The notes below the pieces were generated by a model that had not been told where the DNA came from, made no database searches, and saw only the letters and a list, made by a program, of their open reading frames with translations. The translations under genes and the position numbers were made by a program. A stretch of 43,136 nucleotides of DNA, from NCBI GenBank assembly GCA_017416765.1, contig JAFQBE010000023.1:1-43136 (forward strand), given 5' to 3'. This DNA comes from Clostridia bacterium (GTDB lineage Bacteria; Bacillota; Clostridia; Oscillospirales; Acutalibacteraceae). The number at the start of each line of letters is the position of its first letter. Within the stretch, counting starts at the first letter, position 1. Positions 1 through 43,136 of this stretch are shown in pieces.

Positions 1-39
1 ATCTATTTCTACAACAATCAACGAATTCAACTTAAAACA

Positions 40-72
40 AAACTGACCCCGCTTGAAAAACGAAGTCAGTTT
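40..72 (-). terminator. Possible terminator after the BlaR1-like gene
   Basis: Inverted repeat AAACTGAC / GTCAGTTT with a 17-nt loop lies about 90 bases past the stop of the BlaR1-like gene. Read on the minus strand it is followed by TGTTTTAAG. The loop is long and the U-tract broken, so this is a weak candidate. Confidence 0.4.
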
Positions 73-161
73 ACCGCTTAATTAAATATTTCTGCCTTAG
101 GGGGCTTTTTGTACTGTCCGCACAATTTGGAGCAGTTCAATCCGCGAGGGTTTATTGCTTT

Positions 162-3100
162 TTATACCGGAAGGTTATTCAAATCTGCATCAAAGCTTGT
201 ACAGCTTTGTATATCAGCTTTTTCAATCGGTACAAGTATGAACCAGCCTGCCATCAATGTTTCAACTACTTCGGGGTTGTTGGTTTGCTCAATGTGAATA
301 CATAAGTTTTCGCCGTCGTTATAAACGCTGTTTAAACCAAAGCGTTGAGTACAGTTGCTTGCCTGAACATATACAAGGAATAAAGTGTTTTCTTCAAAAA
401 ACTCCTTATCCATATTTTTGGTTGCTTCGTTGAAGGAGGGTATTTCGTCCCAACCTTCGTCAAAAGAGAAATCTTCCTTATATGTTGTTTTGAATTGCGT
501 CATTTCTTCAAGTGTTTCAAACTTATATAAGGGTAGATGTTGAACGCTGTTTATGCTCAATTTATCTGAATTAAGTGAACTTAGATATAGCAACTGATTA
601 CTCATATATGAGTTTGCATAGGCTACGGATGCATTGAACTCATTGTTGCTTTTTAATTGCTTATCGGGCTTTATTAATACTGGTGTGTTTGTTGTAGGTT
701 CATACGCGGAAGTAGTGAAAGGTTTGGTTGACGGTGCAGTGGTTGTTATAGTGGTCGGTTCTTCTGTTGTTTGACCAACCTCTTCTTGTGCCGTGAAAAT
801 TGCTCCGCCGGGTACGGGGGAAAGAGCTTCTTTTGCATAGGCTGAATACTTGTATTCGGGTATGGGAGAAGATTTTTCTGCTAAATATTCAAGCGTATTA
901 TTTTCGCTGTTTACCGAAAAGACATAGCTGTATTTGTTATCAAATGTTTCAAGATACAGAAAGTCTTTTACATATTCGTATTTTCCGCGTGGCAAATAGC
1001 TGCTGTAGACCGAATATGTGAAGGTAAATGTTCCGTCATCTTTGTTCAGTGCAAGGCTTGGAGTTACAGGGTCGGGTGAATCGGGGTAAATATAGACCGT
1101 TTCGTTTGATTTAATCGGGCGGAAGGTTTGCGCTTGAAGTTCAAAGGCTTTTATGCTTTCAATAATTTCGCTGCTTACTTCGCAGAAGTGTTCATTGCAG
1201 TAAATTACCCTTTGTTCATATCCGAAATAAATCCACTTGTTGTCGTATTTCAGCTGACCGTCAAAGTTGAAGGATAATCTGTCAACCAGTCCGTCATATA
1301 TCCATTTCTGCCCTTCAAGTGTTTTAAGCAAGCTGTTCAGTTCGTCATTTTTTAACTGAATAATTGAAGAATATTGCTTAGGGTATTTGTTTTCATCTGT
1401 AGCTTCACCGTAAAACAGCATTGTTCCGTCTGCGGCAGCCTGGCTGAGCGTAATATCGCCGAGTGACGCATCGGCAGACATTTTGTAAAGCCAGCGTATA
1501 TGTGAATCGTCGCGGTTGCGCGGATTTTCACTTTGGCAGTTATAATAGCCGTAGCCTAAAATAAAGCTGCCGTCTTTTTGTTGCAGAAGTATATACAGTT
1601 CTGAAAATCTTTCGCTGCCGTTGCCGAGATAAAGCTCCCACATTCGGTGGTTGTTCTTTTTAATATCTTTTATTGAGTACTCTCCAAACCATGAATTGCT
1701 GCCAAAACGCGAATCAAAGCTTTCATTATTAAGCTCGGTTTCTTCCGCTACACCAAGCTCGGTTATCAGCGAATCCTTTGTCATTACATGCAGCAGCATA
1801 TTACTGCCAAGCAGGTATGACGGCGCGTTGTCAACCGTTTGAACATAGGAATACATACCGGCATCATACATCATTTCAATAGGTGATAAAAGCTGAATGC
1901 TTGTTTTTTGCATACCTTCTGTAACTTCAAACTCAATCCATACTTCAGCTTCTTTATGTTCGTCACCGTCTTTAGTAACAGTAGTTTCAAAACGGTACAA
2001 GCCGGGACCGTCAATAGAAATATAGTTCAGCGAATATTTGTGCGTGAAGGTCGAATAAGATTTAAGTATATAGCCTATGGTGTTCCATACATATGGGTCG
2101 AGGCTGCGGCAGTCAACCCATTCTCCGTCAATCTGCTTATAAATGTAAAATTCTTCTCCGCCCAAAAACGGGGTAAGAGTTTTGTTCTTGATTTTAACTT
2201 CGATGTAAGGTGAAGGCTGACTGAAATCGCTTGATATAATTTCGGCAGAAAGTCCGTGCGAATCGGACCCGCAGTTTTGGTTTATAATAAAATTGCTTTT
2301 TTCCACAGGGTCGGTAAGGAAGCATATTCCAACAACTATGCTTGCAATAAGGGCAAGCGCAATAAGCCAAAATGCGGGCTTTTTGTAGTTGAGTACCGAT
2401 TTTATTCTTTGTTTTACCCCTGTTTCGCCGAATGCAAGCGGGCACGCGGCAATGGCCTTGTGTTTAACCGCGCAGTTTATAAGTGCTTGCGAATATGCCT
2501 TTTTTATATCAACTCCCAAATTCTTTATAACCTTTTCGTCGCAGGCAAGCTCAATATCGCGGCACAGCAGAATATAAGCAAGCCACAAAACAGGGTTAAA
2601 CCAGTAAACCGTCAGCAGTAAAAAACCAAGCGGTTTCCATAGGTGGTCACACCTTTTAAGGTGTGCTTTTTCGTGTGCGATAACATACTGCATATCGCTT
2701 TCATTCATCGCAGAGGGCAGATATATTTTAGGCTTTATCAGCCCTAAAATAAACGGTGTATCAATTCTGTCGCACAGCATTATATTTTCCATATGCGGCA
2801 TGGATTCGCGCACATTCCTGCGTATTTTCAGGTAGCTGATTAGTGTATACAAAAGCATTGCCGCTATACCTGCCAGCCATGCTGCTGCGGCAAGTGCTGT
2901 AACAACCTGCAGGGGATTAATGCTGTTGCCGGGGGTGGGTGAAAACGATTCGGTTATAACGGGGTTTAGCCTTAAATCAATATATCCGATGCCGCTGTAA
3001 ATTACAGGCTCAACTGCGGTAATAATATCGGGCGGCACGGTTTCCTTGCTTGGTATAAGGCTTAACACGCTTTCAAATGAAAACGGACAAATCAGGCGAA

Positions 3101-3245
3101 TACCTACCAAAGCCCACAGCACAACAAAAATTGCCTTTGGTGCTTTTTTGAAAATCAGCCGAATAAGTATTATTGCAAGCACAAGCCAGCTTGCAGTAAT
3201 GCTCATGTTGAGAATGTTCAGGAAAAGTTCATTCATGTCAAACAT
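162..3245 (-). CDS. BlaR1-type M56 membrane metallopeptidase sensor with large novel ectodomain
   Basis: Predicted membrane zinc protease of the BlaR1/MecR1 (M56) family, which on sensing an outside signal triggers inactivation of its partner repressor. Seen: hydrophobic segments near residues 5-31, 37-55, 111-137, 205-228 and 291-310. The zinc motif HEKAH is at 191-195 and the third-ligand region ELACDE at 232-237, in the cytosolic loop. From about 311 to 1027 there is a very large extracellular part, with a Thr/Pro-rich linker near 855-890 and a C-terminal domain of about 120 residues. I see no SxxK/SxN/KTG penicillin-binding signature, unlike classical BlaR1, so the ligand is unlikely to be a simple beta-lactam. 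The gene follows blaI-like with a 2-nt gap, so the two are one operon. At 1027 aa it is much longer than BlaR1 (about 600 aa). The family call is firm; the signal sensed is unknown. Confidence 0.88.
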   Translation of the reverse strand: MFDMNELFLNILNMSITASWLVLAIILIRLIFKKAPKAIFVVLWALVGIRLICPFSFESVLSLIPSKETVPPDIITAVEPVIYSGIGYIDLRLNPVITESFSPTPGNSINPLQVVTALAAAAWLAGIAAMLLYTLISYLKIRRNVRESMPHMENIMLCDRIDTPFILGLIKPKIYLPSAMNESDMQYVIAHEKAHLKRCDHLWKPLGFLLLTVYWFNPVLWLAYILLCRDIELACDEKVIKNLGVDIKKAYSQALINCAVKHKAIAACPLAFGETGVKQRIKSVLNYKKPAFWLIALALIASIVVGICFLTDPVEKSNFIINQNCGSDSHGLSAEIISSDFSQPSPYIEVKIKNKTLTPFLGGEEFYIYKQIDGEWVDCRSLDPYVWNTIGYILKSYSTFTHKYSLNYISIDGPGLYRFETTVTKDGDEHKEAEVWIEFEVTEGMQKTSIQLLSPIEMMYDAGMYSYVQTVDNAPSYLLGSNMLLHVMTKDSLITELGVAEETELNNESFDSRFGSNSWFGEYSIKDIKKNNHRMWELYLGNGSERFSELYILLQQKDGSFILGYGYYNCQSENPRNRDDSHIRWLYKMSADASLGDITLSQAAADGTMLFYGEATDENKYPKQYSSIIQLKNDELNSLLKTLEGQKWIYDGLVDRLSFNFDGQLKYDNKWIYFGYEQRVIYCNEHFCEVSSEIIESIKAFELQAQTFRPIKSNETVYIYPDSPDPVTPSLALNKDDGTFTFTYSVYSSYLPRGKYEYVKDFLYLETFDNKYSYVFSVNSENNTLEYLAEKSSPIPEYKYSAYAKEALSPVPGGAIFTAQEEVGQTTEEPTTITTTAPSTKPFTTSAYEPTTNTPVLIKPDKQLKSNNEFNASVAYANSYMSNQLLYLSSLNSDKLSINSVQHLPLYKFETLEEMTQFKTTYKEDFSFDEGWDEIPSFNEATKNMDKEFFEENTLFLVYVQASNCTQRFGLNSVYNDGENLCIHIEQTNNPEVVETLMAGWFILVPIEKADIQSCTSFDADLNNLPV

Positions 3246-3247
3246 AT

Positions 3248-3610
3248 TTATCCCTCCTTATATTCGTCAACCATGCGCTGCAGCTCGGCAACCTCCTCGG
3301 CAGTAAGTGCTTTACGCGCAGTAAATGCCGCTAAAAATGCAGGCAGAGAACCGTTAAAGGTTTCGTCAACAAATTTTTTGCTCTGCGCGGAATAAAATTC
3401 CTGCTTTGAAACAAGTGAGGTTACCGTACCTTTAGCATTCTGAAAAATGCCTTTTTCGCAAAGCCTTTTTAAAACAGTGTATGTAGTGGATTTTTTCCAT
3501 TTGAAAAGCTCTTCACTTTTCTTTACAAGCTCGGCTGAAGAAATCGGCTCGTTTTCCCATATAATATCGGCAAAGCGGGATTCAACAGCACCCATCTGAT
3601 ATTCAGTCAT
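3248..3610 (-). CDS. BlaI/MecI-family transcriptional repressor
   Basis: A 120-aa winged-helix repressor of the BlaI/MecI/CopY family. The N-terminal part (about 1-75) fits the winged helix, including the typical TTYTVLKRLCEKG recognition stretch. The C-terminal helices (about 85-120) would dimerise and carry the site cut after sensor activation. A GGAGGAAG ribosome-binding site precedes the ATG. It is first in a two-gene operon with the M56 sensor. Two TCTACA-N3-TGTAGA dyads in its promoter match the TACA/TGTA operator known for this family, so autorepression is very likely. No beta-lactamase gene is next to it, so the regulated output beyond the operon is unknown. Confidence 0.93.
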   Translation of the reverse strand: MTEYQMGAVESRFADIIWENEPISSAELVKKSEELFKWKKSTTYTVLKRLCEKGIFQNAKGTVTSLVSKQEFYSAQSKKFVDETFNGSLPAFLAAFTARKALTAEEVAELQRMVDEYKEG

Positions 3611-3628
3611 TTGTTCTTCCTCCTTCGG

Positions 3629-3643
3629 TCTACAACTTGTAGA
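3629..3643. promoter_or_regulatory. BlaI-type operator dyad 1
   Basis: Perfect 15-bp dyad TCTACA-ACT-TGTAGA between the -10 box and the ribosome-binding site of the blaI-like gene. It carries the TACA/TGTA half-sites known for BlaI/MecI repressors. Confidence 0.85.
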
Positions 3644-3651
3644 TTAATTTC

Positions 3652-3680
3652 ATTCTACATTATGTAGACCGATTTGTCAA
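3652..3680 (-). promoter_or_regulatory. SigA promoter of the blaI-blaR operon
   Basis: On the minus strand TTGACA (3675-3680), a 17-bp spacer and TAGAAT (3652-3657) form a near-consensus housekeeping promoter about 45 bases upstream of the repressor ATG. A repressor dyad overlaps the -10 box. Confidence 0.85.
3654..3668. promoter_or_regulatory. BlaI-type operator dyad 2
   Basis: Perfect 15-bp dyad TCTACA-TTA-TGTAGA overlapping the -10 box and spacer of the operon promoter. Its centre is 25 bp from dyad 1, so two repressor dimers could sit on nearly the same face of the helix. Confidence 0.85.
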
Positions 3681-3689
3681 GGGGAAAAA

Positions 3690-3884
3690 TTACAGTTTGT
3701 CAAACTGAATTGAAAATTGAAAATGGAAAGTTGAAAATTAAGGGTCGCTTCGCTCCGAATTTATAAAATGTTGTTTTAAAGCGATAATTATAATGGGTGA
3801 GGGCAAAGCCCTCCCACAATTTTCCATTTTTAATTTTCCACTTTACATTATTACAGTTTTGCGAGTTTCTCGCAAAACTGTAAT
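3690..3884. repeat. Heptamer-armed palindromic element, copy 1
   Basis: Noncoding element between blaI and thioredoxin. Order: outer hairpin ATTACAGTTT-GTC-AAACTGAAT (3690-3710); left arm of five 7-bp units at 3708-3742 (AATTGAA, AATTGAA, then variants); core 3743-3817 with a GTCGCTTCGCTCC stretch and the hairpin GGGTGAGGGC-AAA-GCCCTCCCAC; right arm of 7-bp units at 3818-3852 (AATTTTC, CATTTTT and variants) roughly complementary to the left; outer hairpin 3850-3884 with perfect 16-bp arms. The core is nearly identical to the copy at the window's end, but the arms are unrelated to those of either other copy. Confidence 0.85.
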
Positions 3885-3885
3885 T

Positions 3886-3900
3886 TGTGACTTTGTCACA
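3886..3900. promoter_or_regulatory. Crp/Fnr-like dyad upstream of thioredoxin
   Basis: Perfect dyad TGTGAC-TTT-GTCACA, a TGTGA-N5-TCACA arrangement close to a CRP-type site. A candidate -10 box TATACT lies at 3922-3927 with no good -35. If transcription starts about 7 bases after that box, the dyad is centred near -41, the usual place for a class II Crp/Fnr activator. A related dyad precedes the 44-aa gene. It could instead be an edge hairpin of the adjacent repeat. Confidence 0.5.
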
Positions 3901-3958
3901 GAAAAATTATTTAAAATCGGTTATACTAAAGCCACAAAGAAAAAAGGAGTTGAAACTA

Positions 3959-4264
3959 ATGTTAATAAATGTAAATAAAAACAATATAAATGAAGTTTTA
4001 AACAGCGATAAAAGGGTTCTGCTTGATTTCTATGCCGATTGGTGCAGCCCGTGCAGATTGCTTTTGCCGATTGTAAAAAAGGTAGCCGAAGAAAATTCGC
4101 AGTATGTTATAGGTAAAATCAATATTGACGAAAACCCCGAGCTTGCCGCCGAATACGGAGTATCGAGCATTCCGACGCTGATAGTGCTTGAAAACGGCAG
4201 AGAAATAAAACGCAGCCTGGGTGCAAAACCCAAGCCGCAGATTCTTGCAATGTTAGAGGGCTAA
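3959..4264 (+). CDS. Thioredoxin
   Basis: A 101-aa thioredoxin-fold oxidoreductase of the cytosol that reduces protein disulfides with electrons from thioredoxin reductase. Seen: active site WCSPC with Cys29 and Cys32 (Ser replaces the usual Gly, WCGPC), the preceding strand LLDFYADW, the cis-proline loop SIPT (Pro72), and the full family length. I chose the ATG at 3959 because AAAGGAG sits 9 bases before it; an upstream ATG at 3887 lies inside hairpin sequence and would add 24 atypical residues. It ends overlapping, tail to tail, the last 12 bases of a Crp/Fnr regulator gene. A TGTG/CACA dyad upstream suggests control by such a regulator. trxA-like, but not necessarily the main thioredoxin of the cell. 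Confidence 0.93.
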   Translation: MLINVNKNNINEVLNSDKRVLLDFYADWCSPCRLLLPIVKKVAEENSQYVIGKINIDENPELAAEYGVSSIPTLIVLENGREIKRSLGAKPKPQILAMLEG

Positions 4265-4927
4265 TTCACGCAGCCGATTTTTATCAAGTATTTTAATACC
4301 CTTGCGTGAAGGCTCAACAAAACCCTCGTTTGAAAAATATTTGAGCATCCTTGAAACTACCTCACGGGCAGAGCCGATATATCTGGCTATCTGCTCGTGA
4401 GTTAAGTTTATTATGTCGGAATTTGTGCGGTTCATTTCCTCATAAAGAAAAATTGCAAGGCGTTTGTCCATGCTCATAAAAAGAATTTGCTGCATTACCC
4501 ACATTACATCGGAAAAACGGCTGACCGCAGTTTCAAGCGTGAATATGCGTATATCAGGGTTGCGGTCTGCAACCGAAGAAAAAGCACAGCCGTCAACAAT
4601 ATAACATTCGCTGTTTTCTTCCGCATCAATATGCACATCAAAGGTGATTGATTGCAATACACACGATGCTGACAGCATGCACATATCACCTGCGTGAAGT
4701 CTGTAAAGGGTTATATCTTTACCGTCCTCTGAAAGAATGTATACACGCAGACAGCCTGAACGCAGCATAACTACACCCAAGCAGTCGTTGCCGTCGTGTA
4801 CATTAGTGCCTTTCGGATATGAAACTGCACTTGTGTTAGTGCATATATACTCTTTATCGCTGTCGGTTATCTTTTCCCAGAAGGGGAATATTTCCTTAAA
4901 AATGGGTTCGAACATATCTCTTGCCAT
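4253..4927 (-). CDS. Crp/Fnr-family transcriptional regulator, cysteine-rich
   Basis: A 224-aa regulator: cyclic-nucleotide-binding-like beta barrel at about 20-130, dimer helix about 130-160, and helix-turn-helix at about 176-196 (THEQIARYIGSAREVVSR). It has seven cysteines in the sensor half (29, 49, 59, 83, 89, 108, 114), but not the N-terminal Cys cluster of Escherichia coli FNR. Redox or metal sensing is therefore possible but unproven. The start codon ATG has GGGGTG before it. It is convergent with, and overlaps the end of, the thioredoxin gene. TGTG/CACA dyads lie upstream of thioredoxin and of the 44-aa gene, making both candidate targets. Confidence 0.9.
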   Translation of the reverse strand: MARDMFEPIFKEIFPFWEKITDSDKEYICTNTSAVSYPKGTNVHDGNDCLGVVMLRSGCLRVYILSEDGKDITLYRLHAGDMCMLSASCVLQSITFDVHIDAEENSECYIVDGCAFSSVADRNPDIRIFTLETAVSRFSDVMWVMQQILFMSMDKRLAIFLYEEMNRTNSDIINLTHEQIARYIGSAREVVSRMLKYFSNEGFVEPSRKGIKILDKNRLRELAL

Positions 4928-4958
4928 GGTTTCACCCCGTAAATAGCTTTATATATCT

Positions 4959-4988
4959 TTTATACATTATTATAGGCTGTAAAGTCAA
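4959..4988 (-). promoter_or_regulatory. Probable promoter of the Crp/Fnr regulator
   Basis: On the minus strand TTGACT (4983-4988), 18-bp spacer and TATAAA (4959-4964) lie about 30-60 bases upstream of the regulator ATG. Confidence 0.6.
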
Positions 4989-5181
4989 TGCGCAGTTTTA
5001 TGGTGATTCTGATGAAAATATTAAAAAATAATTAATAAAACTGCATAAACTTTATTTTGATAATTTGGAAATTAGAGGTCGAAAAATGAGAGATATTGTA
5101 AATCTCATAGTCAAATTGAACAAAATATATATGGTATGTTAGTATAAAATGTAGAGTGCGTTTCTTTTTTATTTCTCACAC

Positions 5182-5223
5182 CTTTGTGCAATTTGCACAA
5201 AGCGGCAAACTATTATTTGTGCA
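5182..5223. promoter_or_regulatory. Operator-like dyad and half-site upstream of the 44-aa gene
   Basis: Palindrome CTTTGTGCA-ATT-TGCACAAAG (5182-5202), with a further half-site TTTGTGCA at 5216-5223, lies just upstream of the -35 box. Its inner 15 bp have the same TGTG-N7-CACA layout as the dyad before the thioredoxin gene. It is centred about 74 bases before the predicted transcription start. Confidence 0.6.
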
Positions 5224-5230
5224 AAAAGCC

Positions 5231-5259
5231 TTGACAAATTCTACAAAAGGGCATAGAAT
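5231..5259 (+). promoter_or_regulatory. Strong SigA promoter of the 44-aa gene
   Basis: TTGACA (5231-5236), exactly 17 bp, then TAGAAT (5254-5259). This near-consensus promoter predicts a transcript beginning near 5266, about 27 bases before the small gene's ATG. Confidence 0.85.
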
Positions 5260-5292
5260 ATGGGTGTAATCAAACGAAAGGAGAAATGAAAA

Positions 5293-5427
5293 ATGTTACA
5301 GAGTATTGTTTCCAAGAAGCAGGGCGAACTCATAAAGGAAATCAAGAAGGAAAAGAACTTCTTCCGTATGTTCGCAAAGGCAATGGAGCTTGAAGGCCTC
5401 ATCAAGTACATGAATAATGTTCAGTAA
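5293..5427 (+). CDS. Small basic amphipathic protein, 44 aa, unknown function
   Basis: Short reading frame of 44 codons with AAAGGAG 9 bases before its ATG, a near-consensus promoter 34 bases before the ATG, and a strong terminator after it. It begins MLQSIVSKKQ and ends LIKYMNNVQ. It has eight Lys and one Arg against five Glu, and periodic hydrophobic residues (Leu, Ile, Phe, Met) suggesting one or two amphipathic helices. There are no cysteines, no signal peptide and no leader-type double-glycine motif. Promoter, ribosome-binding site, reading frame and terminator together argue for a real and well-expressed gene. I do not recognise the family; a small protein binder, a membrane-active peptide or a regulatory peptide are all possible. 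The TGTG/CACA dyad upstream suggests control by the neighbouring Crp/Fnr regulator. Confidence 0.72.
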   Translation: MLQSIVSKKQGELIKEIKKEKNFFRMFAKAMELEGLIKYMNNVQ

Positions 5428-5520
5428 TTGAGCGAGCCTGAAGCTCACCCGAACGGGAAAAGCAAACGCGGGCGATAAGCCCGATTTATATAGATAGCAA
5501 ATTCCCCTTGGAAAAACAGC
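5428..5520 (+). ncRNA. Hairpin-rich 3' region of the 44-aa transcript
   Basis: After the stop codon come three compact hairpins: GAGC-CTGAA-GCTC, CCC-GAAC-GGG and CGGGC-GATAA-GCCCG, then an A/T-rich stretch and the terminator. None has a U-tract of its own. This may be a structured 3' untranslated region or a separate small RNA; I cannot match it to a known family. Confidence 0.4.
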
Positions 5521-5552
5521 AGCCGATAAGCATTGAGCTTATCGGCTTTTTG
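5521..5552 (+). terminator. Terminator of the 44-aa transcript
   Basis: Perfect 11-bp stem AGCCGATAAGC / GCTTATCGGCT with a 5-nt loop, followed by TTTTTG. It lies just before the convergent end of the ABC-F gene and may serve both strands. Confidence 0.9.
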
Positions 5553-7157
5553 TTATTTGTTCTGTGCTTCAAGCGCACGTTCTTCAAGGTATTCGTCGTA
5601 GGTTATCTTCTTGTCGTAGAAGCTGCCGGGTGTTACATCAATAAGTCTGTCGGCAACGGTCTGTATAAACTGGTGGTCGTGCGAAGTGAAAATAACGCTC
5701 TCGCTGAATTTCATAAGTCCTTCGTTGAGTGAAGCGATTGATTCAAGGTCGAGGTGGTTGGTCGGTTCATCAAGCATAAGCACATTTGCACCGCTGAGCA
5801 TCATTTTGCAAAGCATACAGCGCACTCTTTCGCCGCCGGAAAGCACCTTTGCTTTTTTCATTGCTTCTTCGCCCGAGAACATCATTCTGCCGAGCCAGCC
5901 GCGCACATCAGTTTCAAAAACAAGGTCGGAATAGCGGCGAATCCAGTCACAAAGGCTGTCTTCAACGCCGTCAAAGAACTCGCTGTTGTCACTGGGGAAG
6001 TATGAGCGTGAGGTTGTAACGCCCCACTTTATAAAACCTTCATCAGGTTCAATTTCTTCTGCAAGGATTTTAAGAAGTGTAGTTTTTGCAACTGTGTCTG
6101 TGCCTATAAGTGCAACCTTTTCGCGCGGAAGAATGGTGAAGGAAACATTGTCGAGTACCTTTTTACCGTCAATGGTTTTGCTGATGCCTGAAACTGTCAG
6201 CACTTCGTTACCGATTTCGCGGTCAGGCTTAAAGCTTATAAACGGGAAACGGCGGGAGGAAACAGGAATTTCTTCAACATTGATATTATCAAGCAGTTTT
6301 TTACGGCTTGTAGCCTGCTTTGATTTTGAAGCATTGGCACTGAAACGGGCAATGAATTCCTGCAATTCTTTGATTTTTGCTTCAGCCTTTTTGTTCTGCT
6401 CGCGAAGCTGACGCTGTGCCATCTGCGTATATTCGTACCAGAAATCGTAGTTACCTACGCTCATGGTAATCTTGCCGAAGTCAATGTCAACCGTATGCGT
6501 GCATACCTTGTTAAGAAAATGTCTGTCATGCGATACAACGATAACCGTGCTGTGCAGGTCAATAAGGAATTCTTCGAGCCAGTGTATGGCGTCCACATCA
6601 AGGTGGTTGGTAGGCTCGTCCATAAGCAGAATATCGGGCTGACCGAACAAAGCCTGCGCAAGAAGCACCTTAACCTTTATATCGTTGGGCAGGTTTTTCA
6701 TCTGCTCGTAGTGATATTCATTTGTGACGCCTAAACCGTTTAACAGTATTTCAGCATCGCTTTCCGCACTCCAGCCGTCCATTTCGGCAAAGATTTCTTC
6801 AAGCTCGCTGATGCGCATACCATCTTCTTCGGTAAATTCTTCTTTTGAGTAAAGGGCTTCCTTTTCGTCAATTATTTCGCAAAGCTTGGGGTTTCCGAGC
6901 AAAACCGTGCGGATAACATCGCAATCATCAAATGCGAAATGGTCCTGACGGAGTATGGAAAGTCTTTCACCGGGTGTGATTACAACCTCGCCCTTGTTGG
7001 GCTCAATTTCGCCGGATAGAATTTTAAGGAAGGTGGATTTGCCGGCACCGTTTGCACCGATAATGCCGTAGCAGTTGCCGCGTGTGAATGTAAGGTCAGC
7101 ACCCTGAAAAAGGGTTCTGCCGCCGTATTGAAGTGTAACATTAATTGCCTGAATCAA
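5553..7157 (-). CDS. ABC-F family ATPase (YkpA/YbiT type)
   Basis: Cytosolic ABC-F protein of 534 aa with two ATP-binding domains and no membrane part. This family acts on ribosomes, as translation factors or antibiotic-protection proteins. Seen: first Walker A GANGAGKST near residue 35, two Walker B/DEPTNHLD motifs, and the linker stretch RFSANASKSKQATSR typical of the YbiT/YkpA branch. A degenerate first signature (NLPND) and a second Walker A reading GTDTVAKTT are, as far as I recall, usual in clostridial members, not damage. The start is TTG at 7157, preceded by AAAGGA at 8 bases. It lies 14 bases downstream of murC, so they are probably cotranscribed. It resembles the housekeeping branch more than known resistance factors. 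Confidence 0.9.
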   Translation of the reverse strand: MIQAINVTLQYGGRTLFQGADLTFTRGNCYGIIGANGAGKSTFLKILSGEIEPNKGEVVITPGERLSILRQDHFAFDDCDVIRTVLLGNPKLCEIIDEKEALYSKEEFTEEDGMRISELEEIFAEMDGWSAESDAEILLNGLGVTNEYHYEQMKNLPNDIKVKVLLAQALFGQPDILLMDEPTNHLDVDAIHWLEEFLIDLHSTVIVVSHDRHFLNKVCTHTVDIDFGKITMSVGNYDFWYEYTQMAQRQLREQNKKAEAKIKELQEFIARFSANASKSKQATSRKKLLDNINVEEIPVSSRRFPFISFKPDREIGNEVLTVSGISKTIDGKKVLDNVSFTILPREKVALIGTDTVAKTTLLKILAEEIEPDEGFIKWGVTTSRSYFPSDNSEFFDGVEDSLCDWIRRYSDLVFETDVRGWLGRMMFSGEEAMKKAKVLSGGERVRCMLCKMMLSGANVLMLDEPTNHLDLESIASLNEGLMKFSESVIFTSHDHQFIQTVADRLIDVTPGSFYDKKITYDEYLEERALEAQNK

Positions 7158-7171
7158 TTTTTATATTCCTT

Positions 7172-8554
7172 TCAGTTGGTTTGATTATTCCACATATCTT
7201 TCATTATTTTAGCCGCTTTGTAAATATCGCCGCAGCCGAGGGTCAGCACAAGGTCGCCGTTTTCAGCATTGTCTGTAACATACTTTGCGACTTCGTCAAA
7301 GGTATTGAACCATACGCTGCCGGGGATTTTATCGGCAAGCTGGCTTGTATATACGCCAAGGGTGTTTACTTCGCGCGAACCCATGATTTCCGTCATTACA
7401 ACCCTGTCCGCAATCTGCAGTACCTTTGCAAAATCGTCCATAAGGTTATATGTTCTTGTGTAGGTAAAGGGCTGGAAAACTGCCCATACCTTATTGTAGC
7501 CCATTTCCTTTGCTGCATTTAGTGTAACTGCCAGCTCCGCGGGGTGGTGCGCGTAGTCGTCAACAACGGTTATGCCGCAGTATTCGCCAAGGCGCTCAAA
7601 GCGTCTGCCTGCACCGCCGAAGTTTTCAATTGGCTTAACACAGTCTTCAACAGCTATTCCGCTGACCCATGCCGCTGCAACTGCTGCAAGAGTGTTCAGC
7701 ACATTGTGTTCACCGGGTATGCCAAGCTTTACTGTTGAAATATTTTTGCCGTTGTGGCAGATATCGAATTTAGCGTAGCCGCGTTCAAAGCTGATGTTTT
7801 CGGGGTAGAAATCGCAATCAGGTGTGTTGCCGAAGGTTACAATCTGCTTGCCTTCAATGCCGTCAATTGCTTTCAGCACTTCGGGGTCGGACTTGTTTAC
7901 AACAAGTGTGCGTGTTGTAAGGTTACAGAACTTTCGGAATGAAGCAATAAGATTATCCATTGTTTTGAAATAATCCATGTGGTCTTCGTCAATGTTCAGA
8001 ATAACCGCAACATCAGGTGAGAGGTCAAGGAAGGTGTCAACAAATTCGCATGCCTCGCAAACAAGGTTTTCGCTTTTGCCAACTCTGCCGTTGGACTGTA
8101 TTAGCGGCAGTCTGCCGCCGATTACGGCACTCGGGTCACCGCCCGCTTCAATCATAATCTGTGTAAGCATGGAGGTGACGGTGGTTTTGCCGTGTGTACC
8201 GCTGATGCAAACGGCGTTATTGTAAATTCTTGTAATAGCGCCAAATAACTTTGAACGCTCAAAGGTGGGTATGCCCGAAGCCTTTGCCGCGCAAAGTTCG
8301 GGGTTATCGGGCAGAAGTGCAGCTGTATAAACTATCATTTCAGCGCCTTCAATGTTTTCTGCTTTCTGAGGCATACTGACAGGAATACCGAGCTTTCGTA
8401 TTCTGCCAAGCGGTTCACTTTCGTTTACATCTGAGCCGCTGACTTCATAGCCTTCAGCATGCATGATTTCTGCCAGCGGACACATACCGCTGCCGCCGAT
8501 ACCGATAAAATGTACACGTTTTATTTCTTTCAAGAGTTCGTCTATGGTTTTCAA
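7172..8554 (-). CDS. murC: UDP-N-acetylmuramate--L-alanine ligase MurC
   Basis: Cytosolic Mur ligase that adds L-alanine to UDP-N-acetylmuramate with ATP, the first amino-acid step of peptidoglycan precursor synthesis. Seen: N-terminal Rossmann motif HFIGIGGSGMCPLAEI, the central ATP loop GTHGKTTV, the NIDEDHMDY region, and the C-terminal domain with VVDDYAHHPAE. Length is about 460 aa, normal for MurC. I prefer the TTG at 8554 because AAAGGAG lies 11 bases before it; a GTG at 8584 in the same frame would lie upstream of that site. Followed by the ABC-F gene, and divergent from the dipicolinate genes. Confidence 0.95.
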   Translation of the reverse strand: MKTIDELLKEIKRVHFIGIGGSGMCPLAEIMHAEGYEVSGSDVNESEPLGRIRKLGIPVSMPQKAENIEGAEMIVYTAALLPDNPELCAAKASGIPTFERSKLFGAITRIYNNAVCISGTHGKTTVTSMLTQIMIEAGGDPSAVIGGRLPLIQSNGRVGKSENLVCEACEFVDTFLDLSPDVAVILNIDEDHMDYFKTMDNLIASFRKFCNLTTRTLVVNKSDPEVLKAIDGIEGKQIVTFGNTPDCDFYPENISFERGYAKFDICHNGKNISTVKLGIPGEHNVLNTLAAVAAAWVSGIAVEDCVKPIENFGGAGRRFERLGEYCGITVVDDYAHHPAELAVTLNAAKEMGYNKVWAVFQPFTYTRTYNLMDDFAKVLQIADRVVMTEIMGSREVNTLGVYTSQLADKIPGSVWFNTFDEVAKYVTDNAENGDLVLTLGCGDIYKAAKIMKDMWNNQTN

Positions 8555-8599
8555 AACGCTTTTCACTCCTTTAATATATATCACAAAAATATATTATAT

Positions 8600-8612
8600 C
8601 ACATATTATGTG
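8600..8612. promoter_or_regulatory. Dyad between murC and dpaA
   Basis: Perfect short palindrome CACATA-T-TATGTG in the AT-rich region between the divergent genes. It may be an operator, or part of a mother-cell sigma promoter; the evidence is weak. Confidence 0.25.
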
Positions 8613-8666
8613 GCAGGGCAAACTATTTTAATATATTGTTTTTAATATTCGGAAGGAAGGGGAAAA

Positions 8667-9500
8667 ATGAAAAGTTTTCTTTTTATTGGCGGAGATAAGC
8701 GCCGCAAGTTTGCTGTTGAATATATAAAGGCGGCAGGTTATAAGGTAACGGTTGCTGAAGATTGTGCGGACTTTGAAAATATGGCAAGAGAAGCCGATTA
8801 CATTGTTTTGCCTTTGCCGGTCAGCCGCGACGGTGTGAATGTCAATTCACCGCTGAGCATGGCTCCCGTATCGCTGAAAAGGGTGCTTCGTGCCGTTACT
8901 GACGGTAAAACGGTGTTTGCGGGTATGCCGGATGAGGAGTTTGCGGATAAATTGAGATGTAAAGGAGCAAAGCTTTACGATTATTACCAAAACGAAGCAC
9001 TGACTGTTTTTAATTCTGTTTCTACAGCCGAAGGTGTAATACATGAAATAATAGGTTCAACCGAAATAAATATTCAGGGTGCAAAAATGGCTCTGTTTGG
9101 CTATGGAAAGGCTGCTTCGGCTATAGCAAAGCGGCTGGTTGCACTTGGGGCTGAAGTGTGGGTATTTGCACGCAGTGAGCGGGACAGAGCTGCCGCAGAA
9201 TCTGATGGGTGTAAAGCTGTACACCTTAACAGAAAATCTGAATGTAATGTCGGGTTTGATGTGGTGGTCAATACCGTACCGTCGCTTGTGGTAACGGCAG
9301 ATTTTATTGAAAAGCTGCCGGCAAGTGCCTTGATAATAGAAATTGCCTCTGCACCCTACGGTGTGGATTTTTCAGCCGCGGAAGCCATTGGTATACGCAC
9401 GGTTAAAGCTCCGTCTTTGCCCGGCAGGTATGCACCCAAAAGTGCGGGCGAAGCAATAGCCCGAACAATACTCAACGCAATAAAGGAGGCAGAAAAATGA
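8667..9500 (+). CDS. dpaA: Dipicolinate synthase subunit A
   Basis: Makes dipicolinic acid, the calcium-chelating core compound of endospores, from the lysine-pathway intermediate dihydroxytetrahydrodipicolinate, in the mother cell together with subunit B. Seen: the N-terminal domain with IVLPLPVSRDG, then a NAD(P)-binding domain beginning ALFGYGKAASAIAKRL near residue 142, and the usual C-terminal APSLPGRYAPKSAG stretch. At 277 aa it is near the family's typical size. A strong purine-rich ribosome-binding site (GGAAGGAAGGGG) precedes the ATG. Its last 4 bases overlap dpaB. In Bacillus this operon is read by the late mother-cell sigma factor; I could not assign such a promoter here with confidence. 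Confidence 0.95.
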   Translation: MKSFLFIGGDKRRKFAVEYIKAAGYKVTVAEDCADFENMAREADYIVLPLPVSRDGVNVNSPLSMAPVSLKRVLRAVTDGKTVFAGMPDEEFADKLRCKGAKLYDYYQNEALTVFNSVSTAEGVIHEIIGSTEINIQGAKMALFGYGKAASAIAKRLVALGAEVWVFARSERDRAAAESDGCKAVHLNRKSECNVGFDVVVNTVPSLVVTADFIEKLPASALIIEIASAPYGVDFSAAEAIGIRTVKAPSLPGRYAPKSAGEAIARTILNAIKEAEK

Positions 9501-10069
9501 AAAACATTTCAATCGGCTTTGCGCTGTGCGGTTCGTTCTGTACCTTTGAAAAGGCAATAAAGCAAATGGAGAGGCTTGTTGCCGAGGGGGCAGCTGTTAC
9601 ACCGATTATGTCGCAGACGGCATACGCTACTGATACTCGGTTTGGTAAAGCTGCAGAGATAAATGAACGGATTGAAGCAATATGCAGTAAAAAAATTATA
9701 CACACAATAGCCGATGCGGAGCCGATAGGACCTAAAAAAATGTTTGATATTCTGCTTGTTGAACCGTGTACAGGCAATACACTCGGTAAATTGGCGCACG
9801 GAATAACCGATACCGCGGTTACAATGGCTTGCAAATCACACCTTCGCAACAGCCGTCCGCTGCTGCTTGCCGTATCCACAAACGATGCATTGAGCGGTTC
9901 GGCACAAAACATAGGCAGACTGCTCAATTATAAAAACATCTATTTTGTTCCCATGTGTCAGGACGATTACAAACTGAAACCGCGTTCAGTTGTTGCAGAT
10001 TTTTCGTATACCGTACCTGCTGTTATGTCTGCGCTTGAGGGCAAACAGCACCAGCCGGTATTCATATAA
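9497..10069 (+). CDS. dpaB: Dipicolinate synthase subunit B
   Basis: Flavoprotein-like partner of DpaA (190 aa, HFCD-type fold) required for dipicolinate synthesis during sporulation. Seen: the N-terminal IGFALCGSFCTFEKA nucleotide-loop region, the PIMSQTAY segment, EPCTGNTLGKLAHGITDTAVTMA, and LLLAVSTNDALSG, all characteristic of SpoVFB. The start codon sits in an ATGA overlap with dpaA after AAAGGAGG, so the two are translationally coupled. With spoIIE in the same window it supports a spore-forming host. Confidence 0.95.
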   Translation: MKNISIGFALCGSFCTFEKAIKQMERLVAEGAAVTPIMSQTAYATDTRFGKAAEINERIEAICSKKIIHTIADAEPIGPKKMFDILLVEPCTGNTLGKLAHGITDTAVTMACKSHLRNSRPLLLAVSTNDALSGSAQNIGRLLNYKNIYFVPMCQDDYKLKPRSVVADFSYTVPAVMSALEGKQHQPVFI

Positions 10070-10139
10070 AATAATTATTGAAATTTTATTACAAATATAC
10101 TACAATATCGTTGAATTATTTTTTAAGGATTTTTTAATA

Positions 10140-11744
10140 ATGATAAGACTTAATCAGATTAAATTACCGCTTGATGCGGACGAAAAAGCGCTTGTTGCCG
10201 CAGCGGCTAAGGCTTTGCGCTGTCCCGCGCGCAGAATAACCGCTGTAGAGGTTGCGAGGCGTGCTGTTGATTCCCGCAAAAAGAGCGAAGTGCATTTTGT
10301 TTATCACCTGAATGTAACTGTTGACGGTGACGAAGCGGAGTTTATTGCACGCGCCAAGCCCGGTGTTGCGGAAAAATACACGCCGTTCAGTTATGTACTG
10401 CCCGAAAATAAGCGTACATCATCGCTACGTCCCGTTGTTGTCGGCTTTGGTCCTGCGGGTATTTTTGCGGCGCAGACTCTTGCCAAAGCAGGCTTGAAGC
10501 CTGTAGTGCTTGAACGCGGCGACTCGGTCGAAAACCGCACAAGGGCAGTAAAAACCTTCTGGGAAGAAAAAGTGCTTGATGAAAACAGCAATGTTCAGTT
10601 TGGCGAGGGCGGCGCCGGTACATTTTCCGACGGTAAACTGACTACAGGCATTAAGGATACGCTCTGCCGTCAGGTATTTCTTGAGTTTGCGCGCCACGGC
10701 GCACCACAGGAGATACTCTGGTCTGCAACACCCCATATAGGTACGGATAAGCTTGGCGGTGTTGTTAAATCCATGCGTGAAGAAATTATTGCCATGGGCG
10801 GCGAGGTGAATTTCCGTTGCCGTCTGACAGGGCTTATTGTTGCCAACGGCTTTATTCACGGCGTGGTTTATGAGGATGAATGCGGCAACACAAAAGAGCT
10901 TGAAACCGATACTCTTATTTTAGCTATCGGTCATTCCGCGCGTGATACGGTTGAAATGCTGTATGAAAGCGGAATTAAAATGATTCAGAAGCCGTTTTCG
11001 GTCGGTACAAGAATTGAGCATCCGCGCGAGATGATAGACCGCTCCCAGTACGGCGATTTTGCGGGCCACCCCGCACTTGGTGCGGCAAACTATAAGCTTT
11101 CCTGTCATCCGCAGGGTGGAAGGGGAGCGTACACCTTTTGTATGTGTCCGGGCGGTACGGTTGTTGCCGCTTCAAGCGAAAAGGGCAGAATGGTGGTAAA
11201 CGGAATGAGCGAATATGCGCGTGACGGCGAAAATTCCAACTCCGCGATACTTGTAGGAATAAATCCCGAGGATTTCGGCAGTGAACATCCGCTTGCCGGT
11301 ATGCATTTACAGCGCGAAATTGAAAGCAAAGCGTTTGAACTCGGCGGCGGTGATTATAAAGCACCTGCACAGCTTGTGGGTGATTTCCTTAACAATCAGC
11401 CTTCCGAAAAGTTAGGCTCTGTTCGCCCGAGCTGTCCGACAGGTGTAACACCGTCGGATATAAGGCTTTGCTTGCCGCAGAAGGTTACCGATACAATAGC
11501 CGATGCACTTGTAAAAATGGACAGACAGCTCAAGGGCTTTGCTTTGCCCGATGCTGTGTTGACCGCCCCCGAAAGCAGGTCATCTTCTCCTGTAAGAATT
11601 ACAAGGGATGAATATTACCAATGCAATATCGGCGGCATTTATCCCTGCGGCGAGGGTGCAGGCTATGCGGGCGGAATTGTTTCCGCCGGTGTTGACGGCA
11701 TACGCTGTGCCGAAGCTGTGTTAAGTAACGAAAGCAATTTTTGA
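10140..11744 (+). CDS. FAD-dependent dehydrogenase (COG2509-like)
   Basis: A 534-aa flavoprotein of unknown substrate. Seen: an N-terminal domain of about 95 residues resembling the cap of this family (KALRCPARRITAVEVARRAVDSRKK), then the FAD-binding GFGPAG at 102-107 with the acidic end VVLERGDS, a conserved NVQFGEGGAGTFSDGKL, CPGGTVVAA, and a C-terminal GEGAGYAGGIVSAGVDG FAD contact. I chose ATG 10140 because AAGGA precedes it; the in-frame extension upstream overlaps dpaB in another frame and looks noncoding. It follows dpaB by 70 bases on the same strand and may share its transcript. The family is widespread in Clostridia; its reaction has not been settled. Confidence 0.88.
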   Translation: MIRLNQIKLPLDADEKALVAAAAKALRCPARRITAVEVARRAVDSRKKSEVHFVYHLNVTVDGDEAEFIARAKPGVAEKYTPFSYVLPENKRTSSLRPVVVGFGPAGIFAAQTLAKAGLKPVVLERGDSVENRTRAVKTFWEEKVLDENSNVQFGEGGAGTFSDGKLTTGIKDTLCRQVFLEFARHGAPQEILWSATPHIGTDKLGGVVKSMREEIIAMGGEVNFRCRLTGLIVANGFIHGVVYEDECGNTKELETDTLILAIGHSARDTVEMLYESGIKMIQKPFSVGTRIEHPREMIDRSQYGDFAGHPALGAANYKLSCHPQGGRGAYTFCMCPGGTVVAASSEKGRMVVNGMSEYARDGENSNSAILVGINPEDFGSEHPLAGMHLQREIESKAFELGGGDYKAPAQLVGDFLNNQPSEKLGSVRPSCPTGVTPSDIRLCLPQKVTDTIADALVKMDRQLKGFALPDAVLTAPESRSSSPVRITRDEYYQCNIGGIYPCGEGAGYAGGIVSAGVDGIRCAEAVLSNESNF

Positions 11745-11756
11745 CTGATAATTGAT

Positions 11757-11793
11757 AAAGGATAACTCCCCAAAGAGCTATCCTTTATTTTTA
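11757..11793 (+). terminator. Terminator after the FAD-dependent dehydrogenase
   Basis: Stem AAAGGATA / TATCCTTT extended inward by CTC/GAG, followed by ATTTTTAT. It lies between convergent genes. Confidence 0.8.
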
Positions 11794-11806
11794 TACTTTT
11801 GCAAAT

Positions 11807-12988
11807 TTATACAATATCAAATCTCCAGTTTATGATTTGATAGCCCAAATCAACAGAGGTGAAGTTACCATGGCTTTTTGCATATTCACCGTGCTGTATA
11901 TCGTCAAACGGCAAAGCGCCTTTTGATAAAATATCATTTGTGACAAATTTGAAAATTGTCTGATACAGTTTATCGTTCTCTTTTCCGTTGGCAAAACGAA
12001 TTTTACAGCAGTTGTTGAGCTTTAGACCGTGAACCTCATCTATTCCGCAGCCTGCAACGGCAATAAGGTTATCTTTTTCAAATACACTGTATTCAAGGTT
12101 ATTTTCGTCAAGGTAATCCTGCTCGTTGAGCAGGTGTCTGACATATCCGTCCTTTCTGCCGTTTGCCCATTTTTTTATTGCTTTTTTATCTTTTGCGGTA
12201 AGAAGGCGAACAGATAAATTATCGGGTAATGAACATTCAAAAGGTTCACCGGAATATATCGCTTGCGGTGTGACCTTCAGATTTTCTGTAACACCGTAAG
12301 ATTTAAGGGTATCTTTAATTACCGTTTCATCTTTATACGAATAAAAGGCTTTTCTTTGTCCAAAGCGTTTTATCCAATCGGCTAAAAGTTTAAAATTGTC
12401 AGTCTGCATTTCAAGATAACTGCCGCCGTTCATATCATCACCAATGCCGATAAAGCCGTTTTTAAAATTTCCGTCGGGTGCAGCAATAATAAGTCCGCAG
12501 TATTTTACAGTTGTGCAGAAATATCCGTACCGTTTTGCATCTTTGTCAAGCAGATAATCAATTGCTTCATTGGAATCAACCGCTTTAAAATCCGGGTTGT
12601 TATGTAGAAATCGTGCGGCAACGGTTTGGTCAGTTATTTCTCCCATATACATCATTTTATCTTTATTAACCGTGCGGTATTCACTTGGTGTGATACCGTA
12701 CTTTTTCTTAAACGCTTTTGTAAAGCCTTCGTGAGAATCGTAGCCGATTTCAAATGCAATATCGACCACCGATTTATCCGTTGTGCGAAGCAGAAAAGCG
12801 GCTTGCTTCAAGCGGATATAACTGATATATGCCGTAACGGTAAAGCCTGTGTGCGAAAGAAAAATGCGGTTGAAATAGTCAATTGAAAAGCCTGCATTTT
12901 TTGCAACCGTTTCAACCGATATTCCGTTTTCGGTTGCGTTTTGCTTTGCAAAATTTACAGCCTTTAAAATAAGTTCTGTGTTTTCCAT
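11807..12988 (-). CDS. AraC-type regulator with unidentified C-terminal domain
   Basis: A 393-aa protein. Residues about 1-105 form an AraC/XylS DNA-binding domain with both helix-turn-helix units: ISVETVAKNAGFSIDYFNRIF, and VVDIAFEIGYDSHEGFTKAF followed by YGITPSEYR. The domain is at the N-terminus rather than the usual C-terminus. Residues about 110-240 and 245-393 do not match a ligand domain I know. The last 140 or so (from VRLLTAKDKKAIKKW) faintly resemble a GNAT fold, with an AVAGCGI strand. GGGAG precedes the ATG. The next gene upstream on the same strand encodes a GNAT acetyltransferase and may be regulated by it. DNA binding is firm; the signal is unknown. Confidence 0.8.
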   Translation of the reverse strand: MENTELILKAVNFAKQNATENGISVETVAKNAGFSIDYFNRIFLSHTGFTVTAYISYIRLKQAAFLLRTTDKSVVDIAFEIGYDSHEGFTKAFKKKYGITPSEYRTVNKDKMMYMGEITDQTVAARFLHNNPDFKAVDSNEAIDYLLDKDAKRYGYFCTTVKYCGLIIAAPDGNFKNGFIGIGDDMNGGSYLEMQTDNFKLLADWIKRFGQRKAFYSYKDETVIKDTLKSYGVTENLKVTPQAIYSGEPFECSLPDNLSVRLLTAKDKKAIKKWANGRKDGYVRHLLNEQDYLDENNLEYSVFEKDNLIAVAGCGIDEVHGLKLNNCCKIRFANGKENDKLYQTIFKFVTNDILSKGALPFDDIQHGEYAKSHGNFTSVDLGYQIINWRFDIV

Positions 12989-13086
12989 TTATAACATCTC
13001 CCTGAATATAATGATGCGTAAAAACCGGTCCTTACAACACCATTATATCTGTAAAAGAAAATGTTTTCTTGAACAAAAACGGTTTA

Positions 13087-13524
13087 TTATTTAAGCGCCT
13101 TTTTAAAGCATATAACGCGGTTTGCTTCTTCAAATCCCATTGCCAAATGAAAATTAAAGCTGTTTGTATTGTCAAGTTCGCAATCACTTGCAAATTCAGT
13201 ACATCCTTTTTCTTTTGCCCATAGTTCACACTCATTTAGCAGTTCTTTTGCATAACCTTTATGCTGATGGTTTGGAGCTACAAATATTCCCTCCAGATAT
13301 CCTACGGGAGAGGTGTGTGTTCCTTCTACATAATCGTGACGAAGCTGGCACTGCGCAAAACCTATAGGGGTACTGCCAATATATTTAATAAAGCAAACGG
13401 CATCTTTGTTATTTACAATTTCAGCAAAATCTGCATCAAGTTCTGCTAATGTGTGGTTGCTCCACATTTGCATTGCCAATTCTGCTAAAACCAAGGTGTC
13501 ATTTTTAGTTGCGGTTTTAATCAT
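13087..13524 (-). CDS. AAC(6')-I-like aminoglycoside N-acetyltransferase (GNAT)
   Basis: A 145-aa GNAT-fold acetyltransferase using acetyl-CoA. The middle and end, EGTHTSPVGYLEGIFV ... GYAKELLNECELWAKEKGC and TEFASDCELDNTNSFNFH, closely follow the AAC(6')-I family that acetylates the 6' amino group of aminoglycosides, including the TSPVGxLEG strand and the TEFASDxxLDN motif. Length equals the family norm. GGAG lies a few bases before the ATG. It stands upstream of, and on the same strand as, an AraC-type regulator. No mobile element is near it, so it looks like a resident chromosomal gene. Whether it confers resistance or has a different amine substrate cannot be told from sequence. Confidence 0.82.
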   Translation of the reverse strand: MIKTATKNDTLVLAELAMQMWSNHTLAELDADFAEIVNNKDAVCFIKYIGSTPIGFAQCQLRHDYVEGTHTSPVGYLEGIFVAPNHQHKGYAKELLNECELWAKEKGCTEFASDCELDNTNSFNFHLAMGFEEANRVICFKKALK

Positions 13525-13603
13525 ATGCTTTTCTCCGTTGTAAAAAAATATGGAAACTGACTATTATTATACCCTTTTGAGTATTAAAAACAATACATAA
13601 CGC

Positions 13604-13637
13604 AAAAATGAACTACCGAACAGGTAGTTCATTTTTG
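13604..13637 (-). terminator. Terminator after the degenerate P-type ATPase gene
   Basis: Perfect 14-bp inverted repeat AAAAATGAACTACC / GGTAGTTCATTTTT around a 5-nt loop, with U-tracts in both directions. It lies just beyond the minus-strand stop at 13645. Confidence 0.88.
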
Positions 13638-13644
13638 TAAAAAG

Positions 13645-16485
13645 TCAGCTTTTATTTATTTTCGGAACAATTATTCCAAGTCCTGCCCAAAGCAGCTGGC
13701 AAACGCAAATCTGCAAAGCGTTTACATTGAATGCGCCGCTGAACAGTACGATTATTGCAAGCAGCAGTAAACCTGCCGCGCTGCAGAAGGTCTGCTGTGT
13801 GGTGATAACGCCTGCCGCGCTGCAGAGTGAGCCTGCCGCGCTGACACAGTGAAGGAAGCCTTTTGCACTTCCGTTGTGTACAAGGGTTGCATCTGCCTTC
13901 GGCTGTACGGAATCGGCATAGCTTTTAAGCACGTCGCCTGCATTGGAGCTTACTATTTTAACAGAATTGAGCGGCAGCCCGAAACAGTTGGCAACATATT
14001 CTTCGGTAATGTTGGAATCCGTTGTACGGATAAGCAGGTTGATGCCGCTGTTTTCAATTTTGCGCAGATGTTCGGCAATGCGTTCATCTGTGCCGTAGCT
14101 TACAACGAACATTGCCGCAATCTTGCCTGCATCGGCAAGGTAAATAACGCGCCTGCCATCGTGTCTGTATTTTGCCTCGTCAACACTCATTGGGATTTCA
14201 ATGTTGTGGTTTTCAAGCAGTTTACGGTTTCCGACAAATACGCGTCTGCCTCTGACCCAGCCTGAAAGTCCGAGCCTGTCCTCATAAACCAGTTCTTCAA
14301 CATTCATCAGCAGCTCTTTTCTGCCCATGACAACCTCATTGAAAAGGCTGCTTATCGGACCGCCTGATGAAATAAGCATTGATGCGGCTGTGAGTATAGC
14401 ATCGTCCAGCCTTACACCGTAGAAGGTTTTCATGCCGTGTATGTTACAGCTGCTTGCAGGGAAAATATCTGCCGCATCAAGTGCGAGCGCGTTGGTTGAT
14501 TCGTATTCGAACGCACCGGCATAGCTTGTGATAATGCCGCCGTCTTCAACAGATTTTTTGTTTGCCTTATACAGCGGAAGGTTTGCCGAAATTATTGAGC
14601 ATGCGGGTGAACCTATGCACATTGCTCCGGCAAAAAGGCTTAAACCGCAAACTGCATTTTTAGTGGCTATGCCTGCGATAATTGCGATTATAGCACTTGC
14701 GCCCGAAATAATCGGAACAAGCTTTGCACAAAGGTCATCCGTTGCATCGCTTGCCATTGAGTAGGCAAGGAAGTTTGTTACAAAGTTGGTTTTGCCGCTG
14801 TAGCGTATATCGGCTTCACCCATAACAACATTTCTGCCTATTTTGTTGGCATCGCTCAGGTTGTCAATGGTGCGTACAGTATAAAGTCCGTCCTTTTGTG
14901 CTGCGGTAAGGAAGGCGAAGTTTTGCTGAATACGCTTGAAGGATATCCATTTACCGGTACAGCAGGCACAAAGCACAAGTGCTGCCGCTGATGCAAAGGA
15001 GGGAATTTCACCTGCTTTGTCAAATATGAGCAACAGTATTGCCTGAATTACAGCTGCTGTTGCCGCAAAAAATACGGGAGTTTGTGTGTTGGGCTTGCCC
15101 GAACCCTTTGTAAAGCAGGTTATGCCGCTTATGCATTGGGGTGCTGCCGCACATAAGCTGATAAGCAGGAACACAAGCGAAAGAACAGCGGTAATGCTGA
15201 AATCGGCTGAACCGCGGTTTACTGCAGCCGCTACGGCAGGAATGCCTGTTGTAATAAGTAACACAAGTGAACATACTGCGGTAATTATCATTCCGATAAG
15301 GCTTGTCAGCTTTTTGCGCGCAATAAAGTCGCTTACCTTTGCTCTGTCGGAAACCTTACGGTATTCGGTATCCTGCCTGTTAAGGCGGGTTCTTGTTTTT
15401 GTTACGGAAAAACGCTTTGGCTTTTCTTTAATCTGTTCGCTGATTTCTTCAAAGGTTTCTTCGTCTATACTCGGTGCTTCTTCTTCAACACCCTCAAGCT
15501 TAAAGGAATCAACCTTTTTACTGCGGTTTTTGCGCAGCTCGTCTTCAACCTTGCTTTCTTCAACATGAACCTCAGGTTCTTCGGGAACATTGAAGCCCGG
15601 AAGTATCATCTGCCCGTCATCATGCTGAAGCGCTCTGTCCTTTTCCTGCGCTACTATCGGTATGCTGCCTGTGCGGATAAAGGTCTTTTCTTCTGCCTTA
15701 ACATCATTTTTCAGCATATCTTCTGCAGAAAGAATTGCAGGTATCGCACGCAGGTCGCCCGTCTTTTCAAACATTTTCTGACCCGTGATAATGCCGGGAC
15801 GCTCAAAAACAGCAGTTTTTTCTTCAAGGTCGCCTACACGACGGGTCTTGCCGTCTGCGGAATCGTCTGAATCATCTTCATTTTCCGCAAGGTCAGGAAA
15901 AAACGAATTGATATCCGCATCAATATTTATATTACCGAATATCTTAAAGCTTTCCGGATTTTCCTCATCGTCTGTTTCGTCGACTTGCGCTTCTGTAACA
16001 GTGGGTGTGTAGACGAAATCGGGTTCTTCCGTATCGTCGGAATCCATAATTTCAAGCGGTGCAGGCTCTTCCTGTGCAGGGGGATTGAAAATTGTGCTGA
16101 AAAACGGCGAGGTTTCTTCGCTGTCGTTTTCGTCAATTATTTCTATAGGCTCGCTTGTGGGCGGCTGGTAGAATACAGGCACTTCAACCGTTTCTTCTGT
16201 GTCGTCTTCTTCAACCGCAATAAAGGCTTCTTCTGTTTCTTCAACAGGTTCAAGAACTTCTTCGGGTTCATATACTGTAACCGCAGGTTCTTCAAAAAGA
16301 GTTTCATCTTCCTGAATGATTTCAGGTTCAGCTGTAACGGCAACAGGCTCATACACCGTCTGCGGTTCTTCTTTTATATTTTCGGTCTGCTTTTCCTGCA
16401 TAGCCGGCTTTGAAGGCTGAGGGGAATAGCTGCCGCTTTTAATCTGCTCAAGCAGTTCATCCAATGTAAGGTTAGTCAAATCCAT
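13645..16485 (-). CDS. Degenerate P1B-ATPase-like membrane protein with long acidic tail
   Basis: A 946-aa protein. Residues 1-360 are low-complexity, very rich in Glu, Asp, Pro and Thr, and probably disordered. From about 392 there are paired hydrophobic segments (392-424, 428-457, 469-487, 495-513, 588-608, 610-637) and two near the C-terminus (about 895-940), the layout of a heavy-metal P-type ATPase. The region SPACSI (626-631) takes the place of the metal-site CPC motif. The phosphorylation loop reads ALALDAADI: Asp670 is where the DKTGT aspartate should be, but KTGT is gone. An N-domain-like VGNRKLLENHNIEIP (751-765) remains, while the GDGxND hinge is missing near 866-878. Ion pumping by the usual cycle therefore seems impossible; a scaffold or sensor role is an inference. 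It lies 48 bases after rlmB on the same strand. Confidence 0.75.
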   Translation of the reverse strand: MDLTNLTLDELLEQIKSGSYSPQPSKPAMQEKQTENIKEEPQTVYEPVAVTAEPEIIQEDETLFEEPAVTVYEPEEVLEPVEETEEAFIAVEEDDTEETVEVPVFYQPPTSEPIEIIDENDSEETSPFFSTIFNPPAQEEPAPLEIMDSDDTEEPDFVYTPTVTEAQVDETDDEENPESFKIFGNINIDADINSFFPDLAENEDDSDDSADGKTRRVGDLEEKTAVFERPGIITGQKMFEKTGDLRAIPAILSAEDMLKNDVKAEEKTFIRTGSIPIVAQEKDRALQHDDGQMILPGFNVPEEPEVHVEESKVEDELRKNRSKKVDSFKLEGVEEEAPSIDEETFEEISEQIKEKPKRFSVTKTRTRLNRQDTEYRKVSDRAKVSDFIARKKLTSLIGMIITAVCSLVLLITTGIPAVAAAVNRGSADFSITAVLSLVFLLISLCAAAPQCISGITCFTKGSGKPNTQTPVFFAATAAVIQAILLLIFDKAGEIPSFASAAALVLCACCTGKWISFKRIQQNFAFLTAAQKDGLYTVRTIDNLSDANKIGRNVVMGEADIRYSGKTNFVTNFLAYSMASDATDDLCAKLVPIISGASAIIAIIAGIATKNAVCGLSLFAGAMCIGSPACSIISANLPLYKANKKSVEDGGIITSYAGAFEYESTNALALDAADIFPASSCNIHGMKTFYGVRLDDAILTAASMLISSGGPISSLFNEVVMGRKELLMNVEELVYEDRLGLSGWVRGRRVFVGNRKLLENHNIEIPMSVDEAKYRHDGRRVIYLADAGKIAAMFVVSYGTDERIAEHLRKIENSGINLLIRTTDSNITEEYVANCFGLPLNSVKIVSSNAGDVLKSYADSVQPKADATLVHNGSAKGFLHCVSAAGSLCSAAGVITTQQTFCSAAGLLLLAIIVLFSGAFNVNALQICVCQLLWAGLGIIVPKINKS

Positions 16486-16533
16486 TCTTTGCGTTCAATC
16501 CTTCCGAAATGAAGTGATTTTGAAAATCGGCTG

Positions 16534-17271
16534 TTATCTCTGCCTTGAAACTTCAAACATAAGTATACCTGCGGCTACGGAGGCGTTAAGCGAGTTTACC
16601 TTGCCCTTCATGGGAAGGGACACAATGAAATCACACTTCTCTTTTACAAGTCTGCCGAGACCCTTGCCCTCTGATCCGATTACAAGGGCAACACCGCCGG
16701 TAAAATCGGTATCGCACCAGTTTTGTCCGTCCATATCTGCACCGTAAACCCATACACCTCGCTCTTTAAGCTCATCAAGCACTGCGGGCAGGTTGGGTAC
16801 ACGCGCTACAGGCACATACTCTATAGCACCTGCAGAGGTTTTGCCGACAATGTAGTTAAGTGACGCATTGCGGCGCTTGGGGATTATAACACCGTGCGCA
16901 CCTGCGGCATCGGCGCTTCTGATTATTGCGCCGAGATTATGCGGGTCCTCAACCTCATCGCATACAATGATGAACGGCTTTTCGCCTTTTGCTTCGGCGG
17001 CGGCAAAAATATCGTCAACATCGGCATATTCGTGCGCTGCGGCATATGCGGCGACACCCTGGTGGCTGCTGCCGCCGCACATAAAGTCAAGCTTTTTGCG
17101 GTCAACCTCTTTTACAACCACACCTTTTTCGCGGCATTCGGCTATGATTTTGCCTATGCTTCCTGTGCGGTCACCGCGGGCAACAAGCAGGGTATCTATT
17201 GCGCGCTCGCTTTTAAGCGCTTCGAAAACGGCATTTCTGCCGATGATAAGGTCATTGTTTCTTTCTTCCAT
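16534..17271 (-). CDS. rlmB: TrmH-family 23S rRNA 2'-O-methyltransferase (RlmB)
   Basis: SPOUT-class S-adenosylmethionine-dependent enzyme expected to methylate the 2'-OH of a 23S rRNA guanosine (G2251 in Escherichia coli). Seen: N-terminal substrate-binding domain (LIIGRNAVFEALKS at the start), then the three SPOUT motifs: DPHNLGAIIRSADAAGAHGVI, VALVIGSEGKGLGRLV, and VSLPMKGKVNSLNASVAAGILMFE in the knot. At 245 aa it is the usual size. It is upstream of the P-type ATPase-like gene on the same strand and divergent from spoIIE. Other TrmH-group targets are possible. Confidence 0.92.
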   Translation of the reverse strand: MEERNNDLIIGRNAVFEALKSERAIDTLLVARGDRTGSIGKIIAECREKGVVVKEVDRKKLDFMCGGSSHQGVAAYAAAHEYADVDDIFAAAEAKGEKPFIIVCDEVEDPHNLGAIIRSADAAGAHGVIIPKRRNASLNYIVGKTSAGAIEYVPVARVPNLPAVLDELKERGVWVYGADMDGQNWCDTDFTGGVALVIGSEGKGLGRLVKEKCDFIVSLPMKGKVNSLNASVAAGILMFEVSRQR

Positions 17272-17428
17272 AACGGGATAAACCTCTTAATGTAATTAAT
17301 ATCGATTTATTATACCATATATATTGTAAAAAACAAAGCTTTTTTCAAAAAAAGACACAATATAATGACATTTTTTTCGTAAATATATTGGTAGTATAAA
17401 AATACTTATGAGGAAGGGACAAGCTGTA

Positions 17429-19486
17429 ATGATAAAATCAGTCGATATAAAAAGAAGAGCGCCTGCAATTTCGTTTGAAAGGGAAAAAGCAATCGGCTTT
17501 GCTTTATCATTCTGTTCAGGCTTTATGTTGAGCTTGGCGCGGCTTTTCGGTGCGGCTTCACCCTTTGCGGCGGCTTTTGCCGCGGCTGTTCCGGGGACCT
17601 ATAGTCCGTTTGCCGCGGCGGGTGCGGTTTTTGGCTTTTTGGTAAGGCTTGACGGTGCGTGGAGCGCGCGCCAGCTGGCAGTTGTTACGGCTGTTACAGC
17701 GGTTAATTTTGTAACCGATAAATATACAAAGCTGCACAGACGTGCAATTCTTATTCCTCTGAATGCGGGTATATGTATGCTGCTTACGGGCTTAACCGTG
17801 CTTGCCGCACAGGGCTTTAATATTGATGCGGCTGTGGTTTATATTTGCGAAAGCGTTATTGCTGCCGCTTCTGCTGCATTCTTTAACGAGCTGTTTTTAT
17901 CTAAAAATCTGCTGATTAAAAGAGAACCGCTTTCTCAAAAGCAATTGACAGCCTTGCTTGTATGTGCATGCATATTTCTGATTTCACTTGAAAATATAGA
18001 GCTTTACAGTCTTTCACCGTTTCGTGCAGCAGCGGTGTTTTGTGTGCTGTGTGCTGCAAAATGGATTGGTGCTTCGGGTGCAGGTATCTGCGGCGGGGCA
18101 ATGGGCTTTGCCATGAGTATAGGCAGCAGTCTGCCCTTCCTCGGCAGTGCGTACACATTCGGCGGTATACTTGCAGGCTTGTTTGCACCTTTGGGAAGGT
18201 TTGCGCAAGCGCTTGCTTTTGCAGTCTGCAACGGTGTTGTTGTGCTGATGAATACAGGTGAACAAAATCTTTTGCCGCCGCTGTTTGAAACTCTGCTTGC
18301 GGTAACCGCCTTTGTAATGCTTCCGCAAAAGTTTTTTTCTTTCCTTTCCGTCTATTTTACGGGCAGACAGAAATTGCCCGAGTTTGAAACAATGAAAAGG
18401 GCTTTGCTTTTACGGCTCGACGGTGTTAGGGGCGGACTTGATGAGGTTGCCGATGCCGTGGACAGAATTGCAAAGCGGCTTGATGAAAATACGGAGCAAA
18501 AAAATAACGCACAGCACAGCGAGGTAAAACAGCTTGTGCGTGACCAATTTTCAGTGCTTGCAATGGCACTGGGCGATGTTTCACAGCTTGTGTGCGAGGA
18601 AACGCGGTTTGATACTTCTGCTGCGGCAAGAGTAGCCTGTGTGCTTGAAAGCTACGGAATAAGTCCCAAAGAAATAATCTGCAGTGAAACCTGCGGCATT
18701 TCGCGCATTGAAGTGCGCGCTGAAAAAATTAAAGGAAAGCTGAGCCGAAGCGCTCTGATTAACGATATGGAAACAGCATGCGGATATAAATTGAGCAGTC
18801 CCACTGTCAGGGAGGAAAAAAACGAAACCATGATGACCTTTGTAAAAAAGCCGCGGCTTAATCTGCGTATAGGTAAGGCGCAGTTTTCCGCAAACGACGG
18901 TACAATGTGCGGCGACAGCTGCGACCTTTTTCTGGATAAAAACGGCAATCAGATTATAGTTATAAGTGACGGTATGGGCACAGGACCGCACGCGGCGGTT
19001 GACGGTGCGGTTGCAGCATGGCTTTTCGGTAAGCTGTTGGTTGCGGGGCTGAATTTTGACAGCTCATTGCGCCTTGCAAACTCCGCGTTAATCGTAAAAT
19101 CCGAGGATGAATCGCTTGCGACCATTGATGCGGTTAAAATTGACCTGCATACGGGTACTGCCGAATTCTTTAAAGCGGGGGCAAGCAACAGCTTTCTGTG
19201 TAAAGGTAAAAAGGTTTACAGCTTTGGCAAACCGTCCATGCCTTTGGGAATATTGCGCGAAATTGAGTTCAATAAAGAAAAAACCACCCTTGATAAGGGG
19301 GATGTGCTGCTTATGATGTCAGACGGCGTGGGTACTGCCGCATATTCGCTTGTAGCTGAAGAACTGCGCAGTTTCAACAAAAAAGACCCCACAGCCTTGG
19401 CTGAAAGGGTCGTTGAAATTGCAAAATCCGGTAACAAGGGAAAGCATACCGATGATATAACAGCAATAGCAGTTATTGTCGGGTGA
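17429..19486 (+). CDS. spoIIE: Stage II sporulation protein E, PP2C phosphatase
   Basis: Membrane serine phosphatase that in spore formers dephosphorylates SpoIIAA to release the forespore sigma factor F, and acts at the polar septum. Seen: about ten hydrophobic segments in the first 300 residues, a central coiled region, then a C-terminal PP2C/SpoIIE domain with ISDGMGTGPHAAVDG, TAEFFKAGASNSFLCKG, LMMSDGVGTAA and KHTDDITAIAVI, which carry the metal-binding aspartates. I prefer the ATG at 17429 (685 aa) because AGGAAGG lies 11 bases before it; the ATG at 17408 has no such site. No clear Spo0A box was found upstream. Its end overlaps the convergent rsmA by 14 bases. Full length for the family is about 800 aa, so this is a somewhat short form. 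Confidence 0.93.
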   Translation: MIKSVDIKRRAPAISFEREKAIGFALSFCSGFMLSLARLFGAASPFAAAFAAAVPGTYSPFAAAGAVFGFLVRLDGAWSARQLAVVTAVTAVNFVTDKYTKLHRRAILIPLNAGICMLLTGLTVLAAQGFNIDAAVVYICESVIAAASAAFFNELFLSKNLLIKREPLSQKQLTALLVCACIFLISLENIELYSLSPFRAAAVFCVLCAAKWIGASGAGICGGAMGFAMSIGSSLPFLGSAYTFGGILAGLFAPLGRFAQALAFAVCNGVVVLMNTGEQNLLPPLFETLLAVTAFVMLPQKFFSFLSVYFTGRQKLPEFETMKRALLLRLDGVRGGLDEVADAVDRIAKRLDENTEQKNNAQHSEVKQLVRDQFSVLAMALGDVSQLVCEETRFDTSAAARVACVLESYGISPKEIICSETCGISRIEVRAEKIKGKLSRSALINDMETACGYKLSSPTVREEKNETMMTFVKKPRLNLRIGKAQFSANDGTMCGDSCDLFLDKNGNQIIVISDGMGTGPHAAVDGAVAAWLFGKLLVAGLNFDSSLRLANSALIVKSEDESLATIDAVKIDLHTGTAEFFKAGASNSFLCKGKKVYSFGKPSMPLGILREIEFNKEKTTLDKGDVLLMMSDGVGTAAYSLVAEELRSFNKKDPTALAERVVEIAKSGNKGKHTDDITAIAVIVG

Positions 19487-20339
19487 GTGCATAAATTTCA
19501 TTAGAAAGTACTGCTAATTCGTCGAGTGTAAAGCTCTCTGCCCTTACATTCTCTCCGTAGCCTGCATTGGCTATAGCTTCAAGCACAACGGGTTTAGGCA
19601 GTGACATACCCGCGCTTATGGAGTTCGAGGCGGTCTTTCTGCGTTGAGCAAATACTGCTTTTACCATTCTGAAAAACAGCTTTTCGTCCTTTAATTCGAC
19701 GGGAGGCTGTTTTCTTACATCAAGGCGGATTACGCTGCTGTCAACCTTGGGCGCAGGCATAAAAGAGCCGGCAGAAACATCGAATACCTTGTTGGCATTT
19801 GAATAGTAATCTACTGCTACGGTTACTGCACCTGCATCTCTGCTGCCGACTGCTGCACAAAGGCGCTGTGCCGCTTCCTTTTGCACCATAACAGTAAGGC
19901 TTTCTATATCAAGTCTGCTTTCAAGCAGGTACATAATTACAGGGGAAGTAATATAGTAGGGGAGGTTTGCGCAAACGGCAACCTTCATACCCGCAAATTC
20001 TTCTTCAATAAGCTTTTTAAGGTCGGTTTTAAGTACATCGGCATTTATTATTTTTACATTGTCAAAATCGCTTAAAGTTTCGTTGAGTACAGGCAGCAGC
20101 CTTGTATCAAGCTCAATTGATACTACCTTTTTTGCGCGTTTTGCAAGCTCTGCCGTCAACACACCGATACCGGGACCTACTTCAATAATTCCCGTGTTTT
20201 CGTCTGCACCGCAGGCTTCTGCCATTCTCGGACAGACGCTCGGGTTAATCAGAAAGTTCTGCCCCAGAGCTTTGGAAAAGGTGAATCCGTGGCGCGAAAG
20301 AATATCCTTTATAACCGATACATCTGATAAATTCTGCAT
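19473..20339 (-). CDS. rsmA: 16S rRNA dimethyladenosine transferase RsmA (KsgA)
   Basis: Dimethylates the two adjacent adenosines (A1518 and A1519) in the 3' end loop of 16S rRNA, a late check in small-subunit assembly. Seen: KALGQNFLINPSVC, SAM motif I EVGPGIGVLTAELAKRA, motif II VSIELDTRLLPVL, and the catalytic NLPYYITSPV, with a C-terminal KVDSSVIRL ... FAQRRKTASNSI. The ATG at 20339 has GGGAG before it and gives 288 aa, the normal size. An in-frame ATG at 20408 would add 23 residues without a ribosome-binding site and with poor similarity. Confidence 0.96.
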   Translation of the reverse strand: MQNLSDVSVIKDILSRHGFTFSKALGQNFLINPSVCPRMAEACGADENTGIIEVGPGIGVLTAELAKRAKKVVSIELDTRLLPVLNETLSDFDNVKIINADVLKTDLKKLIEEEFAGMKVAVCANLPYYITSPVIMYLLESRLDIESLTVMVQKEAAQRLCAAVGSRDAGAVTVAVDYYSNANKVFDVSAGSFMPAPKVDSSVIRLDVRKQPPVELKDEKLFFRMVKAVFAQRRKTASNSISAGMSLPKPVVLEAIANAGYGENVRAESFTLDELAVLSNEIYALTRQ

Positions 20340-20448
20340 AATGTACTCCCAAATTTTCTTTAAATTGTATTTACTTATTTGATATTTAGTTATATAATAA
20401 AATCTCAAAGAATATTATAATCTCAAAATGAAGTGAGGTAAAGCACTT

Positions 20449-21459
20449 ATGGCAATTCTTGTAACGGGCGGTGCCGGCTACATCGGCTCGCACACCTCTA
20501 TTGAGCTTATTAAAGAGGGCTATGATGTAATTATACTCGATAATTTCTATAACAGCAAGCCCGAAGCGTTAAACAGAATCAAAAAAATTTCAGGCGGCGA
20601 TTTCAAATTCTATGAATGCGATATCCGCGACAGGGCAGGGCTTGATAAAGTATTTGCCGAAAATGAAATTGAAGCTGTTATTCACTTTGCAGGCTTGAAA
20701 GCAGTCGGCGAAAGCTGCCGTATGCCGCTTGAGTATTACGAAAACAATATCGGCGGTACGGTGACCCTCTGCCAGGCTATGCGCGATGCAGGCTGTAAAA
20801 AAATTGTTTTCAGCTCCTCTGCAACAGTTTACGGCAGTAACAATCCTTCCCCCCTGCGCGAAGATATGCCTGCCGGCGGTACAACAAACCCCTACGGTAC
20901 AACAAAGCTTTATATTGAAACCGTTCTTTCCGACCTCTACAAGTCCGATAATGAATGGAGCGTTGTTATTCTTCGCTATTTCAACCCTATCGGTGCGCAC
21001 AAGTCAGGACTTATCGGTGAAGACCCCAACGGAATTCCCAACAACCTTATGCCCTATATCACTCAGGTTGCTATCGGCAAGCTTGACCACCTCGGCGTAT
21101 TCGGAAATGATTACCCCACACACGACGGTACGGGTGTGCGCGATTATATTCATGTTGTTGACCTTGCTATGGGTCACCTTTGCGCACTTAAAAAGGCTTG
21201 CTCAGGTACAGGCTGTAATATTTACAACCTCGGTACGGGCAACGGCTACAGCGTGCTTGATGTTGTTACGGCTTTTGAAAAAGCAAGCGGTGTTGAGATT
21301 AAATATGAAATCGGTCCGCGCCGTGACGGTGATATCGCAACCTGCTATTCCGATCCGTCAAAGGCAAAAGCAGAGCTTGGCTGGGAAGCAAAGTATGGTA
21401 TTGACGAAATGTGTGCCGACTCATGGAACTGGCAGAAAAACAATCCTCAGGGTTTATAA
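20449..21459 (+). CDS. galE: UDP-glucose 4-epimerase GalE
   Basis: Interconverts UDP-glucose and UDP-galactose using tightly bound NAD, feeding galactose use and surface-polymer synthesis. Seen: NAD loop GGAGYIG (7-13), catalytic Ser124 in FSSSATVYG, and Tyr149-xxx-Lys153 in NPYGTTK. The full 336 aa match the family. GAGGT precedes the ATG. It stands alone: rsmA is divergent upstream and a terminator follows. It could also act on N-acetylated sugars, which sequence alone does not exclude. Confidence 0.96.
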
Positions 21460-21475
21460 TCATAATTCAATAAAT

Positions 21476-21518
21476 AACAGCAAGGTGAATTTTATCGGTT
21501 CACCTTGCTGTTTTCTTT
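21476..21518 (+). terminator. Terminator between galE and the LCAT-like gene
   Basis: Stem AACAGCAAGGTGAA / TTCACCTTGCTGTT with a 9-nt loop, followed by TTCTTTTA. Convergent genes on both sides probably share it. Confidence 0.88.
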
Positions 21519-23356
21519 TACTGTTTTATAACGCCTGCGTATTCGTTGGCATCAATCATTGTAATGCCGAAATCTGCTGTTTTTGCTTTGCCTAATAAGC
21601 CTGTTTTGTATTCAATGCTTACCGTTGCAAAGCTCATTTCAGATATATTTTTACCGCCAGGTGCAACAACCAGATCAAGCTGGGTGCTTTCACCCGGTGC
21701 GAGCTTAATGCTTTTTTCACCTGTTGCAAAACGCAGGTTATGGTAATCGGAGCTGATATTTTTGATATACAGCGTATCTTCCTTTGAAATGTTTGTAATT
21801 TTTGCATCACCCATGAACAGCCCTGTTTCATTGTTATATGCAAGGAAGCTGCTGTTGGTTGATGTGAAGGAAAACAGCAGCTTATCGTTGGGTGCCATGC
21901 TTTCCATAAACTGCGGGAATTCATATGAGGAATAGGCATCTTCAACGCCTTTTGTCATAAGCTGAGTCATTATGAAATCAAAAGAGCGTGTGTCCCATTC
22001 TGCCTGACCGTGTACATTGTTGACTATTACCCATGTTCTTTCGGGGTAGTAGGCTGTGGAAAGGTCAATTGTTCTGTCGGGTGAAATTGAATATACACCA
22101 CTTTTTGCCTGAACATAATTGTCTGCAAATTTCTGACCCAGGGGTGCGCAGGTTGCGCCGCTGGAATATTTGAGGTTAACAATGCCGTCGGAATTATCTT
22201 CATTGCCTATAATCATTTCTATGCCTGAGCCGCTCTTTATCGTAATCCTTACGCCGTTAGCTTCAGCCTTGTCAAAGGTTTCTCTGATGTTTGCCATGAA
22301 GCCGTAGTGCAGCTCGTTTGTTTTTGCTATAACCTGCGCGTTTTCGGTGGGGTCAAGCCAGTATTCCTGAAGCTCGGTCAGTCTGTTTGTGGGGAGCATA
22401 TCCCAGAAGGCTGTGCCGCAAAGTACACCGGGGAGAATAAGCTCGCGTCTGCCCCAATCAAAGGCAAAGTTTATAAAATCAACAGGAAGAATTGAAAGAA
22501 TGCCGCTTAAATCAAGCTCGGTATGCAGAATCTGCGAAAGCAGGGGAGCAAGCGGTTTTATATTAAGCGTAATATCCTCAATTCCGAAAACGCGTGAAAC
22601 AAGGTCTGTGCCTTCAAGTGCGGGTGTATCAAAGAAAATATTGTTAAGATAGCCGTCCTCGGCATATTTATAAAGGTATGCGCCTACAATCAGGCTGCCC
22701 TGGCTTATTGAATAAACATTTACCTTTTCTGCATTCGTAAGCTCAAGCACATCTTCAACATATTCTCTGAAGTCCTCTGCAACATCAACATGCGGTCTGC
22801 GCCAGTCATAGGTGAAGTTGAAAACCTTATCGTCGCCTATTATATCGCCTACACATTCCATATCAAGGAATTCTGAGCCGGTGTAGGGGACATAGGAAAG
22901 CATACCGCTGTCGGTAAAGGCTTTGAGTGATGTGTTCTCAGCACCTTCAATTATCGGCACAACATTTTCGTGCTTTGATGTACCGTCGGGGTTTAGGGAA
23001 ATCGAATCGACCAAATCAAGAACAAGCGGAGAAAGTGACGCCGCCAACGGGTCGGTATTGTCAAAAAGCAGAACCGAAACGATGCCCCAGAGTATACCGC
23101 CTATATTATCAAGCAGGTAGTCGAGTATACTGTCTATACTCGGCGGAAAAACGGGCTCCATTGTTCCGTCGGCTTGTTCAGCGGCAAGCGTTGTTGCACC
23201 AAAGCCCGAAACATAAATAACGGGCAGCATATCGTACTGCATATCTGCTTTGTCTGTTTGTGACGGCTCAACAGCTGATACGCTCAAAGGTGTTATAAGC
23301 ATAGTCAGCGCAATTAAAAAGGCCGTTGCTTTTAATAAAACTTTGTTCCTTTTCAT
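21518..23356 (-). CDS. Secreted LCAT/lipase-like alpha/beta hydrolase
   Basis: A 612-aa exported protein. It has a signal peptide (MKRNK then a hydrophobic core, likely cleaved after SVSA at 28) and a lecithin:cholesterol-acyltransferase-like hydrolase domain at about 42-330. Seen there: PVIYVSGFGATTL, a YDWRRP segment near 183-188, and the nucleophile elbow YSISQG with Ser218 followed by a helix. The remainder (about 350-612) includes a C-terminal beta-rich region (about 480-600) that may be an Ig-like module. It probably cleaves or transfers acyl groups on lipids at the cell surface or outside. AGAGGT precedes the ATG. It is divergent from another alpha/beta hydrolase gene. The exact substrate is unknown. 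Confidence 0.75.
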   Translation of the reverse strand: MKRNKVLLKATAFLIALTMLITPLSVSAVEPSQTDKADMQYDMLPVIYVSGFGATTLAAEQADGTMEPVFPPSIDSILDYLLDNIGGILWGIVSVLLFDNTDPLAASLSPLVLDLVDSISLNPDGTSKHENVVPIIEGAENTSLKAFTDSGMLSYVPYTGSEFLDMECVGDIIGDDKVFNFTYDWRRPHVDVAEDFREYVEDVLELTNAEKVNVYSISQGSLIVGAYLYKYAEDGYLNNIFFDTPALEGTDLVSRVFGIEDITLNIKPLAPLLSQILHTELDLSGILSILPVDFINFAFDWGRRELILPGVLCGTAFWDMLPTNRLTELQEYWLDPTENAQVIAKTNELHYGFMANIRETFDKAEANGVRITIKSGSGIEMIIGNEDNSDGIVNLKYSSGATCAPLGQKFADNYVQAKSGVYSISPDRTIDLSTAYYPERTWVIVNNVHGQAEWDTRSFDFIMTQLMTKGVEDAYSSYEFPQFMESMAPNDKLLFSFTSTNSSFLAYNNETGLFMGDAKITNISKEDTLYIKNISSDYHNLRFATGEKSIKLAPGESTQLDLVVAPGGKNISEMSFATVSIEYKTGLLGKAKTADFGITMIDANEYAGVIKQ

Positions 23357-23512
23357 TATAAAAACCTCTCTGTAATTTTTATATACAACATCATATTAAA
23401 ACATAAATCTTAATTTTCGTCAAGAAAATCTATTATTTACCTCTTATTGACTTAATTATATAAAAGGATTAAAATAGTAATGAAATTATTCTGCAAGGAG
23501 TTGCGAATAAGT

Positions 23513-24481
23513 ATGGATAAGAAAAAACTTATAAAAGGTATCGGCGTTGCAGCGGTTGCGGCAGGTGCAGGGCTTATAGCCGCGGGCGAAGGTATGTGGT
23601 TCGGTGTGCTTACCAAAAAGGGCAGCGACGTTATGAGCAAAATTTTCGGCGATGAACCGCCTGCACTTGAAGTTCCGCCGGCATACGATATCTGTGAAGG
23701 TGCGGATGAATGGTTTGAAGAAACACCGCACTACGATATAACAACAGAAAATGACCTTGGCGAACAGCCCTGTGCAGTTCTGTTTGAACAGCCGGGCAGC
23801 CATAAATGGGCTATTATCTGCCACGGCTATACGGCATCACCCAAGGTTATGGCACGCTATGCAAGAGAATACTACAAAAAAGGCTACAACCTTGTCATGC
23901 CCTATATGCGTGGACACGAAAAAGGTATAAAGGCAAAAAATGTTGTATGCTACAGCTTCGGCTATCTCGATAAGCATGACCTTGTTGCTTGGGTTAACCA
24001 TGTTGTGCGCCTTGACCCCGAAAGTAAAATTGTACTTCACGGTGAATCAATGGGCGCGGCTACGGTTATGCTTACCTGCGGCGAAAGCCTGCCTGCGAAT
24101 GTGGTCTGCGCTGTTGAAGATTGCGGCTTTACAAGCGTGTGGGATGAATTTTCACATCAGATTGGCGAAATGTTTCATTTGCCCGTTTTTCCGTTTCTTC
24201 ACGTGGCACAGCTTTGCGTAAAGCGCCATCAGGATTTGGATTTTAAGAAAGCTTCCTGTATTGAAGCACTGAAAAAATCAAAGACACCCATGCTGTTTGC
24301 ACACGGTGAAGCAGATGATTTTGTTCCCTTTGAAATGGTACATAAGTGCTATGAAGCATTTGACGGCGAAAAGGATATGCTGACCATCCGCGGCGCAGGT
24401 CATGCTTATGCCGTAAACGCAGACCCGGTAAAATACTGGAACAAGGTGTTTGAATTCGTAGGAAAATATATAGAGGATTAA
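23513..24481 (+). CDS. Membrane-anchored alpha/beta hydrolase
   Basis: A 322-aa serine hydrolase of the BAAT/acyl-peptidase-like group. An N-terminal hydrophobic stretch (GIGVAAVAAGAGLIAAGEG, about 9-27) should anchor it to the membrane. Seen: oxyanion region CHGYTASP (103-110), nucleophile elbow GESMGA with Ser179, the acid in HGEADDFVP, and the catalytic His in GAGHAYAV. I chose the ATG at 23513 with AAGGAG 12 bases before it; an ATG at 23480 would add 11 residues before the anchor and is possible. The next gene starts 9 bases downstream, so they form an operon. Substrate unknown; an esterase or lipase role is likely. Confidence 0.85.
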   Translation: MDKKKLIKGIGVAAVAAGAGLIAAGEGMWFGVLTKKGSDVMSKIFGDEPPALEVPPAYDICEGADEWFEETPHYDITTENDLGEQPCAVLFEQPGSHKWAIICHGYTASPKVMARYAREYYKKGYNLVMPYMRGHEKGIKAKNVVCYSFGYLDKHDLVAWVNHVVRLDPESKIVLHGESMGAATVMLTCGESLPANVVCAVEDCGFTSVWDEFSHQIGEMFHLPVFPFLHVAQLCVKRHQDLDFKKASCIEALKKSKTPMLFAHGEADDFVPFEMVHKCYEAFDGEKDMLTIRGAGHAYAVNADPVKYWNKVFEFVGKYIED

Positions 24482-24490
24482 GGAGAAAAA

Positions 24491-25339
24491 ATGAATACAC
24501 TGTTTAAAGCGCTGCTGGCGCTGCTTGCAATTTTAGTTGTTGCCGCAGTGGCAGTAACCGTATTTGCCCGCAAAAGCGGCGCAACTGTAGGTGAAGAAAC
24601 AACTTCATATGTTGAAGAAACAACTGTGCCCGTGGAAGAAAGTGCAACTGTTGAAGACACTTCGGAGAGTACTCCCGAAAGAACGACGGTTAAAGAAGAA
24701 ATATCAAAGCTTGATATAAGCTACGAAGCTACTACTGTTTTTGAAACAAAACAGTTAAAGCGTAAATTCAAGGGTCAGGATGACCGCTTCAAGATTTATA
24801 AAAAGATTTTTGAAGAAAACTTTGACCCGAAAACAGCAGATGTTTTCTTTTATGATATCACCCATGACGGTAAGGCGGATATGCTGGTGCTGACGCCTAT
24901 TATCAATGAGGATACAAAGAAAACTGTAGGCAGAATATTACAGCTTTTCACAATTACCGGCGAAAAGCAGAACACTGTTACCGAAATTTTCCGCGATTTC
25001 GGCGGTATAAATACAACCGGCAGCGGCTTCAGCTGCTATGTTACGGAGCAGGAGGGTGAAGACTGTCTGCTGATTATCAAGGATGAAATGGACGAGGGTG
25101 CGGGCAGACTTTCTTACCGAATTGTCTATGTAGTCGAAGACGGTACGGTTATAACAAAAGCGTCGTCACACTACAATACACCCGAGGGTATGGATTACGA
25201 TACGGAAGCTGCATTCAACTACTATTCCGAGCAGCTTGACGCTCAGCTGATTTCAGCGCATACAACGCTGTTTGATTACCGTCACCCAAAAGCAGTTTCT
25301 TCAAAGGCAGAAAAAGCATTCAAAGATTATATAAAATAA
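24491..25339 (+). CDS. Membrane-anchored extracytoplasmic protein, unknown function
   Basis: A 282-aa protein with one N-terminal hydrophobic segment (about 5-26), then a Glu/Thr-rich low-complexity linker (about 33-72, repeating EETT-like words), then a folded domain of about 200 residues. The domain contains VFFYDITHDGKADMLVLTP, a D-x-T-x-D-G-x-A-D pattern resembling the calcium-binding repeat of VCBS/FG-GAP proteins. AAGGAG precedes the ATG. It follows the alpha/beta hydrolase by 9 bases and is presumably displayed on the same membrane. No cysteine lipobox is present. I do not recognise the family. Confidence 0.75.
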   Translation: MNTLFKALLALLAILVVAAVAVTVFARKSGATVGEETTSYVEETTVPVEESATVEDTSESTPERTTVKEEISKLDISYEATTVFETKQLKRKFKGQDDRFKIYKKIFEENFDPKTADVFFYDITHDGKADMLVLTPIINEDTKKTVGRILQLFTITGEKQNTVTEIFRDFGGINTTGSGFSCYVTEQEGEDCLLIIKDEMDEGAGRLSYRIVYVVEDGTVITKASSHYNTPEGMDYDTEAAFNYYSEQLDAQLISAHTTLFDYRHPKAVSSKAEKAFKDYIK

Positions 25340-25340
25340 A

Positions 25341-25385
25341 AAACTACGGCATCGGAGCTGATAAAAGCTTCGGTGCCGTTGTTGT
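25341..25385. terminator. Bidirectional terminator
   Basis: Stem ACGGCATCGGAGCT / AGCTTCGGTGCCGT with two wobble pairs and a 6-nt loop, between convergent genes. The minus-strand tail (AGTTTTTTATTTTAT) is the better U-tract, so it suits the UPF0210 gene. Confidence 0.8.
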
Positions 25386-25391
25386 ATTTGT

Positions 25392-26747
25392 TCAGTTTTT
25401 AAGGCTTTGTACCGGTGCGGGGATTCTGCCGCCGCGGGATATGAACTTTGCGGGGGAAATCATGCTTACATCCATTACCGGTCCGCCGCCAAGCAGACCG
25501 CCGAAATCAAGCTCGTCACCTACGGTTTTGCCTATTGCCGGTATAACGCGTACAGCAGTTGTTTTGCTGTTTATCATGCCTATTGCAGCTTCGTCGGCAA
25601 TAATTGCGGCAATAACCTCGGGCGGTGTGTCACCCGGAATGTTAATCATATCAAGACCTACGGAGCAGACAGCGGTCATTGCTTCAAGCCTTTCAATGCT
25701 GAGCGCACCGCTGCGTGCAGCATCAATCATTCCTGCGTCTTCCGTTACTGGTATAAATGCGCCGGAAAGACCGCCGACATGAGAGGAGGCCATTATACCG
25801 CCTTTTTTAACAGCATCGTTAAGCAGGGCAAGTGCCGCAGTTGTGCCGTGGCAGCCGCACTGCTCAAGACCCATTTCTTCTAAGATGTGCGCAACCGAAT
25901 CGCCTACAGCGGGGGTAGGTGCAAGGGATAAGTCAACAATGCCGAAGGGTACACCGAGTCTGCGTGAAGCCTCGCGTGCGACAAGCTGACCTACGCGTGT
26001 GATTTTGAAAGCAGTTTTCTTAACAACATCGGCTACATCCGTCAGATTGCCGTCGGGAATTTTTTTGAGTGCTGTGCTTACAACACCGGGACCTGATACG
26101 CCTACATTTATTACGCAGTCAGGCTCACCCGCGCCGTGGAAAGCACCCGCCATAAAGGGATTATCTTCAGGAGCATTGCAGAAGACAACGAGCTTCGCAG
26201 GACCTATGCAGCCCTTGTCTGCCGTAGCCTTTGCGGCATCAACAACCGTCTGACCCATGAGTGCAACGGCATCCATGTTTATACCGGCTTTTGTTGAGCC
26301 TATGTTTACGCTTGAACAGATATGTTCAGTTGTTGCAAGTGCTTCGGGAATGCTGCGTATAAGTGCTTCATCGCCGGCGGCAAAGCCCTTTTGCACAAGT
26401 GCGGAATAGCCGCCGATGAAGTTGACGCCTACAGTCTGAGCCGCTCTTTCAAGCGTTTTAGCGTATTCAACGGGGTTGCCGCCCGAGCAAGCGGAAACCA
26501 TGGCTATAGGTGTTACGGATATACGCTTGTTGATAATCGGTATGCCGTATTCCTTTTCTATCTGTTCACCTGTTTTGACAAGGTGTTCAGCTTTACGGGT
26601 GATTTTGTCATAGATTTTGTCACAGCTCTTTTTTATGTCGCTGTCGCAGCAGTCGAGCAGAGAAATGCCCATTGTGATGGTGCGTATGTCGAGGTGTTCA
26701 TCCTCAATCATTGATATGGTTTCAAGTATATCGCCGGTGTTCATCAT
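25392..26747 (-). CDS. PFL-family protein (UPF0210/DUF711)
   Basis: A conserved 451-aa cytosolic protein of the UPF0210 family, structurally related to glycyl-radical (pyruvate formate-lyase-like) barrels but without the radical glycine motif that I can find. Seen: [11 protein letters not shown] near 76, [43 protein letters not shown] and the Cys-containing [12 protein letters not shown], which are typical of the family. Its function is not established. It lies 17 bases after an ACT-domain gene, a pairing conserved in many bacteria and archaea, which suggests the ACT protein controls it. Confidence 0.92.
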
Positions 26748-26764
26748 AAGTGTTTTCCGCCTTT

Positions 26765-27034
26765 TCAGATTCTGTGCATGGAGTTGAAAATATCTTCGTG
26801 CATTACATGGATTTTAAGCCCTTCTTTTTCGCCGTAAGCCTTGATATTGTCCGAAAACTCGGCAAAGGGCAGCTGCATTTTGCTTGCATCAACCATCATA
26901 ATCATGCAGAACATTTCGTGCAGAATTGTCTGCGAAACATCCATAACATTAACGCCGTTGTCGGCGCAGAAATTTGATACCTTGGCAACGATACCCATTG
27001 TATCCTTACCTACTACTGTAATAACCGCTCTCAT
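26765..27034 (-). CDS. ACT-domain regulatory protein (UPF0237)
   Basis: An 89-aa single ACT-type domain pair protein, presumed to bind a small ligand such as an amino acid and to regulate its partner. Seen: [35 protein letters not shown], the classical beta-alpha-beta start with a GKDxxGIV ligand loop. GGAGGT precedes the ATG. Located between the patatin gene (24 bases upstream) and the UPF0210 gene (17 bases downstream) on one strand, so the three are probably one operon. The ligand is unknown. Confidence 0.93.
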
Positions 27035-27058
27035 TATAAAATTACCTCCGGGTATATA

Positions 27059-27904
27059 TTATTCAAATAGTGCCTTTATTTTGTCCATGTTTTCCATGGC
27101 AAGGTCATAGCCGAATTTGTAAATCCGTTCGATTTTTTCCATGTCGCCCTCAAACGAGCCTATCTGTACTTCTTCAGTGGGTCGCAGTATAACCGCTCTG
27201 CCCTGCCTTTCAAGCTCGTTGCAGTATTCCACCTCTGCGTTGTAGCGGGTATGGCGGGTAAGTAAAAGCTCTGCCACTTTGGGATACTTGCTTTTAAGTA
27301 TTTTTGCGGCAAGCTTGTATGCGGAAGATTCTTCCTTTACATAGTCCTTTGTTCGGGTGAGGACTATGAGCATTTTTTCGTGTCCGTCCGCAATGGCTTT
27401 TTTTGCAGGGATTGAATCGACCAGACCGCCGTCATAATATTGTGTGCCCCTGTAAACAATGGGCGGAAAAGCTAACGGCAATGCGCAGGTCGCCTGCAGA
27501 AGTATGTAGCCGTCTGATGCGTAACGCTCGTTTATATATTCTGCCTTACCTGTCTGCGCGTTGGTAACACCAACCACAAATTCCGCATTACTCTTTTTAT
27601 ATGTTTCGACATCAAAGGGGAGCAATTTATCGGGAATATCCTGATAAATAAACTTTCTGCCGAAAAGCGATTTATCTTCGGTAAAAAGATTCCGCAGACC
27701 GAGATACCGTTTGTCGTGGCGGTATTTCTGCATTATTTCAAGGTTGCGCCCGACCTGCTTTGAAACATAGGAAGAAGCGTTTGATATACCGGCGGAAACA
27801 CCTATTATGTACGGGAATTCCACACCGCAATCAACCAACGCATCCATAACGCCGCAGGAAAACATCGGGCGGAATGTACCGCCTTCTAAAACCAGAGCAG
27901 GCAT
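27059..27904 (-). CDS. Patatin-like phospholipase
   Basis: A 281-aa cytosolic patatin-family lipid acyl hydrolase. Seen: the Gly-rich oxyanion loop LEGGTFRPMFSCGV (6-19), the nucleophile elbow GVSAG with Ser37, and the catalytic Asp in YYDGGLVDSIP near 168, giving the Ser-Asp dyad. The start is taken as the ATG at 27904 after GGAG; an in-frame TTG lies one codon upstream. It is the first gene of a likely operon with the ACT and UPF0210 genes and divergent from a PI-PLC-like gene. Phospholipase A activity is expected from the family; the actual lipid is unknown. Confidence 0.9.
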   Translation of the reverse strand: MPALVLEGGTFRPMFSCGVMDALVDCGVEFPYIIGVSAGISNASSYVSKQVGRNLEIMQKYRHDKRYLGLRNLFTEDKSLFGRKFIYQDIPDKLLPFDVETYKKSNAEFVVGVTNAQTGKAEYINERYASDGYILLQATCALPLAFPPIVYRGTQYYDGGLVDSIPAKKAIADGHEKMLIVLTRTKDYVKEESSAYKLAAKILKSKYPKVAELLLTRHTRYNAEVEYCNELERQGRAVILRPTEEVQIGSFEGDMEKIERIYKFGYDLAMENMDKIKALFE

Positions 27905-27982
27905 CAATTTTCATCTCCGTAAAAATATGTTAAACAATATTCTATCATATTTTTAAAATGTTGTAAACTGATATAAAAATAA

Positions 27983-28010
27983 TTGAAAAATTAAATATCT
28001 GTGGTATAAT
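27983..28010 (+). promoter_or_regulatory. Promoter of the PI-PLC-like gene
   Basis: TTGAAA (27983-27988), 16-bp spacer and TATAAT (28005-28010), about 28 bases before the start codon. Confidence 0.7.
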
Positions 28011-28037
28011 CTCTTTCGTAAAAATGAAGGGAGATTT

Positions 28038-29186
28038 ATGATGTTAAGCCGAATTATCCGCTACATAATCAGGTTTATTCCTGTTTTTATTTCAACTGCA
28101 GTTGTCTTTGTTTCGCTTTTTTCGGAAAATCCGAAAACACTTGAATCCGATATGACGGAACAGATTGAACGCATTTCAGCACTTGAAGCAGCATATGCCT
28201 CAGGTGAGATGCCGCCGGTGAACGAAGCCGATTTTTTCAGCGGCAATCTGCAGGCAGAACTTGAAAGCGGAATAAAATTTAACGAAATGATATTCCTTGC
28301 TACACACAACAGCTACCAGACCCCGAACACGCAACAGACAAAAGAGCTTTACCGCAACCTTTCTGACCTTACTTTTGGTCTGCTTTCGCCAAAGCTTGGC
28401 GATTTTTTCAGCCCTACTCTGACTGAGCAGCTCAATACGGGATTGAGAAGCTTTGAAATTGATATTGAAGTTTTTGACCGTGGCGGTGAAGTAAGCTTTA
28501 CCTGTATGCACAACCCTTATATTGAAATGACTACTTCCTGCTACGATTTTGAGCTTGCAATGAAAGAGCTTGCCATGTGGTCGGACAACAACCCGAACCA
28601 TCTGCCCATAACAATAATTATAGAAACAAAAGCGTTTTTTATTCCGCTGGAAAACATGAAGGCTATGGGCATGGATTATATGGGCGAATTTGAAGATGTA
28701 CTTCGCCGCAGTCTTGGCAATAAGCTGTTTACACCGGCGGATATGCTGCGCGATTACGAAAACTTCGGTGCTATGCGTAGGGCGGATGATTGGTGCAAGG
28801 TAAGCGATATGCTCGGTAAGGTGCTTGTGCTTCTGCACGAAACGGGTATAACGGAGGATTATATCAAAACAGACCCTTCAATCAAAACTCAGGTTATGTT
28901 TCCGATGTTAAGAGAAAAAGATATTGAACGCGACTGTGCTTCATTCATAATTGCAAACAAGCCCGATAAACTTGTTAAAAACAGCGATAATATAATAAAA
29001 TCAAAGAAGCTTATTGTCCGTACAAGGGCTGACGAGTTTACGAATATCAACCCTCAAAGGCTTGAAAATGCGCTTGCAAGCGGTGCGCAGATAGTATCAA
29101 CTGATTATCCGTACCGCAAAGATATGGCGAAAGATGAATATTTCGTATCCTTCGGCGGCTATACAACAGTCAAAGCTGCAAAATAA
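28038..29186 (+). CDS. PI-PLC-like phosphodiesterase, membrane-anchored
   Basis: A 382-aa protein with an N-terminal hydrophobic anchor or signal (about 7-28) and a TIM-barrel phosphodiesterase domain of the Ca2+-dependent phosphoinositide-specific phospholipase C type. Seen: His90 in FLATHNSYQ, the metal-site Glu140 and Asp142 in RSFEIDIEVF, and His158 in CMHNPYIEM, which match the two catalytic histidines and calcium ligands of that family, plus IIETKAF and VLVLLHE strands. AAGGGAG precedes two adjacent ATG codons; either could start. The substrate may be a phosphoinositide, a glycerophosphodiester or another lipid head group. Confidence 0.82.
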   Translation: MMLSRIIRYIIRFIPVFISTAVVFVSLFSENPKTLESDMTEQIERISALEAAYASGEMPPVNEADFFSGNLQAELESGIKFNEMIFLATHNSYQTPNTQQTKELYRNLSDLTFGLLSPKLGDFFSPTLTEQLNTGLRSFEIDIEVFDRGGEVSFTCMHNPYIEMTTSCYDFELAMKELAMWSDNNPNHLPITIIIETKAFFIPLENMKAMGMDYMGEFEDVLRRSLGNKLFTPADMLRDYENFGAMRRADDWCKVSDMLGKVLVLLHETGITEDYIKTDPSIKTQVMFPMLREKDIERDCASFIIANKPDKLVKNSDNIIKSKKLIVRTRADEFTNINPQRLENALASGAQIVSTDYPYRKDMAKDEYFVSFGGYTTVKAAK

Positions 29187-29191
29187 AACCG

Positions 29192-29227
29192 AGCACGGAT
29201 GGGCTTTTGTCCATCCGTGCTTTTTTA
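29192..29227 (+). terminator. Terminator after the PI-PLC-like gene
   Basis: Perfect 11-bp stem AGCACGGATGG / CCATCCGTGCT, then TTTTT. It lies between convergent genes. Confidence 0.9.
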
Positions 29228-30700
29228 TCAGTATGTTGCTTTTATTTCGTGCTTGCCGACGGTGGTTTTTATACAAAGCTCAACTCCGCCATATTCAAGC
29301 GGCTTAATTTCATATTCGCCGTCACATTCAACATTGCTCGGCTGTGCGGGCAGATAGATTACCGTTTCACCCTCGTATTCTTTTTCCTGGTTATAGGAAA
29401 GGGTGAAACTGTTTTCTTTTCTGTCGTGGCGGTAGGCAATTATTTCGCCCGTTACTGCACGCGGATACGGTCTGTTGAGTTCATCCATAAGCGGGTCGCC
29501 GATAAGACCTTCGTGGAATGCCCAGTAAGTGTTGCTCCACTTGCGGTCATCGAAGAAACGGAGCAGGTGGTGAATATGCGGATACCATTCGTTGCCTTCG
29601 GAATAGCCGCCCCATTCGCCGACAATTACGGGGATACCCAAACGATTCTGCGTGTTTTCATGCTCGCCGAAAATAGCATCGGTGCGCGATGAACTGGCAT
29701 GCTTGTAAAGGGGAGTATCAACCATAAAATCGTAGCCATGGGGTGCGAAGCAGGTGTATTCTTCAACCTTGTCGCCGTAGGTTATAGGACCTGCCATGCA
29801 GGGAATTGAAAGGTTGGAATAGTAGCAGTTGTCAATGAACATTATGCCATTATCCGTTTCCTTACGGATTGCCGCCGCAGTTTTGTTAAGGAAGGGCGTA
29901 TATCGTTCTTTGTCGAATTTTGCAATAAGCTCTTCTGCATTTCTTGCAACGTCACGCAGAACACCGCCGTTGTACTGGTCAAGTATGGCAGGAATATCAA
30001 GCTTCAATGCGTCCTTAATAAGTTTACCTTTTTTGATTCGCTTGTCGGTAAGGGTTGCCTTTATAAGTCCTGCTATGAGTTTTTTGAAAACTCTGCCGCC
30101 GTCGCTTCCGGGGAAGGGCTCATTGAGCATATCAAAGCCGAAAAGGGCGGGGTGGTCACCAAGCTTATTGGCAAGGTAAGTCCACATATCGGCAAAGTAG
30201 TCAAGCAAGCCCTTGCCCTGATATTCCTTGTTTGCCCAGAAATTGTCAAAGCAGGCGTGTACGGCTTTGCCCCAGAAATAGCCTTCAGCCCATACAATTT
30301 TTGTCTTTTTCGGTTTATGGCCGTTTGAAAGGCAAGCCCATATCGGCGCGCCGTCGCCTATGCCTTCGTCAAAGAAAGAGTATAAATCCTGATGCATATC
30401 AAGGTAGGCATAAAGACCGTATTTTTCACACATATCAAGCATACCGCGTATGGCTTCTATGTATTCATCGTTGTATTTGCCGGGCTGCGGCTCAATAGCT
30501 TCCCATGTCATGCCCAGACGCACAATGTTGAAGCCTTTTTCAGCAAGCGTGCGGAACATTTTTTCATCATATTTATATACATGCTGTCGCTGTCTGTTTT
30601 CATCGTACCAACCCTTGTCGCAAAGGTTTACACCGTTGAATATTCTTTCGCGTCCCTGTGAATCAACAAAGGCAGTGCCTTTTGTAAAAATTCTTTCCAT
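29228..30700 (-). CDS. GH5-type glycoside hydrolase, endoglycoceramidase-like
   Basis: A 490-aa retaining glycosidase without signal peptide. Seen: FNGVNLCDKG start strand, GFNIVRLGMTWEAIEPQPGKYN (57-77), DMHQD (101-105), the acid/base Glu194 in MLNEPF, the active-site FAPHGYD (317-323) and the nucleophile Glu361 in VGEWGG. A C-terminal beta-sandwich (about 415-490) follows. The arrangement is that of the endoglycoceramidase branch of GH5, which cleaves oligosaccharide from glycolipids. Without a signal peptide it likely works inside on imported material. AAGGAG precedes the ATG, 12 bases after the end of the upstream glycosidase-like gene, so the two are an operon. Confidence 0.85.
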   Translation of the reverse strand: MERIFTKGTAFVDSQGRERIFNGVNLCDKGWYDENRQRQHVYKYDEKMFRTLAEKGFNIVRLGMTWEAIEPQPGKYNDEYIEAIRGMLDMCEKYGLYAYLDMHQDLYSFFDEGIGDGAPIWACLSNGHKPKKTKIVWAEGYFWGKAVHACFDNFWANKEYQGKGLLDYFADMWTYLANKLGDHPALFGFDMLNEPFPGSDGGRVFKKLIAGLIKATLTDKRIKKGKLIKDALKLDIPAILDQYNGGVLRDVARNAEELIAKFDKERYTPFLNKTAAAIRKETDNGIMFIDNCYYSNLSIPCMAGPITYGDKVEEYTCFAPHGYDFMVDTPLYKHASSSRTDAIFGEHENTQNRLGIPVIVGEWGGYSEGNEWYPHIHHLLRFFDDRKWSNTYWAFHEGLIGDPLMDELNRPYPRAVTGEIIAYRHDRKENSFTLSYNQEKEYEGETVIYLPAQPSNVECDGEYEIKPLEYGGVELCIKTTVGKHEIKATY

Positions 30701-30712
30701 GGCATATTCTCC

Positions 30713-32932
30713 TTATGCTTTATAAATCATAAATTCGCTGAGTATTACACCGATATGTTCTTCGCCTATTTCAAGGCTGATACAGCCGTTTTCAAAAATA
30801 TCAGCAGGCAAATCGTAAACTGCGCAGGTGAAAGTATCAGGCAGCATTTCGCTTTCAAAGCGTTCATCCTTTTCGCCGCCGAAAAATTTACCCTTATAAA
30901 CTTCCTTACCGTTGGCTTTTATATAAAAGCTGTTGAACATTTCACAGTTTTTCATCTTTTTGTAGGTAACGCGCATTTTGTAATCTGTGCCGGGTTCAAA
31001 GCCGCCGATATTGCACTTGAAATTATAGTGGTCAAATGCCTTGAGTATACACATGGGGATATTGCCGTTGTTTACTTCCGCACGGTCGCCCTGGTAGTCA
31101 ATGTAGAATTCGCCCTCCTGCCTTGCGCCGAGTACACCGAAGCCGTGTTCGGCAAGTGAGAAATAGTATTCGCCCTTGCTTACCTTATTGCGGTTGAATA
31201 CTCTGTCAAGGAAAGCTGTTTTTTCTTCTTCACTCATATTTTCTGCCATTGCATAGCGGGTGAGAAGCCACGGTCTGTCCGTTACAGGCAGGTCGATTGT
31301 TTCAAGCGTTGCACCGCGTTCAGCGCGCTGTGCATGGTAGTTTTCAACATCAAGCTGTATGCCTATCTGCTCAAACAGCTTGTCAGCAAGCGTTACAAGT
31401 GAAGCTCGCAGGGAATAATATTCCTTGTCAAAATCTGTTTTGAGTATTTCGTGTGCGGTGTTGTAGTCGCCCTGGGCGGCAGAGATTCTTGCCTCTTCAA
31501 TAAGTTCAAGCTCAAACACTCTGCGGCGACGCACCAATGCATCGCACCTTGCGCGGAAAAGGCAGAGTAAAAAGCGCCAGTTGTTTATAAGTTCAGGTGA
31601 TTTTTCAAGCTCTTTTTCAAAAACCTCAAGTGTGTTTTCTATGTGCGGGTTTTCTGCGGGGTCGCCCTCCCAGTTGCGCTCAAGCCCGAGTATGCCGTCG
31701 GCTATTTTTTTGGCATCTGCCTGCCAGATGAAAAATCTTGCATAGTCACAAAGTGTTTCATAAAGCGGCACTTCACCAAAGTAGTCCATATTGCTCCATA
31801 CTGCCTTGTTTACATCGTCATTCACACCTTCGGAGTAGCTGACGCTGCCAACTATGTACTGACGGGTGAGTCTGTGAAGCAATCTGAATTCAGTCGGGCG
31901 GGGGTTTACGCTTTCACGGCTGAGTGTAGTTGCCATAGCATAATGCCAGTCGTCCCTGTCGAAATGTACAGGATATTCGCACCGTACATTGTGCGTGATA
32001 TCGGGATAAAGTCTTATCGGGTATTTTGACGGTACTTTTCTGCGGAGGTCAGGCAGAGGCATTGCGTGGTTGGGACCCATTATTATGCCATCAATTTCAT
32101 CGGGCAGTTTAGTTATTTCTTCAAGGAAATCCTCCGCCCAGGTTATGTTGCCGTGCGGTGCCTGGGCTGAAGGCCACATCTGGGCACCGGGTTTTACTTC
32201 TTTGAGTACCCTTGAAATTTTTACACAGCGCTTTATAAAATCGTCGCCGTCCATTTCGCCGGGGTCACCGCCGGGCGGAAATATAGCATCAATTCTCGGT
32301 ATTTTTTCAAAAGCGTCTTTTCTGCTTGCAAGCGCCTCTTCTTCGCTTTGGCTGTCATCATTGGGGTACCAGCAGGAAACATCAAGGTCAAGCTCGTCTG
32401 CAAGCTCGCTGCCCCATACTGTAACATCAAACGGGTCGTATTTCATAAGGGGATTGTTGGGGTCAAACTTTTCGCCGGGTATATGCTCGCATATGTTGCA
32501 GCCGAAAGCCATTATATCAAGGTAAAAGCGGAAGTATTCTTCCTTTCCCCATGCATCGTAGGTGTTGGGGCAGGAGCGGTAGCCGCATTGGTGACCGCGT
32601 ATTTTCATTTCGGGGCTGTAGCTGCCGCCTATATTCTGAATAAGCGTAATTTTGCCTGAATTAAATAAACATTTGCGCAGAAAATACGAATAGCCGTAAA
32701 TCAGACCTCTTATTCCCTGTGCCGTGATTTTTAAATTACTGCCGTTTTGCTCAATTGAAAAGCTGTCTTTGTTTTCAACTGAATCGTCGGCAACAAGCTC
32801 AACGCAGGGCTCGCCGCCTTCAAACGGTCTGTAGCCTGCGCGCAGTTCAATTTCATCGCCGAACAGTTTCGCAGCTTTTTTTGCAACCGGAGAATCGGCA
32901 TTAACACTTAAAAAAGAAAAATCGTATTTCAT
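30713..32932 (-). CDS. Uncharacterised glycoside hydrolase, GH20/GH67-like architecture
   Basis: A 739-aa protein without signal peptide. Residues about 1-100 look like the small alpha/beta domain found before the barrel in GH20, GH67 and GH84 enzymes (ending GIRGLIYGYSYFLRK). Residues about 108-420 form a barrel with RGHQCGYRSCPNTYDAW, the PGGDPGEMDGDDF stretch (220-232), PDITHNVRCEYPV (310-322), and SYSEGVNDDVNKAVW with Glu368 as a plausible catalytic acid. The last third is helical, then a beta-rich C-terminal domain. I have seen related sequences labelled only hypothetical or glucuronidase-like. It is upstream of, and in one operon with, the GH5 enzyme, so the two may process the same glycan. 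Confidence 0.7.
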   Translation of the reverse strand: MKYDFSFLSVNADSPVAKKAAKLFGDEIELRAGYRPFEGGEPCVELVADDSVENKDSFSIEQNGSNLKITAQGIRGLIYGYSYFLRKCLFNSGKITLIQNIGGSYSPEMKIRGHQCGYRSCPNTYDAWGKEEYFRFYLDIMAFGCNICEHIPGEKFDPNNPLMKYDPFDVTVWGSELADELDLDVSCWYPNDDSQSEEEALASRKDAFEKIPRIDAIFPPGGDPGEMDGDDFIKRCVKISRVLKEVKPGAQMWPSAQAPHGNITWAEDFLEEITKLPDEIDGIIMGPNHAMPLPDLRRKVPSKYPIRLYPDITHNVRCEYPVHFDRDDWHYAMATTLSRESVNPRPTEFRLLHRLTRQYIVGSVSYSEGVNDDVNKAVWSNMDYFGEVPLYETLCDYARFFIWQADAKKIADGILGLERNWEGDPAENPHIENTLEVFEKELEKSPELINNWRFLLCLFRARCDALVRRRRVFELELIEEARISAAQGDYNTAHEILKTDFDKEYYSLRASLVTLADKLFEQIGIQLDVENYHAQRAERGATLETIDLPVTDRPWLLTRYAMAENMSEEEKTAFLDRVFNRNKVSKGEYYFSLAEHGFGVLGARQEGEFYIDYQGDRAEVNNGNIPMCILKAFDHYNFKCNIGGFEPGTDYKMRVTYKKMKNCEMFNSFYIKANGKEVYKGKFFGGEKDERFESEMLPDTFTCAVYDLPADIFENGCISLEIGEEHIGVILSEFMIYKA

Positions 32933-33004
32933 TTTTTTCTCCTTTTTACAAAGGTATTTATATTATAATATCATACTATCCCATAAAAAGCTATAAAAAT
33001 ATAA

Positions 33005-33043
33005 AAAAACAGCCGCAGCCGGTACAAACTGCGGTTGTTTTTT
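33005..33043. terminator. Terminator-like hairpin between divergent genes
   Basis: Stem AAAAACAGCCGCAG / CTGCGGTTGTTTTT with one wobble pair and a 10-nt loop, U-rich in both directions. A terminator upstream of two divergent genes implies a transcript that has not been identified, or an attenuator. Confidence 0.6.
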
Positions 33044-33209
33044 CTGCGTGATGTCCTGAAGGGGGTCAGGACATTTAAAAAAGGGAAATATAGAAAGGCA
33101 TTAGTAAGTATTGCTTAATGCAATATAATATTAGCTCTTTCAAGTAACAAAAAAGTAAAAACAATGTAATGATGTGGTAAAGTTTTGTTGCATTTTTTTG
33201 AATAATGTG

Positions 33210-33234
33210 TTAACATATTAACACGGAATTAACA
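33210..33234 (+). promoter_or_regulatory. TTAACA repeats (Pho-box-like) upstream of the response regulator
   Basis: TTAACA occurs at 33210, 33218 and 33229. The last two are spaced 11 bp, as in binding sites of PhoP/PhoB-class OmpR-family regulators, and the first two also form a GTGTTAA / TTAACAC dyad. The adjacent OmpR-type regulator may bind here and control itself. Confidence 0.45.
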
Positions 33235-33272
33235 TTTTCGTTGAAAAATTTAAAAAAGCAAGGTGTTTTCCA

Positions 33273-33956
33273 ATGGCCGCTATTCTTGTGGTTGAAGATA
33301 ATAAAAATACGCAGCTGCTTACCAAGGCAAGGCTTCAGCCCTATTTTGAGGTTGTTTGCGCTGAGGATGGCTTTGAAGCACTTGACATCATTTATGCACG
33401 ACATATAGACCTTATAGTAAGTGACATTATGATGCCGAATATGGACGGATTTGAGCTGCTCGGCAGAATCAGAAGTGAAGGCTTTAATACGCCTGTGCTT
33501 ATGCTTACGGCAAAGCAGACCTTAGACAATAAGCGTGAGGCATATAACTGCGGTGCGGACGATTATGTAACAAAGCCCGTTGATTATGAAGAATTGCTTT
33601 TGCGAATCAATGCTCTGCTCCGCCGTGCAAAAATTGCAACGGACCGTCAGATTACGGTGGGCAAGCTGACAATTGATGAAGCGGAGCATACCGCTGTTTA
33701 CAACGGTAAACCCATACTGCTTTCACGCAAGGAATTTGACCTGATTTATAAATTTTTATCCTATCCCGGTAAGATTTTTACCAAAAAGCAGTTGCTTGAT
33801 GAAGTGTGGGGACTTGATTCCGAATGTACGGAGGACACAATTAAAACCCACATCAACAGACTTCGCAACAAGCTGGCAGAATGCGACGAATTTGAAATTA
33901 CAACCATAAAAGGCTTCGGCTACAAGTTAGAAGTTGCGGAGGCATATAAAAAATGA
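33273..33956 (+). CDS. OmpR/PhoB-family response regulator
   Basis: A 227-aa two-component regulator: receiver domain about 1-120 with acidic pocket Glu8-Asp9, phospho-acceptor Asp51 in VSDIMMP, and Lys101 in YVTKPVD; winged-helix effector domain about 128-225 with LTIDEAEHTAVYNGKPILLSRKEF-like start and the recognition region EDTIKTHINRLRNKL. AAGGTG precedes the ATG. Its stop overlaps the histidine-kinase start by 4 bases (ATGA), so the pair is translationally coupled. Pho-box-like repeats upstream suggest autoregulation. Signal and targets are unknown. Confidence 0.95.
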   Translation: MAAILVVEDNKNTQLLTKARLQPYFEVVCAEDGFEALDIIYARHIDLIVSDIMMPNMDGFELLGRIRSEGFNTPVLMLTAKQTLDNKREAYNCGADDYVTKPVDYEELLLRINALLRRAKIATDRQITVGKLTIDEAEHTAVYNGKPILLSRKEFDLIYKFLSYPGKIFTKKQLLDEVWGLDSECTEDTIKTHINRLRNKLAECDEFEITTIKGFGYKLEVAEAYKK

Positions 33957-35029
33957 AAAAGCGTCGCTCGCCTTTGGCAGAGGATATTGTAAAAAGCTTT
34001 CAGGATATTAAGCTGAGCAAAGGCTTGTCCCGCTGGCTCCTTATTCAGACTCTGCTTTTAATCGGTGTTGCAGTTTTTACTACATTTGCTATTGATTGGA
34101 TTTCGGTTGCTTTTGCAGAAACACCCAAACCTGACCCGTACAAAATTATTTCAATAGTAGCTTCATTGATAGTTGTTCTGGGGATTTTTGAAATACTGCA
34201 ATACAGCCTTGTAAAGCGCCACCTGAAAAAAATTTGTGACGCCATTGAACGCATAGCTCACGGTGATTACGGCTACAAAATAAAGCCGAGTAAAATTGAT
34301 ATTTTCAAAAGCCTTGCATACGATATAAATCTGCTAAGTGAAGAGCTTGAATCCGTGCAGATGCTTCGCAATGACTTTGTAAACAGCTATTCGCACGAAT
34401 ATAAAACGCCCATTGCATCAATCAAGGGCTTTGCACAGCTACTGCTTGAAGATGATAACATTCCCGAAGAAACACGAAAGCAGTACCTGCAGATAATTGT
34501 TGACGAATCGGAAAGGCTTGCGGGTCTTGCAGGCAACACAGCGCTGCTTTCACAGCTTGATACAATTACATTTATTACCGACAATAAGCCGTATCTGCTT
34601 GATGAACAGCTTCGCCGTTGCACAATAATGCTCGCAAAGGATATTTCGGAAAAGAACATTAAACTTGACGGCAGCGGAATAAATACGGTTACATTCTGCG
34701 GCAATGAAGACTGGCTGCAGCATCTGTGGCTGAATCTGCTGCACAATGCCGTAAAATTCACACCTGACGGCGGTACTATATCCGTTGCTTCGCACAGCGA
34801 AAACGGCAGAATATTTGTCAGCATTACCGACAGTGGCATAGGTATGACGCAGAAAACCGCAGACCAGATATTTAAAAAGTATTACCGTGCAAACACAAAA
34901 GACCCGCAGAGAGGGCTGGGACTCGGACTTAATATTGCGCAAAAAATAGTAAAGCTGTATAACGGCAGGATAAGCGTAAAAAGTGAATTAGGTAAGGGTA
35001 CAACCTTTACGGTTGAATTGCCGCAATAA
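33953..35029 (+). CDS. Sensor histidine kinase
   Basis: A 358-aa membrane kinase, partner of the preceding regulator. Two membrane segments (about 28-50 and 64-85) enclose only a short outside loop of about 13 residues, so it may sense the membrane or an accessory protein rather than a soluble ligand. A HAMP-like linker follows (to about 130). Phospho-acceptor His148 lies in SHEYKTPIASIKGF. The ATPase domain has NLLHNAVKFT (N box), ITDSGIGMT (G1) and GLGLGLNIAQKIV (G2). Starts inside the regulator's stop codon and ends before a terminator. Confidence 0.95.
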   Translation: MKKRRSPLAEDIVKSFQDIKLSKGLSRWLLIQTLLLIGVAVFTTFAIDWISVAFAETPKPDPYKIISIVASLIVVLGIFEILQYSLVKRHLKKICDAIERIAHGDYGYKIKPSKIDIFKSLAYDINLLSEELESVQMLRNDFVNSYSHEYKTPIASIKGFAQLLLEDDNIPEETRKQYLQIIVDESERLAGLAGNTALLSQLDTITFITDNKPYLLDEQLRRCTIMLAKDISEKNIKLDGSGINTVTFCGNEDWLQHLWLNLLHNAVKFTPDGGTISVASHSENGRIFVSITDSGIGMTQKTADQIFKKYYRANTKDPQRGLGLGLNIAQKIVKLYNGRISVKSELGKGTTFTVELPQ

Positions 35030-35037
35030 AACAAAAC

Positions 35038-35074
35038 AGGCAGTACAGAAGGTAAATCTGTACTGCCTTTTCTG
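35038..35074 (+). terminator. Terminator of the two-component operon
   Basis: Perfect 12-bp stem AGGCAGTACAGA / TCTGTACTGCCT, then TTTTCT, between convergent genes. Confidence 0.88.
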
Positions 35075-35082
35075 ATGTAAAT

Positions 35083-36240
35083 TTACAGATAAAGACTATT
35101 GAATCTGCGGCTGATTTCAAAGTTTGAATCAGTGCGGATATCCGTAATTGTTACACCCTGCGGCCAATCCTTTTCGGGCCAATCTTTCTTTTCTTCCATT
35201 GTGTAGGTTTCGTAGCCGCCGGGCTGATTATAAACCAGATAAACCCCGTCGTATATTGCGCAGAAATCGTTTACATGGTCATGCCCGCTGAATACAGCCT
35301 GAGTGCTGCCAAGCTCTTTTATAAGTTTAAACATACCGCTGTTGTGCTTTGAACAGCCTACAGATTCGTATGCGCCGCCGTAAAGAATTTCGCACTTATC
35401 GGTAAATACGAAATCGCCGTTTTCATTTTGGGTAATGGCAAGCTCGTATTCGTTAATCGGGATATGCATATACATGAACGATGTTACATTGCCGTATCTG
35501 CTATTCAAATCAATAAGCTTGTTTTTGTACCAGTTCATCTGGTTGTTTTTGAGGAAATCGTAGCTGCCGTATTCTGAGGGACAGCCGTGTTCGGCGCGGT
35601 ATTCATCAATTATATCTCTGCCCGAATCGAAGAAGAACAGCGTTTTGAGTATTTCGTTTTCACTTTTTAAAATATTGATGCAGTAGTTGCAAAGCCCGAA
35701 AAGCTCTTTTTTGCCCTGACGCGCAAGGCAGTGGGGGAAGGTAGTCTGACATTTCATAAGCAGTTCCTTGAATCTGCCCTTTTCTTCGCGTGCTTCATGG
35801 TTGCCGAAAACAAAAGCCCAGTAAACACCGATTTTTTCCATGAACTGTGCGAACTGAATTGCATCAATGTGCTGATATTTGCCGAGAATAATATCGCCCG
35901 TAAGTATTACAAGGTCAGGCGTTGTGGTTTTAATGTGGTTCATCAGCATCTGCATGCATTTGTCGCGCAGTACGGGGTCATCGCCGAAATGCAGGTCGGT
36001 TGTGGAAAGAATACGGAAACCTTTGTTTACAATTTTACCGTTTTTATCGGTTTTAGCTATGGTAACGCTGTCTTTGTCTTCTGCTACTATTTTAACATCC
36101 GTGCCTATGTGTTTTATATCAACACTCATTGTGAACATGGATTTTGCAAGCGCACCTTTGGTGGTTTTGTAAACAGCCCTGCCTGCACCGAGTATAGCCT
36201 TGTCAATTCCGATTCTGAGCTTTTCATAAATAATGTTCAT
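35083..36240 (-). CDS. Calcineurin-like metallophosphoesterase
   Basis: A 385-aa dinuclear-metal phosphoesterase. Seen in order: LSTTDLHFGDD, LILTGDIILG, VFGNHEAREE, MYMHIP and VFSGHDHVNDF, the full set of metal and catalytic motifs. An N-terminal stretch of about 80 residues precedes the domain and contains no clear signal peptide. GAGGTG precedes the ATG. It resembles the purple-acid-phosphatase-like branch often annotated as intracellular phosphohydrolase; substrate unknown. It stands downstream of repeat copy 2, on the same strand as the sugar-transporter pair. Confidence 0.88.
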   Translation of the reverse strand: MNIIYEKLRIGIDKAILGAGRAVYKTTKGALAKSMFTMSVDIKHIGTDVKIVAEDKDSVTIAKTDKNGKIVNKGFRILSTTDLHFGDDPVLRDKCMQMLMNHIKTTTPDLVILTGDIILGKYQHIDAIQFAQFMEKIGVYWAFVFGNHEAREEKGRFKELLMKCQTTFPHCLARQGKKELFGLCNYCINILKSENEILKTLFFFDSGRDIIDEYRAEHGCPSEYGSYDFLKNNQMNWYKNKLIDLNSRYGNVTSFMYMHIPINEYELAITQNENGDFVFTDKCEILYGGAYESVGCSKHNSGMFKLIKELGSTQAVFSGHDHVNDFCAIYDGVYLVYNQPGGYETYTMEEKKDWPEKDWPQGVTITDIRTDSNFEISRRFNSLYL

Positions 36241-36258
36241 TTTATATACACCTCATTT

Positions 36259-36446
36259 ATTACAGTTTAGCGTTGCAAAACTGTAATTTAAGTAATGAGT
36301 AAGAAGTAACAGTGAAGAAGTAATGGCGGGACACCCGCACCCGAATATATAATGGGTGTGGGCTTTAGCCCACCCACACTTCTTCGTTATTCACTATTAC
36401 CTATTACTTGAATTATAATTTTTGGCTATGCCGATAAATTATAATT
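36259..36446. repeat. Heptamer-armed palindromic element, copy 2
   Basis: Noncoding element between the metallophosphoesterase and the HEXXH protein. Order: outer hairpin ATTACAGTTT ... AAAACTGTAAT (36259-36287); left arm of five 7-bp units at 36290-36324 (AAGTAAT, GAGTAAG and variants); core with hairpin GCGGG-ACA-CCCGC and hairpin GGGTGTGGGC-TTTA-GCCCACCCAC; right arm of 7-bp units at 36378-36409 (ACTTCTT, CGTTATT, CACTATT and variants) complementary in register to the left; outer hairpin 36411-36446 of ATTATAATTT type. Core half and arms differ from copies 1 and 3, but the layout is the same. Confidence 0.82.
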
Positions 36447-36931
36447 TATTTCTCCATTTCCATTTTTGCAGCTTTCTGTCCCCATGCGTTTGCCCATGCT
36501 TCGCAGTAGAGCTTGTAGTAGGAAACATTGTTCTTTTTTCTGTAGCCTTCAAAGCAGTTGCACCATATCATTGACGGCAGGGCAATTACTATATAGTAAA
36601 GCGGACCGAGCAGCAGACACTGCCATGTGTGACCGTATTCGTGTATGCGTGTGTTATAGGTCCATTTTTTGCTCTTGTGCTGGTCTTTCATAAATATGAA
36701 CAGACCGAGTGAAAGTCCGCCAGATTTCCAAGGTAAGTATACTATGTATGAATAGCCGAAGCGCTGCCAGCGGCGCTTTTTGATTTTTGTGCAGATTAAA
36801 AATGCAATGCCGCCTGCAAGGTTTACAGGCAGTCCCCAGGTCCACTGTACAAGGTAGAAGAGAAAATCAAGGAAAGCGTTTTTAGCATTCGTTTCCTTTT
36901 TATCGGGTGCTTTTTTTGTTATATCAGCCAT
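36446..36931 (-). CDS. Small membrane protein with HEXXH motif, unknown function
   Basis: A 161-aa protein with hydrophobic segments near 20-48, 60-82 and 104-124. It carries HEYGH at 97-101, a zinc-protease-type HEXXH motif, directly before a membrane segment, and a candidate third ligand Glu144 in YCEAWANAWG. This recalls very small membrane-bound zincins, but I do not recognise the family and activity is not shown. AAGGAG precedes the ATG, and the gene overlaps the end of the sugar-symporter gene by 8 bases, so they are coupled. Its stop lies at the edge of a repeat-borne hairpin that might act as its terminator. Confidence 0.75.
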   Translation of the reverse strand: MADITKKAPDKKETNAKNAFLDFLFYLVQWTWGLPVNLAGGIAFLICTKIKKRRWQRFGYSYIVYLPWKSGGLSLGLFIFMKDQHKSKKWTYNTRIHEYGHTWQCLLLGPLYYIVIALPSMIWCNCFEGYRKKNNVSYYKLYCEAWANAWGQKAAKMEMEK

Positions 36932-38573
36932 TGTTCAGTTTCTCCTTTTCAGCTTTAAGTTCAATTAAAATTATGTATTCGCCGTTTTCGTTCGTTTCGA
37001 GGTAATGCGGTTCACCTGTGTTATTCTGACCGAGCCATGTGTTTTCAAGTTTCTGACCTGAAATAAGCTCACAACGCTTTCTTTGTTCATCTGTAAGTGC
37101 TACATTACCATATTTATGCTTGGTTGCAATTGCGGCGCGAATCATTGTATGGTCGTCCTTGGTCATTCTGAAACGCTTGAGCAGGAAAAGCGAAATAAGT
37201 GCCGCAACAATCGGAATAACCGCTACGCATATTCTGACACCCGTAACAGCGCTGTCGGTCTGTGCAAAAAGCTGACCCGTTGCCTTTTCATATGATGATA
37301 CGGTGTCGCCGGTAACAAGTCCGAAGCCCTGCAGAGTGAAGCCTACCATTGCCGCCATAACACCGCTTATGCTCTTTTTAATAAGCGTGCTGAAGGTGGA
37401 AATTACGCCCTCTCTGCGGCGACCAGTAATAAGCTCGTCAACATCGGTAAGGTCGGGAAAAATGTTTGTTGAAACAAAGCCGAGACCCGACATTCCGAAG
37501 GGGTAAAGTATCATGCTCAGCATCATCAGCGCAGACCAGAAGAATGAACCGCCCGACTGCATTATAAGACCTATTGCAAGACCCGCAACCATAAGCGGAG
37601 TAACAATGTTACCGCATTTTTTCTTGCCGTGCTTCATTGTGAGGGCATAGTTGAGCGGAAAAGCACCCGCTTCCGCAACACCTGCAACGGCATTGAACAG
37701 CGCATAGCTGCTGTACTGGTTGGCAAGGTACTTTATATAGTAAACTTTGGAGTTGGCATAGAAGCCGGTTGCAAACTGGTAGGCAAGGCTCATGAAGAAA
37801 TACTGCCTGAAGGAACGGTTTTTGAATACAAGCACATATTCGCGGATTATGTATTTTATATCAAGCTTGTCAACCTTATTGTTGAGTGAACTCGGCTCAC
37901 GCGTTTTATAATAGGTCAGGAAAACGGCAACCGCAAAGAATACGGAAAGCACAATGCCTATTGTAAGAAACGGCGCTTTTGATGCGGAGGTAATGTTGTC
38001 GCTTGAGCCGAAAACAGCAAGAATAACAACAACTATGCCGAAGGCGGGTACCATGCCTGCGGAATTGAAAAGATAACCGACGGAATTATACTGTGTGCGC
38101 AGGTTGTATTCGGGGGCAAGCTCGGGCAGCATAGCCGTATGCGGCACACCGATAATTGTGTAGGCGGTTTTGTAAAGCATATAAACAATTACAAAATAAG
38201 CCATAGCCTTTGCGGGATTCTGCGCACCGTTAAGCCCGAATGAGTTCCACAGCAGGGTGTAGGATACAGCCATAAGAGGTATACCCATGAGCAGGTAGCG
38301 CCTGTGTTTGCCCGTTGCAGACCTTGTACGGTCGGTAATAATGCCCATTACGGGGTCGGTTACCGCATCCCATATAGTGGCAAGCATTACAACAATACCT
38401 GCCTGATTGAGCGACAGGTTTACAACATCCGTTAAGAAAACGGTGAAGTACATACTGATTATATATCCTGCGCCACCCATATACATATTGGCATAGCTGT
38501 AGTTTATCATAGGCAGTATGGCGGTTTTGAAATCGCCCTGAACGCCTATGGCTTTTTTGATTTTTTCGCCCAT
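36924..38573 (-). CDS. GPH-family sugar:cation symporter (MFS)
   Basis: A 549-aa transporter with about 12 membrane segments of the glycoside-pentoside-hexuronide:cation symporter family, which imports glycosides or uronates with sodium or protons. Seen: the signature loop DAVTDPVMGIITDRTRSATGKHRRY between the second and third segments, and the matching cytosolic loop in the second half. A hydrophilic tail of about 70 residues follows. I chose the ATG at 38573 (GGGGTG just upstream) over an in-frame start 13 codons earlier. With the two glycosidases of this region it could form a glycan-use system, though the two-component system lies between them. Confidence 0.88.
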   Translation of the reverse strand: MGEKIKKAIGVQGDFKTAILPMINYSYANMYMGGAGYIISMYFTVFLTDVVNLSLNQAGIVVMLATIWDAVTDPVMGIITDRTRSATGKHRRYLLMGIPLMAVSYTLLWNSFGLNGAQNPAKAMAYFVIVYMLYKTAYTIIGVPHTAMLPELAPEYNLRTQYNSVGYLFNSAGMVPAFGIVVVILAVFGSSDNITSASKAPFLTIGIVLSVFFAVAVFLTYYKTREPSSLNNKVDKLDIKYIIREYVLVFKNRSFRQYFFMSLAYQFATGFYANSKVYYIKYLANQYSSYALFNAVAGVAEAGAFPLNYALTMKHGKKKCGNIVTPLMVAGLAIGLIMQSGGSFFWSALMMLSMILYPFGMSGLGFVSTNIFPDLTDVDELITGRRREGVISTFSTLIKKSISGVMAAMVGFTLQGFGLVTGDTVSSYEKATGQLFAQTDSAVTGVRICVAVIPIVAALISLFLLKRFRMTKDDHTMIRAAIATKHKYGNVALTDEQRKRCELISGQKLENTWLGQNNTGEPHYLETNENGEYIILIELKAEKEKLNNG

Positions 38574-38711
38574 ATTTTCACCCCACAATAAGTTACAGAA
38601 CAATAATATCACATCATTACTTTTTTAGCAATATTATAAAATCTTATCTTTTTGTTTACTTTTTTGTAAGAATTAAATGTTATTATTTGAACTGAAAGGA
38701 AGAATAAGAGT

Positions 38712-39461
38712 ATGAAAAAACAGGCAATAAAAAAGATTTTGGTTCTTATTGCAGGTCTGCTTCTTGTTATAAACGCTTTGTTTATGGCGGTTTATTCAAA
38801 TTTAAACGCAGGTATATTGGTGACCTTTCTGCTCGGATTGGTGCTTGTGCTGTATGGTGTATTTATTAACACACTTGTCAGGAAAATACCTACACTTCTG
38901 CGCAATGCCTTTTGGGTTGGTATGGGGGTTGTTGTCGGCTTTTCGGGTTGCTTGCTCGGTACGGGACTGAACGATACCGTAACATATAATGAAGATGCAA
39001 TAATTGTACTCGGCAGCGGTATCAGAGGCGAAGTGCTGACCGTAGGACTCAAAAACCGTCTTGACAGCGCGATTGCGTACTACGAAAAGAATGAAGATGC
39101 GCTGATTGTAGTCAGCGGCGGTCAGGGTCCGCAGGAAAGCATAACCGAAGCACTTGCGATGGAGCGTTATCTTTTGAGCAGAGGAATACCGCAGGAAAAA
39201 ATAATCAAAGAAGAAAAAGCAACAAGCACCTTTGAAAACTTCACTTATTCAAAAGAAATACTTGATGAAAAGTTTGATGATAATTATGAGGTCTGCTTTG
39301 TAAGCAACGAATACCATATTTACCGCGCATCTTCGCTTGCAAAAATTGCAGGCTTTGAATCAACCACGCATACCCACAGCAACACCGTGTGGTATACGGT
39401 TATTCCAAGCACCCTGCGCGAATGCATGGCAGTTGTAAAAATGTGGATATTCAAACAGTAA
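38712..39461 (+). CDS. YdcF/SanA-like DUF218 membrane protein
   Basis: A 249-aa protein with three N-terminal hydrophobic segments (about 9-28, 33-53 and 65-87) and a DUF218 domain of about 150 residues. Seen: AIIVLGSGIRGEVLTVGLKNRLDSAI, VVSGGQGPQESITEALAMERYLLSRGIP, and KATSTFENFTYSKEI, all typical of the family, which has been linked to envelope maintenance and S-adenosylmethionine binding in enterobacteria. AAAGGAAG precedes the ATG. It is divergent from the symporter gene and followed by a terminator. Exact role unknown. Confidence 0.9.
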   Translation: MKKQAIKKILVLIAGLLLVINALFMAVYSNLNAGILVTFLLGLVLVLYGVFINTLVRKIPTLLRNAFWVGMGVVVGFSGCLLGTGLNDTVTYNEDAIIVLGSGIRGEVLTVGLKNRLDSAIAYYEKNEDALIVVSGGQGPQESITEALAMERYLLSRGIPQEKIIKEEKATSTFENFTYSKEILDEKFDDNYEVCFVSNEYHIYRASSLAKIAGFESTTHTHSNTVWYTVIPSTLRECMAVVKMWIFKQ

Positions 39462-39467
39462 TAGTAA

Positions 39468-39507
39468 AACCGCAGAGGCGATTTTGTATTCGCTTCTGCG
39501 GTTGATT
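39468..39507. terminator. Terminator between ydcF-like and rsmF-like genes
   Basis: Stem AACCGCAGAGGCGA / TCGCTTCTGCGGTT with one wobble pair and an 8-nt loop. T-rich flanks on both sides serve the convergent genes. Confidence 0.8.
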
Positions 39508-39509
39508 TA

Positions 39510-40865
39510 TTATTTAATTCTTAACCCTTTCGGATAGTGGTTTTTTGCCCTGCCGTTTGATACCTTTGCGCCGCCCAGAGTACAGCCGTCAACTGTTACA
39601 ACAGCCCAGCCGTTTTTACAGTCAATATCAATTTCTTCGCCGTGAAGGTATTTCTTTGTCTTTTCATCGTCTGCGGTAAGCTCAATTTTTCTTTTGAAGT
39701 TATTACCCAAGCCCATAAAGAACTGATGATGCGGAAGAATGTAGTTTTTCTTTATTTCACCGATAGTAATTCCGCAGGAAAATGCCGCACCTTTAGGCAC
39801 ATCAAAATCGGGTGTAAAATAAACGGGATTGCCGTTGTACATTTTTAAATGGTCTTTATCGTAGCTGATAAGCACATCGTCAAGAAAATCAAATACAGTC
39901 TTGTCAACCTTTTCAGGCTTTGCGGTGTTAGGTTTATAGCTGACTTTTTCACCTGTATGGTGAAGCACAGCCATAAACTGACCTTCGCCCGGAGCTTTGT
40001 GCGGATAGAACCTGCGCGCAAAGTGAATGTTTTCACATTCACAGCCGTCAAATTTTATGCCGTCAGCTGTACATTTCTGAACCTTTTCATTTACCGGAAT
40101 AATTTCAAATTCGGGGTGAGATTTTAAAAATGCATCAACCGTCATTTCGTTTTCTTCCAAAGAAAATGTACAGGTTGCGTAAACTATATATCCGCCGATT
40201 TTGACTGCTTTTACGGCATTTTCAAGTATTTCTGCCTGACGCACGGCGCACATTTTTACATTGCCTTCGCTCCATTCGTCAATGGCAATTTCTTCCTTGC
40301 GGAACATTCCTTCGCCCGAACACGGCGCATCTACCATAATAAGGTCAAAGGTTTCGGGGAAGGTGTTGCAAAGTCGCTTTGTATCCATGCAGGTGGTAAC
40401 GGTATTGTTCAGCCCCAGCCGTTCAACATTGCCCGTAAGAATCTTACAGCGCGAAGCAATAATTTCGTTTGAAACAAGCACACCGTTTTCACCGAGCTTG
40501 TTTTTCAGCTGTGTGCTTTTTCCTCCGGGTGCGGCGCACATATCAAGCACAGTCCAATCGGGCTGAATATCAACGCATTCCGCAGGTGCCATTGCACCGG
40601 GTTCCTGAACATAAACCATGCCTGCGTGGTGGTAGGGGTGATTGCCGATTTTATCATAATCAAGGTAAAAACCGTTTTCCACATAGGGGTTTTTTTTGTT
40701 ACCGAATATGTTGATTTTTTCAAAATCAGCAAGGCTGATTTTATCCGTATTTACGCGAAACCCTTTTACAGGGCTTTGATTATATACTGCATTTTCGTAA
40801 AGAGCATATTCTTCACCGAGCAGCTTTTGCATCCGCTCTTTAAATTTTGGGGGTAATTCTTTCAT
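39510..40865 (-). CDS. 16S rRNA cytosine-C5 methyltransferase, RsmF/NOP2 type
   Basis: A 451-aa SAM-dependent methyltransferase of the RsmB/RsmF/NOL1 group that makes 5-methylcytidine in rRNA. Seen: SAM motif VLDMCAAPGGKSTQLKN, VDAPCSGEGMFRKE with one catalytic cysteine, and YATCTFSLEENE with the second. The C-terminal third carries the RNA-binding part found in RsmF-like proteins. The ATG overlaps the end of rsmE by 4 bases (40862-40865), so they are coupled. The exact cytosine cannot be told from sequence. Confidence 0.9.
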   Translation of the reverse strand: MKELPPKFKERMQKLLGEEYALYENAVYNQSPVKGFRVNTDKISLADFEKINIFGNKKNPYVENGFYLDYDKIGNHPYHHAGMVYVQEPGAMAPAECVDIQPDWTVLDMCAAPGGKSTQLKNKLGENGVLVSNEIIASRCKILTGNVERLGLNNTVTTCMDTKRLCNTFPETFDLIMVDAPCSGEGMFRKEEIAIDEWSEGNVKMCAVRQAEILENAVKAVKIGGYIVYATCTFSLEENEMTVDAFLKSHPEFEIIPVNEKVQKCTADGIKFDGCECENIHFARRFYPHKAPGEGQFMAVLHHTGEKVSYKPNTAKPEKVDKTVFDFLDDVLISYDKDHLKMYNGNPVYFTPDFDVPKGAAFSCGITIGEIKKNYILPHHQFFMGLGNNFKRKIELTADDEKTKKYLHGEEIDIDCKNGWAVVTVDGCTLGGAKVSNGRAKNHYPKGLRIK

Positions 40866-41608
40866 TCGTTTTCACCCATTTCAATATGCAGCATACACAT
40901 TGCAACTGCTGTAATTGCCGCAGTTTCTGTGCGCAGTATTCTTGCACCGAGCGATACTGTTTTACCGCCTGTATTTTCTGCGGCGGCAATTTCACTTTCT
41001 TCAAATCCGCCCTCAGGACCTATGAGTATACCGATTTTCATGCCGCTTTTAATTTCATTAAGTGCTGCCTTTGTTGCAAGCATACCGTCCTTATTTTCAT
41101 AGGGTATAAGGAATAAATCAAGCTTTTTTGCTTCTTCAATCATATCGCTGTAGTTGAGCACTTCACCTATTTGGGGTATGGTGTTGCGCTTGCTCTGTTT
41201 TGCGGCACTTTCGGCTATAGCCTGCCAGCGGCTCTGTTTTGCGTTTTTCTTTTTTGCATCAAGCTTTACCACACAGCGGCTCATTTCAACAGGGTATATT
41301 TTACTTATTCCGAGCTCAACCGTTTTCTGTATGATAAGCTCCATTTTATCAGCCTTCGGTAAGCCCTGAAAAAGCACGATTTCAACGGGCAGCTCTGTTG
41401 AGCGGTAATCTTCGCTTGTTATTTTTACTGCTGCTGTGTCGCTTTCAAAATTTTCTATAACGCATAGGTGACTTTTGCCGGTACAGCTTACAAGCAATTC
41501 GTCGCCCACACGCATACGAAGCACATTTTTAATATGGTTAAAATCTGCACCGTCTATATAAAATACATCACCATGACGCTTTGCTTCGTCAACAAAAAAA
41601 TTAAACAT
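40862..41608 (-). CDS. rsmE: 16S rRNA uridine-N3 methyltransferase RsmE
   Basis: A 248-aa SPOUT-family enzyme expected to methylate N3 of U1498 in 16S rRNA. Seen: the N-terminal PUA-like domain with HIKNVLRMRVGDELLVS, then LIGPEGGFEESEIAAAE and VSLGARILRTETAAITAV, the SAM-binding knot. AAGGA lies on the stop codon of the preceding gene ribU and serves this start, so the order ribU-rsmE-rsmF-like on the minus strand looks like one transcription unit under the FMN riboswitch. Confidence 0.95.
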   Translation of the reverse strand: MFNFFVDEAKRHGDVFYIDGADFNHIKNVLRMRVGDELLVSCTGKSHLCVIENFESDTAAVKITSEDYRSTELPVEIVLFQGLPKADKMELIIQKTVELGISKIYPVEMSRCVVKLDAKKKNAKQSRWQAIAESAAKQSKRNTIPQIGEVLNYSDMIEEAKKLDLFLIPYENKDGMLATKAALNEIKSGMKIGILIGPEGGFEESEIAAAENTGGKTVSLGARILRTETAAITAVAMCMLHIEMGENE

Positions 41609-41621
41609 TTTTTCTGAATCC

Positions 41622-42191
41622 TTAAATTTTATATTTCTTTACAAAGTGTGCAAGCCTTTTGAAAATCAGACCCGTAATAAGGCTGATTGAACCGGTTTTA
41701 ATAAGGTTGAACGCAATAGCAAACCAGAACGCGCTCTGAAATACTGCCGCTGCGCCGTCACCCATGTAAAGCGGAAAAATAATAAAGCGGTTTGTAACAA
41801 GGGCTACAGCCGTGCCGATAAGGCAGGCAGGAATAAGCGAAATAACAGCAGCCTTTGTGGTCTTCTTTTTGCGGTAGACAATGCAAGGCAGAAGAATAAA
41901 AGAGGTGGTCATAATTGCGTTGGCAAGCTCACCTACACCGCCGCTGGAGCTGTTGGTTATACCTATAATCTCTTTAAGTATGCAAACTATAACGCCTTCT
42001 ACCGGTCCGAAAAGCATACCGGTAAGCAGAATGAAAACATTGCTGAAATCCAGCTTGAAATACGGCGTTGTCGGGAAAATCGGAAAGGAGAAAAAGCTCA
42101 ATGCATAGCTGAGCGCAACAAACAGTGCAATAAAAACAATGCGCTTTGTAGTTGACTTTTTTGTGCTGGTTTCGTAATTGCGTTCTGACAT
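41622..42191 (-). CDS. ribU: ECF transporter S component, riboflavin (RibU)
   Basis: A 189-aa integral membrane substrate-binding subunit of an energy-coupling-factor transporter for riboflavin; it works with a shared energising module encoded elsewhere. Seen: about six hydrophobic segments, the YALSFFSFPIFPTTPYFKLDFSNVF region typical of RibU, and GPVEGVIVCILKEI. The ATG at 42191 has AAGGTGG 8 bases before it; an in-frame start 4 codons upstream is less likely. The FMN riboswitch directly upstream settles the substrate as riboflavin or FMN-related. Confidence 0.93.
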   Translation of the reverse strand: MSERNYETSTKKSTTKRIVFIALFVALSYALSFFSFPIFPTTPYFKLDFSNVFILLTGMLFGPVEGVIVCILKEIIGITNSSSGGVGELANAIMTTSFILLPCIVYRKKKTTKAAVISLIPACLIGTAVALVTNRFIIFPLYMGDGAAAVFQSAFWFAIAFNLIKTGSISLITGLIFKRLAHFVKKYKI

Positions 42192-42235
42192 GAAAATTAC
42201 CACCTTAATTTAAAATTAAGCCAATATTCTTCAAG

Positions 42236-42271
42236 TAAAAAGAACTGCCCTGTTATTCGGGGCAGTTCTTA
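42236..42271 (-). terminator. Riboswitch-controlled terminator
   Basis: On the minus strand stem AAGAACTGCCC / GGGCAGTTCTT followed by UUUU, between the FMN aptamer and ribU. It presumably forms when FMN is bound, cutting off ribU transcription. Confidence 0.85.
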
Positions 42272-42321
42272 AAAACTTTTAAAAGATGTAATTTTTAAGT
42301 TAAAACTTAAATAAGTTACAC

Positions 42322-42449
42322 ATTCTTCTCCCATCCGGACTTTACCGTCGGTATCGGAATTTCACCGATTCGGGGAAAGCGCGGGCGCGCTGTCCTTCGC
42401 AGACTTTAACTGCCGGTGAGGAATTTCACCTCGCCCCAAAGAATATTCA
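42322..42449 (-). ncRNA. FMN riboswitch (RFN element)
   Basis: Aptamer on the minus strand in the leader of ribU. Seen: the closing stem (ATTCTT / AAGAAT), GGGGCGAGGTGAAATTCCTC and the CACCGGCAG arm, the CGCGCCCGCGC variable hairpin, CGGTGAAATTCCG, and the closing GTAAAGTCCGGATGGGAGA. All are hallmark RFN segments. High FMN should favour the terminator at 42236-42271 and shut off riboflavin uptake. Confidence 0.96.
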
Positions 42450-42459
42450 CTTTAATTTA

Positions 42460-42487
42460 ATTATATCCCGTCTTTTCCGATTGTCAA
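42460..42487 (-). promoter_or_regulatory. Promoter of the ribU leader
   Basis: On the minus strand TTGACA (42482-42487), 16-bp spacer and TATAAT (42460-42465), just upstream of the FMN aptamer. Confidence 0.85.
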
Positions 42488-42538
42488 TAGAAAATTTGGG
42501 TATACTGTTTTTAAACTATTAAACAGGAGTTGTTATAT

Positions 42539-42973
42539 ATGATTGAAAAAGACACCGTAAGATTACTTCGCGAATGTGATGCAGGCGTAAAAATGGGTAC
42601 GGCATCAATTGATGATGTGCTTGAATATGTCACATCGGATAAGCTTAAAAAGCGACTTACCGAGTGTAAAAAAGAGCATAATAAGCTTGAAGATGAAATT
42701 GAACAGGCACTTGACCGCTTTGGCGACGAAGGCAAAAATCCCAACCCGATAGCTAAGGGTATGTCATGGATGAAAACCAATGTAAAGCTTGCCACAAACC
42801 AGTGCGATGCAACAATAGCCGACCTTATGACTGATGGCTGTAATATGGGTGTAAAATCGCTTAACAAATACCTCAACGAATACGGCGCAGCAGACGAAAA
42901 ATCAAAGGATATTGCAAAACGCCTTATCAACCTTGAAGAAAAGCTCGCGGTGGATATACGCAGTTATTTGTAA
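42539..42973 (+). CDS. Small helical-bundle protein, ferritin-like/DUF2383-type
   Basis: A 144-aa mostly helical soluble protein. Regular heptad-like hydrophobic spacing over four helices, and an IDDVLEYVTSDKLKKRLTECKKEHNKLEDEI start, suggest a four-helix bundle like the DUF2383 ferritin-like group. A second part reads WMKTNVKLATNQCDATIADLMTDGCNMGVKSLNKYL. AGGAG is 9 bases before the ATG at 42539; a TTG three codons earlier is less likely. No clear di-iron ligand set is seen, so iron binding is unproven. Divergent from the ribU leader, and followed by repeat copy 3. Confidence 0.75.
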   Translation: MIEKDTVRLLRECDAGVKMGTASIDDVLEYVTSDKLKKRLTECKKEHNKLEDEIEQALDRFGDEGKNPNPIAKGMSWMKTNVKLATNQCDATIADLMTDGCNMGVKSLNKYLNEYGAADEKSKDIAKRLINLEEKLAVDIRSYL

Positions 42974-42985
42974 TGGATAGATAAA

Positions 42986-43136
42986 TTACAGTTTGTCTGA
43001 TTGAATGCAGAACGCAGAGTGCAGAGTGCAGAACGAAGGGTCGCTTCGCTCCGATTTTATAAAATGTTGATTTAAAGCGATTATTATAATGGGTGAGGGC
43101 GTAGCCCTCCCACCGTTCTGCGTTCTGCGTTCTGAA
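42986..43136. repeat. Heptamer-armed palindromic element, copy 3 (runs off the window)
   Basis: Order: degenerate outer hairpin ATTACAGTTTGTCTGATTGAAT (about 42986-43006); left arm of four 7-bp units at 43007-43034 (GCAGAAC, GCAGAGT, GCAGAGT, GCAGAAC); core with GTCGCTTCGCTCCG, TATAAAATGTTG and hairpin GGGTGAGGGC-GTA-GCCCTCCCAC; right arm of CGTTCTG units from 43114, cut by the window end. The core is almost identical to copy 1, yet the arms share no sequence with it. Confidence 0.85.

What the first reader, a model, noticed from the sequence alone, without database searches (positions are those of the whole stretch)
3690..3884. Repeat family whose hairpin arms are 7-bp tandem units that differ completely between copies
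Copies at about 3690-3884 and 42986-43136 share a nearly identical core, including a GTCGCTTCGCTCCG stretch and a GGGTGAGGGC / GCCCTCCCAC hairpin. Their arms are unrelated: AATTGAA-type units in one, GCAGAAC/GCAGAGT-type units in the other. In each copy the right arm is built of the reverse complement of its own left arm's unit with the same 7-bp period. Ordinary mobile repeats keep their ends and let the middle vary; here the reverse holds. This calls for a process that writes or homogenises a 7-bp unit symmetrically on both sides, for example hairpin-templated copying or slippage with gene-conversion-like repair. 7-bp-unit hairpin repeats are known from some cyanobacteria as I recall; I am not aware of a description in this group.
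Basis: seen in the sequence. Interest (0 to 1): 0.82.

Follow-up and report, generated by a model that had tools for sequence, protein, structure and literature searches.

The report
Heptamer-armed intervening-sequence-like palindromes
The repeats look like short, gene-less relatives of a widespread selfish element (one also known as an insert in bacterial ribosomal RNA genes), whose hairpin stem is built of 7-base units that differ from place to place yet match within each copy, which makes an old puzzle about such repeats testable.

Summary
In detail: two copies share a ~94% identical core, fold into long hairpins, and their 7-bp arms differ. A third copy with another heptamer lies at 36260-36444. 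But the outermost ends are conserved too. In the genus, full-length versions carry a four-helix-bundle gene (PF05635, 23S rRNA intervening-sequence protein, IVP) between heptamer arms, with one or other of the same GC boxes; I read the window copies as IVP-less derivatives. Of 68 IVP loci, 23 have 7-bp arrays on both sides and 39 on at least one; at lags 5, 6, 8, 9 and 10 none do. In 28 loci own-arm complementarity is 0.84 against 0.52 between loci (0 of 2000 permutations). Four of 34 scanned IVP loci lie inside 23S rRNA, two inside RNase P RNA. Among close species, 9 of 14 shared loci differ in arm type (by eye). A per-copy symmetric writer is not shown: arms of one copy match no better than arms of sister copies, and chimeras exist. 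How arms change is open.

The parts
3690..3701 (+). outer end TTACAGTTTGTC of copy 1
3708..3741 (+). left arm, type A heptamers (AATTGAA)
3742..3757 (+). box 2, GGGTCGCTTCGCTCCG; its inverse complement lies downstream of the IVP gene in 3 of 58 IVP loci; in L185 (another genus) the box lies upstream of the gene
3758..3794 (+). A+T-rich spacer between the boxes, where I infer that the IVP gene has been lost
   Evidence: inference
3795..3817 (+). box 1 hairpin GGGTGAGGGC...GCCCTCCCAC; a like box lies upstream of the IVP gene in one element (L353)
3818..3849 (+). right arm, inverted type A heptamers
3850..3884 (+). perfect end palindrome ATTACAGTTTTGCGAG...CTCGCAAAACTGTAAT
   Evidence: I6
36290..36324 (+). 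left arm of the third copy, heptamer AAGTAAT (type E)
36325..36376 (+). core of the third copy: GGCGGGACACCCGCACCCG ... GGGTGTGGGCTTTAGCCCACCCA
36377..36409 (+). right arm of the third copy (inverted AAGTAAT-type units)
36410..36445 (+). right end palindrome of the third copy
42984..42997 (+). outer end AATTACAGTTTGTC of copy 2
43003..43037 (+). left arm, type B heptamers (GCAGAAC/GCAGAGT)
43038..43053 (+). box 2 of copy 2
43054..43090 (+). A+T-rich spacer of copy 2
43091..43113 (+). box 1 hairpin of copy 2
43114..43136 (+). right arm of copy 2, inverted type B heptamers, cut off by the contig end

Best explanation
The repeats are non-autonomous, MITE-like derivatives of a widespread class of palindromic selfish elements whose full-length form encodes the four-helix-bundle intervening-sequence protein (IVP, PF05635). 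The class includes classical 23S rRNA intervening sequences (IVS). Plan: heptamer arm, GC box, (IVP gene), GC box, inverted heptamer arm, with extra end palindromes outside the arms in the short copies. Shown: own-copy complementarity of the arms around IVP genes, different heptamers at different loci, GC boxes in some of them, insertions inside 23S rRNA and RNase P RNA, and arm-type differences at the same locus between close species. Inferred: (1) short copies arose by loss of the IVP gene; (2) in RNA the long stem folds and is cut (RNase III, as published for rRNA IVSs), so insertion is tolerated and pairing, not sequence, is selected; (3) copies spread by transposition with help in trans; (4) arms change number by 7-base slippage, exchange as modules by recombination between copies, and over longer times stay complementary by selection on the stem, perhaps helped by copying across the hairpin.
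For: IVP genes with heptamer arms on both sides: own genome C15 (type B, the arm type of window copy 2; ORF 117 aa) and C11 (type C, L327), G006 C52 (type F) and G240 (type A, another genus). Pfam 23S_rRNA_IVP at 8e-28 (C15), 3e-26 (C52), 8e-25 (G240). Box 2 downstream of the IVP in 3 of 58 genus and phylum loci, box 1 upstream in 1 of 58; 0 of 2320 letter-shuffled flanks hold box 2. Over 68 IVP loci: both arms 23, either arm 39; lags 5, 6, 8, 9, 10: 0 of 68; lag 11: 2. In 28 non-redundant loci, arm complementarity 0.838 own against 0.521 between; own right arm best for 25 of 28; 0 of 2000 permutations. Heptamer-armed IVP elements inside 23S rRNA and in a stem of RNase P RNA. A published IVS has tandem heptamers (PMC4990558, passages). 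Arm turnover at 9 of 14 shared loci.
Against: 29 of 68 IVP loci have no 7-bp array on either side at this threshold, and in 3 of 28 two-armed loci the own right arm is not the best partner. The boxes are rare around IVP genes (4 of 58 loci), never both around one gene, and in L185 box 2 lies upstream of the gene, against the other three. The outer end TTACAGTTTRTC of the short copies is not seen around the IVP elements read. No transposase is known for them. A target duplication is clear at one site (8 bp); 2 of 91 end pairs against 0.15 expected. There are no RNA data. Arms do not co-vary within copies of a subfamily.
Confidence: 0.65

Rival explanations
1. Plain MITE subfamilies with module swapping: arm types are old alternatives, inherited with the element and exchanged by recombination through shared cores and ends. 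No heptamer-specific process exists beyond slippage, and the likeness to IVP elements is a loan of modules rather than descent.
For: Many loci share the same arm type; 6 of 49 copies are chimeric (A/B, F/B x2, A/C, F/C, H/F); no within-copy covariation; at one locus two species carry inverted cores and different arms between matching flanks (locus 18).
Against: Does not explain why IVP loci in many families and phyla each have their own heptamer, matched on both sides, or why types A, F and B differ at one heptamer position in 4 of 4 units of each arm.
Confidence: 0.45
2. Hairpin-templated writing: one arm is copied onto the other by template switching in the cruciform or single strand, in steps of seven, so that each copy keeps itself symmetric.
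For: Own-arm complementarity with between-locus divergence in 28 loci; in-register type difference at a shared locus, ATTTTGC ACTTTGC ATTTTGC against ATTATTC ACTATTC ATTATTC (locus 1).
Against: No clear excess complementarity of own arms within types A, F, B (the nearest is A with shifts allowed, 150 of 2000); persistent chimeras; selection for a stem could give the same long-term pattern.
Confidence: 0.25
3. Recognition-site coevolution: each heptamer is a binding site of a protein (the IVP or a transposase), so a change of specificity drives the same base change into all units of both arms.
For: Between types A, F and B, at least one heptamer position differs in 4 of 4 units in each of 6 comparisons (random-placement P 0.001-0.024); in the right arm one unit-specific letter is shared by all three types.
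Against: That null is generous, since any two periodic arrays differ in this way; in the left arm no unit-specific letter is shared by A and F or by F and B, one by A and B. No binding data.
Confidence: 0.15

Closest known systems
23S rRNA intervening sequences with the S23/IVP open reading frame (e.g. the published Coxiella IVS, PMC4990558; abstract and passages read)
   Same: IVP family protein, inverted-repeat stem around it, tandem heptamers next to the ORF with unit number varying between strains; three heptamer-armed IVP elements were found here inside 23S rRNA of other Bacillota
   Different: Window copies 1 and 3 lie between protein genes and hold no IVP gene; copies are dispersed with several arm types; the passages seen do not present heptamer arms as a general feature
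P6b stem-loop of the Nostoc tRNA-Leu(UAA) intron (PMC4476775; abstract and passages read)
   Same: Stem built of one of two degenerate heptamers (TDNGATT or NNTGAGT), with replacement of one class by the other while the rest of the intron is conserved
   Different: One fixed locus inside an intron; no IVP, boxes or dispersed copies in the passages seen
Tandem heptamers of Nostoc, Xanthomonas and Beggiatoaceae (PMC4692102, PMC4679880; passages read)
   Same: Intergenic 7-bp arrays, sometimes inverted, shared by distant phyla
   Different: Described as simple sequence repeats, G-quadruplex formers or regulatory repeats, not as arms of an IVP element
MITEs
   Same: Short, gene-less, terminal inverted repeats, many copies, likely related to a gene-bearing element
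   Different: The gene-bearing relatives found encode the IVP and no transposase; target duplication clear at one site only

Membership tests
IVS / IVP elements | IVP (S23, PF05635) reading frame inside the inverted repeat | tested here: not met
   No ORF of 80 aa or more inside copies 1 and 3; copy 2 has only 151 bases in the window. Met in relatives
IVS / IVP elements | Inverted-repeat stem enclosing the element | tested here: met
   IVP loci
IVS / IVP elements | Insertion inside rRNA genes | tested here: not met
   Copies 1 and 3 lie between protein ORFs and one search finds no rRNA in the window; 4 of 34 scanned IVP loci are in 23S rRNA
IVS / IVP elements | Excision by RNase III without religation | not testable with these tools
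   Published for rRNA IVSs (PMC4990558, passages)
IVS / IVP elements | Shared non-coding parts with IVP-bearing elements | tested here: inconclusive
   Arm types A, B, C, F occur with IVP; a box in 4 of 58 loci, never both around one gene; in L185 box 2 is on the other side; outer ends not seen there
MITE | Terminal inverted repeats, short, no gene, many copies | tested here: met
MITE | Target-site duplication | tested here: inconclusive
   8 bp at one empty/full site; 2 of 91 end pairs against 0.15 in shuffles
MITE | Transposase-bearing parent | not tested
   No transposase search was made; no end pair 450-4000 bp apart had a duplication
REP / BIME with RAYT transposase | Tagged palindromes and Y1 transposase | not tested
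   Considered only
Cyanobacterial heptamer repeats (STRR, name recalled and used as a search term) | Degenerate tandem heptamers | tested here: met
   An arm type of the wider family (AATTCGT, from G154) matches 44 plasmid records, 21 of them Nostoc

The most novel reading that the evidence does not exclude
All heptamer hairpins of bacteria (cyanobacterial heptamer repeats, the Nostoc tRNA-intron P6b stems, rRNA intervening sequences, RNase P inserts and these intergenic palindromes) are one class of selfish element, and a dedicated process, possibly involving the IVP, writes or re-writes a 7-nt unit in concert through both arms, so that the stem is conserved while its sequence is free.
Probability: 0.25. 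Interest if true: 0.93.

Novelty: new variant of a known kind. Interest (0 to 1): 0.8.

Why it matters
It ties together repeats that have been described apart, gives the orphan IVP protein a genomic home (inside heptamer-armed palindromes, in rRNA, in RNase P RNA and between genes), and supplies close species in which the origin of heptamer arms can be followed locus by locus. A hairpin that keeps its pairing but changes its whole sequence in 7-base units is unusual for mobile DNA.

Tried and rejected
Per-copy symmetric writing was tested by permuting arms among copies of one type and found no support. Rfam on the window gave only an FMN riboswitch. Plasmids and phages at E 0.01: 3 records and 1 record, each matching 16-17% of the query, the arm only; viral contigs: 0. 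The B arm had no plasmid match, the E arm two weak ones. Comparison of the window's own loci with relatives failed, since their genes are ~70-76% identical there; it was moved to the G002/G005/G006 trio. Small empty sites by gapped BLAST gave nothing useful. The GCARA heptamer pattern was found in 5 of 299 phylum genomes, the own one included; the other four have different units (two read), and the control pattern rang in two genomes. The A/F/B phase test is told as suggestive only: its null ignores periodicity. Arm types of orthologous loci were assigned by eye; some sides are stubs below the array threshold; one pair (no element) was dropped. In one search, 8 of 49 copies were flagged with unlike arms; L028 and L099 are script misreadings on inspection, leaving 6. 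Of IVP loci, 30 of 39 genus matches, 28 of 29 fetched phylum loci (L382, a partial match, dropped) and 10 of 26 plasmid records were examined. One search was superseded because it cut off right arms that overlap the stop codon. Paper searches; no listing showed heptamer arms as a general feature of IVP genes or such repeats in Clostridia; the library is open-access only. Recalled, from no call: heptamers in cyanobacterial RNase P RNA, the relation of the IVP to the DGR protein Avd, the helix name P12.

Full report
Check of the observation. Copy 1 (3690-3884) has AATTGAA-type arms, copy 2 (42986-43136) GCAGAAC/GCAGAGT-type arms; the cores are 94% identical over 78 bases. TRF reports period 7 in all four arms and the arms pair. 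As single-stranded DNA, copy 1 folds with z -9.5 and a complete B-type sister of copy 2 with z -7.9; none of 200 shuffles matches either. Copy 2 is cut off by the contig end. A third copy with another heptamer, AAGTAAT, lies at 36260-36444 (z -8.4).

Corrections. The core finds 44 matches in the own genome at E up to 10, 15 of them over at least 78 of 81 bases. The outer end AATTACAGTTTRTC is common to the arm types and occurs at 213 places within two mismatches, against 54 for the reversed pattern. So ends and core are kept and the arm between them varies. Own-genome arm types seen: A AATTGAA, B AACGCAG, C AATTAGG, D AGATAAT (inside longer cores), E AAGTAAT. In close relatives the same core carries mostly type F, TGCAAAR, or B. 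In other genera of the family the box GGGTCGCTTCGCTCCG follows AATTCGT (G154), AGTGTGG (G100), TGCAAAA (G195, G268) or A-like (G240) heptamers; 8 of 300 family genomes, three of them of the own genus, hold the box pattern.

Symmetry within copies. Of 49 copies with both arms typed by script, 41 have like arms and 8 were flagged as unlike; two of these are script errors on inspection, leaving 6 chimeras: L030 A/B, L086 and L170 F/B, L075 A/C, L189 F/C, L096 H/F. Within types, own arms are no more complementary than arms of different copies: A 0.737 against 0.735 (11 copies), F 0.726 against 0.755 (15), B 0.686 against 0.707 (5); with shifts by sevens allowed A 0.784 against 0.775 (150 of 2000 permutations as high), F and B below their means. 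On this time scale no process is seen that keeps each copy symmetric by itself.

Turnover between species. G002, G005 and G006 are about 87-94% identical where they align, and largely syntenic. I find 14 loci with heptamer arrays or clear stubs of arrays in at least two of them: 9 differ in arm type and 5 agree (types assigned by eye). Three further loci show presence against absence or a stub. At one of these the empty site reads TTAAAGAAG and the filled one is flanked by TTAAAGAA on both sides, an 8-bp duplication; over all near end pairs 2 of 91 show such a repeat, with 0.15 expected. At the locus near G005 C11 178 kb both junctions and the right end palindrome align while arms and core differ, which favours change in place over a second insertion. 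At the locus near G005 C26 125 kb the right arms stay in register, ATTTTGC ACTTTGC ATTTTGC against ATTATTC ACTATTC ATTATTC.

The full-length element. At one shared locus G006 holds type F arms with box 1 and an open reading frame between them. The protein, its counterpart between type B arms in the own genome (C15; 117 aa) and a third between type A arms in another genus match Pfam PF05635, 23S rRNA-intervening sequence protein, at 3e-26, 8e-28 and 8e-25; NCBIfam calls the C15 protein four helix bundle protein, and the nearest solved chains are 2rld and, weakly (E 0.0014), 2gsc. In the genus and phylum set, box 2 lies downstream of the IVP gene in L335, L343 and L337 and box 1 upstream in L353, 4 of 58 loci, the sides predicted by the short core; 0 of 2320 shuffled flanks hold box 2. 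Against this, in L185, which was not in that set, box 2 lies upstream of the gene; no IVP gene with both boxes was seen; and the outer ends of the short copies are not seen around the three IVP elements read. The origin of the short copies by loss of the gene is therefore an inference.

Generality. PF05635 is found in 10 of 11 genomes of the genus and 34 of 199 of the phylum; tblastn with the C15 protein finds 26 plasmid records. Of 68 loci examined (30 genus, 28 phylum, 10 plasmid), 23 have 7-bp arrays on both sides and 39 on at least one; at lags 5, 6, 8, 9 and 10 none of 68 does, at lag 11 two do. In 28 non-redundant loci the left arm matches the inverse of its own right arm at 0.838, that of other loci at 0.521 and its own right arm unreversed at 0.538; its own is the best partner in 25 of 28, and 0 of 2000 permutations reach the observed sum. 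The six plasmid loci with both arms are Nostoc (3), Treponema, Aulosira and Euhalothece. Twenty-nine of 68 loci show no array, so the link is frequent, not universal.

Where they sit. Rfam places 4 of 34 scanned IVP loci inside 23S rRNA (L365, L373, L377 with both arms; L370 with arms below threshold) and 2, of one genus, inside RNase P RNA (L372, L374). In L372 the insert lies at the tip of a stem that I take to be P12 (name recalled) and its heptamer arms prolong that stem. L365, L373 and L377 hold the insert between the same 23S flanks, ACCGAAGC and GGTAGGGGAGCG, each with different heptamers; the IVP reads in the sense direction of the RNA in all six, with one stop codon inside it in L373.

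Related heptamers elsewhere. The type A arm finds 31 plasmid records at E up to 1, 16 of them Parabacteroides. Of five Bacteroidota loci read, three carry an inverted partner nearby by eye (L254, L255, L286); some hits may be chance in A+T-rich DNA. The arm AATTCGT finds 44 records, 21 of them Nostoc.

Literature. Nostoc tRNA-Leu introns carry a P6b stem of one of two degenerate heptamers, with repeated replacement of one by the other (PMC4476775, abstract and passages). The Coxiella 23S IVS has tandem heptamers before its S23 ORF, varying in number between strains, and is cut by RNase III (PMC4990558, abstract and passages). Other heptamer reports were read in passages (PMC4692102, PMC4679880). 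My ten paper searches listed no statement that IVP elements in general have heptamer arms; the library is open-access only.

How it probably works. Selection or processing needs a long stem, not a sequence. A stem of 7-base units can gain or lose units by slippage and can pair in shifted register; copies exchange arms through common cores and ends; over long times arms of each lineage end up with their own heptamer. Whether a copying step across the hairpin writes the arms is open: the long-term data fit it, the short-term data give it no support. Types A, F and B differ at one heptamer position in 4 of 4 units on both arms, which any theory has to explain, though the test there is weak.

Noticed in passing
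window 42319-42447, - strand: FMN riboswitch (RF00050, 109 bits).
   Followed up: no
L388 489-845; L391 474-842; L384 501-839: IVP genes sit between cas2 and cas1 (Nostoc plasmid), beside cas1 (Pseudanabaena plasmid) and between hsdS and hsdR (Monoglobus).
   Followed up: no
L372 and L374, 1229-2003: An IVP gene with heptamer arms inside the RNase P RNA gene, lengthening one stem of the ribozyme.
   Followed up: partly
L017, L018, L024, L030, L075: Longer cores hold a nested inverted module TGTCATTCTGAGCG...CAGGATGACA and a further heptamer pair (AGATAAT type).
   Followed up: partly
G000 C5, C40, C47, C1 ends (L005-L008): Contigs end inside B-type copies, so the assembly seems broken at these repeats and their number may be underestimated.
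   Followed up: no
Near-full core copies are 83-93% identical between G000 and G002/G005/G006, whose genes at two window loci are only ~70-76% identical, hinting at horizontal exchange or strong constraint.
   Followed up: no
L324, L344, L343, L353: By eye, the left heptamer array begins at or just after the stop codon of the gene upstream, as if seeded from the target.
   Followed up: no
arm types A-K phased to the core; published heptamers: Many heptamers contain an A-R-Y triplet plus four type-specific bases; seen by eye, not tested.
   Followed up: no
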